Source: Deltaproteobacteria bacterium
Lineage (GTDB): Bacteria; Myxococcota_A; Polyangia; Polyangiales; Polyangiaceae
Length of the DNA stretch: 55,286 bases
Reading direction: 5' to 3'
NCBI GenBank assembly: GCA_016209145.1
Contig: JACQWT010000394.1
Location: forward strand, 1 to 55,286
Shown: positions 1 through 55,286 of the stretch, in pieces
Position numbering within the stretch: the first letter of the stretch is position 1
Layout of the letters: each line of letters begins with the position of its first letter
The notes under the pieces: model-generated
Told to the model about the DNA's origin: nothing
Databases searched by the model: none
Seen by the model: only the letters and a program-made list of their open reading frames with translations
Translations under genes and position numbers: made by a program

Positions 1-310
1 CTCTCCGCCGGCACCGTTCAGCGACCCCGACCGACTGACGACCGGGCCGCGGCTAGCCGCAACGCCTTGCGCACCGTCGGCCACCTGCTGTCACAGCCAC
101 ACACGAGCCCTGGCGGGTTTCGCCCGACACGCTCCTAGGCGCCGACGAATTGCTCATCATCCAGGTGCCGACCTCGGACCGCCGTGGCGCTGCGGTGGAC
201 AGCCGTCGCCGGCGGCTGGTGGCCGCCGGCCCGCGCCTTGCCGTTGTGGCGCGCTTCCGGGCGCCCGGCTGGGTGCGGCGGTAGGGCCGCCGTTGCGGCC
301 AGCCGCCCGG

Positions 311-1462
311 TCAGGCCCAGATCCCCGGTATGGCCCGCCCGCAGTCGGGGCAGCGGCCCGCCTTCAGGCGGTTCTCCAGCGCGGCCATGCCCAGGCGCCG
401 GATGAGCATCCGGCGGCAGCCGGGGCAGTAGGTGTTGTTCCCGGGGTGGGCGAGCACGTTGCCGACGTAGACGAAGTGCAGGCCCTCGCCGAGCGCGGCG
501 TCCCGCGCCCGCGTCAGCGTTGCCACCGGCGTCGCCGGCACGTTCATCAGCCGGTAGCTCGGGTGGAAGCGCGTGAAGTGCACGGGCACCTCGGGGCCGA
601 GCTCGGCGCGGACGAAGCGCCCGATCGCGCGCGCCTGCTCCACGCCGTCGTTCAGGCCCGGGATGAGAAGGACGACGATCTCGGTCCAGATCTTGCGCTT
701 CGCGAGCAGGCGCAGGGTGTCCAGCACCGGCGCGAGCCGGCCGCCGCACTGGTCGCGGTAGAAGGTGTCGTCCATGGCCTTGAGATCGATCTTCACCGCG
801 CCAAGCACGTCCCCGAGCTCGTTCATGGGCTGGGGCAGGATGAAGCCGTTCGAGACGAGCAGCGTGCGCACGCCGGCCTTCCGCGAAGCCGCGCCGATGT
901 CGTAGACGTACTCGGCCCAGACCACGGGCTCGCTGTAGGTGCAGGCGATGGTGGGCGAGCCCGTGCGGCGCGCCAGAGCGACGATGTCGTGGGGTGGGGC
1001 GGCGAGCGTGCGCACCTGCTCCGGCCGGACCTGTGAGATCTCCCAGTTCTGGCAGAACTTGCACTGCATGTTGCAGCCCGGATTGCCCAGCGAGAGCGCC
1101 GTCTGTCCGGGCAGCACGTGGTAGAATGGCTTCTTCTCGATGGGATCGACGTGCACGGAGCAGGGGCGCGCGTAGACGAGCGAGTAGTACTTGCCGCCGC
1201 GGTTCTCGCGCACGCCGCAACTGCCGCGCTCGCGATCGGCCACGCGGCACTCGTTGGGGCAGAGCGCGCACGCGACGCGGCCCTCGCCCGCGTCCTTCCA
1301 CCAGCGCGCGGGATGCAGGGTCAGGCCCGCCTCGGGGCCGGCGTCCAGGGCCGCGCCCTCCGCCCCGTCTTGCGCCGTCGCCCGATGCGCGAGGCACAGG
1401 GCGCCCGCGCCGCCCACGAGGGCGCCGAGCAAGCCGCGCCGGCCAAGGCCCGAGGCGCTCAT
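311..1462 (-). CDS. AmmeMemoRadiSam-type radical SAM enzyme with N-terminal Tat-like signal
   Basis: GNPGCNMQCKFCQNWEISQV radical SAM CxxxCxxC motif, C-terminal CPGC..CPDC ribbon, N-term MSASGLGRRGLLGALVGGAGALCLA. Confidence 0.88.
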   Translation of the reverse strand: MSASGLGRRGLLGALVGGAGALCLAHRATAQDGAEGAALDAGPEAGLTLHPARWWKDAGEGRVACALCPNECRVADRERGSCGVRENRGGKYYSLVYARPCSVHVDPIEKKPFYHVLPGQTALSLGNPGCNMQCKFCQNWEISQVRPEQVRTLAAPPHDIVALARRTGSPTIACTYSEPVVWAEYVYDIGAASRKAGVRTLLVSNGFILPQPMNELGDVLGAVKIDLKAMDDTFYRDQCGGRLAPVLDTLRLLAKRKIWTEIVVLLIPGLNDGVEQARAIGRFVRAELGPEVPVHFTRFHPSYRLMNVPATPVATLTRARDAALGEGLHFVYVGNVLAHPGNNTYCPGCRRMLIRRLGMAALENRLKAGRCPDCGRAIPGIWA

Positions 1463-2457
1463 ACGTCCACCACCTCGATGCGCGCCACATCGTGCTCGCC
1501 CAGGCCGAGCCTGGCGGCGGTGGCAATCCACTTCGGCTCCCGCCGCTCTGCGCCGAGCGACGGCAAGCCGATCTCCGCCCGGCGCTCCTCGATCGCGCGC
1601 CAGCAGACGGCGTCGATCGCCACCGGATCGGTGGAGCACAACACGCCGCTCCAGGGCCAGGCCCAGCGCGGGGAGCGCGCCGGGCCGCCGTGGCACTGCC
1701 CCACCAGGCCGTCTACCAGTGTGAGCCGCAGCTTGTCGCGGATGAGCGGGAAGGCGGCGAGATGGGCCACGTACGGATTGCAGCCGCCGCCGTGGTGCTT
1801 GTTCGGGTTGTGGATCGCGCCGTACCAGTTCTTCAGGCCCGCCGAGATGCCGGCCAGATCGTGGTCCTTTAGCACCGCGACGTTGATCAGGGCCGTGAGC
1901 TCGCTTGTGAGCAGCCGGGCGAAGCACGATCCGCCCGCGCCCCACTCCAGCGGCGTCCAGTCGTAGTCCTCGTTCGTGCCCAGGCAGCGCACGCCCGGGC
2001 CGTCGCGGTTGAGGGCGAAGCCGGCCCCGCTGAGCTCTCGGTCGGTGCGATCCCAGATGACGACGTTGCGCGCCGCCACGCCGGCCTCTTGCAGCCACCC
2101 GGCGAGCCGCAGCACGAGCTCGGGGTGAGGTGAGAGCCCGCGGCCGGCGATGGTGTTGACCTTGATGCCGACCACGTCGGCAGGCCGGAAGAGGCGGCGC
2201 AGAGCCTCGACCGGGCCCTTGGCGCCGCCAGCGCGCGTCAGGGCGGCACCGAGCAGGTCGGCGAGCTTGCCCGCGTCCACGGCGCCCGAGGCGGGATCGA
2301 TCGCGCCCGGCCGCCGCGCCCGCACGACCACCGGCCGGGCTGGCGCCCCGGCAGCTTCCGCCCGGGTGCCGCCGGGCCCGAGGCGCCCCGCGGTTGCCAG
2401 AGCGGCCACTCCGGCCAGGCCCTGGAGCATGCGGCGGCGGGTGCGTCGGCGAGCCAT
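1459..2457 (-). CDS. DUF362 domain-containing protein, Tat signal
   Basis: MARRRTRRRMLQGLAGVAALATAG signal; DVVGIKVNTIAGRGLSPHPELV; stop/start overlap with the radical SAM gene. Confidence 0.85.
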   Translation of the reverse strand: MARRRTRRRMLQGLAGVAALATAGRLGPGGTRAEAAGAPARPVVVRARRPGAIDPASGAVDAGKLADLLGAALTRAGGAKGPVEALRRLFRPADVVGIKVNTIAGRGLSPHPELVLRLAGWLQEAGVAARNVVIWDRTDRELSGAGFALNRDGPGVRCLGTNEDYDWTPLEWGAGGSCFARLLTSELTALINVAVLKDHDLAGISAGLKNWYGAIHNPNKHHGGGCNPYVAHLAAFPLIRDKLRLTLVDGLVGQCHGGPARSPRWAWPWSGVLCSTDPVAIDAVCWRAIEERRAEIGLPSLGAERREPKWIATAARLGLGEHDVARIEVVDV

Positions 2458-2642
2458 TGTCTACCTCGTTCGACTGGCGTCCACGTCGGCGATGGAGAAG
2501 CCGGCGAAGCCGCTGTGATGCGATGGGCCAACCACGACGACGCGCGCGAGGTCGCCCTTGTGACAAGCATAGGCGATGGCCGGCCGGCGCGCGACTCGCG
2601 TCACGGATGGCACTGCTGTGCGCGCCTCGCCCGGTTGCGGCC

Positions 2643-3167
2643 CTACGGCCGGATCTCCCCCGCGCCCAGGGCCCGATCCAGTCGCCGTGCCGCCGCGAGC
2701 AGGGTCCCGGCCGGCGCGGGCGTGTCGGCGATCAGGCGCACGTACGCCGCGCCGCGCCGAAAAAAGACGGCCTGCGCGCTCGCCCAGCCCTCGTCGCCAG
2801 GGCCACCCGGCGTGCGCTCGGTCCCGGCGTCGCGCTCCAGGGCGAGGCGGGCGCCGCCCAAGCCGGCAAACGCCAGCACCTCGATGTCGGCGGGCGGCTG
2901 CTCGGCGCGCCAGTAGAGCAGGCGGCGGCAGCCCGTGCGGAGCAGCAGCTCGGCGGCGCCGTCCACGCGCTCGTGCAGTCGCTCGGCCGGGTAGTCGGCC
3001 TGCGGCGCCGGGTAGCCCGCCGTCCGGGCGGCGCTCGCCGGGGCGGACGGCGGTGCCGGCACGGACGCCGGGCGCAGGACACCCCGGCCAAGCCACGCGG
3101 CAAGCGCGGCGAGCACGCCGAGCAGGAGCACGGCCATTGCCCGAAACGGCAGCCGCGTGCGCGTCAT
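2643..3167 (-). CDS. DUF6599-like secreted/membrane-anchored protein
   Basis: MTRTRLPFRAMAVLLLGVLAALAAWLG anchor, then YPAERLHERVDGAAELLLRTGCRRLLYWRA; overlaps upstream gene by 4 bp. Confidence 0.6.
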   Translation of the reverse strand: MTRTRLPFRAMAVLLLGVLAALAAWLGRGVLRPASVPAPPSAPASAARTAGYPAPQADYPAERLHERVDGAAELLLRTGCRRLLYWRAEQPPADIEVLAFAGLGGARLALERDAGTERTPGGPGDEGWASAQAVFFRRGAAYVRLIADTPAPAGTLLAAARRLDRALGAGEIRP

Positions 3168-4159
3168 GACAAGCACCCGACCACCAGCGCGCCCACCAGG
3201 GCCACGATCGCGAGCAGCACGGCCGCGACCACGAGCAGGATCTTGGCGACCGACAGGGGCGCCTTGCCGAGCACGCAGCGCGCATCCTGGCCGTGCACGA
3301 TCGCGCGGTACAGGCCGCCGCCGTAGCGGTAGGCGAGCACGTACGTAGGCAGCGCCACGCGCCTCGTCTGCATGTCCTCGAGCAACGCGGCCACGTGCAC
3401 GTTGCGGAAGCTCGATCCCGGGATCGCGCCCTGCTGCAGCGCGGCGGCGGCCGTCGCCAGGATCGCCTCCACGATGGTGCGCCGTGCCGCCGAGCGCTGC
3501 ACGTCGAACTGCTCCAGCACCGCGCCCGCGGGCCCGATCCTCTCCGCGGGCTGCTGCCCCACCGGCAGGGCCGAACCGAGCTGAAAGCACGGGGCAAGGC
3601 GCGCGGCCTCGTCGGGCCCGAGGCCCCGGGAGGCGGAAACGAGCAGCCCCCTTAGCGGCAGGTGCGCCTGGCCGGCGTGCGGCGCCCAGGCCGCGCGCTG
3701 GGCGCCGGCGTTCGAGTCGGCCGTCCAGCTCACGAGCGCGCTCGCGTCCACGATCCACGCCGCCCACCAGATGGGGTGCAGGCCGGCAAGCGTCGCGCTC
3801 GTCGCCAGGTCGCCCGGCCGGAAGAAGCCGAGTGAGCCGAGCCACTGGCGCAGGGCGGCCTGCGCCAGCTCCGGCGCAACGGCGAATGGCAAGATCCAGT
3901 CGGCCTGGTCGACCGGATCCACGGGCTGCTCGATCCGCATCACCGAGGCGCAGAAACGGCACAGGGGCGCCTGTGCCTCGGCCGAGTACGACACGGCCGC
4001 GCCGCACTGGGTGCAACGCAGGATCTGCACGCTCCGTTGCACGGCCGGCCCGCTCGGGGCCGGGCAGGCCAGACCGCAGATGGCGCAGCGCAGATCCCCC
4101 GGCTCCAGGGGCCCGCGACAGCGCAGGCACGGCGCGCTCTGGGGCGCTCCCGCGCTCAT
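3164..4159 (-). CDS. zinc-ribbon protein with C-terminal transmembrane segment
   Basis: CLRCRGPLEPGDLRCAIC and CTQCGAAVSYSAEAQAPLCRFC; C-term KAPLSVAKILLVVAAVLLAIVALVGALVV. Confidence 0.75.
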   Translation of the reverse strand: MSAGAPQSAPCLRCRGPLEPGDLRCAICGLACPAPSGPAVQRSVQILRCTQCGAAVSYSAEAQAPLCRFCASVMRIEQPVDPVDQADWILPFAVAPELAQAALRQWLGSLGFFRPGDLATSATLAGLHPIWWAAWIVDASALVSWTADSNAGAQRAAWAPHAGQAHLPLRGLLVSASRGLGPDEAARLAPCFQLGSALPVGQQPAERIGPAGAVLEQFDVQRSAARRTIVEAILATAAAALQQGAIPGSSFRNVHVAALLEDMQTRRVALPTYVLAYRYGGGLYRAIVHGQDARCVLGKAPLSVAKILLVVAAVLLAIVALVGALVVGCLS

Positions 4160-5341
4160 CGCGGCCTCCCTCCGGCCGGCCCCGGCGCCTTGGGCGCAGG
4201 ACGCTTGCCGGTCGTCGCGGGCGGCGCCGGCCGCCCGGTCTTCGGCTTGCCCGCGCCGGCGCCGCGCGCGGAGCTCGCGCTCGTCGCACCGCGCGTGCCC
4301 GCGTCGGGGCCGGGCCAGCTCGCGGCCGCGGCGCTGGCCAGGCTGGCAGGCTTGCCGCCGCTGGCGGCTGCGGCCGTGGGCGGCGGGCCGCTCGCGGGCA
4401 GAAGGTGCGGGCCTGGCGGCCGCCCGGTTGCCTCCGGCCAGCACCACGCCAGGAGCGCCACGAGCGCGGCCCCGAGCAGCAGGACGGCCAGCACCACGAG
4501 CGCTATCTTGATCCAGGACAGCGGCGCCTTGCCGTGGATCTTCCCGGTCTGCCCGTTGATGAGCAGGCGGAACGGCGGTTTCCGCGGATCGTAGCGGAGG
4601 GCGAGCACCCAGGCCGGCACGTAGGTGAGATCGGCCGACTCGCGCTCCAGCACGGTGCGGTAGCTCAGGTTGCGGTGGCTGTCGCCGGGCATGAAGGGCG
4701 CAAGCTCTCGGCCCATCTTGACGAGGGCCTCCCCGCGGGCGAGCGCGAAGCAGTCGGCGAGCGACAGGGTGGGCTCCTCGGCCAGCCACCCGGAGAGCAG
4801 GGCGGGCGAGTAGCGCCGCATCAGGCGCAGATCGAAGGGCTCGATGGCCTCGAGCTCGGCGTTGGCCACGGCGCGCGACGCCGTCACCAGCACGTCCATG
4901 ACGTAGGCCGAATGCTGGCCGTGCAGGCCCCGGTACTCGGTGCGCGTCACGGTGCGCGTGCGCGTCACGGTCCTGCCGTCCGAGTCGGTGTCCGTGTACG
5001 TCTCGGTTTCCTCGTAGTCTTCACCGATCTCGGCGCTGTAGGCCGAGTGCGCCACGGCCGTGTACAGGTACGAGGGCACGTACACGCCGCGCATGGAATC
5101 GATGGCGGCGCGCTTGACGCCCGCATGGGCAAAGAAGCCGCGGGTGCCGAGCCAGGTGCGCACCGCCGCCGTCGCCGCCTCGCGCGTCAGCACGAAGCCG
5201 ATGGCGTAGACCGGCACGGGCATGCCTGGCGCAGCCGCCCGCTCGATCACCGAGGGCGACGCGCAGTAGGGGCACTCGGCCGTGCGCTCCGACTCGCCGA
5301 CGAGCAGCGCCGCACCGCACTCCTGACACTCGACGTGCATC
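4156..5341 (-). CDS. zinc-ribbon membrane protein, paralogue of 3164-4159
   Basis: MHVECQECGAALLVGESERTAECPYC; shared KAPLSWIKIALVVLAVLLLGAAL tail; 4-bp overlap with next gene. Confidence 0.75.
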
Positions 5342-5501
5342 GCGCTTCCAAGCCCAGCGCGCACGCGGCGCGGCGTCAACTGCGTTGGCGCCAAATCAGG
5401 GGTCATTTCAGTCCGTTGGATGCAGTACCCCGGGCCGCCGCCTGCGACGCCGTGACCGGAACGCCGCGATCCGCTATCCTACGCCCGACTTGGTTGCGGG
5501 T

Positions 5502-6302
5502 ATGCGCAGCAGAACGGTGCCCGGCGTCGCGCTCTCGTGCCTCGGCGCCTTCATTGCGGCCGTGGTGGGCTGTCACCTGATCGCGGGCATCGAGGACTAC
5601 ACGGACGCCCCCGGAGGCACGGGAACCTCGACCACGAGCCCGACGACCGCTGGGACCGGCGGCAGCGGCGCAGGTGCCGGAGGCACCGGCAGTGCCGGGG
5701 GCACCGGGACGGGAGGAAGCGGCGGCTCCTCCTACTGCGGCGACGGCACTTGCGATCCCCACGAGAACAACGGCTCCTGCCCGCACGACTGCGAGCCTGG
5801 TTGTGGCGACGGGACGTGCGACACCGGCCCCGACGCGTCGCCCCCGGAGAGTTGCTCGGTCTGCCCGGCAGACTGCCGCAAGTGCAACGGGCAGCCGTGT
5901 GGCGGGGCCGGGGAGTGCGAGAGCAACTTCTGCACGGAGGAGGGGGCGTGCTGCGCGGTCGACTGCGACGGGGTGTGCCGCGTGTGCAACCAGGCGGGGA
6001 CGGGCTGCGAAGCTCCGGGAGCGGACAGCGCCTGCCCGGGCCAAGGCTTCTGCTCGGGCATGTCCCAGTGCTCGTGCCAGGACGGCCTCCAGCAAGGCAA
6101 CGAGAGCGACGTCGACTGCGGCCTGGCCTGCCTGCCGGACAACAAGTGTGACGTCGGCGAGCACTGCGGCGTGAACGGCGACGACAACTGCTCGAGCGGC
6201 CACTGCTGTAGCTGTTGCGGCCAGAACCTCTGCCAGCCCGGGAGCCAGTGCGACACCTTCATCGGTCCACCCTGCGACGCGGACTGCGACGCGGGGACCT
6301 GA
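5502..6302 (+). CDS. Cys-rich lipoprotein with Ser/Thr/Gly linker
   Basis: MRSRTVPGVALSCLGAFIAAVVGCHLIAG lipobox, then CGDGTCDPHENNGSCPHDC-type repeats. Confidence 0.8.
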   Translation: MRSRTVPGVALSCLGAFIAAVVGCHLIAGIEDYTDAPGGTGTSTTSPTTAGTGGSGAGAGGTGSAGGTGTGGSGGSSYCGDGTCDPHENNGSCPHDCEPGCGDGTCDTGPDASPPESCSVCPADCRKCNGQPCGGAGECESNFCTEEGACCAVDCDGVCRVCNQAGTGCEAPGADSACPGQGFCSGMSQCSCQDGLQQGNESDVDCGLACLPDNKCDVGEHCGVNGDDNCSSGHCCSCCGQNLCQPGSQCDTFIGPPCDADCDAGT

Positions 6303-6444
6303 TGAGGTCGAACCTCGAGGCGGATGCCGGGCCGCAGCCCAGCGCCGCGCGGCGTCCAGCCGCAGAAGGCTACGCGACCGCGCCAGGGATGATCTCGTCG
6401 ATCGGGCGGCCGAGCGGGCCCCGCAGCGCGCGGGATCGCGGCCT

Positions 6445-8226
6445 CTACGGTTTGTGCTCTCGGGCACCCATGTCCCAGCCGCTACGCTCGACGGCGTCGA
6501 AGTCCACGGTGAAGTACTTGCTCAGATCCGTTCCCGGCAGGGCTTCCTGGAGGCGGCAGAAGTCCGGCTGGTAGGCCCCCTCTGGTTGAGCCGCCCAGCT
6601 CGGATCGCCGTCGCTCTCGCCTTCGCCCAGCTCCACGCCGCGCGTTCCGCCGGGGAAGTAGTAGCGATTGAAGGAGTGGGTCGGCTCGTCGGTGAACCAC
6701 GCGAGCGCCGGTCCGGCGCCGGCCTGGACCAGGATGTTGTTCTGGATCACCAGTTGGCCGCCGGCCGCCATGGCGTCGATCACACCGCCCTTCTGGCTGT
6801 TGGTGTGCAAGCTGTTGTTCAAGATGCGCACGTCGGCCTTGATGCCGCTCGCCACCGAGATGGCCGAGTTGGGGCCTCCGTAGACCAGGTTGTTGTACAA
6901 CAGCACTTGTGGATTGTCGGCGTCGATCGAGCTGATGCGCACGTTGTTGGCGCTGCTGGTGCCCGGATCGCGAATCACGTTGGAGTGGAAACGGCCGCTG
7001 GTGTGTCCGCCGTAGACGAGGACCTGGTGGTGGCCGAGGCTGTGGCCGACCGACTCGGCCACGTCGTCGAAATGGGGCGAATCGTAGACCTCGTTGTGGT
7101 GGAAGTCGAAGCCCTTGACCCGGCGGATTTGGACACAGTAGAAGAGCGACGTCTTGCAGATGTTGTAGCGAACGGTGATGTCGAAGGCGTTGTCGACGTC
7201 CGCCGGTAGGTCGATCCCCGACGGGTGCGCGCCCCAGTACTCCGCGGGACCGTCCCAGTTCTCATACCAGCCGCAGCCGTCCACCAACGTCCATTCGATG
7301 GCCATGTGACTGGAGCCGTCGCCGATCTTCAAGCAATGGCCCTTCGTGTGCTCGCTGTTGCAGTGGTAGATCCAGCCGCGATCGACATTCAGGTAGTAGA
7401 CGTTGCCGTCGCCCGGCGTCTTTGCGTCGTTCTTGCAGTCGTACAGGGCCAAGTCGATCAGGCTGAAGTGACCATCCAGTTTCTTGTCGAGCTGGCCCAG
7501 CCGCACGCAGGTCGTCTTGCTGTCCTGCAGCTTCATTCGCTGGATCGTGACGAACGCATCCGGCTGCTTGGTGCCCTGGATGACGTAGTTGTCCGTGCCC
7601 CCGGCGTCGACCACCGGCCGCTCCTGTCCGTAGCCGACCAGCGTCCAGCGCTCGGTGTCGCTCTTGCCGACTCCCGGCTTGAGGCTGTGCTCGAGGTAGA
7701 CGCCGTCGAAGCCGTCATGGGCGCCTCGCACCACGATCGTCTTGTTGCCGTCGCCGGCGGCCGCGATGCCCGCGCCGATGGTCTTCTTCGCCTTGCCCGG
7801 CGACAGGCCGTCGTGGCCATCGTCGCCGCTCGCGCCGTCGACGAAGTACAGCGTGCCGAGTTGGTACGTCTTGGCGCCATCGTCGGTGGTGATCGCGTAG
7901 CTCGTCGACTTGTCGTCGATGGGGAACGGCGTCTTGTCGAATACGCCCGCCGGATTGCCGTTCCGGTCGGCGCGCTTGGCCCAGTCGAAGGACCAACCCG
8001 GGCTCGTGCCGCCCTGGCCGCCGCCAGCACCTCCTTCGGCGCCTCCGCCGGCGCCTCCCTCGGAGCTTGCCCCGGCCCCGCCCTCGGAGCCGCCGGCCGA
8101 GCTTGCCCCGGCCCCGGCGCCGGTGGCGGTGCTCGACGGAGCCAGATCGCTCGGCTCGGACGAGCAACTCGAGAGCGCGAGCGCCGCTGCGACCAGAGCG
8201 GTGACGAACCATGACTCGATTCTCAT
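6445..8226 (-). CDS. right-handed parallel beta-helix (pectate-lyase-like) lipoprotein
   Basis: LALSSCSSEPSD lipobox; repeated NNILVQAG/NNSLHTNS/NNLVYGG rungs. Confidence 0.75.
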   Translation of the reverse strand: MRIESWFVTALVAAALALSSCSSEPSDLAPSSTATGAGAGASSAGGSEGGAGASSEGGAGGGAEGGAGGGQGGTSPGWSFDWAKRADRNGNPAGVFDKTPFPIDDKSTSYAITTDDGAKTYQLGTLYFVDGASGDDGHDGLSPGKAKKTIGAGIAAAGDGNKTIVVRGAHDGFDGVYLEHSLKPGVGKSDTERWTLVGYGQERPVVDAGGTDNYVIQGTKQPDAFVTIQRMKLQDSKTTCVRLGQLDKKLDGHFSLIDLALYDCKNDAKTPGDGNVYYLNVDRGWIYHCNSEHTKGHCLKIGDGSSHMAIEWTLVDGCGWYENWDGPAEYWGAHPSGIDLPADVDNAFDITVRYNICKTSLFYCVQIRRVKGFDFHHNEVYDSPHFDDVAESVGHSLGHHQVLVYGGHTSGRFHSNVIRDPGTSSANNVRISSIDADNPQVLLYNNLVYGGPNSAISVASGIKADVRILNNSLHTNSQKGGVIDAMAAGGQLVIQNNILVQAGAGPALAWFTDEPTHSFNRYYFPGGTRGVELGEGESDGDPSWAAQPEGAYQPDFCRLQEALPGTDLSKYFTVDFDAVERSGWDMGAREHKP

Positions 8227-8446
8227 CGTGCTTGCCTTTTCACTAGTCGGCAGCGCGCTGCTCGCTGCGGAACCACTTCTGCCGGCCGGGCCAGGATGCC
8301 ACGGGGGGCCAGAGGCGGGCCGACTTCACCCACGACTTCATCGTACCGCCAAGTCATCGTGGTGAACATGGAGGGCGATCGGGCCGCCGCGGGCAAGCTG
8401 CTGGCCGTGCTGGGGCGTTGGCCTTCCGCCGACGTGCGCGGGCGAG

Positions 8447-9338
8447 CTACGTCTCATCGACCGGGCGGGAGGCGGTCCGGTCGTGACCGAGCTCACGCCA
8501 GATCTCGGGGTCGACCTCGGGGATGGCCCAGGCGCCCTCCTCCTCGCGCCAGCGGCCGACGCCCAGGTAGCGCCAAGGGTCGCCCTTCCCACTGCGCGCG
8601 AGGACGAAGGCGGTCTCGGCCTCGCGCCGGTGGGCGACCGGTAGCGGGAGGCAGTCGGGCTCGGCGATCTCAGCCTCCCGGCCGCGGGCGAGGTCGAGCA
8701 GGCTGCGGAGAGCGCGCGCCTGGGTGAGGTTCAGGTAGTCGCCGGTGAGGACGCGGACGCGGGCGCCGCGGCGCAGGGCCGCGACGATCTCCCCCTGCAG
8801 GCGGTCGACGCCGCTTCCCTGGGCGAAGGCTACGAGGATCGCGATGTTGCTCGCTCCGCGCAGGAGCGGCAATAGGTGCGGCAGGAACGGGTCCTCGCGG
8901 CCGCCCGTGGCGAGCGGCGCGCCGCGCCGGGGTAGGCGCGGGATGTGCCCGGGCCTCTCGTAGTTGCCCTCGGAGGGGATCACGAAGCGCACGCCGCCGC
9001 GTGGATCGTCCACGTCGCCCCGGAAGCGGGGGATGACATGCACGTGGAGGTGCATCACCGTCTGGCCGGCGGCCTCGCCGACGTTGACGCCCACGTTGTA
9101 GCCATCGGGGCGGAGCTGCCTCTCGAGCTCGGCCTTTTGCCTGGGCGACCAGCGCCATGATGCCGTGCTGCTCGTCGGCGCCGGCGTCGAACCACGAGGC
9201 GACGTGCCTCCGCGGGATCACCAGCGTGTGGCCCCGGCTGACGGGGTAGCTGTCAGGGACGGCGAACGCGACGTCGTTCGCGGCGATGATCCGCGCCGAC
9301 TCGACGATGCAGAATGGGCAGTCCTGCGCTTGCGGCAT
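8447..9338 (-). pseudogene. HIT-domain protein fused to PLD-like region, disrupted by +1 frameshift
   Basis: HIT N-half MPQAQDCPFCIVESARIIAANDVAFAVPDSYPVSRGHTLVIPRRH in one frame, HLHVHVIPR half plus PLD-like part in another; join restored by removing one base of the TTTT run at 9135-9138. Confidence 0.72.
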
Positions 9339-9347
9339 CAGCCTCGG

Positions 9348-9659
9348 GTGTCCGTGATCGTAGCCGCACTCGGCTCGAAAGCCCACGCGTCTGTCGGCAC
9401 CGACGCGATCCTGTACGAGCTCGACCCTGCCTACCGGCGGCGCGCCAGACAGCGGGAGGTCACCAAGGATCCGAGCTTCGGCGGCGCTCTGCGGCGGCTC
9501 CGCCTGCAGGAGGGGCTTGGCCGCGGTGACTTCGGCAAGGTCAGCGACAAGACCATCGCGCGCATCGAGCGGGGCGAGGTGGGCAAGCCCCACGCCCGAA
9601 CCCTGGCCGCCATCGCCAGGCGGCTCGGAGGCGCGCCGGACGAGATCCGGACGTTCTGA
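9348..9659 (+). CDS. XRE-type HTH protein
   Basis: GALRRLRLQEGLGRGDFGKVSDKTIARIERGEVGKPHARTLAAIARRLG; start codon uncertain. Confidence 0.6.
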   Translation: MSVIVAALGSKAHASVGTDAILYELDPAYRRRARQREVTKDPSFGGALRRLRLQEGLGRGDFGKVSDKTIARIERGEVGKPHARTLAAIARRLGGAPDEIRTF

Positions 9660-9910
9660 CGAGGGGCGGCGTGCCGGCGGCGTTGCCTGGGCGGGCCTCG
9701 TGGCGCGCCCGGGGGTCGATCGCACTCCCTCGGCTCGCGCTCCAGGCTGCCCCTGGCGGCTGGGCATCCGGGCATGCTGACGAGTCCCGGACGCGGGCCC
9801 GCCGAGGGTGAAGAGCCGATCGGCTGGATGATGGCGAACGAGGAGGCGTGGCGCCGATGAGCGAGGTGAGAGGGCTCGACGGCGCCATCGTCGATAGTGC
9901 CCGGGCGGGC

Positions 9911-10327
9911 TCAGGCGAGCGGCAGCAGCCGTGCGATGTGCAGCCGGCGGATTCGACGGTAGGCCGGCTCGTCGAAGGTGAGCCAGATCCCGCCGAGGTG
10001 TCGCGCCAGGGCGGCGTACGCCGCGTCGTACGCGGTCAGGCGGTGCTCCAGGGCGATGTCGGCGGCGAGCTCGAGGAGGCGCTGGTCCGGCTGCACGACC
10101 GGGAGCGCCAGCGCCCAAAGCGCTCGCGCGTCCTCGTTCACCTCCGCCGCCGAGCGGCGCCGCCGGCACAGCACCGCGTGCACCTCATAGACGAACAGCG
10201 CGGGCACGGCAAAGTGCTCCGGAGCGCGCAGGACGCGATGCAGCACCTCGTCGGCTGCCGCGAGGCCGGCCTCGCCCTCGCGGACGAACCACTTCACCGC
10301 GACCGAGGCATCGAGGATCTCCGTCAC
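9911..10327 (-). CDS. PIN-domain toxin (VapC family)
   Basis: VTEILDASVAVKWFVREGE..LTAYDAAYAALARHLGGIWLTFD; overlaps antitoxin by 4 bp. Confidence 0.85.
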   Translation of the reverse strand: MTEILDASVAVKWFVREGEAGLAAADEVLHRVLRAPEHFAVPALFVYEVHAVLCRRRRSAAEVNEDARALWALALPVVQPDQRLLELAADIALEHRLTAYDAAYAALARHLGGIWLTFDEPAYRRIRRLHIARLLPLA

Positions 10328-10599
10328 GGCAGCGAACCTCGCAGCCCCCGCAGCATCGCCTCGGCTGGCGCAGCATCGAGCGCCCGCACCTGCTGGCGTG
10401 CCTCGATCCAGCGCGCCAGCGCGAGCCGCTCCTCGTGGACGGCCAGATCCGCGAAGCGCTGGTGGAAGATGCGCAGCGGCAGGAGCACGGCTACCGGCCG
10501 GCGGCCTCTCTCGACGAGGATCGGCTCCTCGGTGGCGTCCAGCTCGTCCAGGACGCGGCCCAGGGACTGCCGCACCTGCAGGGCGTTCACGCTCTTCAT
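10324..10599 (-). CDS. Phd/YefM-type antitoxin
   Basis: MKSVNALQVRQSLGRVLDELDATEEPILVERGRRPVAVLLPL. Confidence 0.8.
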   Translation of the reverse strand: MKSVNALQVRQSLGRVLDELDATEEPILVERGRRPVAVLLPLRIFHQRFADLAVHEERLALARWIEARQQVRALDAAPAEAMLRGLRGSLP

Positions 10600-10635
10600 G
10601 CATACATGCATATCACCTGTACATACACATGTCAA
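10600..10635 (-). promoter_or_regulatory. putative promoter/operator of PIN toxin-antitoxin operon
   Basis: minus strand TTGACA (10635-10630), 17-bp spacer, TATGCA (10612-10607), TATGCATG tandem repeat running into the ATG at 10599. Confidence 0.55.
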
Positions 10636-10984
10636 CACCTGTCCATCGCCACAACTCCATCCGGGCCGTGCTCGACTGCGGCAACCGGCGACCCGTCGCC
10701 GCCGGCCGGTACGGCTACGCCGCGTCCCGCCACTCGTAGCGATGATGCGGCCGGCTGCCGGCCCTCACGCGCGCCTGCCGAACGGACACGGCGGGCGAGC
10801 ATGACACCGGCGTCAGGGGGGCCGTGAACTGCCTTGCGGCTCGCGCGCCACCGGGACGGCCAAGCGCCCGGACGGCAACGAGGAGCCGGTGCCGGCACGC
10901 GCGTTGCTACGGCGTTGGCATCGGCCGCCGAGCGGCGCCGCCGCTACGCGGCGCTTCGCGGCCGCGATGGAGGAGGTGTCTGCC

Positions 10985-11593
10985 ATGCGTATCGGACTTC
11001 CTTGTCTCGTGCTGCCCGCGCTGCTCGCGACCGCCTGCGGCCCGCTGGTCTTTGTCATCGACGAGGACGAGGGCTCTGCCGGGAACGCGCACCACGGCTC
11101 CGCGGGCGGGCAGGCTTCGGGCCAGGGACAAGCGGCCACGAGCGGCATGCCCTGCGAGTACCGCCACGGCCAGGCCACGCTGAGCGAGTACGACGGCGAC
11201 AACTACGCCTCGAGCGCGTTCAGCTTCGAGTACGCCTCGCAGGATCCCGCCGTCACCTACAACGAGCTCGACGTGCTCTACGAGGGCAACCAGTTTCGCG
11301 TGAACACCGTGGTGGACGACGAGTCGTTCCTCGTGGATCTGGGCGACGTGCCCCTGGCCGAGGTCCCCGAGACGGTGGATCCGGCCGGGTTCCCGGTCGG
11401 CCAGTTCGGCGAGCACGACTCCATCGACGCGGTCTTGGACCACACGTACTTCGAGCGCGCCGTGGACGGCTCCGGCGTCCTCGTGGCGGCCTTCCGCGTC
11501 GTGGGCTTGGAGCCGGGCGTCGCCGTCACCATTGAGTGGGTCCGCTCCACGGATCCTGACAAGATGGTCGTACCGCTCGACTGCGGCCTGTGA
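10985..11593 (+). CDS. lipoprotein
   Basis: MRIGLPCLVLPALLATACGPL lipobox. Confidence 0.75.
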   Translation: MRIGLPCLVLPALLATACGPLVFVIDEDEGSAGNAHHGSAGGQASGQGQAATSGMPCEYRHGQATLSEYDGDNYASSAFSFEYASQDPAVTYNELDVLYEGNQFRVNTVVDDESFLVDLGDVPLAEVPETVDPAGFPVGQFGEHDSIDAVLDHTYFERAVDGSGVLVAAFRVVGLEPGVAVTIEWVRSTDPDKMVVPLDCGL

Positions 11594-11645
11594 GCCGGAG
11601 CGCTTCGCCGACACCATCTCGCCTGCGCTGCGCTACCATGGCGGC

Positions 11646-11720
11646 GTGAAGCTCACGGGCGTCGTGGCCGGGCGCTTCGAGATCGATAGACTCGCCGGCG
11701 AGGGCGGCATGGGCGCGGTT
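11646..11720 (+). pseudogene. N-terminal remnant of Ser/Thr protein kinase (PknB-like)
   Basis: VKLTGVVAGRFEIDRLAGEGGMGAV glycine-rich loop start, then homology ends at the stop codon of the converging gene. Confidence 0.6.
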
Positions 11721-13415
11721 TCAGAACGCGAGCTGCGCCTGGATCTTGAGCACGTTCTTGTCCGGCTCGGTCTCCAGCGCGACCTGGCCCGGGCGCAGCG
11801 CCACGCGCTCGCCGTAGAAGTAGTGCGACCACTGCACGAAGATGAGCGCGTCGGCGTACCAGTGCGTGCGTAGGCCCAGGCGTGGCGAGAGGATACGGAA
11901 GCTCGATGGCTCGTCCTCGGTGTCGGGCACGAGCCGGTCGTAGCGCAGGGACGTTCCGAGCCAGGGCAGCGCCCACCAGCCGAGCTCGAAGCCGTGCTTG
12001 AAGTACTTGCGCTCGTCGCGGTTGACCAGCGGATCGGGGTCGGACTGCTCGCTGCCGACGTAGGCGTACGCGCCGAAGAAGCCCAGGGTGATGTCGCCGC
12101 CGCCCAGCGGCTTCTGGCCCGGCAGGAGCGCGCCCAGCAGCGTCGCCACGCTGTAGTCGTACTGGAAGCCGATGTTCCACAGGCCGCCCGTGCCGTTCTT
12201 GCTCTTCTCGGTGCCGAGGTAGTTCTCCGTGATGCCGCGGCCGCCCAGGGCGTGCATCACCTCGATGCTCGGCGCGAGGAAGGTGGCGGCGTCGGCCGTG
12301 AGCACCGAGGTGGCGAGATAGAGCCGGCCGAGAAAACGGCCGTCGGCGCGCAGATCGGCGCCCACGACGCGCATGCTCGCGTCCGTCAGCTCCTTCAACT
12401 GGCGCTTGTCCTGCGACCACGTGTGCAGGTGGTACAGGCCGAGCTCGACGTACCGGCCGTAGGCCGCCGCGAGGCCAAAGGTGGTCAGCAGCGATAGGCC
12501 CTGGTTGCTCTCGATCGCCTCCAGGTGCACGCCGAAGCCCTCCAGCGCCGAGAAGGTGAAGTCTCCCGCGTCGACCTCGAGGCGCACCTGTTCGCCCATC
12601 TGGTGCGTGCGGCCGAAGATGTAGGTGTCGTACTTCTCGAGCCAACCGAACCTGTCCGAGAAGGCGCCGCCCTTGACCTGGATCCTCGTCTTGACGGGCA
12701 ACCCGGGCTCGTAGCGCAACGTGAGATAGCCCTGCGCGATGCCGAGTTGGCGGTCGATGATAGGCCGGGCCGGATCGGAGTAGAGCGAGCCCATGAGGGC
12801 CACGGTCCCCGTCAGGTACTGGTTGCCGGCCTGGAAGTAGAGCTCGGTGTAGTCGGGCTCGTTGACGGGCGTGTAGACGAAGCCGGAGCGCAGGTAGTCG
12901 TCGTCGACGAGCCAGGGCGTGCGCAGATCGAAGCCCGACTCGTCTTCCTTGGTTTCCTCGCGCGGCTTCCAGCTCATGCGCAGCGGCGCGCGGAAGTAGC
13001 CGTGCAGCCCGAGCCGCAGCGCGTCGGCGTTCCCGGCGTCGTAGGGGGGCGGCCTCTCCTCGGGGAAGATGGGCCGCTCGACCCAGGCGCCGACGGCCGG
13101 CGTGTGCGCCACCCAGACGGGCGGGGCGGCCGGCGCACCGGCGGCAGGCTTCCCGCCCGGGGCCGGTGCCGGTGCGGCGGGCTTGGCGGCGGCCGGCGCG
13201 GGCGGCGTAGCAGAAGCGACAGGCGCCGCCTGCTTGGCCGCTGGTTGGTCCGACGGCGCGGCCGGCTGTTCCGGCGGCGCGGCCGGAGCGGGCGCCCGGT
13301 CGTCAGCCGCCGGCGTCTCCTCGTCCGCCGCTGGCGACTGCGCCGCGGCCGGTGCGGCACCGAGCACGGCGGCGAGCACTGTGGCGAGCGGAAAGAGGCT
13401 CTGGCGAGGGGCCAT
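11721..13415 (-). CDS. outer-membrane beta-barrel/porin-like protein with Ala/Pro-rich N-terminal region
   Basis: signal peptide MAPRQSLFPLATVLAAVLGAAPAAAQ; alternating barrel strands ending IQAQLAF; downstream of sugar ABC genes. Confidence 0.65.
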   Translation of the reverse strand: MAPRQSLFPLATVLAAVLGAAPAAAQSPAADEETPAADDRAPAPAAPPEQPAAPSDQPAAKQAAPVASATPPAPAAAKPAAPAPAPGGKPAAGAPAAPPVWVAHTPAVGAWVERPIFPEERPPPYDAGNADALRLGLHGYFRAPLRMSWKPREETKEDESGFDLRTPWLVDDDYLRSGFVYTPVNEPDYTELYFQAGNQYLTGTVALMGSLYSDPARPIIDRQLGIAQGYLTLRYEPGLPVKTRIQVKGGAFSDRFGWLEKYDTYIFGRTHQMGEQVRLEVDAGDFTFSALEGFGVHLEAIESNQGLSLLTTFGLAAAYGRYVELGLYHLHTWSQDKRQLKELTDASMRVVGADLRADGRFLGRLYLATSVLTADAATFLAPSIEVMHALGGRGITENYLGTEKSKNGTGGLWNIGFQYDYSVATLLGALLPGQKPLGGGDITLGFFGAYAYVGSEQSDPDPLVNRDERKYFKHGFELGWWALPWLGTSLRYDRLVPDTEDEPSSFRILSPRLGLRTHWYADALIFVQWSHYFYGERVALRPGQVALETEPDKNVLKIQAQLAF

Positions 13416-13434
13416 GGCGTGGGATCCGCGCGGG

Positions 13435-14439
13435 CTACTTCGCGCAAGCCGGCAGCGCATTCGCCGCATGGAAGCCGCTGTCGATGAGCAGCACCTTGAC
13501 GTTGGCGGCCGTGACGAGATGCACCGCGACTGCCGCCACCGGCACCTTGCCCGGCCCGGCGGAGCCGCCCGGGACCGGCTTGCCCAGCGCCAGCGCGGCA
13601 GCCACCTCGGCCGCCTTCTCGGCCAGGGGCTTGATGTCCTTGAGCACCTCGACGGACTGCTTGCCCTCGCAGACGTAGTTCACGTTGGCAGCGTCGGCGT
13701 CGGCGCCGGCGATGAAGATCTTCTTGGCCGCGAGCCCCCCGGCCTGCACCGCCTGCACCGCGCCACGCGCCATCCCACTGTTGTTCGCCAGGATGGCCGC
13801 GATGTCGCCGCCGGTCTTGGCAATGGCGTCCTCCACGGTCTTGAGGGCCTGCTCGGGCGACCACGAGTCGTGGTCCTTCTGGACGACGATCTTGACGTCG
13901 CCCTTGTCCACGCTCGGGCCGAGCACGTCCATGTAGCCGCGGGCGATCTCCATGGCGACACTGTGCCCCGACTGCCCGTTGAGCAGCACGTAGTTGCCCT
14001 TGCCGCCGGTGGCGCCGAGCGCCGCCTTCGCCTGCAGCACACCGACCTCGTGGCTGTCGTGCGCGACGTAGTAGTCGAGCGCGTCACCGGCGATGCCCCG
14101 GTCGTAGGCCACGACCTTGGCCCCCTTCTCGTGCGCCTTGGAGACATAGGCTGCGGCCGCGGCGCTGTCCGTCGGCTGCACGACGAGCACCTTGGCGCCG
14201 CGCGAGAGCGCGTCCTCGACCTGCGCGAGCTGTTTGGCATTGTCGTTGTCGGCCGCGAGCGTGAAGGCGGCGAGGCCCAGGCGTCCCGCTTGCGCCTCGA
14301 AGTAGCGTTGGTCCTTCTGGTAGCGCTCCTCCTGCAGGGTCGAGAGCAGGAAGGCGACCTTCGGCCCCGCGGGCGCCACCCCACGGTGCTCGCAGCCGGC
14401 AAGAGAGAGCAGTCCCAACGCCAGGGCCAGCAGGCGCAC
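13435..14439 (-). CDS. sugar (xylose-type) ABC transporter substrate-binding lipoprotein
   Basis: LALGLLSLAGCEHRG lipobox; KVAFLLSTLQEERYQKD..LAADNDNAKQLAQVEDALSRGAKVLVVQPTD periplasmic-binding fold. Confidence 0.85.
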   Translation of the reverse strand: MRLLALALGLLSLAGCEHRGVAPAGPKVAFLLSTLQEERYQKDQRYFEAQAGRLGLAAFTLAADNDNAKQLAQVEDALSRGAKVLVVQPTDSAAAAAYVSKAHEKGAKVVAYDRGIAGDALDYYVAHDSHEVGVLQAKAALGATGGKGNYVLLNGQSGHSVAMEIARGYMDVLGPSVDKGDVKIVVQKDHDSWSPEQALKTVEDAIAKTGGDIAAILANNSGMARGAVQAVQAGGLAAKKIFIAGADADAANVNYVCEGKQSVEVLKDIKPLAEKAAEVAAALALGKPVPGGSAGPGKVPVAAVAVHLVTAANVKVLLIDSGFHAANALPACAK

Positions 14440-14499
14440 GCGTTTACGCCTCCTCCCCCCCGGCTCGTCAGGCGGCGCGGCGGGACTGGCAAGCGGAGC

Positions 14500-14630
14500 A
14501 GCGCTCCCCAGGGCCGGCCCGGAGCGTACTCCTGTACGCGAGGAGCCGGCCCGCGGACGAAAGCCGCGATCGCGGCCGACTCGGCGAGCCGTCGTTGCCG
14601 GCGCGCAAATGCCGTGAACGGATACCAGCA
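14500..14630 (-). repeat. dispersed hairpin repeat, copy A (subfamily 2)
   Basis: reverse complement GGTATCCGTTCACGG..GGCAACGACGGCTCGCCGAGTCGGCCGCGATCGCGGC..GCGTACAGGAGTACGC shared with 31244-31343. Confidence 0.7.
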
Positions 14631-14657
14631 GGCGCGGGGCAATCGCCGCAGTGGTCG

Positions 14658-15809
14658 TCATGGCTGCCTCGCAGACGTGGTCAGGGAATCCAGCAGCGAA
14701 GCCCCGAGCAGGATCACTCCCGTGAGTATGAGCTGCCAGTTCGAGTTGATGCTCATGAGGTTCATGCCGTTCGAGAGCGTGCCGAAGACGAGCGCGCCGA
14801 TCACCGTGCCGAGCATGGTGGCGCGGCCGCCGGCAAGGCTGGTGCCGCCGATCACCACCGCGGCGATCACGTGCAGCTCGCGCATGAGGCCGGCGTTGCC
14901 CGGGGTGACGCCGTTGGTGCGGGCGGCGGCCACCAGGCCCGCCACCGCCGTGAGCACGCCCGTGAGCAGGTAGATGTGCACGGTCACGCGCTCGACCGGC
15001 ACTCCCGAGAGGCGCGCGGCCTCGGCGTTGCCCCCGATGGCGAAGCCGTAGCGACCCAGCCGGCTGCGGCCGAGCAGGAGCGCGCCCAGGGCCGTCGCCA
15101 GGGCCGCGATGAGCACGGGCGCCGGCATGCCGTCCTGGTAGATCACCGCGAAGAACGCCGCGGCCGCTACCATCGCGCCCGCGCGCAGCGCGAGCGTCGC
15201 GACCCCCTCGGGCGGCAGCCCCAGCTTGCGACGGCGTGCCTCCCGCGCGAGGAGCATGGCCAGGCCGACGCCCAGGCCCGCGAGGCACGCGGCCAGCGAG
15301 GCGCCCCGCGGCAGCCGGCCGGCGAGCACCGCGAAGTCCGCGCCCATGGGTGAGAGACCGCGCGCGTCCGAGATGACGAGCCCGATGCCGCGGTAGGCGA
15401 GGAAGCCGCTCAGCGTGGCGATGAACGCCGGGATGCGGAAGCGCGCCGTGAGCACGCCGTGCCAGACGCCGACCGCCGCCGCCACGGCCACGGCCGCGAG
15501 GCTGGCGACCCACACCGACTGCCGGTAGTCGATCGAGAGCTTGGCCGCGACGACTCCGCAAAGGGCCATGCCGGCGCCAACGGAGAGATCGATCCCCCGA
15601 ATCAAGATGACCAGGGTCATCCCCACGCCGATGATCACGATCTCGGAGATCTGCGCCGTCAGGTTCGAGAAGTTGCCGGCGGTGAGAAAGGCCGTCCGCG
15701 TCTCGGGGTGGATCGCCAGCGCCGCCCACAGGGCCAAGAGAACGATCACCATGCGCAGCGAGCGCGACCGGATCACGGCGCCGAGCGCGGAGGCCTCAGG
15801 GCTGGTCAT
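14658..15809 (-). CDS. sugar ABC transporter permease (RbsC/XylH type)
   Basis: NFSNLTAQISEIVIIGVGMTLVILIRGIDLSVGAGMALCG; GGTSLAGGRATMLGTVIGALVFG. Confidence 0.9.
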   Translation of the reverse strand: MTSPEASALGAVIRSRSLRMVIVLLALWAALAIHPETRTAFLTAGNFSNLTAQISEIVIIGVGMTLVILIRGIDLSVGAGMALCGVVAAKLSIDYRQSVWVASLAAVAVAAAVGVWHGVLTARFRIPAFIATLSGFLAYRGIGLVISDARGLSPMGADFAVLAGRLPRGASLAACLAGLGVGLAMLLAREARRRKLGLPPEGVATLALRAGAMVAAAAFFAVIYQDGMPAPVLIAALATALGALLLGRSRLGRYGFAIGGNAEAARLSGVPVERVTVHIYLLTGVLTAVAGLVAAARTNGVTPGNAGLMRELHVIAAVVIGGTSLAGGRATMLGTVIGALVFGTLSNGMNLMSINSNWQLILTGVILLGASLLDSLTTSARQP

Positions 15810-15949
15810 GCGGGGCGTCCTTCGGGATGGCGATACCCGCGTGGCGCACGCCGGTCAACGCCGGCGCGGCAAGCGGCCCGCGGCGGCCATGATGGCATCT
15901 ACCTTGGCGCCATGCCGCGCAGGGGGCGCGCCGACGGCAACTCCAAGGG

Positions 15950-16066
15950 CGATGCGGCCGCATCCAGGGTCCAGTTGCCGAAATGCGGCAACTCGCAGGC
16001 CGATGCGCACCGTATCGGGGGTCGAGTTGCCGCGATCGGGCCATTCGAGGGCCGATGCGGTCCACA
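15950..16066. repeat. REP-like alternating palindrome array, left of RAYT
   Basis: GATGCGGCCGCATC, AGTTGCCG-AAATG-CGGCAACT, CCGATGCGCACCGTATCGG; CGATGCG starts at 15950, 16001, 16053. Confidence 0.8.
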
Positions 16067-16914
16067 TCACGCGCGGCGAGCGGTGCGCGGAGCCGCCCAG
16101 CGGCGAAGCCTTTCGTCGCCTAGGCATAGCTCGGCCGCGTCGAGGCCGGCCCCATCGGCGCGGCCGAGATTCCACCGAATTGCCCGTCGGGACGCGCCGC
16201 ACAGCTCGGCCAGCCGCGGAGCATCTCGCCAGCCGTGTCGTCCGGCGAGCTGGAGGAAGAGAGCGCGCGTCGCCGATCTGCGGCCAACATCGGCGGGGGT
16301 GGCGCGGCTGGCCGCGGCAGCGGCGGCGACGAGCGCCTCTAGCGGCCGAGCCGCGATCTGGGAAGGCGCGGCGGGCCTCGGGAAGGGCGTACCCGTGACG
16401 CAGACCGAACCAGCGGCCGAGACGTAGGCGTGATGCGCCTGCGCGAAGCCGCGCGCGGTCAGGCCGAGGGCCGCGGCCACCCGGGCGGCGTCGACCCATG
16501 GCTCCGCGATGGCGCCGATCACGTCCCGATGGGTGGACCAGGGCCAGCCGAGCGGGTCGTCGACCAGGCGTGCGCGGCAGGGGTTGAGCGCGAGGTAGCG
16601 GACCAGGCGGCGCAGGTGCTTCGCGTCCGGGACGAGCTCCGGCGGTGCCGCCGGCTCCCAGGCGTCGGGAGCCGCCGGGTTGTTGCTCCGGCGCAGGCCG
16701 CTGATGATCGAGCCCAAGCGCAGCAATGCGGCGCCGGGATTCTCGGGAGCCGTGACGAGGTGGATGTGGTTGGGCATGATGACTGCCGCCAGCGCCGCCG
16801 AGAAGCCCCGGCACAGCCGGCCCCAAAGCCAGGATGCGACCTCGTGCTCGGTCAGGAGCACCGGCAGCCGGTAGACGCGGGCAGTGAGATGGATGGCGAC
16901 GAAGCTGTTCATCG
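16067..16914 (-). mobile_element. REP-associated tyrosine transposase (RAYT, Y1/IS200-like)
   Basis: VIMPNHIHLVTAPENPGA HxH motif and LVRYLALNPCRARLVDDPLGWPWSTHRDV; flanked by palindromes. Confidence 0.82.
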
Positions 16915-17111
16915 AGCGTCCTCCGAGCCGGGAGAAGTGCACCGGCCCACTCGTACGGATCTATCGACGCGAGGCCGATCGCAGTTGCGCGCTTTCGCAC
17001 CGGGCCGCTGCGGCGCAAGACCGGGCTTGGAGGCGGCGCGTGCGGGCGTGACCGCCAACGGCACCGGCGTCCGAGGGGCCCGGGACGGCGAGACCTAGCG
17101 GGGTCCGCGCT

Positions 17112-17247
17112 GCCGCGCGGCAATTCAGGGGCCGATGCGGTCGCATCGGGGGTCGAGTTGCCGCAATGCGGCAAGTCGAGGGCAGATGCGCACCGCATCG
17201 GGGGCCCAATTGCCGCAATCCGGCAATTCGAGGGCCGATGCGGCCTC
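17112..17247. repeat. REP-like alternating palindrome array, right of RAYT
   Basis: CCGATGCG-GT-CGCATCGG (17132-17149), TTGCCGCAATGCGGCAA (17158-17174); unit starts 17132, 17183, 17235. Confidence 0.85.
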
Positions 17248-17295
17248 TAGCCATCGAGCAGCACGGGTGCTAGCTTCGCTTGCCGGGTTGCCCGA

Positions 17296-17823
17296 ATGCC
17301 CCAAGCCGCTCTGCCCCTCGCGACGCGCTGGATCGCTGCGGCGAGCGCAGTCGTGGGAAGCTGCGTTGCCAGCCTGCCGGCCTCGGAGCAGCACCCGCTG
17401 CTCGGCCAGGTGCCCCCCTTGGAGGAGCGGCCAAGCATCGACGGGGGGTTCATCACGCTGCCCGCCCGCGGCCACGTGACCGTCATGGACTTCTGGGCAA
17501 CGTACTGCAAGCCGTGCCTGGCGCTGATGCCCCAGTACGAGGCCATCTGGCGCGAGCGCCGAGACGACGGTCTCGTGGTCATCGGCGTGGCCGCCGACGA
17601 CAACCCCGGCCTTGTCGCTACGCGGCTGAAGATGCTCGGCATCAGCTACCCGAATGTCCTCGACGACGGGGAGCCATCGCTGCGCGGGACCTACGGCGTG
17701 CTCGACCTGCCGCGCGCGCTGGTGTTCGACCGCACGGGCCGGCTCCGGCTCGTCCTGACCGGCGGCCGCGCCGAGGAGGCGGGCAAGGTGCGCGAGGGCG
17801 TGGCCGCTCTGCTTGAGGAGTGA
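17296..17823 (+). CDS. TlpA-like thioredoxin-fold protein
   Basis: VTVMDFWATYCKPCLALMPQYEAIWRE. Confidence 0.85.
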   Translation: MPQAALPLATRWIAAASAVVGSCVASLPASEQHPLLGQVPPLEERPSIDGGFITLPARGHVTVMDFWATYCKPCLALMPQYEAIWRERRDDGLVVIGVAADDNPGLVATRLKMLGISYPNVLDDGEPSLRGTYGVLDLPRALVFDRTGRLRLVLTGGRAEEAGKVREGVAALLEE

Positions 17824-17827
17824 AGGG

Positions 17828-19048
17828 ATGGGTGCCTGCCGGTCACATGCTGGACGGGCCGCGGTCCTGGTTGCGCTCGCGGTCGTGGGCTCGGGTTGCA
17901 CGGGCACGGTGACGCAACCGCCGTCGATCGTCGCGATCGAGGGAGTTGAGACGTGCAAGGTTGCGAAGGACCCGTTCAACCCCTACGTGGTTGAGTGGCG
18001 CGGCGGTGATCTCACCGCGTTCGAGGCCCTGAGCAACAAGGGCCTGGTCATCGTGAGCTACGCCGCGTGCAGCCTGAAGCTGCTTGCCGGCTGCCGGGCC
18101 GAGGGCAGCTATGAGCTCAACCGCACGACGCCCAACCGGGACAGGATCACGATCGACTCCGAGCAGAAGCTCAAAGCCGAGCTGCCGCTCGGAGCCGTCA
18201 GCCTGAAGGGCTACGTGAGCGCAGGCAAGGAGCTGCGGCTCGACTACGTGGCAGTCGGCGTGCGCGAGGCCACCGTGCGGCCCGCGCTTCTGGAGGGCGA
18301 GTGCGACGGCGCCACGCACTACGTGCGCTCGGTCACGGTCGGCGCCTGGGCGCTCGACGCGCGCACGAAGGAGACGGCGGGCGGCGGCGTGTCGAACAGC
18401 TCCATGGGCGGCGCCGGGCTCGACCACGGGGGCTCGCAGGCGATCGTCAAGCGATCCGGCGACGTGGACGGCTGCATGGTGAACCCGCAGGCCGAGAGCT
18501 GTCGTGGCGTGATCCGCCTTGGGCTGGCGGGGCTGCCGGGCGCGCGCTCCGGCTTGGCGGCCGCGGGCTTCGGCGCGGGTCTCGGCGCGGCCGTCGAGGC
18601 GCCGCCGATCGCCGAGCTTGCGGCCCCCGAGCTGCCCGGGTTCAAGGCCGCCGATGTCGAGTTGCTGAGGAAGTTGCAGCTCGCCAAGCGCGCCGACAAG
18701 AACCCGGCGCTCAGCGCTCGCGAGAAGGCCCTGGCGTGGAACAACGTGGCCAACTACTCCAAGGGCGAGCTGTGGGCGGCCGCCGTTGCGCGGCTGGGCG
18801 AGTGGCAGCGCGTCGGCGAGGCCGAGCGCACGCGCGAGGCGCAGATCGAGAAGCTCGGCAGACAATACACGGCAGACCGGAAGAAGATCGAGGATATCCT
18901 CGCGCTCGACGACGAAGTCGTGACTCGAGTTCAGAAGGAGGCGTACCGTAGGGAGTTCGATCAGGCCTACACGCCCCACGTGAAGGCGATTGCCACCTAC
19001 TTTGCCAAGAAGCGGGGCCTGCTGCCCCGCCCCGCTGCTCCCCCTTGA
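17828..19048 (+). CDS. lipoprotein of unknown function
   Basis: VLVALAVVGSGCTGTVTQ lipobox, consistent coding. Confidence 0.7.
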   Translation: MGACRSHAGRAAVLVALAVVGSGCTGTVTQPPSIVAIEGVETCKVAKDPFNPYVVEWRGGDLTAFEALSNKGLVIVSYAACSLKLLAGCRAEGSYELNRTTPNRDRITIDSEQKLKAELPLGAVSLKGYVSAGKELRLDYVAVGVREATVRPALLEGECDGATHYVRSVTVGAWALDARTKETAGGGVSNSSMGGAGLDHGGSQAIVKRSGDVDGCMVNPQAESCRGVIRLGLAGLPGARSGLAAAGFGAGLGAAVEAPPIAELAAPELPGFKAADVELLRKLQLAKRADKNPALSAREKALAWNNVANYSKGELWAAAVARLGEWQRVGEAERTREAQIEKLGRQYTADRKKIEDILALDDEVVTRVQKEAYRREFDQAYTPHVKAIATYFAKKRGLLPRPAAPP

Positions 19049-19704
19049 CCGGCACGGCAGGCGGCCGGCCCGTCCGCCGAGTAACCCGTATCTCGACGAG
19101 ACTAGCGCTTCTGCTGGCGGCCACGGGCTGTCAGGCCGCCGCGCCCGCTTCTCCCAAGGCGCCAGTTAAGGCGCCAGGCCCGGCTCCCCCGGTTGCGACG
19201 GTTCCCGCGCCCGGCCCCAGGTCGGAAGGCCCGCCCGGCTCGAAATGCGAGGAGCTCATCAACGGCCCCCTTGCCCGGTACGCTCGGAGCGAGCCCGTGC
19301 CGACCGAGCGCAGGAAGCCAGCCGAGCGCCGCCAGGTGGAGTTCATCTGCGTCGCCACGGGGGAGCTCAACATCGCTCCCGGAGGCGACCGTCTCCTCAT
19401 GGAGACCTGGTGCGTGGAGGAGAAACCCACGGATCGCGGCATCGCCATGTTTCAGGCGGACGACACCGCGGCGCCCCGCGTTCAGGGCAAGCACGTGTTC
19501 CGGGTCGCGTTCAAGGACGCGGTCGTCTCGGTGCAGGACGTGGGCGGTCAGCCTGAGGTCCGCCTGCACTACCGCGACCGCCAAGGGACATTCCACCACA
19601 TGGATCTCCCGCTCCGCAAGGGCGAGAAGTACTCCTTCGCCGAGCTGTCCACCGATGTCGTCGAGCCTATCGGCGAGCGCCGGACGATCGAGATGGACCG
19701 GTGA
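19045..19704 (+). CDS. lipoprotein of unknown function
   Basis: LALLLAATGCQAAAP lipobox; 4-bp overlap with upstream gene. Confidence 0.65.
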   Translation: MTGTAGGRPVRRVTRISTRLALLLAATGCQAAAPASPKAPVKAPGPAPPVATVPAPGPRSEGPPGSKCEELINGPLARYARSEPVPTERRKPAERRQVEFICVATGELNIAPGGDRLLMETWCVEEKPTDRGIAMFQADDTAAPRVQGKHVFRVAFKDAVVSVQDVGGQPEVRLHYRDRQGTFHHMDLPLRKGEKYSFAELSTDVVEPIGERRTIEMDR

Positions 19705-19759
19705 AGATGGGTTGGTTTGCCGGCGGGCGACGATCGAGAATCGAGCCAGAGCAAGGGAA

Positions 19760-20710
19760 CTAGCGGGCGCAGCGAAAGCCGAGGGCATGGCTGCGGTACG
19801 TAGGCTCATGCCCCCAACGGATAGCCGCGCGGACGTCGGAGGCGAGCTGGCCCCGACCCCCGCCGCGGCTGACACGGTTGGCGGTCACGCCACTCTTGCC
19901 GTAGTCCTCGGAGTACCAGGAGGCCGTCCACTCCCACACGTTCCCCGCCATGTCGAAGAGGCCGAAGGGGCTGCGGCCTGCGGCGTAGCGGCCCACTGGG
20001 CAGGTCGAGTAGGGATTGTCTCTCCCGAGGTCGTTCCCGACACCTTCCCAGCAGAGCTGCCCGGCGGGCTCCTCCTTGCCCCAAGGGTACTTCCTGCCAT
20101 CGGTTCCCCTCGCCGCGTACTCCCACTCCTCCTCCGTCGGCAACCGCTTCTCGGCCCAGGCGCAGTACGCAATTGCCTGGTTCCAGTCCACGCAGTTTAC
20201 CGGGCGGTCCGCTCCCCAGGACTCGCCCCAGTTGCAGTCCGCCCCGGCGTCCGGCTTCGTGCAACTGCCCGCGTTCACGCACGCGCCGTAGGCATCGACA
20301 GTCACCTCAGTAAGGTCCATGCAGAACCTCTGCACCGGGACCTCGTGGACCCGCCTCTCGTCCGGTTCGCCGTCCTCCGACCCCATCATGAACGAGCCCG
20401 CGGGGATCCGGGCCATGCCCGAGGGGCAGTCGGCAGACGGCTGCGGCGGCTCGGACGTGTCAGGCGTCTCCGGCGCCTCGGGCGAGGCAGGCACCTCCGG
20501 TGCCTCTGGCCCGCCGGCGAGCGGGAGGCCAAGCTGCCGGCGCAGCTCCTGCGCGGCCTCCACCTCCTGCTCCGTGGGCCGCGCTGCCGCTGCCTGCTCG
20601 ACCTGCTCCTCGATGGCGTCCTCGATGAGGGCATACACTGCGGGCTGGGTGCTCGCGCCGCCGCAGGCCGGCAGGCCGAACAGCGCCAGCACCAGCAGAG
20701 GCCGCTCCAT
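19760..20710 (-). CDS. SUMF1/formylglycine-generating-enzyme-family lipoprotein
   Basis: MARIPAGSFMMGSEDGEPDERRVHEVPV..LPTEEEWEYAARGTDGRKYPWG..GNVWEWTASW..LGFRCAR. Confidence 0.9.
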   Translation of the reverse strand: MERPLLVLALFGLPACGGASTQPAVYALIEDAIEEQVEQAAAARPTEQEVEAAQELRRQLGLPLAGGPEAPEVPASPEAPETPDTSEPPQPSADCPSGMARIPAGSFMMGSEDGEPDERRVHEVPVQRFCMDLTEVTVDAYGACVNAGSCTKPDAGADCNWGESWGADRPVNCVDWNQAIAYCAWAEKRLPTEEEWEYAARGTDGRKYPWGKEEPAGQLCWEGVGNDLGRDNPYSTCPVGRYAAGRSPFGLFDMAGNVWEWTASWYSEDYGKSGVTANRVSRGGGRGQLASDVRAAIRWGHEPTYRSHALGFRCAR

Positions 20711-20772
20711 GAAACAGAGGATGCGGCTCGGCAGCGGCCCGCGTCAAGCGCTCGCTGGTTCGCTCCGGACCC

Positions 20773-20973
20773 CTACGGAGGCGTCTCCACGACTTGCTCG
20801 ATCTCGTGGGCGTCGAGAGAGCCCGCGAAGCTCACTGTGCCGGGCTCGAAGCCAGGCCCGAGCGCCTCCTCGATCCGCTGCCCTTCTCGCTCGATCACGA
20901 TGACGAGCTGGCCCTCCCGCTCGACGAGGACCGCACTTGCCGCGAAGTATGATCTGGAGCATGAGAACGGCAT
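20773..20973 (-). CDS. small hypothetical protein
   Basis: AVLVEREGQLVIVIEREGQRIEEALGPGFEPGTVSFAGSLDAHEIEQVVETPP reads as coding. Confidence 0.4.
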   Translation of the reverse strand: MPFSCSRSYFAASAVLVEREGQLVIVIEREGQRIEEALGPGFEPGTVSFAGSLDAHEIEQVVETPP

Positions 20974-21196
20974 GGAACGGGTCACGGCGACCTTCGACGA
21001 GCAGACGGTCGCGGCCATGCGGCGAGTCGCTGGCCGGCGCGGACTATCGCGCTTCCTGCAGTCCGCGGCGCGGGAGCGATTGGCGCGGCTGCGGCTGCTC
21101 GAGGTAGTCGACGAGCTCGACGCGCGCCACGGGCCGCCGTCGGCGGCGGTGCGCGCCGCGGTGGACGCGGACGCACGCCGCGTGTTCCGGCGATGA
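20972..21196 (+). CDS. antitoxin-like protein (RHH-type)
   Basis: MERVTATFDEQTVAAMRRVAGRRGLSRFLQSAARERLA; ATGA overlap with PIN gene. Confidence 0.65.
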   Translation: MERVTATFDEQTVAAMRRVAGRRGLSRFLQSAARERLARLRLLEVVDELDARHGPPSAAVRAAVDADARRVFRR

Positions 21197-21624
21197 GGCG
21201 CCGCCGTTCGGCCCTGCCGCCGAGGTTGCCGCGCTGCGTGCTCGACAGCGGGGGGCTCTCCGCCCTGATCGACGGCTCGCAGCACGCCCGAGCAGGCTGG
21301 GTGGTCGAGCACCAGGGCTCCGTCCTCGTGCCGACGCCCGTGCTGGTGGAGACGATCACGGGAGAGCCAGGCCGGGACGCCGAGGTGAACCGCGTGCTCG
21401 GTGCGTTCGTGCGGGCGGGCGGCGTCCTGGTCGCACCGGACGAGGGCACGGCCCGCCGCGCCGGCGCTCTGCGGTTTCGGGCCCGGACGGACGATGGCAT
21501 CGACGCGCTCGTGGCTGCGGCGGCCCTCGGCGACGGCGGTGCGTGCGTGCTGCTCACGTCGGATCCGGACGATCTGTCCCGGTTGCTCCAGCACGCGCCG
21601 CAGGTGGCCGTCCGGGTGGTCTGA
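21193..21624 (+). CDS. PIN-domain toxin (VapC-like)
   Basis: CVLDSGGLSALIDGS..TDDGIDALVAAAALGDGGACVLLTSDPDDLSRL. Confidence 0.75.
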   Translation: MRRRRSALPPRLPRCVLDSGGLSALIDGSQHARAGWVVEHQGSVLVPTPVLVETITGEPGRDAEVNRVLGAFVRAGGVLVAPDEGTARRAGALRFRARTDDGIDALVAAAALGDGGACVLLTSDPDDLSRLLQHAPQVAVRVV

Positions 21625-21646
21625 GGCAGGAGCTCGTCGTCGCGTC

Positions 21647-23250
<1,604 letters not shown>

Positions 23251-23254
<4 letters not shown>

Positions 23255-25599
23255 CGCCCGCCCCGGCGCCGGCGGCGCCGGTCGGCCGCCAGCCAGGCAC
23301 CAGCGCCCGTGCCGAGCACCAGGATCCACGCCGGGCCGCCCGGCGAGCCGGCGACGCGACAAAGGCAGGCCGGCTCCTGGCCGTAGGGAATGTTCGCCCC
23401 CGGCCCCCCGCTGCTCGTGCCGTCCCCGCCCGGCCCGCCGCTCGAGCTCCCCCCGGGCGGGGTCGTGTCGATGCCCTCGCACGAGAGCTTGGGCAAGCTC
23501 TTGCCCTTGCCGTCGCCGCAGTCGTTGGGCTCGATCAGGCCCGAGCGGTCGAGCATCGTGATGATGTAGGCGCCGCCGCCGTAGCCCACCATGGGAATGC
23601 TGCCGGCATAGCGGCCGATCGCGCCGTCCGCCGCCACCGCGTTGTACAGCTCGGGCAGGAGCAGGAAGTTGGCGCTCGCCTTGTCGATGATCTGCGCGAT
23701 GTACCCGTCGGCCTCGTCGCCGCGGCCGTGGCGCCGCAGCGCGTTCGCGATTCTGAGATCGACGAGGATCCACTCGTTGTTGTCGTAGGAGCTCTGCCCG
23801 TCGTCGTTGCGCTTGAAGCCCCCGCTCTCGACCCGCAGCTTGCCCAGCGCCTCCAACGTGGCGACGGCGGTGGGGCTACTGGCGCCGAAGTCGTCCAGGA
23901 TGTTCCAGGTGAAAGCTTCGGCCACCGCGCCGTCCAGGGCCTGGTTCATCTCCAGCTCCTCGAGCGACCCGCCGAGCGCGCCCTGCGCATCGACGAACGA
24001 GGCGAGAAAGACGCTCTTGACCTTGGCGGACAGGAGCTGAAATGCGCCCGCGTCGGCATCCCGGCCTGCGCTCTTGGCCAGGCTCGCCATGTCGCAGAAC
24101 CCACGCGCCGCCGCCATCGTCGTGTAGGCGTAGTGCCGCTTGTTGTCGTCGTGGACCTCCCAGATGGAGGAGTCCGCCTTGACGATGCCGTTGCTCTCGA
24201 GGTTCGCCTCGAGCGGCTTGGCCACGCCCTGGCTCAGAGCTTCGTAGACGCTGGGCCCGAGCTTGGTTTTCGACGACAGCCATGCCGCGTCGCCCGAGGC
24301 GGCGACGTACTGGCGCGCCGCCCACAGCACCATGCCCCATCCGTCGATCTCGACGTTCGGGCTGGGCTGCCCCGAGTAGTCGGCCTCCTCCTCGCCGTTG
24401 CCGAAGTAGCGCACGACCGAGATGCGGTAGTCCTGGTTCGAGACGTAGCTCTTGAACTTGCCGACGGGCTCCGCGTTGAGGAAGAAGTCGAGCGCGGCCC
24501 GGGCCTCGTCGTAGTGGCCGCTGCGCGCCAGCGCCACGACGGCGTACGTCGCGTCGCGCACCCAGCCGCTGTGCCACTCGCCCGGCGGCAGGCTCGCCAG
24601 AACCATCCCGTTGTTCTTGCGCGTGGAAGAGTACGGCTCGCGTACCTGCCCCATGCGCAGCACGGCCTCGCTCTGGCGCCAGAGCTGCTTCTCCAGCTCG
24701 GTGCACAGCGCGACATCGGCGCCGGGCGGCTTGCGCCACGCCTCCCACTCGGCCTTGGCGTCGTCCAAGATCTGCTGCGGCGAGCGCCCCGCGCCCCACT
24801 GGGCGATCTTCTTCGCGGCGGACGCTGCGCCGGCGCCGTCCTCGACGAAGCCAATGCCGAAGGCCATCCAGCCGTCCTGTCCGAGCGCCTGCCCGAAGAC
24901 CGGCACCACGTCGTCGCCGCTGCAGCTCCGGGCCTCGCCGATGTCCTGTCCCGCCGCTACCTTCTCGTACGCTCCGTCGCAGTCGGCGCGGTCGGCGCCC
25001 GACAGGGGCACGTAGACCATGGCGCCCCCGCCCGGCCCGGTCTCGGAGATCGCGCTCTGCGCCGCGATCGGGGTCAGGCTCTCGCCGTTCGCGTCGGGCG
25101 TGTCGGGCGAGCCGCCGCCCATGTGGAAGTTGAGCAGGATGTAGCCGTCGGTGGCGCCGGGCGCCTTGAGCAGCGCCACGAGCAGGTTGCCCTCGTAGCC
25201 GAAGGGCGCGAAGAAGTACGACTCGGCCTGCACCGATCCGAGCGTGACCGGCGCGAGGATGATGTTGGTCTGCGCGACGTAGCTCGGGTCGGCGGCGGCC
25301 GTGGGCTCGTTCAGCCAGCCACTCGCGCCGCCGCGCACGCCGAAGTACACGTCGAAGGCGAGGTTGCGGCGCGGGTAGCCGTCGCTCTTGGGGTCGGGCC
25401 GCGGCCCGAGGTAGCGGTAGGGGTGCTCGAGGAAGGAGACGATCTTGTTCTTGTTGAGGTCGTAGATCGAGAAGCCGTGCCCGTTGCCGGTGGTGAGGAA
25501 GTTCCAGGTCCGCTGCGGCGCGGCCTCGGCCCGCCCGGCGCCGAGCGAGCCGAGCAGGACGAGAGCGGCGGCCCGCACGCGCGTAGAGGAGAAGGTCAT
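23251..25599 (-). CDS. GH15-family glucoamylase with MYXO-CTERM-like sorting tail
   Basis: PPGEWHSGWVRDATYAVVALARSGHYDEARAALDFFL; tail ACLCRVAGSPGGPAWILVLGTGAGAWLAADRRRRRRGGR; 4-bp overlap with ATPase gene. Confidence 0.85.
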
Positions 25600-25650
25600 T
25601 GCGAATGCCCTCGCAGACACCTCCATGCTAGCTGCGCACGATCGTGCGCC

Positions 25651-25678
25651 GCAAGCCCGAGCGCCACGGCGCGGATCT
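25651..25678 (+). repeat. 28-bp dispersed repeat, copy 1
   Basis: GCAAGCCCGAGCGCCACGGCGCGGATCT, 27/28 to 28282-28309. Confidence 0.8.
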
Positions 25679-25804
25679 GGGCTTCTGCGGAGCGCGATCC
25701 CGGCCGGCCGGCAGCCCCCGGGGCCGGCGTCCGCGGTGGGGCCAGCCAGCCCGTTGCCGCGCGCAGTGGGCTCGCCGTCGCAGGCCGGCGCGGCGAGCAG
25801 TGGC

Positions 25805-26006
25805 GCGACCAACGGCATACGCGTTAAGCAAGAATCCCTCGATAGCAGCGACGGCGGCCGATCCATCCGCGCGGGCCGGCTTACGTCCTCGCGCCGGGCC
25901 CTCACGTACAGGAGTACGCTCGGGCCCGGCGCTGCGGGCGCGCTCGGCCGGCGCGGCGCCTCGACCGCCGGCCGATTGCCCGCATAAAGCCTATGGCGAC
26001 CAACGG
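25805..26006. mobile_element. MITE-like element B with flanking 11-bp direct repeats
   Basis: GCGACCAACGG at 25805-25815 and 25996-26006; ends CATACGCGTTAAGC / GCATAAAGCCTATG. Confidence 0.82.
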
Positions 26007-26190
26007 CAGGCTGGCCGCATGCGCCAAGTGCGTCGCAGAGACGACTTGACGCATGCTAGGATCCGCGGCGCTAATTTCCAAGCGCTTCTCTCCAGGCACG
26101 CTGCACGCGAGGTCGCCTGCGCGTGGGCCTCGTGTGGACTGACAGGACATTGAGGCAGCAGTCGCCACCGAGCCACAAGGAGAGACTCAC

Positions 26191-28275
26191 ATGCCAGTGC
26201 GGAACAGAAGTCTGCTGCTGAACGATGTAACTAGCGGAAATAATAGGAGATTGCCCCCCGGCGACCTCGGGATCAGCGCCGAGCCGGTCAGAACCCGTGG
26301 CTCGTGCCGGCTGAGCGCCGCTCTTGCTCCCGCATCGTGCACCCTTGTGCTGTGCCTGGCTTCCGGGTGCGGAAGCGAGGAGCTGGCATATCCTTCCGAC
26401 CCTCCTGTCGCCGCCTGTCGCTCGCCTATGGAGATGGCCGGGCGGCTGCGAAGGTGATGCCCACCGGAGTGATCTCCGAGGCGCAGTACCCGGGCGACGA
26501 CGAGTCCTTCTGGTACAAGACCTTCTGCCCGAACTGCCCGGATCCGTACTCCGCGGTGATGGTGCTGCCGCACGACCCGCAGGTGTACTACGGGACCGGC
26601 GGCGGGCTCGTGCCGGCGGTCGATCCGGCCGCCGGCACGCGCGAGCTTCTGGCGCAGTTCGCCAGGGGCGAGCGCGTTTTCGTGCCAGCGGGCGAGCCGA
26701 TCGAGCGGCTGGCGCAGGCCAGCCTACCAGGCGACAAGCTGCTGCGCGGCGTCTCCTTGGATCCGAGTACGCCGTCGGTGGACCAGCAGCTCGCCAGCGG
26801 CTCGGCCGACGCCAGCCCACAGCTCTACGGGGTGCCTCCGTGCGTCATCTGCTCGCCGCTGCTGCGCGGCAACGAAGGGCTGGCGCTGAGCGGGGGGCTC
26901 GGCCGGCTGTTCGTCATCGGCGGGACCAAGGACGGAACGCTGTCTGGCGAGCCGAACGGCTCGGCCTGGGTCCTCGACGCGGAGAGCAACGAGTGGCAGG
27001 AGCTGGCCCTCGACCCGGCGGCGCGGCCGGGGGCAGTGCTCGCCGCGACCTTCCGGTTCCAGGACTTGGCGGTCTACCTGGTCGACCAGATCGCCGAGCG
27101 CGTCTCGCTCCGGCGCTGGCGGCCGCACGGCGCCCTGGAGTACTTGGCTCAGCTTCCGAGCGACTGGGCCGCGCTCGAGCGCAGGTGGCTGGTGGCCTCG
27201 GGCGACGGCGATCTGCTGTTCGCGGCCTCCCGTGCCAAGGGCGCCGGCTCCGACAGCTCCTTGTTGGCGCGCTTCTCGTTCGAGCGGAGCGGGAAGCTGT
27301 TGTTGTCCGGACTCGACCGCCGTGACGCGCGGGTGCTCGGCGCGCCCATCGTCGGGCCCGCCGCTCTGACGCTGGGCGTCCCGGATCCGGCAGGCCCGCG
27401 GCTGGTGCAATATGCGCAGCCGGTGGTTCGGGACACGCACGTGCCCAGGTTCATCGGCTCCTTCTACAGCTACGGCCCCGAGCTGGAGCCCTACGAGCAC
27501 CCGTTCGCCGTGGCCGACGACGTCCCGCAAGGCCAAGTCTTCGTCAGCGATACGCACCACGTGCGCGTGTGCCGCTTCGAGCACGACGGGACCAGCCCGC
27601 TGTGTTGGGGCTCGCAGTGCAACCTCTACGATGGCAACATCGGCTTCCCGCCCGGCTACGGCTGCGACCTGAGCGCGCCCGGAGCCAAAGAGCCCGGCGA
27701 CGGACAGTTCGCCAAGCTCGGGTACGGCCCCGACCTGTGGAGGCTCGACTTCGACCCGGTCGCCAAGAGGCTGTTCGTGGTCGATAGCTACAACGGCCGG
27801 ATACAGGCATTCGCCCCGGACGGCACCTTCCTGTTCAAGTTCGGCACGCCCGGTCACGGCCCGGGTCAGTTCAGGTGGGAGATGGACGTGGCCGTGGACC
27901 GCCGCAACGGCAAGCTCGTGGTGGCCGACACCAACTCGGATCGCATTCAGGTGTTCTTCGACCCCGAGCACAACCCCCTGCCCGAGCTGGTGTTCGGCTC
28001 GAGCTGCGACCTGTACCACCGCTATACTCCCGAGGATGACCCGAGCTGCCAGGTGCACCCTGTCACGGGTGAGCTGGGCGACGGGCAGTTCTACCAGCCG
28101 AACGGCGTGGCGGTGGACGCGCAGGGGCGCATCTGGGTGGTGGACACGGTGAACTGGCGCGTGCAGGTGTTCGACGAGGCGGGCCAGTTCCTGTTCAAGT
28201 TCGGCGCGCACGGCCCGGGCCCGGGCAAGCTCGAGTACCCGGTGGGCCTCGGCATCGACGGCGCGGGCAGCAGGC
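26191..28275 (+). pseudogene. NHL-repeat lipoprotein, frameshifted near 5' end and truncated at 3' end
   Basis: AAGGAG RBS before ATG 26191; LASGCGSEEL lipobox in frame 1, body from MPTGVISEAQYPGDDESF in frame 3; NHL units RLFVVDSYNGRIQAFAPDGTFLFKFG, LVVADTNSDRIQVF, IWVVDTVNWRVQVFDEAGQFLFKFG. Confidence 0.7.
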
Positions 28276-28281
28276 GCGGGT

Positions 28282-28309
28282 GCAAGCCCGAGCGCCACGG
28301 CGCCGATCT
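28282..28309 (+). repeat. 28-bp dispersed repeat, copy 2
   Basis: GCAAGCCCGAGCGCCACGGCGCCGATCT at the point where NHL homology stops. Confidence 0.8.
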
Positions 28310-28342
28310 AGATCTTTCCCGCGCCCGGTGCGTCGCAACGGC

Positions 28343-29011
28343 ATGCGCACGCCCTTGGCCCTGCTCCGCCTCGCCGCCTTCGCCCTGCTCCTGCTCGCCC
28401 CCGGCCTCGCCGCGGCCGGGCCGGTCGCGCCGCTTCCGTCCCCGGCGGGCGGCAAAAGCGCCCTCGCGGTGCGCATCGTCGGCTACACGGGCGGCGTCAA
28501 CGGCGAGATGGTCGTGGAGATCCGGAACACCGGGTCCAAGGCCGAGGTCTTCGGCGCCCAGGGGCTGTACTTCGTGCCGGACGGCAACCCCGAGGTGGCG
28601 CCGCAGCGCCTGGGCGCAGCCGGGCCCTTCCGGCTCCAGGACGACGCCGCGGGGAGTGCTCGGGACAAGCTCGCGCTCGCGCCCCGGGCCACGGCCCAGG
28701 TCCGGCTGCAAGTATTCTGCATCGACTCGCACCGATCGGCCCCCACGGCGCAGCACTCCTTCCACCTTGGCAAGGAGCGGCTGCCCCGCGAGCTGCGTGC
28801 GCAGATCGAGTCCAGGGCGAAAGCCGCGCTCGGCGCGCACGGGGGCAGCATGCCCGCGGCCAAGGCCGCCATCCAGTCGGAGGTGTGGCACGCGCGCGAC
28901 AGCAAGTGGATCCGGCTCGACGGCGAGCGCCGGCACGAGAAGGGCGGCCCGGAGCTACCGTTCCAAGAGCGGCTGCGCCGCGAACGCCGGCCGCTGCCAC
29001 GCCAGCAGTGA
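28343..29011 (+). CDS. secreted protein of unknown function
   Basis: MRTPLALLRLAAFALLLLAPGLAAAGP signal peptide. Confidence 0.7.
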   Translation: MRTPLALLRLAAFALLLLAPGLAAAGPVAPLPSPAGGKSALAVRIVGYTGGVNGEMVVEIRNTGSKAEVFGAQGLYFVPDGNPEVAPQRLGAAGPFRLQDDAAGSARDKLALAPRATAQVRLQVFCIDSHRSAPTAQHSFHLGKERLPRELRAQIESRAKAALGAHGGSMPAAKAAIQSEVWHARDSKWIRLDGERRHEKGGPELPFQERLRRERRPLPRQQ

Positions 29012-29098
29012 CGCACACCCCCGCGCGGGCAGCGCACGAAGGGATGGCCGCAGCTACCTCTGGCCTTTCTGCCGGCTTGCGCCGATAATGGATGCACT

Positions 29099-30181
29099 AT
29101 GCGGCGATGGCTTCTAGGCATGGGGTTGGTTGCTCTGGCCCTCGGCGCCTGCGGGCGCTCGGCGCTGCGCGACAGCGAGGCGGCCCTGGCTGCCGGCGGC
29201 GGCGGCGGCAGCAGCAGCACGAGCAGCGGCAGCAGCAGCAGCGGCACGGGGGGCGAGGGCGGCGTGGTCGTGCCCGAGTGCGGCAACGGGCAGTGCACGG
29301 GCGGCGAAACCTGCCAGAGCTGCCCGCCCGACTGCGGCTTCTGCGCCGGCTGCGGGGACGGGATCTGCGACCAGGGCGCGGGCGAGAGCTGCGGCAACTG
29401 CGTGCAGGACTGCGGCGTGTGCCAGACTTGCCCCAACGGCGTGTGCGACGGCGGCGAGACCTGCGGCTCCTGCCCCGTCGATTGCGGCCACTGCGTGACC
29501 TGCGGGGACGGGGCGTGCGACCAGGGCACGGAGAGCTGTGAGACGTGCCCGCTCGACTGCGGGATGTGCCAGAGCTGCGGCAACGGCATCTGCGACCCGA
29601 ACGAGAGCTGCAGCAACTGCCCGGGCGACTGCGGCGTGTGCGACAAGTGCGGCGACGGCTTCTGCAAGCCGCCCGAGGACTGCCTGGTCTGCGCGCCCGA
29701 CTGCGGCGCCTGCGAGCAGTGCAACAACGGCAACTGCCAGCCCGGGCTGGAGGACTGCTACACCTGCCCGCAGGACTGCGGCAAGTGCCCCGGCTGCGGC
29801 GACGGGCTGTGCACCGGTTCGGAGACCTGCGCCTCCTGCCAGAACGACTGCGGCGTGTGCGCCGTCTGCCCCAACGGCGTTTGCGAGGACTACGAGACGT
29901 GCAGCATCTGCCCGGAGGACTGCGGCAAGTGCGAGCAGATCGGCTGCTTCGAGGTCGTGATGTGCTCCATGGGCTGCATCGACATGAACTCGAACCCGCC
30001 CAAGTTCAGCGTGACCTGCGTCGCGAACTGCGTGTCCAAGGGCTGCGCCGACGTGCAGTTCTTCGTCGACCAGGTGCTAAGCTGCGCCGTCATGCACTTG
30101 CAGGAGTGCGGTGGCGATCTCGGCTGCCTGCAGAACTACTGCGGGGCCGAGCTGGCCGCCTGCCTCGGAGCGGAGTGCTGA
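29099..30181 (+). CDS. lipoprotein with about nine tandem Cys-rich repeats
   Basis: LVALALGACGRS lipobox; repeats such as CGDGICDQGAGESCGNCVQDCGVC. Confidence 0.85.
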   Translation: MRRWLLGMGLVALALGACGRSALRDSEAALAAGGGGGSSSTSSGSSSSGTGGEGGVVVPECGNGQCTGGETCQSCPPDCGFCAGCGDGICDQGAGESCGNCVQDCGVCQTCPNGVCDGGETCGSCPVDCGHCVTCGDGACDQGTESCETCPLDCGMCQSCGNGICDPNESCSNCPGDCGVCDKCGDGFCKPPEDCLVCAPDCGACEQCNNGNCQPGLEDCYTCPQDCGKCPGCGDGLCTGSETCASCQNDCGVCAVCPNGVCEDYETCSICPEDCGKCEQIGCFEVVMCSMGCIDMNSNPPKFSVTCVANCVSKGCADVQFFVDQVLSCAVMHLQECGGDLGCLQNYCGAELAACLGAEC

Positions 30182-30200
30182 TCCCGCGGCCGGCCCGCCC

Positions 30201-31241
30201 ATGACAGAGCGGTTCTTCTCCACGCCTTCCGGCCCGGACGAGGTGCACTTCGATCGGCTCTTTCGGCCGACCTCGTTCGACGAGTACGTCGGCCAGGAGA
30301 GGCACGTCGCCAACCTGCGCGTCTTCGTGGAGGCGGCCCGGCGCCGCGGCGAGCCGCTCGATCACCTGCTCCTGTGCGGACCGCCCGGCTTGGGCAAGAC
30401 CACGCTGGCCCACGTCGTGGCGCGGGCGATGGCGGTGGCGCTGCACTCGACCAGCGGGCCGGCCATCGAGCACAAGGGCGCGCTGGCCGGCCTGCTGACC
30501 AAGGTGGAGCTCGGCGAGGTGTTGTTCATCGACGAGATCCACCGGCTCGGCCCCGCGGTCGAGGAAAGCCTGTACCCGGCCATCGAGACCTTCCAGATCG
30601 ATCTGATGACGGGCGACGGCCCGCACGCCACCACCATCCGGCTGCCGCTCCGCCCCTTTTGCCTCATCGGGGCCACCACGCGCACCGGGCTGCTCACGGC
30701 GCCCCTGCTCTCGCGCTTCGGCCACGTGATAAGACTCGACTTCTACCCGGTGGAGGAGTTGGTGCGCATCGTAGAGCGCAGCGCCCGACTGCTGGGGGCG
30801 CCGATCGACGCCGCCGGCGCGCTCGAGATCGCCCGCCGCTCGCGCGGCACGCCCCGCGTCGCCAACCGCCTGCTGCGCCGCGTGCGCGACTTCGCCGACG
30901 TGCGCGGCTCGGGCCGGATCGATGCCGCCATCGTGCGCACCACGGCGGAGGCGCTGGAGATCGACGCGGCCGGCCTGGACGCCATGGACCGGCGCCTGCT
31001 CGGCATCATCATCGACGACTACGACGGCGGGCCGGTGGGCATCGAGACGCTGTCGGCCGCCCTGAGCGAGCCGCGCGGCACGCTGGAGGACGTCTACGAG
31101 CCGTACCTGTTGCAGCAGGGCTCGCTCGGACGGACGCCGCGCGGCCGGATTGCCACCCGCAGGGCGCACGAGCACCTGGGCCGGCCCTACCGGCAGGCCG
31201 AGCAGGCCACGCCGGAGGACGAGCAGGGGGAGTTGTTCTGA
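30201..31241 (+). CDS. ruvB: Holliday junction DNA helicase RuvB
   Basis: RPTSFDEYVGQERHVANLRVFVEAA, GPPGLGKTTLAHVVA, LFIDEIHRL, GATTRTGLLTAPLLSRFG. Confidence 0.96.
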   Translation: MTERFFSTPSGPDEVHFDRLFRPTSFDEYVGQERHVANLRVFVEAARRRGEPLDHLLLCGPPGLGKTTLAHVVARAMAVALHSTSGPAIEHKGALAGLLTKVELGEVLFIDEIHRLGPAVEESLYPAIETFQIDLMTGDGPHATTIRLPLRPFCLIGATTRTGLLTAPLLSRFGHVIRLDFYPVEELVRIVERSARLLGAPIDAAGALEIARRSRGTPRVANRLLRRVRDFADVRGSGRIDAAIVRTTAEALEIDAAGLDAMDRRLLGIIIDDYDGGPVGIETLSAALSEPRGTLEDVYEPYLLQQGSLGRTPRGRIATRRAHEHLGRPYRQAEQATPEDEQGELF

Positions 31242-31243
31242 GG

Positions 31244-31343
31244 GTATGCGTTCACGCATTGCGGCGCTGGCAACGACGGCTCGCCGAGTCGGCCGCGATC
31301 GCGGCTTACGTCCTCGGCCCGGGTCCTCGCGTACAGGAGTAGA
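31244..31343 (+). repeat. dispersed hairpin repeat, copy C (subfamily 2)
   Basis: GGTATGCGTTCACGCATT..GGCAACGACGGCTCGCCGAGTCGGCCGCGATCGCGGCTTACGTCCTCG..GCGTACAGGAGTA. Confidence 0.7.
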
Positions 31344-31653
31344 GGCTCCGGGATGGGCGGCGATCGAGAAGGACGCCAAAGAGGGCAAGCTCGACTGGCG
31401 GCTGTTCGATCGCGACGCTTGGGTGCTGGTGCGCGGGAAAGAGGCGCCGACGTGCTACGAGGGCTTTGTGCCGGAATTGCCGGCCGACGGCGTGTACGTC
31501 GATCACCAGGGCAGGCCGGCCTACGTCGTGGGCGGCCGGGAAGTCGCCGGGCCGCGCGAGGTGATTGCGGCGTTGGGCCCGCAAGCGGAGGAGCTCCTCC
31601 AGAAGCTGGGCGACCCCGACGCCGTGCTCGAGCGGCTGGGCCGGGCGTTCTGA
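31344..31653 (+). pseudogene. 3' fragment of a protein-coding gene adjoining repeat C
   Basis: GWAAIEKDAKEGKLDWRLFDRDAWVLVRGKEAPTCYEGFVPELPADGVYVDHQGRPAYVVGG, no good start before the repeat. Confidence 0.5.
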
Positions 31654-31723
31654 TCTACCAGGTCAGAGAATCGATGCGCTTCGGCACAGAAAGCCGGCCG
31701 GCCAGGGCGAACGGGGTTGGGGC

Positions 31724-31888
31724 CCCGTTCGCGGCATACGCGTTAAGCGAGAATCCCTCGATAGCAACGACGGCGGCCGATCCATCCGCGCGGGCCGGCT
31801 TACGTCCTCGCGCCGGGCCCTCACGTACAGGAGTACGCTCGGGCCCGGCGCTGCGGGCGCGCTCGGCCGGCGCTATGCCCGTTCGCGG
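31724..31888. mobile_element. MITE-like element D with flanking 11-bp direct repeats
   Basis: CCCGTTCGCGG at 31724-31734 and 31878-31888; element CATACGCGTTAAGC...GCTATG nearly identical to B over about 140 bp. Confidence 0.85.
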
Positions 31889-32083
31889 GGTCTGGGGCGA
31901 AGCCCCAGCGTGGAACTCTCCCGCGGACGGCACCCCTTAGTCCACAGCGCACAGCGGCCGCGGTGCGTTGCTGCTTGCGTCCGCCCGCTCCGTTCCCGCG
32001 GGCGTGTCGCCCCGATTCCGCGGCTGCGCGGAATCGACAATCAAACGCGCTTGGGTTGCGGGCGAAGCCCGCGCTATGGGCGG

Positions 32084-33775
32084 TCAGCGCCGCCTTCGCG
32101 CCCGGCGCCTGCGGGCGGCAGCGCGCTGGCGCCACATCGAGCCCAGGAGCAGCACGGCGAAGACGCCCGCGGCCGCGACGCAGGCCCGGGCCGCGGGCCT
32201 CAGACCGCGCAGCTCCAGCAGCAGCGCGGCGACGAACCCGGCGGCGGCGAACAGGGCCCAGATGAGCTGGTGGCCCAAGGCGTAGAGCAGCTCGGCCGGC
32301 TCCTCGATGCCGCGGAAACGCACTTCCATGTCGCCGCGCAGGGAGCGCGAGATCAAGCGGCGGGCCTCGCCGGGCAGCGAGAGGGCCGCCACCAGGCCGT
32401 CGCGGCCGACCTTCACGAGGAACTGCGACCAGTCGCCCTGCTCGCCCAGGATGAACTGCTGCAAGTAGGGCGTAATCACGCTCATCGGGTTCATCCCCGG
32501 ATCGAGGTGGGTGCACAGGCCCATGAGCAGCAGCACCGTGCGCTCCAGGAAGACGTACTCCTTGGGCACGTGGAATGCGGTGGTCAGATCGCGGATGGAG
32601 ATGTCCATCTTGCGCAGATCCGCCAGGTTCTCAAGACTACGCTGGGGATCGATCTTGATGTCCTGCAGCGAGAGCTTGTCCAGGGGAAACTCGACCACGA
32701 GCTTGCCGTGGAAGTAGGTGACGACCTTCTCGAAGACCTCCGAATCGTCGGCCCGGGCGATGAAGCCCATGTGCTTCATCGAGGCGATGATCTTGTCGAC
32801 GTCGTTGATGAGCACGCCCTGGAGGAAGTCGATGATGCCGCGGCGCATCGTGTCGCTCAGCACCGCCACGGCGCCGAAGTCGACGAACACGATGCGGGGA
32901 TCGGCGGCCCTGTCCGCCGCAGGCTCGATCAGCAGGTTGCCCGGGTGCGGATCGGCGTGATAGACGCCGTCGCGGAAGATCTGCTTGCAGTAGGCTTCGA
33001 TCACCCGCTGCGCCAGCCGCGGCCGGTCGATGCCCAGCTCGTCGAGGCGCTCTGTGGCGCTTATCTTGACGCCGTCGATGAGCTCGGTGGTGAGCACGCG
33101 CGCGCTCGTCAGCTCCCAGTGCACGCGCGGGAAGCCGATGCCGGGCTCCGCGGCCAGGTTGCCGGCGATCCTCTCGATGTTCCGGCCCTCGGCCACGAAA
33201 TCGAGCTCCTGGGCGATCATGTCGCTGATCTCGGCGTGCACGGTTTCCAGGCCGTAGTCGCCCACGAAGAGCTCGATGATGCGGAAGATGCGCCGGAAGG
33301 TGTGCAGATCGACGCGCACGATCCGTTCGATCTCCGGGTACTGGATTTTGACCGCCACCTTCTCGCCGGAGCGCAGCCGCGCCACGTGGACCTGGCCGAT
33401 TGAGGCCGAGGAGATGGGGCTGGGGCTGATCTCGGCGAAGATCTCCTCCGGCTCCCGGCCGAACTCCTCGCGCAGCCGCCGGGCGATGTCCTCGTAGGGG
33501 TGGGGCGGGATCTGGTCCTGCAAGCCTTCGAGCTCCTCGCGGAACTCGGCCGGCAGGAAGTTGGTCATGATGCTGATGAGCTGCCCCACCTTGATGAACA
33601 TCCCCTTGAGCTCGAGGATGGTGCGCTCGATGCGGCGGGCGTTGCGCTTGTGCAGGCGCAAGAGGTGCGTCTGGTAGCGCCGCCGCGGCATGAAGTGGCC
33701 GAGCAGGCGCAGCAAGAGGTAGCTCGCAATCACCACGAAGGTGGTGGTGTAGGCCTTGACGAAGCGGCTGCGCAT
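32084..33775 (-). CDS. ABC1/UbiB (AarF) family kinase-like protein
   Basis: LGPFIKVGQ-like LKGMFIKVGQLISIMTNFLPAEFREELEGLQDQIPP, SASIGQVHVARLRSGEKVAVKIQYP, DGVYHADPHPGNLL, VFVDFGAVAVLS. Confidence 0.9.
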   Translation of the reverse strand: MRSRFVKAYTTTFVVIASYLLLRLLGHFMPRRRYQTHLLRLHKRNARRIERTILELKGMFIKVGQLISIMTNFLPAEFREELEGLQDQIPPHPYEDIARRLREEFGREPEEIFAEISPSPISSASIGQVHVARLRSGEKVAVKIQYPEIERIVRVDLHTFRRIFRIIELFVGDYGLETVHAEISDMIAQELDFVAEGRNIERIAGNLAAEPGIGFPRVHWELTSARVLTTELIDGVKISATERLDELGIDRPRLAQRVIEAYCKQIFRDGVYHADPHPGNLLIEPAADRAADPRIVFVDFGAVAVLSDTMRRGIIDFLQGVLINDVDKIIASMKHMGFIARADDSEVFEKVVTYFHGKLVVEFPLDKLSLQDIKIDPQRSLENLADLRKMDISIRDLTTAFHVPKEYVFLERTVLLLMGLCTHLDPGMNPMSVITPYLQQFILGEQGDWSQFLVKVGRDGLVAALSLPGEARRLISRSLRGDMEVRFRGIEEPAELLYALGHQLIWALFAAAGFVAALLLELRGLRPAARACVAAAGVFAVLLLGSMWRQRAAARRRRARRRR

Positions 33776-33780
33776 GGTGA

Positions 33781-34164
33781 CTAGTCGAGCGAGACGTGCA
33801 GCGTGTACTTCCCGGACAGCGCCTTGCCGTCCGCGACGGCGATCCAGTCCGGCCCGCCCCCGGGTCCCTGCCGCACCGGCCCGGGCGAGCCCGCGCCGGC
33901 GCTCCGGCGCTCGCCGTCGGCGGGCGCGTCGTAGACGAAGTCCTTGTCGTAGGTGAACGCGCACGAGCTCGGCACGCCGCCGCCCGTCCCGCCGCCGCCC
34001 TGCAGGCCGCCACCTGTGCCGGCGCCGCCTTCACCGCCCGTTGCGCCGGCTCCGGCCGCACCGCTGCCCGGGCTGCCCAACGGCGGGCTCGCCGCCCGGT
34101 CCTCCCCGCCCCCGCAGCCGGCGAGGAGCAGGGCGAGGCCAAGGACGAGCAGGGGCCGAGACAT
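33781..34164 (-). CDS. lipoprotein
   Basis: LLVLGLALLLAGCGGG lipobox. Confidence 0.7.
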   Translation of the reverse strand: MSRPLLVLGLALLLAGCGGGEDRAASPPLGSPGSGAAGAGATGGEGGAGTGGGLQGGGGTGGGVPSSCAFTYDKDFVYDAPADGERRSAGAGSPGPVRQGPGGGPDWIAVADGKALSGKYTLHVSLD

Positions 34165-34245
34165 GACGGGGGCAGGGTAGCACCATGGCCGGAGCGAGGG
34201 CAGGGCCGCGCGCGAGCGCCATGGCGGGCCGCGCGTGGCGGCGGC

Positions 34246-34776
34246 TCAGCGCGGCATCGTCGACGCGATGGTCTGGATGCCGAGGAACATCGGCAAAGGC
34301 TCACCGGCGAGCAGCCCTTCCCGCGCGCCTTCGAGCGGCATGAACCCGAGTGCCTCGTAGAAACGGACCGCGCCGGACTTGGCGTCGGTCACAACGCCGA
34401 CGCAGCCCAATTTATCGCGCTGCTCGATCGCCAGCGCGAGGACGTGGCGCAGCAGCGCCTTGCCGATGCCCAGCCCTTGGGCGCGCGTGTCCACGCCTAG
34501 GCGAGCAAGCCGAAGCACGGGCAGCGGGTAGCCCGGAAGGCGTCGACGCAGGCGGGCGCTGGGGATGCTCGCGCGTTCGAGCGACGACGCGGCGACGGTG
34601 GCGAAGCCCACGATGCGCCCGAATACGACGGCCACGTACGTGACCGCAAGGTGCAGCTTGAACTGGTTCTGGCCCGCGTAGTGCGCGAAGAACCGGTCTA
34701 GATCGGCCTGCCCGCACGAGAAGGCGTTCCGATCATCGTCCCGGCGCAGCGGGCGGATCTCAACGGCCTTGACCAC
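34246..34776 (-). CDS. GNAT acetyltransferase, probable toxin of TacAT-like module
   Basis: CGQADLDRFFAHYAGQNQFKLHLAVTYVAVV..LARLGVDTRAQGLGIGKALLRHVLALA. Confidence 0.8.
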   Translation of the reverse strand: MVKAVEIRPLRRDDDRNAFSCGQADLDRFFAHYAGQNQFKLHLAVTYVAVVFGRIVGFATVAASSLERASIPSARLRRRLPGYPLPVLRLARLGVDTRAQGLGIGKALLRHVLALAIEQRDKLGCVGVVTDAKSGAVRFYEALGFMPLEGAREGLLAGEPLPMFLGIQTIASTMPR

Positions 34777-35035
34777 GCATCAGCTCACGAAGGGCCTTGG
34801 TTGGAGCGGGCGGGTTCTCGATCAGCTCGACGATTCGGTCGAAGACCTTGTCCTCGAGCACGAGACGGGCCGGAATGAGCGCCTCATCGGGCAGGTCACG
34901 GCGGGACTCCAGGAAGTAGAGCAGCGCCTGCTCGACGACGAAGTTCTTCTTGAGCCCGTGGCTTTCGGTGAAGCGGTCGAGCCTCTCCTTGGTGGCTACC
35001 GAGATCGTGGCCGAGATCTGGGACTGCTCGCTCAT
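34760..35035 (-). CDS. ribbon-helix-helix antitoxin-like protein
   Basis: MSEQSQISATISVATKERLDRFTESHGLKKNFVVEQALLYFLESR; 17-bp overlap with GNAT gene. Confidence 0.7.
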   Translation of the reverse strand: MSEQSQISATISVATKERLDRFTESHGLKKNFVVEQALLYFLESRRDLPDEALIPARLVLEDKVFDRIVELIENPPAPTKALRELMRGQGR

Positions 35036-35252
35036 CGTCGCCTCCCACGTCGGCCATACAGGAACCATGACCAACCATGGAAAAACTAGCACGGCAGTGG
35101 CCGGGGGGCAAGGTCATCGGTTCATCTCAGCGCCCTGGACAGAGACGGGCCGGTCGTGAAAGCATGGGCCTTACGGCCAGGCGTGGTCGCGCTCCGCTCG
35201 TGAGGAGCGGCGGCCGCCAGGATGCCGTGTTGGAGCGAACACGGTGGAAGCG

Positions 35253-35795
35253 ATGCGACATGCGGTGGCAATCGCCTTGATGGGGCTCTGGGCCTGCGGC
35301 GGCGACGGGGGCGAGGCCGGCTCCGGCGGCGGATCTGGCGGTGGATCCGGCGGCGGCGAGGCGCACGAGCTGTACGTGCGCGCGCAGGTGACCGTGAACC
35401 AGGACGCTCCGTTCGCGTTCGACGAGATCTGCTCGGTCCACTCGAGCACGATCGAGGGCAAGGTGCTCTGGGGCCTGGATGCCAAGGACACCGATCGTCC
35501 CTTCGGCATCGGCTTCTCGTGGAACCAGGACTACGTCACGGGTCCCGGGACCTTCCAGGCGAACGAGGGATCTGGCGACTTCATGGTCTGGTTCGTGCGC
35601 GCGCACCCTACCGATCCGTCGAAGGTGCGCCTGTCCGGCGTGGGGCAGGGCAGCGTGACGTTCGAGGAGCTCGCCTATGCGCCCGGCAGCTCCATCGCGG
35701 GAACGTTCGACGGGCTCGTCATGGAGCGCGACGACGAAGAGGAGAAGATCCGCATCACGGCCGACGACGGCTCCTTCCGTTGTCGGGTGCCTTGA
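35253..35795 (+). CDS. lipoprotein
   Basis: MRHAVAIALMGLWACGGDGGEA, Gly/Ser linker. Confidence 0.7.
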   Translation: MRHAVAIALMGLWACGGDGGEAGSGGGSGGGSGGGEAHELYVRAQVTVNQDAPFAFDEICSVHSSTIEGKVLWGLDAKDTDRPFGIGFSWNQDYVTGPGTFQANEGSGDFMVWFVRAHPTDPSKVRLSGVGQGSVTFEELAYAPGSSIAGTFDGLVMERDDEEEKIRITADDGSFRCRVP

Positions 35796-35823
35796 GCCCG
35801 CGCCCGCCGAAAGCGGATCGAGC

Positions 35824-37035
35824 CTACTTGCGCAGCTTGCCCCGCAGCAGCTCGCCAAAGGTGCCGAGGCTCCCCGGGCCGCTGGGGCGGTAGCTCGCCG
35901 CCTGCTCGGCCTCCTGCTGTGCGGCCACCGCCTTGAGCGAGAGGCTGATGCGTCGTCGCGCCGGGTCCACGTCGATCACCACCGCATCGATCTCCTGGCC
36001 CGCGGACAAGATCTCACGCGCATGGTTGACGCGGCGGCCTTCGACCAGCTCGCTCGCGTGCAGCAGGCCCTCCAGGCCGCCGTCGAGCAGCACGAAGGCG
36101 CCGAAGGCCTCCAGGCGCACGACGCGCCCCTTGACGCGCGTGCCGCGCGCGAGCTGCGTGCCCGCCTGCTGCCAGGGATCGGGGCTCAGGGCCTTGAGCG
36201 AGAGCGCGATCCGGTCGGGCGCACCTGGCCCCGAGGCTGGCTCGACCTTCGTCACCTGGACTTCCACGGCGTCGCCCACGGAAAGCACGTCGCGCGGGTG
36301 CGAGACGCGGCCGTGGCGCAGCTCGCCCGTGGGGATCAGGCCGTCGATGCCGCCCAGATCCACGAAGGCGCCGAACTCCTTGATGCGCCGCACCGTGCCG
36401 CGCACGACGGCGCCCACCGTGAGGCTCGCGCGCAGCTCGGCCAGCCTCTTGGCGCGCTCCGCCTCGAGCAAAGCCCGGCGGGACAGGACCACGTCCGGGG
36501 CGCCCGCGCGGCGCGAGTCGCAGCGCGTGACGCGGAACTCCAGCGTCTGGCCCACCAGGCTCGCGGGCTCGGCCACGTAGCCGAGATCGAGCTGCGAGGC
36601 GGGGCAGAAGGCGCGCACGCCGGCTACCTCGACGTCGACTCCACCCTTGTTCACTCCCGCTACCCGCCCCAACACGGGCAGCGCGTGCTGGTAGGCCTGG
36701 ACCAGCTCCGTGGCGCCTTCGTCATGGCCGCGGGCGGCCCGCACGCGCAGCCGGATGCTCCCCTCGCGCGACTCCACCACCCGGGCGCGGATCGTGTCGC
36801 CGACCGCGACGCAGAGGCCTCCCTGCCCGTCGTCCAACTCGCCGCGATCGATGACCCCCTCCGTCTTCGCCCCCAAGTCCACGAACACGCCGTCGGCGCC
36901 GATGGCCGACACCGTGCCGCTGACCTCCTCGCCGACGGCCGGCCTGCTCCCGAACGCCTTGCCCCGGCCGGCCCGCTCGGCCTCGGCGAACAGCGCGGCG
37001 AAGCCCTTGCCCTCGTCCTCGTCCTGGGGTGCCAC
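35824..37035 (-). CDS. S1 RNA-binding domain protein (ribosomal protein S1-like)
   Basis: four S1 units: GTVSAIGADGVFVDLGAKTEGVID, GTVRRIKEFGAFVDLGGIDGLIP, GRVVRLEAFGAFVLLDGGLEGLLH. Confidence 0.88.
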   Translation of the reverse strand: MAPQDEDEGKGFAALFAEAERAGRGKAFGSRPAVGEEVSGTVSAIGADGVFVDLGAKTEGVIDRGELDDGQGGLCVAVGDTIRARVVESREGSIRLRVRAARGHDEGATELVQAYQHALPVLGRVAGVNKGGVDVEVAGVRAFCPASQLDLGYVAEPASLVGQTLEFRVTRCDSRRAGAPDVVLSRRALLEAERAKRLAELRASLTVGAVVRGTVRRIKEFGAFVDLGGIDGLIPTGELRHGRVSHPRDVLSVGDAVEVQVTKVEPASGPGAPDRIALSLKALSPDPWQQAGTQLARGTRVKGRVVRLEAFGAFVLLDGGLEGLLHASELVEGRRVNHAREILSAGQEIDAVVIDVDPARRRISLSLKAVAAQQEAEQAASYRPSGPGSLGTFGELLRGKLRK

Positions 37036-37047
37036 GGCGCCAGGCTA

Positions 37048-37081
37048 GCACCACTGCCGGAGATTACGACGGCAGTAGTGC
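37048..37081. terminator. intergenic hairpin between RCC1 and S1 genes
   Basis: GCACCACTGCCG-GAGATTACGA-CGGCAGTAGTGC, 11/12 pairing, no T tract. Confidence 0.4.
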
Positions 37082-37106
37082 CAGCAGGCTATGGCCGGGC
37101 GCGCCG

Positions 37107-38972
37107 CTACCAAAGAAGCTCGACGCAGCGCACGTCCTTGCTCCTGAGGATGGCGCAGGCCCGGCCGCCCTCCTTGTCGGCGGTGATCGCCACCTGGGCG
37201 ATGCCGCGCAGCTCGGTTGCCGGCTCGGGCTTGGGACGCACGCTCTTCTGGAGCTTGCCCCAGCACAGGAGCCGGCCGCCGGTGAGAGCGCACGTGGCGT
37301 CGCCCCCGGCCGCGATGGCCGTCACCTTGCTGAGGCCGTCCACCACGAACGGCCGCGCCGCCGCGCTGGAGCCGCCGAGCTGCCCCTCGCGGTTGTCGCC
37401 CCAGCACATGACCGTGCCGTCCTCGCGCAGGGCGCAGGCATGTCTCGCGCCCGCGGCGATCTGCGTGCAGCGGCCAAGCTGCTCCACGATGTTGTGATCG
37501 GCATTGGCCATGATCGAGCCGAGCTTGCTCTCGTAGCCGAGCTGGCGCTGGAAGTTGTCCCCCCAGCACGATGCCGCCCCTTGGGTGAAGCGGGCACAGG
37601 TGAACCGCTCGCCTGCCGCAAGCTGGACGGCCGGGAAGAGACCGATCACCTTGACCGGATTGGTGCTGTCCTCGCGCAGGCCCTGGCCGAGCTGACCGGA
37701 CTTGCCCTCCCCCCAACACCACACGGCGCCCTGCGCATCGAGCGCGCACCCGTGGGCCGCACCCACCACGACCTGCTGGGCCTTCTCGATGCCCGCGATC
37801 TCGTAGTTGCCCTGCGCTCGCCAGCAGCGCAGCGCGCCGTCGCTGTGCGTGGCACATCCCTCGCCGTCGGCGATCGCCAGCGAGGTGACGTTGGCGAAGC
37901 CCTCCACGGTCCAGGCGGCCACGATGCTGTCGCCGGGCCAGCAGCTCACCGTCCGATCCGGGCGCAAGGCACAGCTCCGATCGGGCGACAGGGCGAGCCC
38001 AATCGCCTTGAGCGAGACGGCACCAGCACCGTCCGTCCCCGCGTCGGGCCCGGCCGCCTCCGGCCGCGGGGCCGGCCGGAAGGCCAAGACCGGCGCCGCC
38101 ACGTAGACCGCGAGCGCGAAGCCGGCCGACGAGGCAAACAGCACCAGGACCGCGCGCAGCCAGCGCCGCTTGGGCTCGCCCATCAGCTCCAGCAGGCGCC
38201 GCACGCCGGCCGCGGACAGCCCGCCCAGCACCAGCGCGGTGGCCACGGGGGCGAGGACCGGCATCAGGGGTCTCAGGCTCGACGCCAGGCGGGAGCCTGC
38301 GCCGACGGCGGCGATCATCAGCGCGAGCAGGGCGAGCCAGAGCACCAGCCCGAGGCTCGCGAGGCCCAGGCCCCACGACCCCCAACCCAGGGCGACGAAG
38401 CCTACGCGCACGAGGCCGAAGAACAGGGCGGCGGCCATGACGCCGTAGATCAGCCAGCCATATGCGCCGAGCCACGCCTGGAGCAGCGTGGCGCCATCGT
38501 CGCCCACAACCGGTGTGGCCAGCGCCAGCCCTAGCGCGAGCAGACACGCCTGCGCCAGGGGATCCAGCTCGCGGGGGCGTCGGCGTGGGGCCGGCTCCCG
38601 CTCGCCGCGCGAGCGCCGCGGGCGAGCGGCCCCGGACGCCCGGGCGGCGAGCCCCGCATCGGCCTCGGCCGGCGGCTGCGCCTCGTCAGAGGCAGGGGGG
38701 AGATCGCCGTCGGGCTCGGGCTGCTGCCCGGCTGGTGCGGCCCTGAGGTCATCGGGCGGTGGCTTGGCCGCAGGAGTCGGCACGGCCGGCTTGCGCTCGG
38801 CCGCCGCCGCGCGAGCCGGGCGAGGCGGCGGGGGCTCACCCGGAAGATCGAGCTCCCAGTCCTCGGGCGACGCGGCGGCCGCGGGCGTCGGTGCCGGGGA
38901 TTCGGGGCCCGGCCCCTCGCCGTCAGGCGCGGGCTCGGCATTGTCGCTTCCGTCGTGCTCGGGCTCGCCCAT
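37107..38972 (-). CDS. RCC1-repeat protein with multiple transmembrane segments
   Basis: GAAHGCALDAQGAVWCWGEGKSGQLGQG, GARHACALREDGTVMCWGDNREGQLGG. Confidence 0.88.
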   Translation of the reverse strand: MGEPEHDGSDNAEPAPDGEGPGPESPAPTPAAAASPEDWELDLPGEPPPPRPARAAAAERKPAVPTPAAKPPPDDLRAAPAGQQPEPDGDLPPASDEAQPPAEADAGLAARASGAARPRRSRGEREPAPRRRPRELDPLAQACLLALGLALATPVVGDDGATLLQAWLGAYGWLIYGVMAAALFFGLVRVGFVALGWGSWGLGLASLGLVLWLALLALMIAAVGAGSRLASSLRPLMPVLAPVATALVLGGLSAAGVRRLLELMGEPKRRWLRAVLVLFASSAGFALAVYVAAPVLAFRPAPRPEAAGPDAGTDGAGAVSLKAIGLALSPDRSCALRPDRTVSCWPGDSIVAAWTVEGFANVTSLAIADGEGCATHSDGALRCWRAQGNYEIAGIEKAQQVVVGAAHGCALDAQGAVWCWGEGKSGQLGQGLREDSTNPVKVIGLFPAVQLAAGERFTCARFTQGAASCWGDNFQRQLGYESKLGSIMANADHNIVEQLGRCTQIAAGARHACALREDGTVMCWGDNREGQLGGSSAAARPFVVDGLSKVTAIAAGGDATCALTGGRLLCWGKLQKSVRPKPEPATELRGIAQVAITADKEGGRACAILRSKDVRCVELLW

Positions 38973-39117
38973 CTGCCCCCGATGCTACCTCGCCGGCGGC
39001 CACCGCACGAAGAACATGTCCATCCGTGGGTTGAGGGCGCCCCCGTGCGCCGACGAATACTGCTTGTGTGCCGTGCCGGGACTGCATAGGTACTGCGCAC
39101 CAACGTTCCACTGCTCG

Positions 39118-41097
39118 ATGCCCTCCCGGAAGCTCATCGCCGTGATCGACGCCGACGGGCGGCGGCGCGACGGCTTGGCCAAGGCGCTGCACGCCGGCGG
39201 ATACGCCGTGCTCGCGCTGGGACGGGTGGGCGAGATCGGGGCGAGCGGAGTGGCGCCCGACGCCCTCGTGCTCGGTGTCCGTGGCGGCTCCCGGACGGTG
39301 GCGAAGCCCATCCGGCAGCTTCGCGCCGACGTGCGCCTGGCGGCGGCGCCCATCGTGTGCGTCTGTGCGCCGGGCTCGGGTCTGGCCGCGGAGGCGGTGC
39401 TCTCGCAGGGCGCGGACGACCTGCTCGAGCTCGGCGGCGCGCCCGGGGCGCTGTGCGCCCGGGTGCGCGCGCGGCTGCGCGCCGGGCAGAGCTTGGCCCC
39501 TGCCGGGCGGCGCGGGAGCACGGGCGCCATGGCTCTGGACCTCGTCCAGCAGCGCCTCCTTGCGGTCGCGCGGCGCTGCGCCGAGCTTTTCGGCATCGAT
39601 CGCGTCAGCATCGTCTTGAGCGAGGATGAGGCGAGCGGCTACGTCGTGGCGAGCAGCGACGACGAGAACGTGCGCGACCTGCCCATTGCTCTGGAGAGCT
39701 ACCCCGAGATCCGGCAGGCGCTGGCGACGCGCCAGCCCGTGGTCATCGCCGACTCGCGCCGCTATCCGCTCTTCGCGCGCGAGCATACTGATGTCCCCAA
39801 GCGCTTTCGCTCGCTCGCCCTGCTTCCCGTCGTGTCCGAGGATCGCCCCGCGGGCGTGCTCTTCCTGCGCTCGCGCGGGGGTCACGTGCTCGGCGAGGAC
39901 GATGTTGCGCTGCTCCGGACGGTGCCTACCGCGGCCGGGCTCGCGCTGCGCGGGGCGCGGTTGCTCGAACGGCTCGCGGCGCAGTCCCGACGCAGCCGCG
40001 AACATCGCGTGGCGGCCGAGCAGCAACTCGAGTCGCTGCGCCGGTACGCCGACTTCTTCGCCTCCGCGGCTGACGGCATCGTGGTAATCGATCTGGACGG
40101 CAGGCTGCTGTTCTGCAACCCGGCCGCGTGTCGCATCTTCGGGCGTAGCGCCGAGGAGCTCGGGCGGCTCGGCCTGGGGGAGTTGCTCGCGCCCGACGGC
40201 CGCCCGCGCCTGCGCCAGCTCCGGCAGCGCTTCCCCCGGGGGCTGTTCGCCCATGACGTGGATCTCCCGATCCGCCGGGGCGACGGCCAGCGCCGCGTGC
40301 TCAGCACGAGCTTCAGCCGCACGGCGTGCGACGACCGGGGCATCGTCGTGAGCCTGCGCGACGTCACGCAGGAGCGCGCCCTGGCCCGGGAGCTGCACCG
40401 CACCAAGGAGTTCCTGCAGCGGGTCATCGACAGCTCGGCCGACGCCATCGTCTCGGCGGACATGGATGGCATTGTGCTCCTGTTCAACCCGGCGGCCGAG
40501 CAGACCTACGGCTACGCCGCGGCCGACGTGGTGGGCAAGATGAACGTGCGGCAGCTCTACCCCGCGGGCGTGGCGCAGGCCGTGATGCGACACATCCGCT
40601 CCCCGGAGCACGGCGGTGCGGGCAGACTGCAGGGCTACCGCACGGAGTTGCTCGGCAAGAGCGGCGAGATCATCCCGGTCTTGCTCTCGGCGGCACTCAT
40701 CTACCATCGGCGCCGGGCCATCGGCTCGGTCGGCGTGTTTCGCGACCTGCGCCAGAGGATCGAGATCGAGGCGCGCCTCCAGGCCGCCCAGCAGCAGCTC
40801 GCCGTGCACGAGAAGAACGCGCTCATCGCCGAGCTGGCGGGTGCCACGGCCCACGAGCTCAACCAGCCACTGACCGCCGTCATGGGCCTCGCCGAGCTGC
40901 TGCTGCGTCGCTCGGGCGGCGACGCGCGCTCCGGCGACCTCGCCCTGGCCATCGTGCGGGAAGCCGAGCGCATGGCCGACATCGTGCGCAAGATTGGCAA
41001 GCTGATGCACTACGAGACGAAGAGCTACGTGGGCGAGGCCAAGATCATCGACCTCGACCGCGCCGCCGGGAGCGAGCCGCCCGGCGCCGAGAGCTAG
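39118..41097 (+). CDS. GAF/PAS/PAS/HisKA signalling protein with receiver-like N-terminus and no HATPase domain
   Basis: VIDADGRRRDGLAKAL; RYADFFASAADGIVVIDLDGRLLFCNPAAC; AELAGATAHELNQPLTAVMGLAELLLRRSGG; ends 60 aa later. Confidence 0.8.
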   Translation: MPSRKLIAVIDADGRRRDGLAKALHAGGYAVLALGRVGEIGASGVAPDALVLGVRGGSRTVAKPIRQLRADVRLAAAPIVCVCAPGSGLAAEAVLSQGADDLLELGGAPGALCARVRARLRAGQSLAPAGRRGSTGAMALDLVQQRLLAVARRCAELFGIDRVSIVLSEDEASGYVVASSDDENVRDLPIALESYPEIRQALATRQPVVIADSRRYPLFAREHTDVPKRFRSLALLPVVSEDRPAGVLFLRSRGGHVLGEDDVALLRTVPTAAGLALRGARLLERLAAQSRRSREHRVAAEQQLESLRRYADFFASAADGIVVIDLDGRLLFCNPAACRIFGRSAEELGRLGLGELLAPDGRPRLRQLRQRFPRGLFAHDVDLPIRRGDGQRRVLSTSFSRTACDDRGIVVSLRDVTQERALARELHRTKEFLQRVIDSSADAIVSADMDGIVLLFNPAAEQTYGYAAADVVGKMNVRQLYPAGVAQAVMRHIRSPEHGGAGRLQGYRTELLGKSGEIIPVLLSAALIYHRRRAIGSVGVFRDLRQRIEIEARLQAAQQQLAVHEKNALIAELAGATAHELNQPLTAVMGLAELLLRRSGGDARSGDLALAIVREAERMADIVRKIGKLMHYETKSYVGEAKIIDLDRAAGSEPPGAES

Positions 41098-41107
41098 GCT
41101 GGAGGGG

Positions 41108-43291
41108 GTGAGGCAGCCGATGGCGGAGCAAGAGCGCGACGGCTCGCCCGGGACAAGCCTGTCCCGGGCCTGTGCGCTCGCCTGGCTCGGCTCGGTTGCC
41201 GCGGCGCTGCCGACGGCGGTGCGCACGAATCTCGCGGGCGGGGCGTGGGTCGAGGGATTGGTCGGCGCTGCTGCCATCTTCTGCTGCCTGCTGCTGCCCG
41301 CTGCCTGGCTTGTGCCGCGGGCGTGGCGCGGCCTGCGCGCCGTCGCCGGGCTGACGTCCCGCGCCGGCCCGCCTCCGGGGGCGCTCGTGGCCGGCATCGG
41401 GCTATGGGCGAGCTTCAGCGTCGCCGCCTTGACGGCGCTGGGAGCGCTGCTCAAGGCGACGACGCACCACCGCGGCCTGGGTGGCGCCGCCTTCGGCGCT
41501 CTCGGCCTGGCTCTCTGTCTCGCCGCGGCCGTGGCGGCGGGGCGGCTGGTCGGGGTCGGGCGACGTTGGATCGAACGTGGCGGGCCCCGGCGGCCGCTCC
41601 TCGCGGCCGCCGGCCTGCTCGTCGCCGGACCGCTCCTGCTGAGCGCCCTGCCGCTTGGCGGCTTCGGTGCCGGGCTCGGTCCGGCGGGCGCTCCGATCCG
41701 CGCGGCGCTGGTCGACGGCCTGCTCGCCGCCGTGGTGCTGGCTGCGCTGCTGCGGTTCAAGGTATTGGATCGGTCGGGGCGGGCGGCGCGCGTGGCTGCG
41801 CCGGCGCTGGTCGCCGCGACGCTGGTCGGCGGCTTCGGGCGCATCGAGCAGAGCCCGACCCTCGCGCGCGCCATGCGCGCCGGCGGCGGGCTGCCCGCGG
41901 CCGTGCTCTGGCTGTTGCAGGCGTGGGCCGATCGTGACGGCGACGGCGCTGCCGCGCACTTCGGCGGCGGGGACTGCGACGAGGGCGACCCGCACCGCCA
42001 TCCCGGGGCGGCCGATCGGCCGGGAGACGGCATCGATTCGGACTGCGACGGGATCGACGGACCGGCGGCCGCGGCGGCGTCTGCGGCCCGGTCGCCGGCC
42101 ACGGCGTCGGCGAGCGGATCGCCGGCGACTTCGGCCGCCACGTCGGCATCGCCGCGCGCGGCCTCCGCCTCCGCGCCGGCCGGCGAGCGAGTCGACATCA
42201 TCCTCGTAACGCTCGACACGGTGCGGGCGGACCACACCTCGGCCTACGGCTACGGCAAGCCCACGACGCCGGCCCTGGCGGCGCTCGGCGAGCGGGGCGT
42301 GCTGTTCGAGCACGCCTACGCCGCCGGCTGCGACATGCCGCAGGCGCTCGCGCCGCTCATCTCCGGCCGGCCGCTGGGCGAGACACCGCACAGCCGCGAA
42401 GAGTGGCCGTACGTCAAGCCCGAGACGGACACCGTGGCCGAGCGGCTCGGGCGCGCCGGCTATGCCACGGCGGCCGTCGTCTCGTTCACGTGGCTGCGCC
42501 AGGACAAGGGCGTCAGCCAGGGCTTCGACTACTTCGACGAGTCGCCATTTCGCGCCGATCATCCCGAGCGCAAGTCCACGGGACAGCGTGCCGGCGAGGC
42601 GGCCACGGCGCTGTACCGGCGCCTTGGCGCCGGAAGCCGGCCGCTGTTCTTGTGGCTGCACCTTTTCGACGCCCACGAGAAGTACCTTGCCCATCCGGGC
42701 CTCGACTTTGGCCCGGGCCCGTCCGGGCGCTACGACGCCGAGGTGGCCTTCGTCGATCGCCAGTTGGCCGCGCTGCGCGCCGTCGTCGACGCGGGGCCCC
42801 GGGCTGCCCGAACGCTATGGGTGGTGCACGGCTCGCACGGCGAGGGCTTTGGCGAGCACGGCGCTTTCGGCCACGGCCGCGAGCTGTACGACGAGGCGAT
42901 TCGGGTGCCACTGGTGGTCGCGGGCCCGGGCGTGCGGCCGGGCCGCTACGGGGCCGCCGCCGTGGGCACCCTCGACATCGCCCCCACGGTGCTCGACCTC
43001 GCGGCGGCCTCCCGCGAGGGGCTCGGCGGCGAGTCGCTGCGTCCCCTGCTCCGCGGCGACGGCTCGTGGCGTCGCGGCGCCCCGCTGCTTGCCTCCTGTG
43101 CCGGCCGCACGGCCGTGATCGACTGGCCCTTGAAGCTGCTCTCCATCGGCCGCGGCCGGCGGCGCGAGCGGCTGCTCCTGTTCGATCTGGAGGCCGATCC
43201 CGGCGAACAGCGGGATCTCTCGGCCGTGCGCGGCGCGGATCTCACGCGACTGGGCGCCCTGCGCGGCCGCGCGGCAAGCGGGGAGCGGTAG
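41108..43291 (+). CDS. membrane sulfatase/alkaline-phosphatase-fold protein with MopE-like segment
   Basis: DRDGDGAAAHFGGGDCDEGDPHRHPGAADRPGDGIDSDCDGIDG; VDIILVTLDTVRADHTSAYGYGKPTTPALAALGERGVLFEHAYA. Confidence 0.8.
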   Translation: MRQPMAEQERDGSPGTSLSRACALAWLGSVAAALPTAVRTNLAGGAWVEGLVGAAAIFCCLLLPAAWLVPRAWRGLRAVAGLTSRAGPPPGALVAGIGLWASFSVAALTALGALLKATTHHRGLGGAAFGALGLALCLAAAVAAGRLVGVGRRWIERGGPRRPLLAAAGLLVAGPLLLSALPLGGFGAGLGPAGAPIRAALVDGLLAAVVLAALLRFKVLDRSGRAARVAAPALVAATLVGGFGRIEQSPTLARAMRAGGGLPAAVLWLLQAWADRDGDGAAAHFGGGDCDEGDPHRHPGAADRPGDGIDSDCDGIDGPAAAAASAARSPATASASGSPATSAATSASPRAASASAPAGERVDIILVTLDTVRADHTSAYGYGKPTTPALAALGERGVLFEHAYAAGCDMPQALAPLISGRPLGETPHSREEWPYVKPETDTVAERLGRAGYATAAVVSFTWLRQDKGVSQGFDYFDESPFRADHPERKSTGQRAGEAATALYRRLGAGSRPLFLWLHLFDAHEKYLAHPGLDFGPGPSGRYDAEVAFVDRQLAALRAVVDAGPRAARTLWVVHGSHGEGFGEHGAFGHGRELYDEAIRVPLVVAGPGVRPGRYGAAAVGTLDIAPTVLDLAAASREGLGGESLRPLLRGDGSWRRGAPLLASCAGRTAVIDWPLKLLSIGRGRRRERLLLFDLEADPGEQRDLSAVRGADLTRLGALRGRAASGER

Positions 43292-43361
43292 TCCGATCCT
43301 CGCGTCGAATTCGTGGCGAGCACTTGGCTGGCGGCCAGATCCGTGGTGAGGTAGCGGTGCC

Positions 43362-44396
43362 GTGGGCGAGCGAGCTTGGATCGTCGGGGCCTGTGGGATC
43401 TTCGTCGGGGCGGCCGCGCTCTTCGGAGTCTTTGTCTGGGCCACGCGCAGCATGCTGGCGCAGGGGGAGCGTACGGCCGAGCAGGACGGCCTGCGCGGGC
43501 CGCCCCAGCTCGGCCACACCTGGCGCCTGGTGCGCGGCCGGCACTGGCAGATCGTCTCGGCCGACTACGAGGATCCGGAGGCGACGGACGGGCGCGAGCG
43601 CACTCGCGGCGCTTGCCCGGTGGGCATGGTCGACGTCAAGGGCGAGATGAAGGTCGAGCCCAGCGACAACCCGTACAGCGGCAATACCATAGACGACTTG
43701 CAGAGGAAGACCTGCACCGACTGGATCAGCCGCGACTACCCGGAGCGCTGCCGCACTTTCGATCGGGAGGCGTGGCTGAAGCTCTCCGAGGAGCTCGCCA
43801 CCAGATCCATGCACTTCTGCATCGACCGCTTCGAGTACCCCAACCGCAGGGGGCAGTACCCGATGATCTACGCGTCCTGGTGCGAGGCGCGCGAGGAGTG
43901 CCAGGGGCAAGGGAAGCGGCTGTGCACCGAGGACGAGTGGACCTTCGCCTGCGAGGGCGAGGAGGCCATGCCCTATCCGTACGGCTACGAGCGCGAGCCG
44001 GACAAGTGCCCGGTCGATCGTTCCTGGCGGCCCTACAACCAGAAGGCGATGGTGCCTCGCGACGGCGACGCGGCGCGCTACGAGATGGACCGGCTCTGGC
44101 AGGGGGTGGCCTCGGGTGCGCGCCCCGGCTGCCGCAGCCCCTTCGGCGTGTACGACCTGACCGGCAACGTGGACGAGTGGACCGTGTCGGCGCGTCCGGG
44201 CGAACGCCCCTCGATCCTCAAGGGCGGCTACTGGGGGCCGGTGCGCACGCGCTGCCGGCCGAGCACGCGATCGCACGACGAGAACCACACCTTCTACCAG
44301 CAGGGCTTCCGCTGCTGCGCGGACGTGGGTGCCAAGATCCGCCGCGCCGAGGCTTCCGACCCGATGGCCGCCCCGCTTCCCCAGGCGCTGCCGTGA
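43362..44396 (+). CDS. SUMF1/formylglycine-generating-enzyme-family protein, membrane-anchored
   Basis: FCIDRFEYPNRRGQYP..GKRLCTEDEWTFACEGEEAMPYPYG..GVYDLTGNVDEWTVS..GFRCCAD. Confidence 0.85.
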   Translation: MGERAWIVGACGIFVGAAALFGVFVWATRSMLAQGERTAEQDGLRGPPQLGHTWRLVRGRHWQIVSADYEDPEATDGRERTRGACPVGMVDVKGEMKVEPSDNPYSGNTIDDLQRKTCTDWISRDYPERCRTFDREAWLKLSEELATRSMHFCIDRFEYPNRRGQYPMIYASWCEAREECQGQGKRLCTEDEWTFACEGEEAMPYPYGYEREPDKCPVDRSWRPYNQKAMVPRDGDAARYEMDRLWQGVASGARPGCRSPFGVYDLTGNVDEWTVSARPGERPSILKGGYWGPVRTRCRPSTRSHDENHTFYQQGFRCCADVGAKIRRAEASDPMAAPLPQALP

Positions 44397-44863
44397 CCGA
44401 GAGGGCGAGCCGAGCCCGGCGCCTGGTCGATCTTGTGAGCGCGCTGCTGCTCGTCGCCTCCGCCGGCCTGGTGCTCGCCGCAGCCACGCCCCTGCTCGTG
44501 CGGTTGATGCAGCCCTCGGCGGCGCTCGCGGCCAAGCGGGGCCTCGGGCGGGCTCTGCGGGGCCGGGGCATCGCCGTGCCCGCGGTCGAGCTTGCTCCCG
44601 CCGTGGGGGAGCCCGACCCGCTGGGCCGCGCGCTGCCGGCATTGCCTGGGCTTTGCAGAGTTTTATTGAGCAACGTGGGCATCGCCCGGCGCGCGCTCGC
44701 GCTGCGCGCCGCCGCGGACAGCTCGGCCGAGGTGGTGGGCGAGGCCCTGCCCGGATCCGTCGTGCTCGTCGCGCGTGAGCAGGGCCAGTGGCTGCTGGTG
44801 GTGCGCCCCGGCGGCGAGCCGGCCATGGGCTGGGTGCGGCGCGCGGATGTGGCGGTGCAGTAG
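44393..44863 (+). CDS. SH3-like domain membrane protein
   Basis: ALRAAADSSAEVVGEALPGSVVLVAREQGQWLLVVRPGGEPAMGWVRRADV; overlaps upstream stop. Confidence 0.65.
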   Translation: MTERASRARRLVDLVSALLLVASAGLVLAAATPLLVRLMQPSAALAAKRGLGRALRGRGIAVPAVELAPAVGEPDPLGRALPALPGLCRVLLSNVGIARRALALRAAADSSAEVVGEALPGSVVLVAREQGQWLLVVRPGGEPAMGWVRRADVAVQ

Positions 44864-44950
44864 GGCGGGGCCGGGCCGCGGCCCGCGGTCTTCATTGCCG
44901 ATGGGTGTCGCCCTGAAACTGCCGGCGGGTGCATCGCTCGGGCGCCAGGC

Positions 44951-44968
44951 GGGCTCGCAAGCGAGCCC
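44951..44968. terminator. perfect GC hairpin
   Basis: GGGCTCGC-AA-GCGAGCCC. Confidence 0.5.
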
Positions 44969-44970
44969 TA

Positions 44971-45024
44971 GACCCCGGAGGGATTCAAACCCACGACATC
45001 CGGAGCCGAAGTCCAGAGCTCTGC
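44971..45024 (-). other. tRNA-like 3' half (Arg-TCG-like), probable fragment
   Basis: minus strand CTCTGGACTTCGGCTCCGGATGTCGTGGGTTTGAATCCCTCCGGGG; anticodon-arm and T-arm recognisable, no matching 5' acceptor/D arm. Confidence 0.45.
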
Positions 45025-45065
45025 GCCTGCTGTCGCTGCCGTGATCGCGGCCGTACGAAGCGTGC

Positions 45066-45473
45066 TCACCGTAGGCACAACTGTCGCCCGCGTAGTACGG
45101 CGACGACGATGCCGACGACAGACGCCCCAAGAGCACGCCACACGCCGGCTGCTCCTACCTCGAAGAAGAGGAGCACTGCGCGCGACCTGTCGCCAAGCGT
45201 GTCACGCTCGAAATTCGCGACCGCGAGTATCACGGTTGCGGCGACGCCGCCGCTGCATACGGGAAGCACCCAGAGCATCCGCGTCGCCCAATGGGCGAGG
45301 TTCCGGGTGAGACGTGCGCTGTTGGCACCCGCAGGGCCCCTGTTGAAAGGCACGGGATACCCAGATGCCTTCGACACCGCCCCAACGATGTTGAGGAACC
45401 CGAAGAGCCCGATGACAGCCACGAAGGTCGTGAGGTAGACCTGTATCAGCGCGTACGCGGGAAGGTACTCCAT
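45066..45473 (-). CDS. small multi-pass membrane protein
   Basis: MEYLPAYALIQVYLTTFVAVIGLFGFLNIVGAV; lower GC than surroundings. Confidence 0.6.
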   Translation of the reverse strand: MEYLPAYALIQVYLTTFVAVIGLFGFLNIVGAVSKASGYPVPFNRGPAGANSARLTRNLAHWATRMLWVLPVCSGGVAATVILAVANFERDTLGDRSRAVLLFFEVGAAGVWRALGASVVGIVVAVLRGRQLCLR

Positions 45474-45481
45474 CGTATCGC

Positions 45482-46228
45482 CTAGTCCTGGTTGGCCCCA
45501 AGAGACGCCTCAAGAGCAGCGATCACCTCGGCGTCGGCAGGGCTCGGCCGCCCCTCGGCGTCGAAGCTGAGGAACTGCCCATGCCGCTGGATGCCCTTGA
45601 CGAGGCACTGCCTATCAAGCGGCACCGCCCATTCGTCACACATCAGTTCGAACTGATCGGCGTACTCCTCCGCACAACCAGGGTCACGTTCGATCTCGTG
45701 ATACTCGAGCGGCTTCGTTCCAGGCGACAAGGCATGCCTAGCCTCTACGGTCACGTGCTTGCGATCCCCAACCAAAAAGTGTTGGAAACGCCAGCTCGGC
45801 ACGCCGTCCCCCGGCTCCACGCACTGCACGTCGCTACGATGGGCGTTGCTGATGAGGAAGGCTTCGACGTGCGGGTTTCGAGTGATGGCCTTCAACATGG
45901 CCGTGGCGCGCACGTCGACGTCTGGTCCGAAGAGGAATTGGACCCGAGCCTTCGAGGCGGCGATCTCCCGGGCAAACTCCGGGTGATCCCCGAGTCCCCC
46001 GTGCAGGCAACCGCTGAAGATCAGAGCTTCCTCGTTCGTATGCTTGAGGAGGTTGTCACGGAGCAATCCCTCAAGTCCTACGACACGCCGACGGGTTGGC
46101 CAAGGCAGTTGCCCCTTGATGAGGTCGCGGATGACCCACGCGACCATCATCAAGGACACGATGATCCCGAAGATCAGTGCAAATTCGGTCATGGCATCGG
46201 CCGTCCACATCGGTTGCCTTCCAAGCAC
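45482..46228 (-). CDS. membrane-anchored protein, weakly PLD-like
   Basis: N-term TM FALIFGIIVSLMMVAWVIRDLI; ARVQFLFGPDVDVRATAMLKAI and WRFQHFLVGDRKHVTVEARH. Confidence 0.55.
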   Translation of the reverse strand: MLGRQPMWTADAMTEFALIFGIIVSLMMVAWVIRDLIKGQLPWPTRRRVVGLEGLLRDNLLKHTNEEALIFSGCLHGGLGDHPEFAREIAASKARVQFLFGPDVDVRATAMLKAITRNPHVEAFLISNAHRSDVQCVEPGDGVPSWRFQHFLVGDRKHVTVEARHALSPGTKPLEYHEIERDPGCAEEYADQFELMCDEWAVPLDRQCLVKGIQRHGQFLSFDAEGRPSPADAEVIAALEASLGANQD

Positions 46229-46465
46229 AACCGGGACCGTCCGTCAAGTCCTTGCTGCTCCTCGGCAGCGGCGGGGCGTCTCGGGAACTGGGCCGGCTGC
46301 GCGCCCGCGACGCCGGCGAGCCGGGGGTACTCCCGGAACGCGACGAGCTCGAAGCGCGTGCGGATCTTGCCGGCCTCGTGACCCTCCCGCGGCCACACGT
46401 AGGTCGTCTCGCGGTACCCGTCCTCGATCTGCGCGCGGTGCGCAGACCGCGGCGCTCTCCAGTCG

Positions 46466-46789
46466 GTGGACGGGGCGTTCCGCGAGCTGCTCGCGGCCTA
46501 CGAGGACGCGGGCAAGAGCGTGTTCGCCTGGGCGCTCGCCAACCCGTCGCGCTCCGGGCCACGCTGCGTCGCGTTTCGCACCCCGCGGGGCGAGGCGCGG
46601 CTTGCGGCCATCGACGGCCGGCGGGTGAAGGCCGCCGGAAGGCTGGATCCGTCGAGCGGAACCGTGGAGCTGCTCACCTGCTATCGGGTGGATCGCAACC
46701 GGCCGCTCAAGTCGCACTGGCTCGAACTGTGCCGGGAGCGGGCCGGCCACAAGCGGATCGGGACGGCCATCGAGATCGGACTCGCGTGA
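46466..46789 (+). CDS. hypothetical protein
   Basis: coherent ORF FRELLAAYEDAGKSVFAWALANPSRSGPRCVAFRTPRGEARLAAIDGRRV. Confidence 0.45.
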   Translation: MDGAFRELLAAYEDAGKSVFAWALANPSRSGPRCVAFRTPRGEARLAAIDGRRVKAAGRLDPSSGTVELLTCYRVDRNRPLKSHWLELCRERAGHKRIGTAIEIGLA

Positions 46790-46845
46790 GCGGGACGGCC
46801 AACGGACACGGCAACCGCCGGAGCACTTGGGAGAGGACCTGGGAG

Positions 46846-48020
46846 ATGTGGCAACCGGACGACACGCTGCTCGCCGAGACCAGGGCGACCCTTGACGAGC
46901 AGCTCCGCAGCCTGTCGCAGGCCGACTGCCCGCCCGGCCCGGCGGCCCGCGAGGCGGCGCGGGGCGCCCTCGAGGCCGCCGGCACGCTTGCGTTTCTCGG
47001 TCTGGCGGACGAGGCGCAGCGCGCGCTGGCAGGAGCCGGCGTGCCGTTCGCGCGCGCGGCGCGGGAGCTGGTCGAGGGCCTCGACTCCGAGCCGCTCGAC
47101 CGGGCGCTCGGCGAGCTGCTCGAGCTCGCCCCCGAGCTCCAGCTCGCGTCGGACGACGAGCTCCCGGAGATCGAGGAGCGGATCGTGGACGCGCTCGGCG
47201 CGCGCGATGCGATGGAGCTCCTGCTCGCGGGCGCGGGCCTGATGCCGGGCGCCGCGCCCGCGCTCGGGGCCGACATCGAGTCCTCGATCGTGGCGTTCGA
47301 CGAGCTGCTGGCGCGCTCTGGCGGCTCGTGCCGCTCGGCTCGCGGCGCGCCGCCCGAGCGGCGTGGGCCGCGCCCGCGATGCGGCCGCGACTGTGGTGGT
47401 GGCACCGGGGCTCGGACCTGCCCCACACGGCGCTGTCCGATCTCGGCACGGCCGCGCAGCTCATCCGCATCTTCCCCGAGGCAAGGGAGGAGCTCGCGAG
47501 GCTGGTGCAGGCCGAGCGCGACCTCGATGCCCTCGTAAGGACGCCGCCGCGCGTGGCGACGGGCGGCGAGAAGGCAGGCCATGTGATCGCGCTGGTCGAG
47601 CTCGCGCTCCGCGACCTGCCCGCCAACGACCGCGGGCGCTTCGCCCGGCCTCTGCCCGTGCCCGAGCACCAGCCCCAGTTTGCAGCCGCGGCCCCCCAGA
47701 GCGCCGGGCCCATGACGGCGGAGTGGAGGGCGCTTGCAGGCAAGTGGTACGCCGAGATCGAGTGGCCTGCGCCTCCGGACGACGCGGCCGAGCGCGAGGT
47801 GGTGCTCGTGGTCTACGACGCGCCTGAGGATGCGGTGAGCGCGGTGCTGCTCGGCCTGGTCCGCACGCTCGACGGAAGCGGGACCCGGCGCCGGGCGCGC
47901 TTCCGGATCGGAGAGCTCCGCGCCCGGCGCGCGCAGGAGCTTGGCGGCCTCGTGCTTCTCGTGGGCGATCCGCCGTACGTCGAGCTCGGCGCGCTCCATG
48001 ACAAGGCCGTGCCGGGTTGA
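46846..48020 (+). pseudogene. hypothetical protein upstream of Lon-like gene, apparent frameshift near 47311
   Basis: MWQPDDTLLAETRATLDEQLRSL..SSIVAFDELLAR in one frame continuing as ALWRLVPLGSRRAARAAWAAPAMRPRLWWWHRGSDLPHTALSDLG in another. Confidence 0.5.
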
Positions 48021-48030
48021 GGGCGCTCTG

Positions 48031-48864
48031 GTGTCCAAGACCATCACGCGAGAGAGGTTGTGCCAACGGAGTTCCGGGGGATTGCGCGAGCTCGCCGACT
48101 GGCTCGGCCAAGCGCTCGCGGGCTACTGGCTCAAGACCGAGCTCCGTACCGAGCTTGGGATCGCGACGCCGAAGCCGTGGGCAGGGCGGCACGGTGCGGC
48201 GGTGGCGCTCTTCGCGCCGACGGAGCAGGTGGATGGTCTCGCGGAAGGGCTCCCGCTACCAATGCAATGGCGACGAGAAGCCGCCGACTCCGACATGGTC
48301 CCGGCCGGGCTGAGCACCGTCGCCGAAAGCGTCCGCCGGGAGCTCGGGATCGATGGCTGGGGCCTCGCGCTCGCCCGCGACCTCGACGACTACGACCTCT
48401 CCGAGCTGCCGCTTGCCGCGGAGTCGGCGTGGGCGGCGCTCGCTGCGGCGCTCGTGGTGGCTTGCGAGGGCGGCGCGGTGCGGCCGTGGGTATTCGCGAC
48501 CGGAGCGTGGGACGGTCACGGGATCGCGCGCGTAGAGCACATCAAGGCGAAGCTCGCGGCAGTGCGGAGCCTCGGCTGGGCGCCCGAGGGGCAGCGTCCC
48601 GTGCTGTGGGTGCCGGCCGGGAACTACGACGAGGCGCGGGCGGCTATCACGGACGAGGTCGAGCTGAAGTCCTATCCCGCGGGCGAGACGAAGGCTCGCC
48701 AAGCGCTCAGCGAGCACTTGTACAGCATCGAGGTGCCCCCGACCACGGACGAGCCGCTCGCGCGGCGGCGTGACTACGCCAATCGACCGTACTCTGCCGT
48801 TCCCGGTGTTCCGCGATGGCCGCGCGCTGTGGTTGCCGTTCGGAGGGGCAGGGGCTGGCCATGA
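48031..48864 (+). CDS. Lon-like (S16) protease-domain protein
   Basis: AAESAWAALAAALVVACEGGAVRPWVFATGAWDGHGIARVEHIKAKLAAVRSLGWAPEGQRPVLWVPAGNYDEA parallels Lon Ser and Lys motifs. Confidence 0.55.
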   Translation: MSKTITRERLCQRSSGGLRELADWLGQALAGYWLKTELRTELGIATPKPWAGRHGAAVALFAPTEQVDGLAEGLPLPMQWRREAADSDMVPAGLSTVAESVRRELGIDGWGLALARDLDDYDLSELPLAAESAWAALAAALVVACEGGAVRPWVFATGAWDGHGIARVEHIKAKLAAVRSLGWAPEGQRPVLWVPAGNYDEARAAITDEVELKSYPAGETKARQALSEHLYSIEVPPTTDEPLARRRDYANRPYSAVPGVPRWPRAVVAVRRGRGWP

Positions 48865-49713
48865 GTGAAAGGCGTCTGTACGTCCTCGAGGTGCTGACCC
48901 CGGTTCACGTGGGCTCGGGCATGCTGCTCCCGTCGAGCGAGGTTGCGTACGACGAGCGGGAGAACCGAAGCCACGTGCTCGACCTGGACGCAGCCCTGGA
49001 CGCGATCGGTCCTGAGGGCTTCCAGAGTGCCAAGGTCCCAGGGCCGAACGAGCTCCTGGCGCTGCTCCGGCGCCGCGGTGTCGCGCTGGACGCGGTGTGC
49101 TGGGAGTCCCTGAAGGGCCGCTTCACGGCAAGGGATCTGCGCCTGTGTGTGCGCGATGGGCGCGGGTGCCCCATTATCCCGGGCAGCTCCCTCAAGGGCG
49201 CGCTGCGCACGGCGGTGTTGGCGGGGCTCGCCTGGGACGCTGAGCGAGCGACGCGGACCGAGCGGGGTGAGGCAGCCGTGGGCCGCGCGCTGGCGTCGGG
49301 CGCCGCCGGGCCCTTCGAGACCGCCCTGCTCCGCCCCGACCTGCCAGAGCGGGGACAGCAGAGGCTCGACCCGCACCACGACCCTTTCAGGCTGCTCGCT
49401 GTCACTGACGCGACCTTCTCGTGCCGCGCGACACGAGGAACCCGACATCGCGTCCGGCATCCCGCTCCGAGCCGCCCGCGCGGCGGCGCAGACGCCGGCG
49501 GCCCGCATCATGGCGGAGCTCGCGGTGCTCAGGTCGCACGAGCTCGCGGGCCGGCTGAAGGACATCTGGGACCGCGCCTCCAGGCAGTGCGAGGATCCGG
49601 CGGATCGGCGCAAGGCGGCCGAGGCAATCCGAGACCGAATGCGGGAGGCGAACCTGCTCAAGAAGTGGAAGGACAAGGCATGGGTCGCCGAGTTGCTCGC
49701 CGTGCTCTCGTGA
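48861..49713 (+). pseudogene. CRISPR-associated RAMP protein, Csm5-like, apparent frameshift/junction near 49420
   Basis: YVLEVLTPVHVGSGMLLPSSE and CPIIPGSSLKGALRTAVLAGLAWD; C-terminal part AARIMAELAVLRSHELAGRLKDIWDRASRQ..LLKKWKDKAWVAELLAVLS in another frame. Confidence 0.72.
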
Positions 49714-49854
49714 TTCCTGGCACGCCCGCCGCGAAGGCCGGGACGCGGGATTCAAGGGCGGCGCAGAGGGGCGTCTACAGGTGACTGCCCGGTCGGCACG
49801 TAGAGGCCAGCCAAGGCGCGGCCGCCCCCCGGCTGAACGATGGAGGATCAAGAC

Positions 49855-50676
49855 ATGGCTAGCAACGTTCACGTAGTAAGCTGCGGCACGAGCCCCCTCA
49901 GTTGGCTCACGCGCACCGACCTGTGCCTGTCTGACGGCACGCCCTTCAAGGAGTTCGCCCGCAAGCAGGACGATCTCGCGCGCCGCCTCGGCGAGGACCG
50001 GGAGGCGAACGCGCGCGCCGAGCGGGCCGTGCACGACAAGCCGCGCGAGGCGTCGGCGGAGATCCACGCCCTTTGGGAGTACCTCGAGCGGCGCGAGGTC
50101 GACTGGGCCTACCTCGTGACCACCGAGACGCGGGCTTCGCAGTGCGCGGCCGCGTGGATCCGGAGCTACCTCGCGCGCGAGGCGAAGGTGGCCCGGGTCG
50201 ATCTCGGCACCAAGTTCGTGGGCTACGAGGCTTCCGACGACGACGACAACGACAACGGACGCCTGGCGGACTTCGCCGCGCGCCTCCAGTTGCTGCGCGA
50301 TCGCACGATGCGTTTCGTGGAGCAGCGCAAGGCCGCGGGGGATCGCGTCTTCATCGCCGCGCAGGGCGGCTACAAGCCGGAGACGGGCATCATGATGCTG
50401 GTCGGCGCCGACACCGGCACGCCCGTCTACTACCTGCACGAGGAGATGCGCCGGACGGTCACGCTCCCGGTCCTGCGCTACCGCGGCGATGTCGGCTGGC
50501 TGCGCGAGCTGATTGGTGAGGGCGCGTCCGGTCCCGCGCTCGCGGAGCTCAAGCGGGAACATGGTGCCGAGCTCGAGGAGGCCATTCGCTGCTACGCCGT
50601 CGAGGCTCGACGCGACGACACCGGGGCCGTGGTGCGCGCGAAGCTCACCGCCTACGGCAAGTCGCTCGTGCCCTAG
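49855..50676 (+). CDS. CRISPR-associated CARF-type protein, APE2256/Csm6-ring-nuclease-like family
   Basis: VHVVSCGTSPLSWL..DRVFIAAQGGYKPETGIMMLVGADTGTPVYYLHEEMRRTVTLP; GGAGG RBS at 49842. Confidence 0.72.
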   Translation: MASNVHVVSCGTSPLSWLTRTDLCLSDGTPFKEFARKQDDLARRLGEDREANARAERAVHDKPREASAEIHALWEYLERREVDWAYLVTTETRASQCAAAWIRSYLAREAKVARVDLGTKFVGYEASDDDDNDNGRLADFAARLQLLRDRTMRFVEQRKAAGDRVFIAAQGGYKPETGIMMLVGADTGTPVYYLHEEMRRTVTLPVLRYRGDVGWLRELIGEGASGPALAELKREHGAELEEAIRCYAVEARRDDTGAVVRAKLTAYGKSLVP

Positions 50677-51480
50677 AACGCCGGGGCCCACGCGCCCGGC
50701 CCACGCGGCGCGGTCGCTCCCGCCAGCCCCGCCAGCCCCGCGGCCGCCGCCGTCACCGCCCGCCCTGCCGCCTCGTAGCCCCACGCCGTCCTGCGCACTT
50801 GGCCTCCGAGCTCGAGCTCCAGGAGCGCGGCCGAGACGGCGCCCGCGGGCAGGCCGGTCGCCTGGCACAGCCCATCAGTGTGCCAGCCACCGCGGCCGCC
50901 CATGGCCCCCAGCACCGCGCTGGCCTCGGCCGACAACGCTCCCGGCCATGACCCACCTTGGGTCATCGGCCCCGCGCCGCCGGCCAGCGGGTCGACCAGC
51001 AGCACCCCAGCCGCGTCGTAGAACCGCAGCTCGCCGTCGGCGTCGCCCTCGATGCGGAGCTTGCCCTCGTGCAGCAGGGCATGGTGCGTTGAGCACAAGC
51101 AGACGCACCCAGCCCGCGAGTGCTCCCCGCCCAGGGCCTGGGGCCGGATGTGATGCACTTCGACGTAGCGCCGCCGGGTGCAGCCAGGTGCCCGGCAACG
51201 GCACCGGTCCCGCAGCTTGACCGCCCGGCGCACCGCCGCCGGCAACTGTCCGCCACGCTGCACCACCCGGCCATCGGTCTCAAGGTCGCGCACCCGCGCG
51301 CCGCAGCCGAGCCGCGCCGCCGCCTCCGGAGCGAGCTCCACCGCGCCCGCGCCCGTCTCCAGCTCGGTCTGGCCGCACTGCCGGCATTCGTAGAGCACCA
51401 CCGTACGCTCCGGCTCCGCCGCCCCCTCGGCGCCCTCGGCCTGGTGCGCCAGGGCCTCGCGTGCCACCTCTCGCTCGTCA
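50673..51480 (-). pseudogene. HNH endonuclease, 5'-truncated (DUF222/13E12-like C-terminal part)
   Basis: RRAVKLRDRCRCRAPGCTRRRYVEVHHIRPQALGGEHSRAGCVCLCSTHHALLHEG; no credible N-terminus upstream of about 51480. Confidence 0.7.
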
Positions 51481-51507
51481 CGGGCGCGCGGGCGGATCTG
51501 GTGCGCG

Positions 51508-52316
51508 TGAGCGGCGGCGCCGAGCGCGCGTGCCTGGTGGACGACAGCCCCCTGCGGGCGCGCTGGCTCCTCGGCGAGGCGGACCGCGCCTGGCGCAGGT
51601 TCGGCTACGCGGAGGCGGCCGCGCTGCTCGAGCAGTGCCGCCGCCAGGATGCAGCCGTCGACCGGGCCCTGCTCCTGAGCCGCGGCTTCGCGGCCTGGGA
51701 CCGGTTCGACCACGAGGAGGCGTACCAGAAGCTCCGGGAAGCAGCGGGTGGGGGGCTGCCCGAGTGGGTTCTGCCGGCACTCGGCGAGCTGCGGCGCGGC
51801 CGCGAGCAGGCCACCGAGAGGTCGGACGCGTACCGGCTCTGGGATCTGTGGCTCACGGCCTGCCGCCGCGCGGAGGCACAAGCCTACGATGTCGGTGTGC
51901 TCCTGCTCTACCGGTGCCTGGAGGCCATGGCGCAGTGGACCTTGCGCTGGCACCACCACGTCGACACGGGCGACGTGGCGCGCGACGAGGCCGAGCGGGT
52001 CGGCATCGCCGACCTGACCGCCCCCGACCACCACGGGCGGCTCGTCATGTCCATGCACAAGGCATGGAGCGCCGTTGCCCGGCTGGGCGGACCGCTTGCC
52101 GAGGTCGGAGCGAGGACCGACGAGCGCAGGCGGGATTTCGCCGACAGGCGCAACCACTCGCTGCTTGCGCACGGTGAGACGCCCCTTCGCGAGGAGCACT
52201 TCCGCAGCGCCCGCGAGCTCCTGGAGCGCGAGGCCATGGGACACTTCCGCAAGGTGGCGTTCAAGGGTCGCGAGCCGTACCCGCAGCTTCCCACGGCGAT
52301 CCCGCCCGTGCGGTGA
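51508..52316 (+). pseudogene. CRISPR-associated TIGR02710-like protein, HEPN part only (CARF N-terminus missing)
   Basis: RARWLLGEADRAWRRFGYAEAAALLEQC..VLLLYRCLEAMAQWTLRWH..RRDFADRRNHSLLAHGETPL (RN-x4-H HEPN motif). Confidence 0.62.
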
Positions 52317-52426
52317 CGGCCAGTGCCGGCTCGCCGGGCTCCCCCGGGGCGCTCGCCCGGCCGCCTGTCAGGATCCGGGCGCCTGCTGCGTCTCCTCTGT
52401 GGAACAGCAGAGCGGAGGCAGCAAGA

Positions 52427-53748
52427 TGAGCACGAGCGCCGAACCCGTCGCGACCCTCACGGCCGAGTCGCTGCTCGGCACGCTGGCGGCGGCCAAGAAG
52501 CGCCGCGACTGGGAGGCCATCGCCCGGCACGCGGCCGAGGTGCCGGAGCAGCTCGCGGGCGCGTGGGTGCAGGTCGCCGACGAGATCGGCTTCGCCCTCG
52601 GTCAGCTCCGCCGCACCGACGAGGCCGCCGCGCTGTTCGAGCGCGTGTACGTCGTGGCCCCGTCGCGCCGCATCGCCAGCGCGCTCGCCTACGTGTACTA
52701 CGACGCGCTGCTCGGCCGGCGCACGCGCCAGGCCGAGCGCGGGGGCCAGGCGGCCGCGGCCGGGCGCGACCGGGAGGCCGACCGCAAGGCGTTCGCGCGC
52801 TGGATGGGCGAGGCCCTGCGCCTCGAGCCCCGCTCGATCAAGGATCTGTACCGGCTTGGGGTGTTCGAGGCCCAGGTCGAGAGCCGTCATGACAAGCCGG
52901 CGCTGCGCGCGTTCGTTGCGGCCATCGAGAGCTACCGGGCGCTGCCGGCCGACGAGCGCCAGTGGCGCGGCGACCTGCGCAAGCCCTACGTCCGCTCGCT
53001 GTACGCAGGGGCGAGATCCGCGCTGCGCCTGAGCGATCTCGACCGCGCCCGCCGGCTGTCCTTCGACTGCATCCGCGAGGACGAGCAGACGGACCACGTG
53101 GCGCCGGTGCACAAGCTCTACCTCGCCGGCAAGATCTGCGCCGCGCTCGGCCGCAGCGCGGACGCGGAGCGGGCGTATCGCAAGGCCCTGGCGGCCAAGG
53201 GCCCGCCCGAGCGCGACTACGTCCACGCCGCCCTGGCTGCGCTGGCGCTTGCCACGGGCCGCGCCGAGGACGCCGAGCGCTGGATCGAGGCCAACGTGCC
53301 GCCGCATCGGCGCAAGCCCGTGCTGTGGCGGCTGGTGGGCGACGTGAAGGTGGCGCGCGGCCGCGGGCGCGAGGCGCTGCTCGCCTACCAGAACGCGCTG
53401 CGCAAGGACCGGGCCGGCCGCCACCTGACGCTCACGGCGATGGGCGCCCTGGAGCTCGCGGCGGGCAACGCGCAGAAGGCGGCCGAGCACTTCCGCCAGG
53501 CCAACGACTTTCGGCGCCGCAAGTACCTCTCCGAGCACCTTCCCGCGCTCGACGGGCTGGCGACCGCGCTTTGGGCGCTCGGCCGCGACCGGGACGCTGC
53601 CGACGCACGGGCCGCGGCCGAAGGGCTGCGCGAGGGCCGGGCGGGCCGCGGCAGGCCGGGGCCGGGCGGGCTCGCCTCGGGGCGCGCCGTCGAGCCGGCC
53701 AGCGCGGACGACGCGCCCGCCGAGGACGAGGCCGCCGAGCAAGGGTGA
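52427..53748 (+). CDS. TPR-repeat protein, upstream of primase gene
   Basis: LYLAGKICAALGRSADAERAYRKALAAKGP, LVGDVKVARGRGREALLAYQNALRKD. Confidence 0.8.
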
Positions 53749-53771
53749 CAAGCGAGGAGCGGGGACGCGTG

Positions 53772-55286
53772 ATGCCGGCGATGGAAGATCCTCTCGAGGC
53801 GGCGCGCGCGGCGCTCTCCGGCAACGAGCCCGAGCACGTCGCCGAGCTGTGGCGCGAGGCCGATGCCCGGGCGCTCGATCCCGGCCGTCGCTTCGAGTGG
53901 CTGCTGCTGCTGCTCGAGGCCGGCGACGCCGCCACGGCGAGCGCAGCGGCCGGAGCGCTCGCCGGCACCGAGTGGGAGGCGCGGGCCGCCGCCCTGCTCG
54001 AGGCCGGCGAGGCCGATGACACGCCGGCCGGCGCCGAGCCGGCCGAGGACGACGTCGAGGTGGACGAGGTGCTCAGGCTCGCGGCGCCCGACACCGACGC
54101 CGCGCTCGTCGAGCGCTTCCTGCGCTGGTTCGGCGGTCGCAAGGATCTGCACGCGCGCCAGTGGTACGACGAGCGGCGGCGCCGCTCCGGCTACCGCCTG
54201 GTCGAGGAGCCGCTCACGGCCGAGGTCGCCCGCCTGCACCTCGCCGGCCGGCTCACCCTGGGTCAGTACCTGCTCTTCCCCGACGGGAGCTGCGCGTTCG
54301 GCGTCGTCGATCTGGATCTGTCCGCCAGTGCGCTCGCCGAGCTGCGCGCCACGCGCGGCGACGCGGTCCGGCCGGTCGAGCACGGGCCGCTGCGCGACTA
54401 CGCGCTGCGGCTGGTCGAGGCCGCGCGGCGGCTCGGGCTGGGGCTGTTCGCCGAGGACAGCGGCGGCCGTGGCCTGCACCTGTGGCTGTTCTTCGAGCCG
54501 CGGCGGCCGGCGCGCGCGGTCCGCGCGCTGCTCGGGCAGCTCGTAGTAGCCGCCGGGAGCCAACCGCCCGATGTCGCGGTCGAGATCTTCCCCAAGCAGG
54601 ACCGGCCGGGCCCGAAGGGGCTGTCGAGCCTGGTCAAGCTCCCGCTCGGCATCCACCAGGCGACGCTGCGGCGTTGCGCGCTGCTCGACGAGAAGCTCGA
54701 TCCCGTCGAGGATCCCTGGGCGGCGCTCGATCGGCTGCGCGCCGCGGCGCCCGACGTCGTGGACGACGTCCTCGGCCGCCGACTGGTGATCATGCCGACG
54801 CCCTGCCGCTGCCCGAGCTGCCCGCCGTGCCGAGCGCCCGCGGTCTGGCGGAGGCGCTGCGCGCCATCGAGCCCGGCAGGCCCGAGCGGGCGGCGTGCGA
54901 GGCCATGCTCGCGGGCTGCGCCGTGCTCCGGCGCCTGGTCAAGATCGCCTACGCCGAACGGCGTCTGGATCCGGCCCAGGCCCGCGCCGTGGTCTACACG
55001 CTGGGTCTCGTCGGGCCCGCCTGCGCGCTCGCCGACGAGATCTTCGACACGGCCGGGGCGTCACGCAAGGAGCTCGGCCGGGCGCGAGCCGGCCTGCCCT
55101 CGCCCGCCGGGTGCAAGGGGCTGCGCCGGCTTGCCCTGGCCGGGCCCCCCGACTGCCCGTGCCCCGAGCTGAGCGAGGCTCAGCCCTACGCGAGTCCGGC
55201 CCTGTTCGCCGTCGGCGCGGCGCCGCCCTCGCCGCCTGCCTGGGCCCAGTTCGGGCCGTTCCTCGAGGGCGTCACGGATCAGGCCG
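53772..55286 (+). CDS. archaeo-eukaryotic primase-polymerase (CAPP/TOTE-like), frameshift near 54797, runs off window
   Basis: FGVVDLDLS, EDSGGRGLHLWLFFEPRRPARAVRALLG, VEIFPKQDRPGPKGLSSLVKLPLGIHQ; Cys-rich C-term CEAMLAGCAVLRRLVKIAYAERRLDPAQARAVVYTLGLVG..CPCPELSEAQPYASPALF in next frame. Confidence 0.78.

What the first reader, a model, noticed from the sequence alone, without database searches (positions are those of the whole stretch)
46400..55286. Fragmented type III CRISPR-like locus combining Lon-like protease, Csm5-like RAMP, CARF, HEPN and Prim-Pol
Seen: same-strand genes with motifs for a Lon-like protease (48031), a Csm5-like RAMP (48861), an APE2256-type CARF protein (49855), a RN..LAHG HEPN protein (51508), a TPR protein and an AEP primase. 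No array, Cas10, Cas1 or Csm3/Csm4 is visible inside the window. Known: type III CRISPR loci use cyclic-oligoadenylate-sensing CARF proteins and sometimes carry Lon proteases or CRISPR-associated primase-polymerases. Inference: either the left end of a larger locus continuing past 55286, or a decayed or repurposed locus that combines protease and Prim-Pol modules.
Basis: partly seen in the sequence, partly recalled or inferred. Interest (0 to 1): 0.88.

Follow-up and report, generated by a model that had tools for sequence, protein, structure and literature searches.

The report
Worn-down type III CRISPR locus remnant
This is the battered left part of an ordinary bacterial type III CRISPR immune locus: several of its genes are cut short or frame-shifted, and the part that would carry cas1, cas2 and the CRISPR array lies beyond the end of the contig, so it is mainly a case of decay plus a broken assembly, not a new system.

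Summary
The gene calls hold up. On the + strand at 46466-55286 lie a Lon-type protease of the CARF-Lon family, a Csm5 RAMP, an APE2256/Crn1-type CARF protein, the HEPN half of a Csx1-type CARF-HEPN protein, a TPR protein and a CRISPR-associated primase-polymerase (CAPP). No array, Cas10 or Cas1 is in the window, and the contig ends at 55286 inside the CAPP gene.

(1) The locus continues: in all 7 relatives whose contig runs past CAPP, cas1 and cas2 follow at once, with a CRISPR array in 6 of 7; the TPR gene precedes CAPP in 6 of 6. (2) It is decayed: the gene upstream of Lon and CAPP are frame-shifted, Lon lacks its C-terminal CARF, Csm5 is cut to about half length, and CARF-HEPN has lost its CARF exactly where a multicopy HNH element begins. 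No Cas10 and no other RAMP is in the assembled genome (92% complete), whereas 7 of 8 close CAPP relatives have Cas10.

"Repurposed" is not supported. CARF, HEPN, Lon and CAPP are all known type III accessories. A side lead: relatives of the gene upstream of Lon sit between sigma-factor and Lon-TPR protease genes outside CRISPR loci.

The parts
46466..46789 (+). orfA, small protein of unknown function; 23 residues near its C-terminus are 52% identical to a small ORF between a sigma-factor gene and an orfB homologue in L141
   Evidence: (E 3e-5); no convincing Pfam/NCBIfam/PADLOC family
46846..48020 (+). orfB, broken by a frameshift near 47320-47330; its relatives lie between a sigma-70-type gene and a Lon-TPR protease gene (L141, L142); candidate anti-sigma or protease-substrate partner
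   Evidence: 34% identity over 232 aa across the frameshift to one unbroken ORF in L141 (1e-28)
48031..48864 (+). Lon-type protease of the CARF-Lon family; Ser132-Lys174 dyad kept; C-terminal CARF sensor missing
   Evidence: profile positions 25-240 of 408; alignment; homology ends near 48790; CARF matches at about residues 280-418 of the full-length L108 protein; S132, K174 invariant
48861..49713 (+). Csm5 (type III-A/D RAMP), N-terminal 188 codons open, then frame change near 49424; at most about 283 codons against 570-584 in two class relatives
   Evidence: tail 49426-49710 matches nothing
49840..50676 (+). APE2256 / CARF7 protein (278 aa, possible start ATG 49855), intact; Crn1-type ring nuclease candidate with the GGYKPET lysine motif
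   Evidence: (aligned over residues 9-240 to 3qyf and 62-240 to 7pq2, KPE motif shared)
50736..51468 (-). HNH element fragment (multicopy in this genome), truncated at its 5' side, lying between CARF and HEPN genes
   Evidence: 13 hits in own genome; similarity to other copies ends at 51468/51469 in three copies; L040 and L045 continue beyond
51469..52316 (+). 6H-HEPN half of a Csx1-type CARF-HEPN ribonuclease (TIGR02710/PDLC01796); N-terminal CARF lost at the HNH junction; RNHSLLAH motif kept
   Evidence: model 115-378 of 384; 149-399 of 401; L075 and L077 match from position 3 to 399 of 401
52426..53748 (+). TPR protein, intact; CAPP partner gene
   Evidence: (48-51% identity to the gene upstream of CAPP in L053, L055-L059)
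53772..55286 (+). CAPP (AEP-TOTE primase-polymerase), frameshift near 54803, runs off the contig
   Evidence: (five homologues read straight through the frameshift; 7nqd/7nqf; C-terminal part, PrimPol 7.7e-9)

Best explanation
A type III (Csm, III-A/D) CRISPR-Cas locus in decay, cut by the contig end. Originally: the Cas10-Csm complex detects phage RNA and makes cyclic oligoadenylate; CARF-Lon (a protease signalling branch with orfA/orfB) and CARF-HEPN (RNA cleavage) answer to it; the stand-alone APE2256 CARF (Crn1-like) degrades the messenger; TPR-CAPP-Cas1-Cas2 acquires new spacers into an adjacent array. Shown here: family identity of the genes, the conserved TPR-CAPP-cas1-cas2-array order in relatives, the lesions, and the absence of Cas10 and other RAMPs from the assembled genome. 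Inferred: the functions (from characterised relatives), and that cas1-cas2-array follow past 55286. The signalling arm can hardly work as it stands, because Cas10 is not found and both effectors lack their sensor.
For: Family matches. Gene order in relatives: TPR upstream of CAPP in 6 of 6, cas1 and cas2 directly downstream in 7 of 7 whose contig reaches that far, array in 6 of 7; type III-B effector genes upstream in L055. Cas10 in 7 of 8 close CAPP relatives, none in this genome; only one RAMP in this genome. Lesions: CAPP frameshift against five homologues; orfB frameshift against one unbroken homologue; Lon and HEPN lack CARFs that full-length relatives have; HNH junction exactly at the HEPN break. 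Ordinary genes on the same contig (RuvB, S1, permease, ABC1 kinase) cover their profiles end to end, and composition is uniform along the contig.
Against: The genome is a draft of 596 contigs, 92% complete and 8% contaminated, so missing Cas10/Csm2-4/Cas1 may be unassembled rather than lost, and frameshifts or junctions may be assembly errors; read coverage could not be checked. APE2256 CARF and TPR are intact, and the catalytic residues of Lon and HEPN are kept.
Confidence: 0.8

Rival explanations
1. An intact, working type III locus whose apparent frameshifts and truncations are assembly errors of a fragmented draft genome; Cas10, Csm2-4, cas1, cas2 and array are simply on missing stretches.
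For: 596 contigs; HNH copies often sit at contig ends, so the assembly breaks at them; 7 of 8 close relatives have Cas10.
Against: Five lesions within 9 kb, while sampled genes on the rest of the contig are whole. Missing Lon-CARF and HEPN-CARF parts are domain-sized losses, not single-base errors. The HEPN break falls at the boundary of a repeated element, and another copy (L041) has the same boundary.
Confidence: 0.13
2. A repurposed locus: sensor-less Lon and HEPN enzymes, with the separate APE2256 CARF protein acting as their messenger sensor in trans, and a Prim-Pol used outside adaptation.
For: Lon Ser132-Lys174 and the HEPN motif are kept; an intact CARF protein lies between them.
Against: No Cas10 found to make messenger; orfB and CAPP frame-shifted; no class relative has this CARF; the HEPN start coincides with an element junction, not with a domain design.
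Confidence: 0.03
3. Chimeric contig: the left part (Lon, Csm5, CARF) and the right part (HEPN, TPR, CAPP) come from two places and were joined through the repeated HNH element.
For: HNH copies are multicopy and lie at many contig ends.
Against: Both sides are type III CRISPR genes on the same strand; other copies are only about 70-90% identical to this one; composition is uniform.
Confidence: 0.04

Closest known systems
CRISPR-associated primase-polymerase (CAPP type A, MpCAPP; PMC8211822; PDB 7nqd/7nqf)
   Same: AEP domain (E 1e-20 to a solved 'TPR_REGION' AEP domain, which I take to be MpCAPP's), C-terminal PriCT-like part, and in relatives an operon with cas1-cas2 next to an array
   Different: TPR is a separate upstream gene (440 aa) rather than an N-terminal domain; the window copy is frame-shifted
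CalpL/CalpT/CalpS protease-sigma factor pathway (PMC11417357)
   Same: Lon protease with Ser-Lys dyad; a gene directly upstream whose relatives sit beside sigma-70-type genes
   Different: CARF-Lon family, not SAVED-Lon; sensor part missing; no sigma gene in the window; orfB shows no recognised anti-sigma domain
Csx1 / TIGR02710 CARF-HEPN ribonuclease
   Same: 6H and HEPN parts, RNHSLLAH motif
   Different: CARF half missing
Crn1 ring nuclease (APE2256 / CARF7; PDB 3qyf, 7pq2)
   Same: stand-alone CARF, aligned over most of its length, KPE motif
   Different: 278 aa, slightly longer than the 250-aa limit used in the 2025 survey (PMC12409355); activity untested
Type III-A/D Csm effector complex
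   Same: Csm5 N-terminal RAMP
   Different: Csm5 truncated; Cas10, Csm2, Csm3 and Csm4 not found

Membership tests
Type III-A/D CRISPR-Cas | Cas10 | tested here: not met
   no PF22335 match in the assembled genome, 92% complete; present in 7 of 8 close CAPP relatives
Type III-A/D CRISPR-Cas | RAMP backbone (Csm3, Csm4, Csm5) | tested here: inconclusive
   Csm5 N-terminal half present; no other RAMP in the assembled genome
Type III-A/D CRISPR-Cas | CRISPR array and adaptation genes next to the locus | tested here: inconclusive
   none in the window, contig ends in CAPP; in relatives they follow directly
CAPP type A | AEP primase-polymerase domain | tested here: met
CAPP type A | operon with cas1 and cas2 | tested here: inconclusive
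CAPP type A | N-terminal TPR and C-terminal PriCT-like region | tested here: inconclusive
   TPR as separate gene; C-terminal part matches PrimPol profile after the frameshift
CalpL/T/S | Lon protease domain with Ser-Lys dyad | tested here: met
CalpL/T/S | SAVED sensor domain | tested here: not met
   family is CARF-Lon and the C-terminal sensor is absent
CalpL/T/S | anti-sigma and sigma partners | tested here: inconclusive
   orfB relatives lie between sigma and Lon-type genes in L141 and L142; no sigma gene in the window
Csx1/TIGR02710 CARF-HEPN | HEPN domain with R-X4-6-H motif | tested here: met
Csx1/TIGR02710 CARF-HEPN | N-terminal CARF domain | tested here: not met
   model positions before 115 (TIGR02710) and 149 (PDLC01796) missing
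Crn1 ring nuclease | APE2256/CARF7 fold with conserved lysine motif | tested here: met
Crn1 ring nuclease | cleavage of cyclic tetra-adenylate | not testable with these tools
   needs enzyme assay

The most novel reading that the evidence does not exclude
The orfA-orfB-Lon genes belong to a wider class of sigma / orfB / Lon protease cassettes in this class of bacteria, some with a CARF sensor and tied to type III CRISPR, others with TPR repeats and no cas genes nearby (L140, L142; L141 is on a short contig), i.e. a general protease-to-transcription defence module that CRISPR systems have borrowed.
Probability: 0.35. Interest if true: 0.5.

Novelty: new member of a known kind. Interest (0 to 1): 0.25.

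Why it matters
As found, the locus is one more type III CRISPR locus caught in decay, with a multicopy HNH element sitting at one breakpoint. It adds this lineage to the range of the TPR-CAPP-cas1-cas2 adaptation module. The more useful by-product is the set of sigma/orfB/Lon cassettes, which could show that the CalpL/T/S way of turning a protease into a transcription switch is not limited to SAVED-Lon or to CRISPR loci.

Tried and rejected
Extending the contig: not possible, it ends at 55286. Own-genome cas1 genes as the missing partner: two are Cas4-Cas1 fusion-type ORFs (C146, C25; 31-35% identical to the CAPP-type cas1) and two lie beside I-E-like repeats (C56, C389; no match); none is the stand-alone CAPP-type cas1. 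A Csm4 tail fused in front of Csm5: considered from the overlapping reading frame, but no resemblance to Csm4 tails of relatives was seen, dropped. Csm5 C-terminal tail as homologous to relatives: alignment no better than shuffled sequence, dropped. Structure of orfB2 without alignment: pLDDT 38, useless, so no fold search was run. Plasmids: none for Lon or CAPP, one weak CARF hit. Viral contigs for TPR: none. Genome-contig scan with CAPP gave only distant relatives of at most 35% identity. PADLOC CARF_LON search across the phylum rang in 235 of 379 genomes, mostly weak partial matches of the kind expected from housekeeping Lon or other CARF proteins; only four hits other than the window's were strong and near full length.

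Full report
OBSERVATION. The window is contig C327 of a 596-contig draft (7.93 Mb, 92.3% complete, 8.1% contaminated) and the contig ends at 55286. No CRISPR array was found in the window.

WHAT LIES TO THE RIGHT. The CAPP gene has close relatives (51-66% identity) in seven genomes of the same class plus a disrupted one in G224 (47%). In every one of the seven, whose contigs all run past CAPP (L052-L058), a stand-alone cas1 (53-58% identical to the L053 copy) and a cas2 follow directly, and six of the seven carry a CRISPR array within a few kb (family identity of Cas1 and Cas2). In all six contigs that reach upstream of CAPP (L053, L055-L059) the TPR gene comes first. In L055 the same contig carries Cmr6, confirmed by profile, genes read as Cmr1 and Cmr3 from their sequence and Cas10. 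Seven of the eight close CAPP genomes have Cas10; the eighth, G224, has a broken CAPP next to repeats, with no cas1 or cas2 match on its contig. So the window stops where cas1-cas2-array would be expected; that they are there is an inference.

WHAT IS BROKEN. CAPP changes frame near 54803; five homologues read straight through that point. orfB changes frame near 47320; a single unbroken ORF in L141 aligns across it, 34% identity over 232 aa, 1e-28. Lon aligns to full-length CARF-Lon proteins of 419-446 aa only up to about 48790; the CARF found at about residues 280-418 of the L108 protein is missing, while Ser132 and Lys174 are invariant. Csm5 keeps its N-terminal 188 codons, then changes frame; at most about 283 codons are left against 570 and 584 in L061 and L077. 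The HEPN protein starts at model position 115 of 384 (TIGR02710) or 149 of 401 (PDLC01796), whereas L075 and L077 match from position 3. Its homology begins at about 51469 (read from the translation), which is where similarity to other copies of an antisense HNH gene stops (51468 in L040 and L045, 51469 in L041). L040 and L045 resemble each other well beyond that base, so the window copy and the L041 copy are truncated at the same place. Intact are the APE2256 CARF protein and the TPR protein.

REAL DECAY OR POOR ASSEMBLY? Sampled genes elsewhere on the contig (RuvB, S1 protein, permease, ABC1 kinase, sulfatase) cover their profiles end to end, and tetranucleotide composition is uniform. Domain-sized losses are not single-base errors. 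Read coverage could not be examined, so assembly error remains possible for single lesions.

HOW IT WOULD HAVE WORKED. From characterised relatives: type III complexes make cyclic oligoadenylates; CARF-HEPN enzymes cut RNA on binding them; CalpL (SAVED-Lon) cuts the anti-sigma factor CalpT to free the sigma factor CalpS (PMC11417357, PMC11229360); Crn1 proteins of the CARF7 family degrade the messenger (PMC12409355); CAPPs form complexes with Cas1-Cas2 and are implicated in spacer acquisition (PMC8211822). In the window the first step (Cas10) is not found and both effectors lack their sensor, so signalling through this locus is unlikely now.

A SIDE LEAD. orfB has relatives in eight of 308 genomes searched, the window's own included. 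In L141 and L142 the relative lies between a gene with sigma-70 region 2 (2e-7 and 6e-5) and a protease-like gene with TPR-like repeats; the Lon_C domain was detected by Pfam only in the L141 copy (and in L075), and in L140 and L142 the Lon motifs were read by eye. No cas genes are visible around L140 or L142. Full-length CARF-Lon genes in L060 and L109 also have sigma-like neighbours (weak matches, 4e-4 and 5e-3), and L075 (a type III locus with a CARF-HEPN gene) has a sigma-like gene and a Lon-TPR gene together. This looks like a wider protease-sigma cassette; no biochemical evidence exists here.

VERDICT. A decayed, contig-truncated member of a known kind.

Noticed in passing
L141:215-3903, L142:4466-7964, L140:3760-6662: Cassettes of sigma-70-type gene, orfB homologue and Lon-TPR protease-like gene (no sigma gene visible in L140, which runs to the contig end), with no cas genes visible nearby in L140 and L142; possible CRISPR-independent relatives of CalpL/T/S.
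   Followed up: partly
L144 (own genome C370):2415-7345: A protein with weak similarity to the C-terminal half of orfB (E 1e-6) lies next to a large TPR protein whose C-terminal end (GHATVF) resembles CHAT proteases by eye.
   Followed up: no
window 50736-51468; L040-L051, L016: HNH gene family with 13 hits in this genome, several with stop codons and several at contig ends; the window copy and the L041 copy are truncated at the same base.
   Followed up: partly
L059 (G224:C445): A second decayed TPR-CAPP locus: CAPP with a stop next to CRISPR repeats at the contig end, no cas1 or cas2 on the contig, no Cas10 in the genome (84% complete).
   Followed up: partly
L075:5248-9344 (G308:C178): Type III locus with Cas10, Csm3-like genes, Cas6 and two CARF-HEPN-type genes, which also holds a sigma-like gene and a Lon-TPR protease gene.
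   Followed up: partly
L016-L019 (own genome C146, C25, C56, C389): The same genome carries other CRISPR-Cas loci: two Cas4-Cas1-type ORFs (C25 with a Cas3-like gene and a 72-73-nt-spaced repeat array) and two cas1 contigs with I-E-like repeats.
   Followed up: partly
window 41108-44396: Sulfatase with a MopE-type metal-binding motif followed by a formylglycine-generating-enzyme-like gene, both intact.
   Followed up: no

Follow-up and report, generated by a model that had tools for sequence, protein, structure and literature searches.

A likely truncated CARF-Lon protease gene in a type III CRISPR locus with several breaks, and sigma-like genes beside its intact relatives

The window analysed here, a whole contig of 55,286 nucleotides, carries an ORF of 277 amino acids (48031-48864, + strand) directly before a csm5-like gene, which raises the question of whether this ORF encodes a working protease effector or a piece of something larger. 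The original prediction described it as a Lon-like (S16) domain protein, translationally coupled to the csm5-like gene and possibly, as no SAVED domain was recognisable, a protease effector different from CalpL. Codon statistics indicate that the ORF is a real coding frame. Pfam and NCBIfam profile searches of the ORF returned no match; the PADLOC profile CARF_m2--CARF_LON (PDLC01981) matched it with an E-value of 3e-37, aligning residues 21-250 of the query with positions 25-240 of the 408 profile positions. An AlphaFold2 model, built from an alignment with three relatives, reached a pLDDT of 83.6 and a pTM of 0.84, with values below 50 at the last 23 residues (255-277). When this model was compared with the PDB by Foldseek, all 50 of the 50 matches listed were Lon proteases (best E=1.3e-8, probability 1.00), and the TM-score against the Escherichia coli Lon domain was ~0.6 by target length. 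As modelled, the protein has the Lon proteolytic fold. Because of the strong PADLOC match and the exclusively Lon matches among those listed by Foldseek, the predicted Lon catalytic-core motifs are beyond chance; they lie where they had been placed, with the putative catalytic Ser132 and Lys174 at a spacing of 42 residues. In E. coli Lon, the dyad consists of Ser679 and Lys722, 43 residues apart. Both candidate residues are invariant in all six sequences compared, i.e. the window protein and its five intact relatives (L033, L034, L035, L036 and L042); of the two lysines in the motif IKAKLAA, the second one (Lys174) is invariant. We infer that members of the CARF-Lon family would act as proteases.

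The other half of the profile, positions 241-408, is uncovered by the ORF, and this is where the sensor of the family is expected. The relative L033 covers the whole CARF_LON profile (E=1.9e-48), and CARF models match its C-terminal part (residues 280-417, best E 1.5e-13). A phylum-wide search with the CARF_LON profile gave many weak matches at profile positions 105-230, in ORFs of housekeeping-Lon length, and other matches at positions 275-400. Taken together, these positions therefore indicate that the family order is Lon followed by CARF, and a C-terminal CARF indeed follows Lon in all five intact relatives, whereas it is absent in the window protein. The latter tracks the family alignment up to about YANRPYSA and then departs. 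Over 48783-48860, the codon log-odds are -12.4 for the Lon frame, -4.6 for the csm5 frame and +1.0 for the third frame (+f2). Frame +f2 reads LPFPVFRDGRALWLPFGGAGAGHE and ends at a TGA stop (48866-48868) overlapping the csm5 start. The Csm4 protein of L049, from the same taxonomic family, has the C-terminus TEHRIYRDGRTLAWPLARRA, and in a six-frame comparison over 110,472 positions the window tail ranked second in its match to this end. The assignment to csm4 rests on similarity and position, because profile searches with the short tail gave no match; the segment 48783-48868 probably represents the last codons of csm4.

These data change the reading of the junction. The TGA of the Lon ORF (48862-48864) does overlap the ATG of csm5 (48861-48863), as originally noted; the translational coupling drawn from it was not confirmed, since codon statistics reject the Lon frame over the preceding stretch. 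Because the coding signal near 48782 leaves the Lon frame for the csm4-like tail, the ATGA overlap probably arose by chance, out of frame, when the break or fusion occurred, and the gene that originally overlapped csm5 was most likely csm4. Likewise, the ORF has no SAVED match in Pfam, PADLOC and NCBIfam profile searches, as had been proposed, but the different kind of effector suggested on these grounds is not supported: the ORF corresponds to the Lon portion of a CARF-Lon protein, with the sensor missing. We thus consider it likely that the ORF is a truncated CARF-Lon gene and not a working stand-alone effector (Table 1).

Table 1. Positions in the window of the Lon ORF and neighbouring features
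Feature	Position	Strand	Evidence
Upstream gene at the partner position, frame broken at ~47311	46785..48020	+	Codon frame; no family match
Protease portion (Lon, S16) of a CARF-Lon gene, codons 1 to ~251	48031..48782	+	PDLC01981, AlphaFold2, PDB Lon matches, coding frame
Ser132 codon (TCG), putative catalytic serine	48424..48426	+	Invariant in window protein and five relatives
Lys174 codon (AAG), putative catalytic lysine	48550..48552	+	Invariant in window protein and five relatives
Probable csm4 tail, out-of-frame end of the Lon ORF	48783..48868	+ (frame +f2)	Codon statistics, similarity to L049 Csm4
csm5, N-terminal part only	48861..49432	+	TIGR01899 E=4.5e-11, PADLOC Csm5 2.4e-13
CARF protein of the CARF7 / Cas_APE2256 / TIGR02619 kind	49840..50676	+	PF09651 3.2e-23, PADLOC CARF7 1.8e-30
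HNH and DprA winged-helix fragment, apparently 5'-truncated	50673..51456	-	PF17782 6.4e-14, weak HNH
TIGR02710 / Csx1-Csm6-like CARF-HEPN gene without its N-terminal part	51457..52316	+	TIGR02710 5.5e-30, PF09670 2.5e-14
TPR protein	52393..53748	+	PADLOC TPR 1.8e-50
TPR-linked CRISPR-associated primase-polymerase	53742..55286	+	NF040561 1.5e-47, PF22548 2.5e-34

The gene upstream of the Lon ORF ends at 48020, 10 bp before the Lon start, and its product had been proposed as a cleavable partner. The position fits this proposal; the product of 46846-48020 is not a single ORF, as the coding frame changes at ~47311, and no homology between the gene (46785-48020) and the partner proteins of the relatives was detected. 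This bears on an alternative in which the ORF is a working Lon-only protease, freed from cyclic-nucleotide control and acting on the upstream gene product. The retained fold and dyad residues and the short distance to the upstream gene would agree with such a protease, but the terminal residues of the ORF are out-of-frame and have no predicted structure, the upstream gene is frame-broken, and no close Lon-only relative was found in the relative searches, so that we regard this alternative as very improbable.

The type III setting of the Lon-like gene was borne out by the csm5, CARF, TIGR02710 and primase-polymerase genes downstream, several of which are themselves damaged. Besides the break at ~48782, four further breaks occur within 9 kb of the locus (~47311, ~49432, 51456 and ~54793). 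The csm5 frame break at 49432 leads into a tail (49433-49713), the TIGR02710 match of the CARF-HEPN gene begins at profile position 98, and the primase-polymerase gene contains the break at ~54793 and runs off the contig end. Whole-genome searches of the assembly (7.9 Mb in 596 contigs, 92% complete, with 8.1% contamination) found no Cas10 palm domain, Csm3 or intact Csm4. The one weak Csm1 match (21.5 bits) falls in a gene that resembles an HD-domain tRNA nucleotidyltransferase. The locus is most likely a decayed remnant, which is the simplest reading; the main rival is a misassembly, in which fragments of separate CRISPR loci were put together in one contig; an intact CARF-Lon gene may then exist in the real genome. 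The contamination, the number of contigs and the clustering of several breaks near the contig end would be in line with such an artefact; however, neither a second CARF-Lon match nor the missing Cas pieces were found elsewhere in the assembled genome, and the rest of the contig reads mostly as intact genes, with a few frame breaks flagged in the other 46 kb. We rate misassembly as rather unlikely and infer decay instead. Locus genes that were not found may be unassembled, given the 92% completeness and a contig that ends inside the locus.

Some details of the contig may be added. At 51456, the HNH/DprA fragment on the - strand meets the N-truncated TIGR02710 gene, and the junction has the appearance of a rearrangement within the locus. 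Outside the CRISPR region, a long gene (26450-28956, + strand) has a possible frame break at ~28335. Two ORFs directly preceding the CRISPR region (45485-46246, - strand, and 46403-46789, + strand) have no Pfam match and are not sigma-like.

The value of the window ORF lies in the arrangement to which it points in its intact relatives. The named relatives are Myxococcota or 'Deltaproteobacteria' MAGs, and four of the five intact loci (L034, L035, L036 and L042; raw count) have a sigma-like gene close upstream of the CARF-Lon gene on the same strand. TIGR02937 matched the sigma-like genes of L034 (E=2.4e-6), L035 (7e-5) and L036 (1.8e-3), and NF058625 matched that of L042 (2.2e-6); the type III-E CRISPR sigma model NF041236 also matched L034 (5.8e-6) and L042 (5e-5). 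These ECF-type sigma matches are all below curated cut-offs, yet a sigma model was the top match in each of the four cases, and the partner and CARF-Lon proteins run in parallel gave no sigma matches. HMM comparison among the sigma-like proteins was not significant, and the sigma assignment therefore rests on NCBIfam. In L033, the gene downstream of CARF-Lon had no significant sigma match. Between the sigma-like gene and CARF-Lon lies an uncharacterised protein, here called the partner, without a convincing family match. Among the partners, only those of L034 and L035 are detectably related (E 6.5e-5), and the structure prediction for a partner protein was of low confidence (pLDDT 35.5). A shared C-terminal domain of the partners appeared plausible by eye and was discarded, as in leave-one-out HMM searches the omitted partner was missed every time.

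The search for relatives extended beyond these loci. A genome scan with a second alignment recovered only three already-known loci, the first alignment being too diverse for a scan. Viral contigs scanned with the window protein and alignment A3, and plasmids searched with three CARF-Lon proteins, yielded no relatives. A weak match in G039 (E 7.9e-4) was rejected after local tblastn reached an E-value of 0.3 at best, and L043 (G489) turned out to encode CARF but no Lon domain.

The arrangement resembles Calp, in which cA4 activates the SAVED-Lon protease CalpL, which cuts the anti-sigma factor CalpT and leads to release of the sigma factor CalpS (PMC11417357; PMC11229360). In an intact system, Cas10 would sense foreign RNA and make cyclic oligoadenylate, which would bind the C-terminal CARF of the intact CARF-Lon protein and switch on the N-terminal Lon domain (Ser132/Lys174). 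By analogy with Calp, the activated protease could then cut the protein encoded upstream, the likeliest target judging from the neighbours of intact relatives, and this cleavage would free the ECF-like sigma factor. Cyclic-oligoadenylate control, cleavage of the partner and sigma release by CARF-Lon may thus form successive steps, and we give such a Calp-like mechanism in the intact relatives an even chance. Equally balanced is the proposal that the intact CARF-Lon protein, the fast-evolving partner and the ECF-like sigma factor constitute a three-part alarm module, a CARF counterpart of Calp of which the window holds a decayed copy. In the window genome this chain is broken, with the CARF gone, csm4 reduced to a tail, Cas10 not found and no sigma gene near the Lon ORF in the window.

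Alternatively, intact CARF-Lon proteins could degrade host proteins to stop growth, with the sigma-like genes being mere neighbours. The single review naming CARF-Lon in the literature searched speculated that the protease cleaves host proteins (PMC9704534), and the sigma scores below curated cut-offs and the lack of detectable relationship among most partners also leave room for this role; against it stand the recurrent position of the sigma-like gene, with an uncharacterised protein in between, and the action of the related CalpL through a sigma factor. We consider host-protein degradation plausible at somewhat less than even chances. The sigma-like neighbours offer a testable alternative to it, namely that infection is answered by switching on a gene set, and, if this is true, CARF and SAVED sensors have each been joined to Lon proteases controlling sigma factors.

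CARF-Lon effectors are a predicted family, already known by prediction, and a classification published in 2025 names Lon-family effectors but gives no particulars (PMC12669027); the literature searched contained no report of a link between CARF-Lon and sigma factors, and an earlier mention is possible. The window ORF is a truncated member of this family: it shares the Lon domain match, the conserved serine and lysine and the type III CRISPR neighbourhood, and differs by the missing C-terminal CARF. Its relatives share with CalpL an N-terminal Lon domain, a C-terminal cyclic-oligoadenylate sensor and a nearby sigma-like gene, but they carry CARF instead of SAVED, their partner is at most a candidate anti-sigma factor, and the window has neither the sensor nor the sigma gene. 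With the ATP-dependent LonA and LonB, the window ORF has the proteolytic-domain fold and the Ser-Lys pair in common, whereas it lacks an AAA+ ATPase domain and lies in another genomic setting. The type III-E module (TPR-CHAT Csx29 and an RpoE-like sigma factor) likewise combines a protease under CRISPR control with a sigma factor encoded nearby, and two sigma-like genes of the relatives match its sigma model below cut-off as given above; in contrast, the Csx29 protease is caspase-like and controlled by the effector complex itself.

The neighbourhoods of the intact relatives show further variation. In L036, other ORFs may intervene between the sigma-like gene and CARF-Lon. Upstream of the sigma-like gene, L034 (11772-13103, - strand) and L035 (6505-7350, - strand) both encode a DUF3800-like Y(I/V)DESG stretch, for which Pfam gave an E-value of 0.081 in L034 and no match in L035. 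As read from the sequence, L035 also has a Csx1-like CARF-HEPN gene between the partner and CARF-Lon (2400-3900, - strand).
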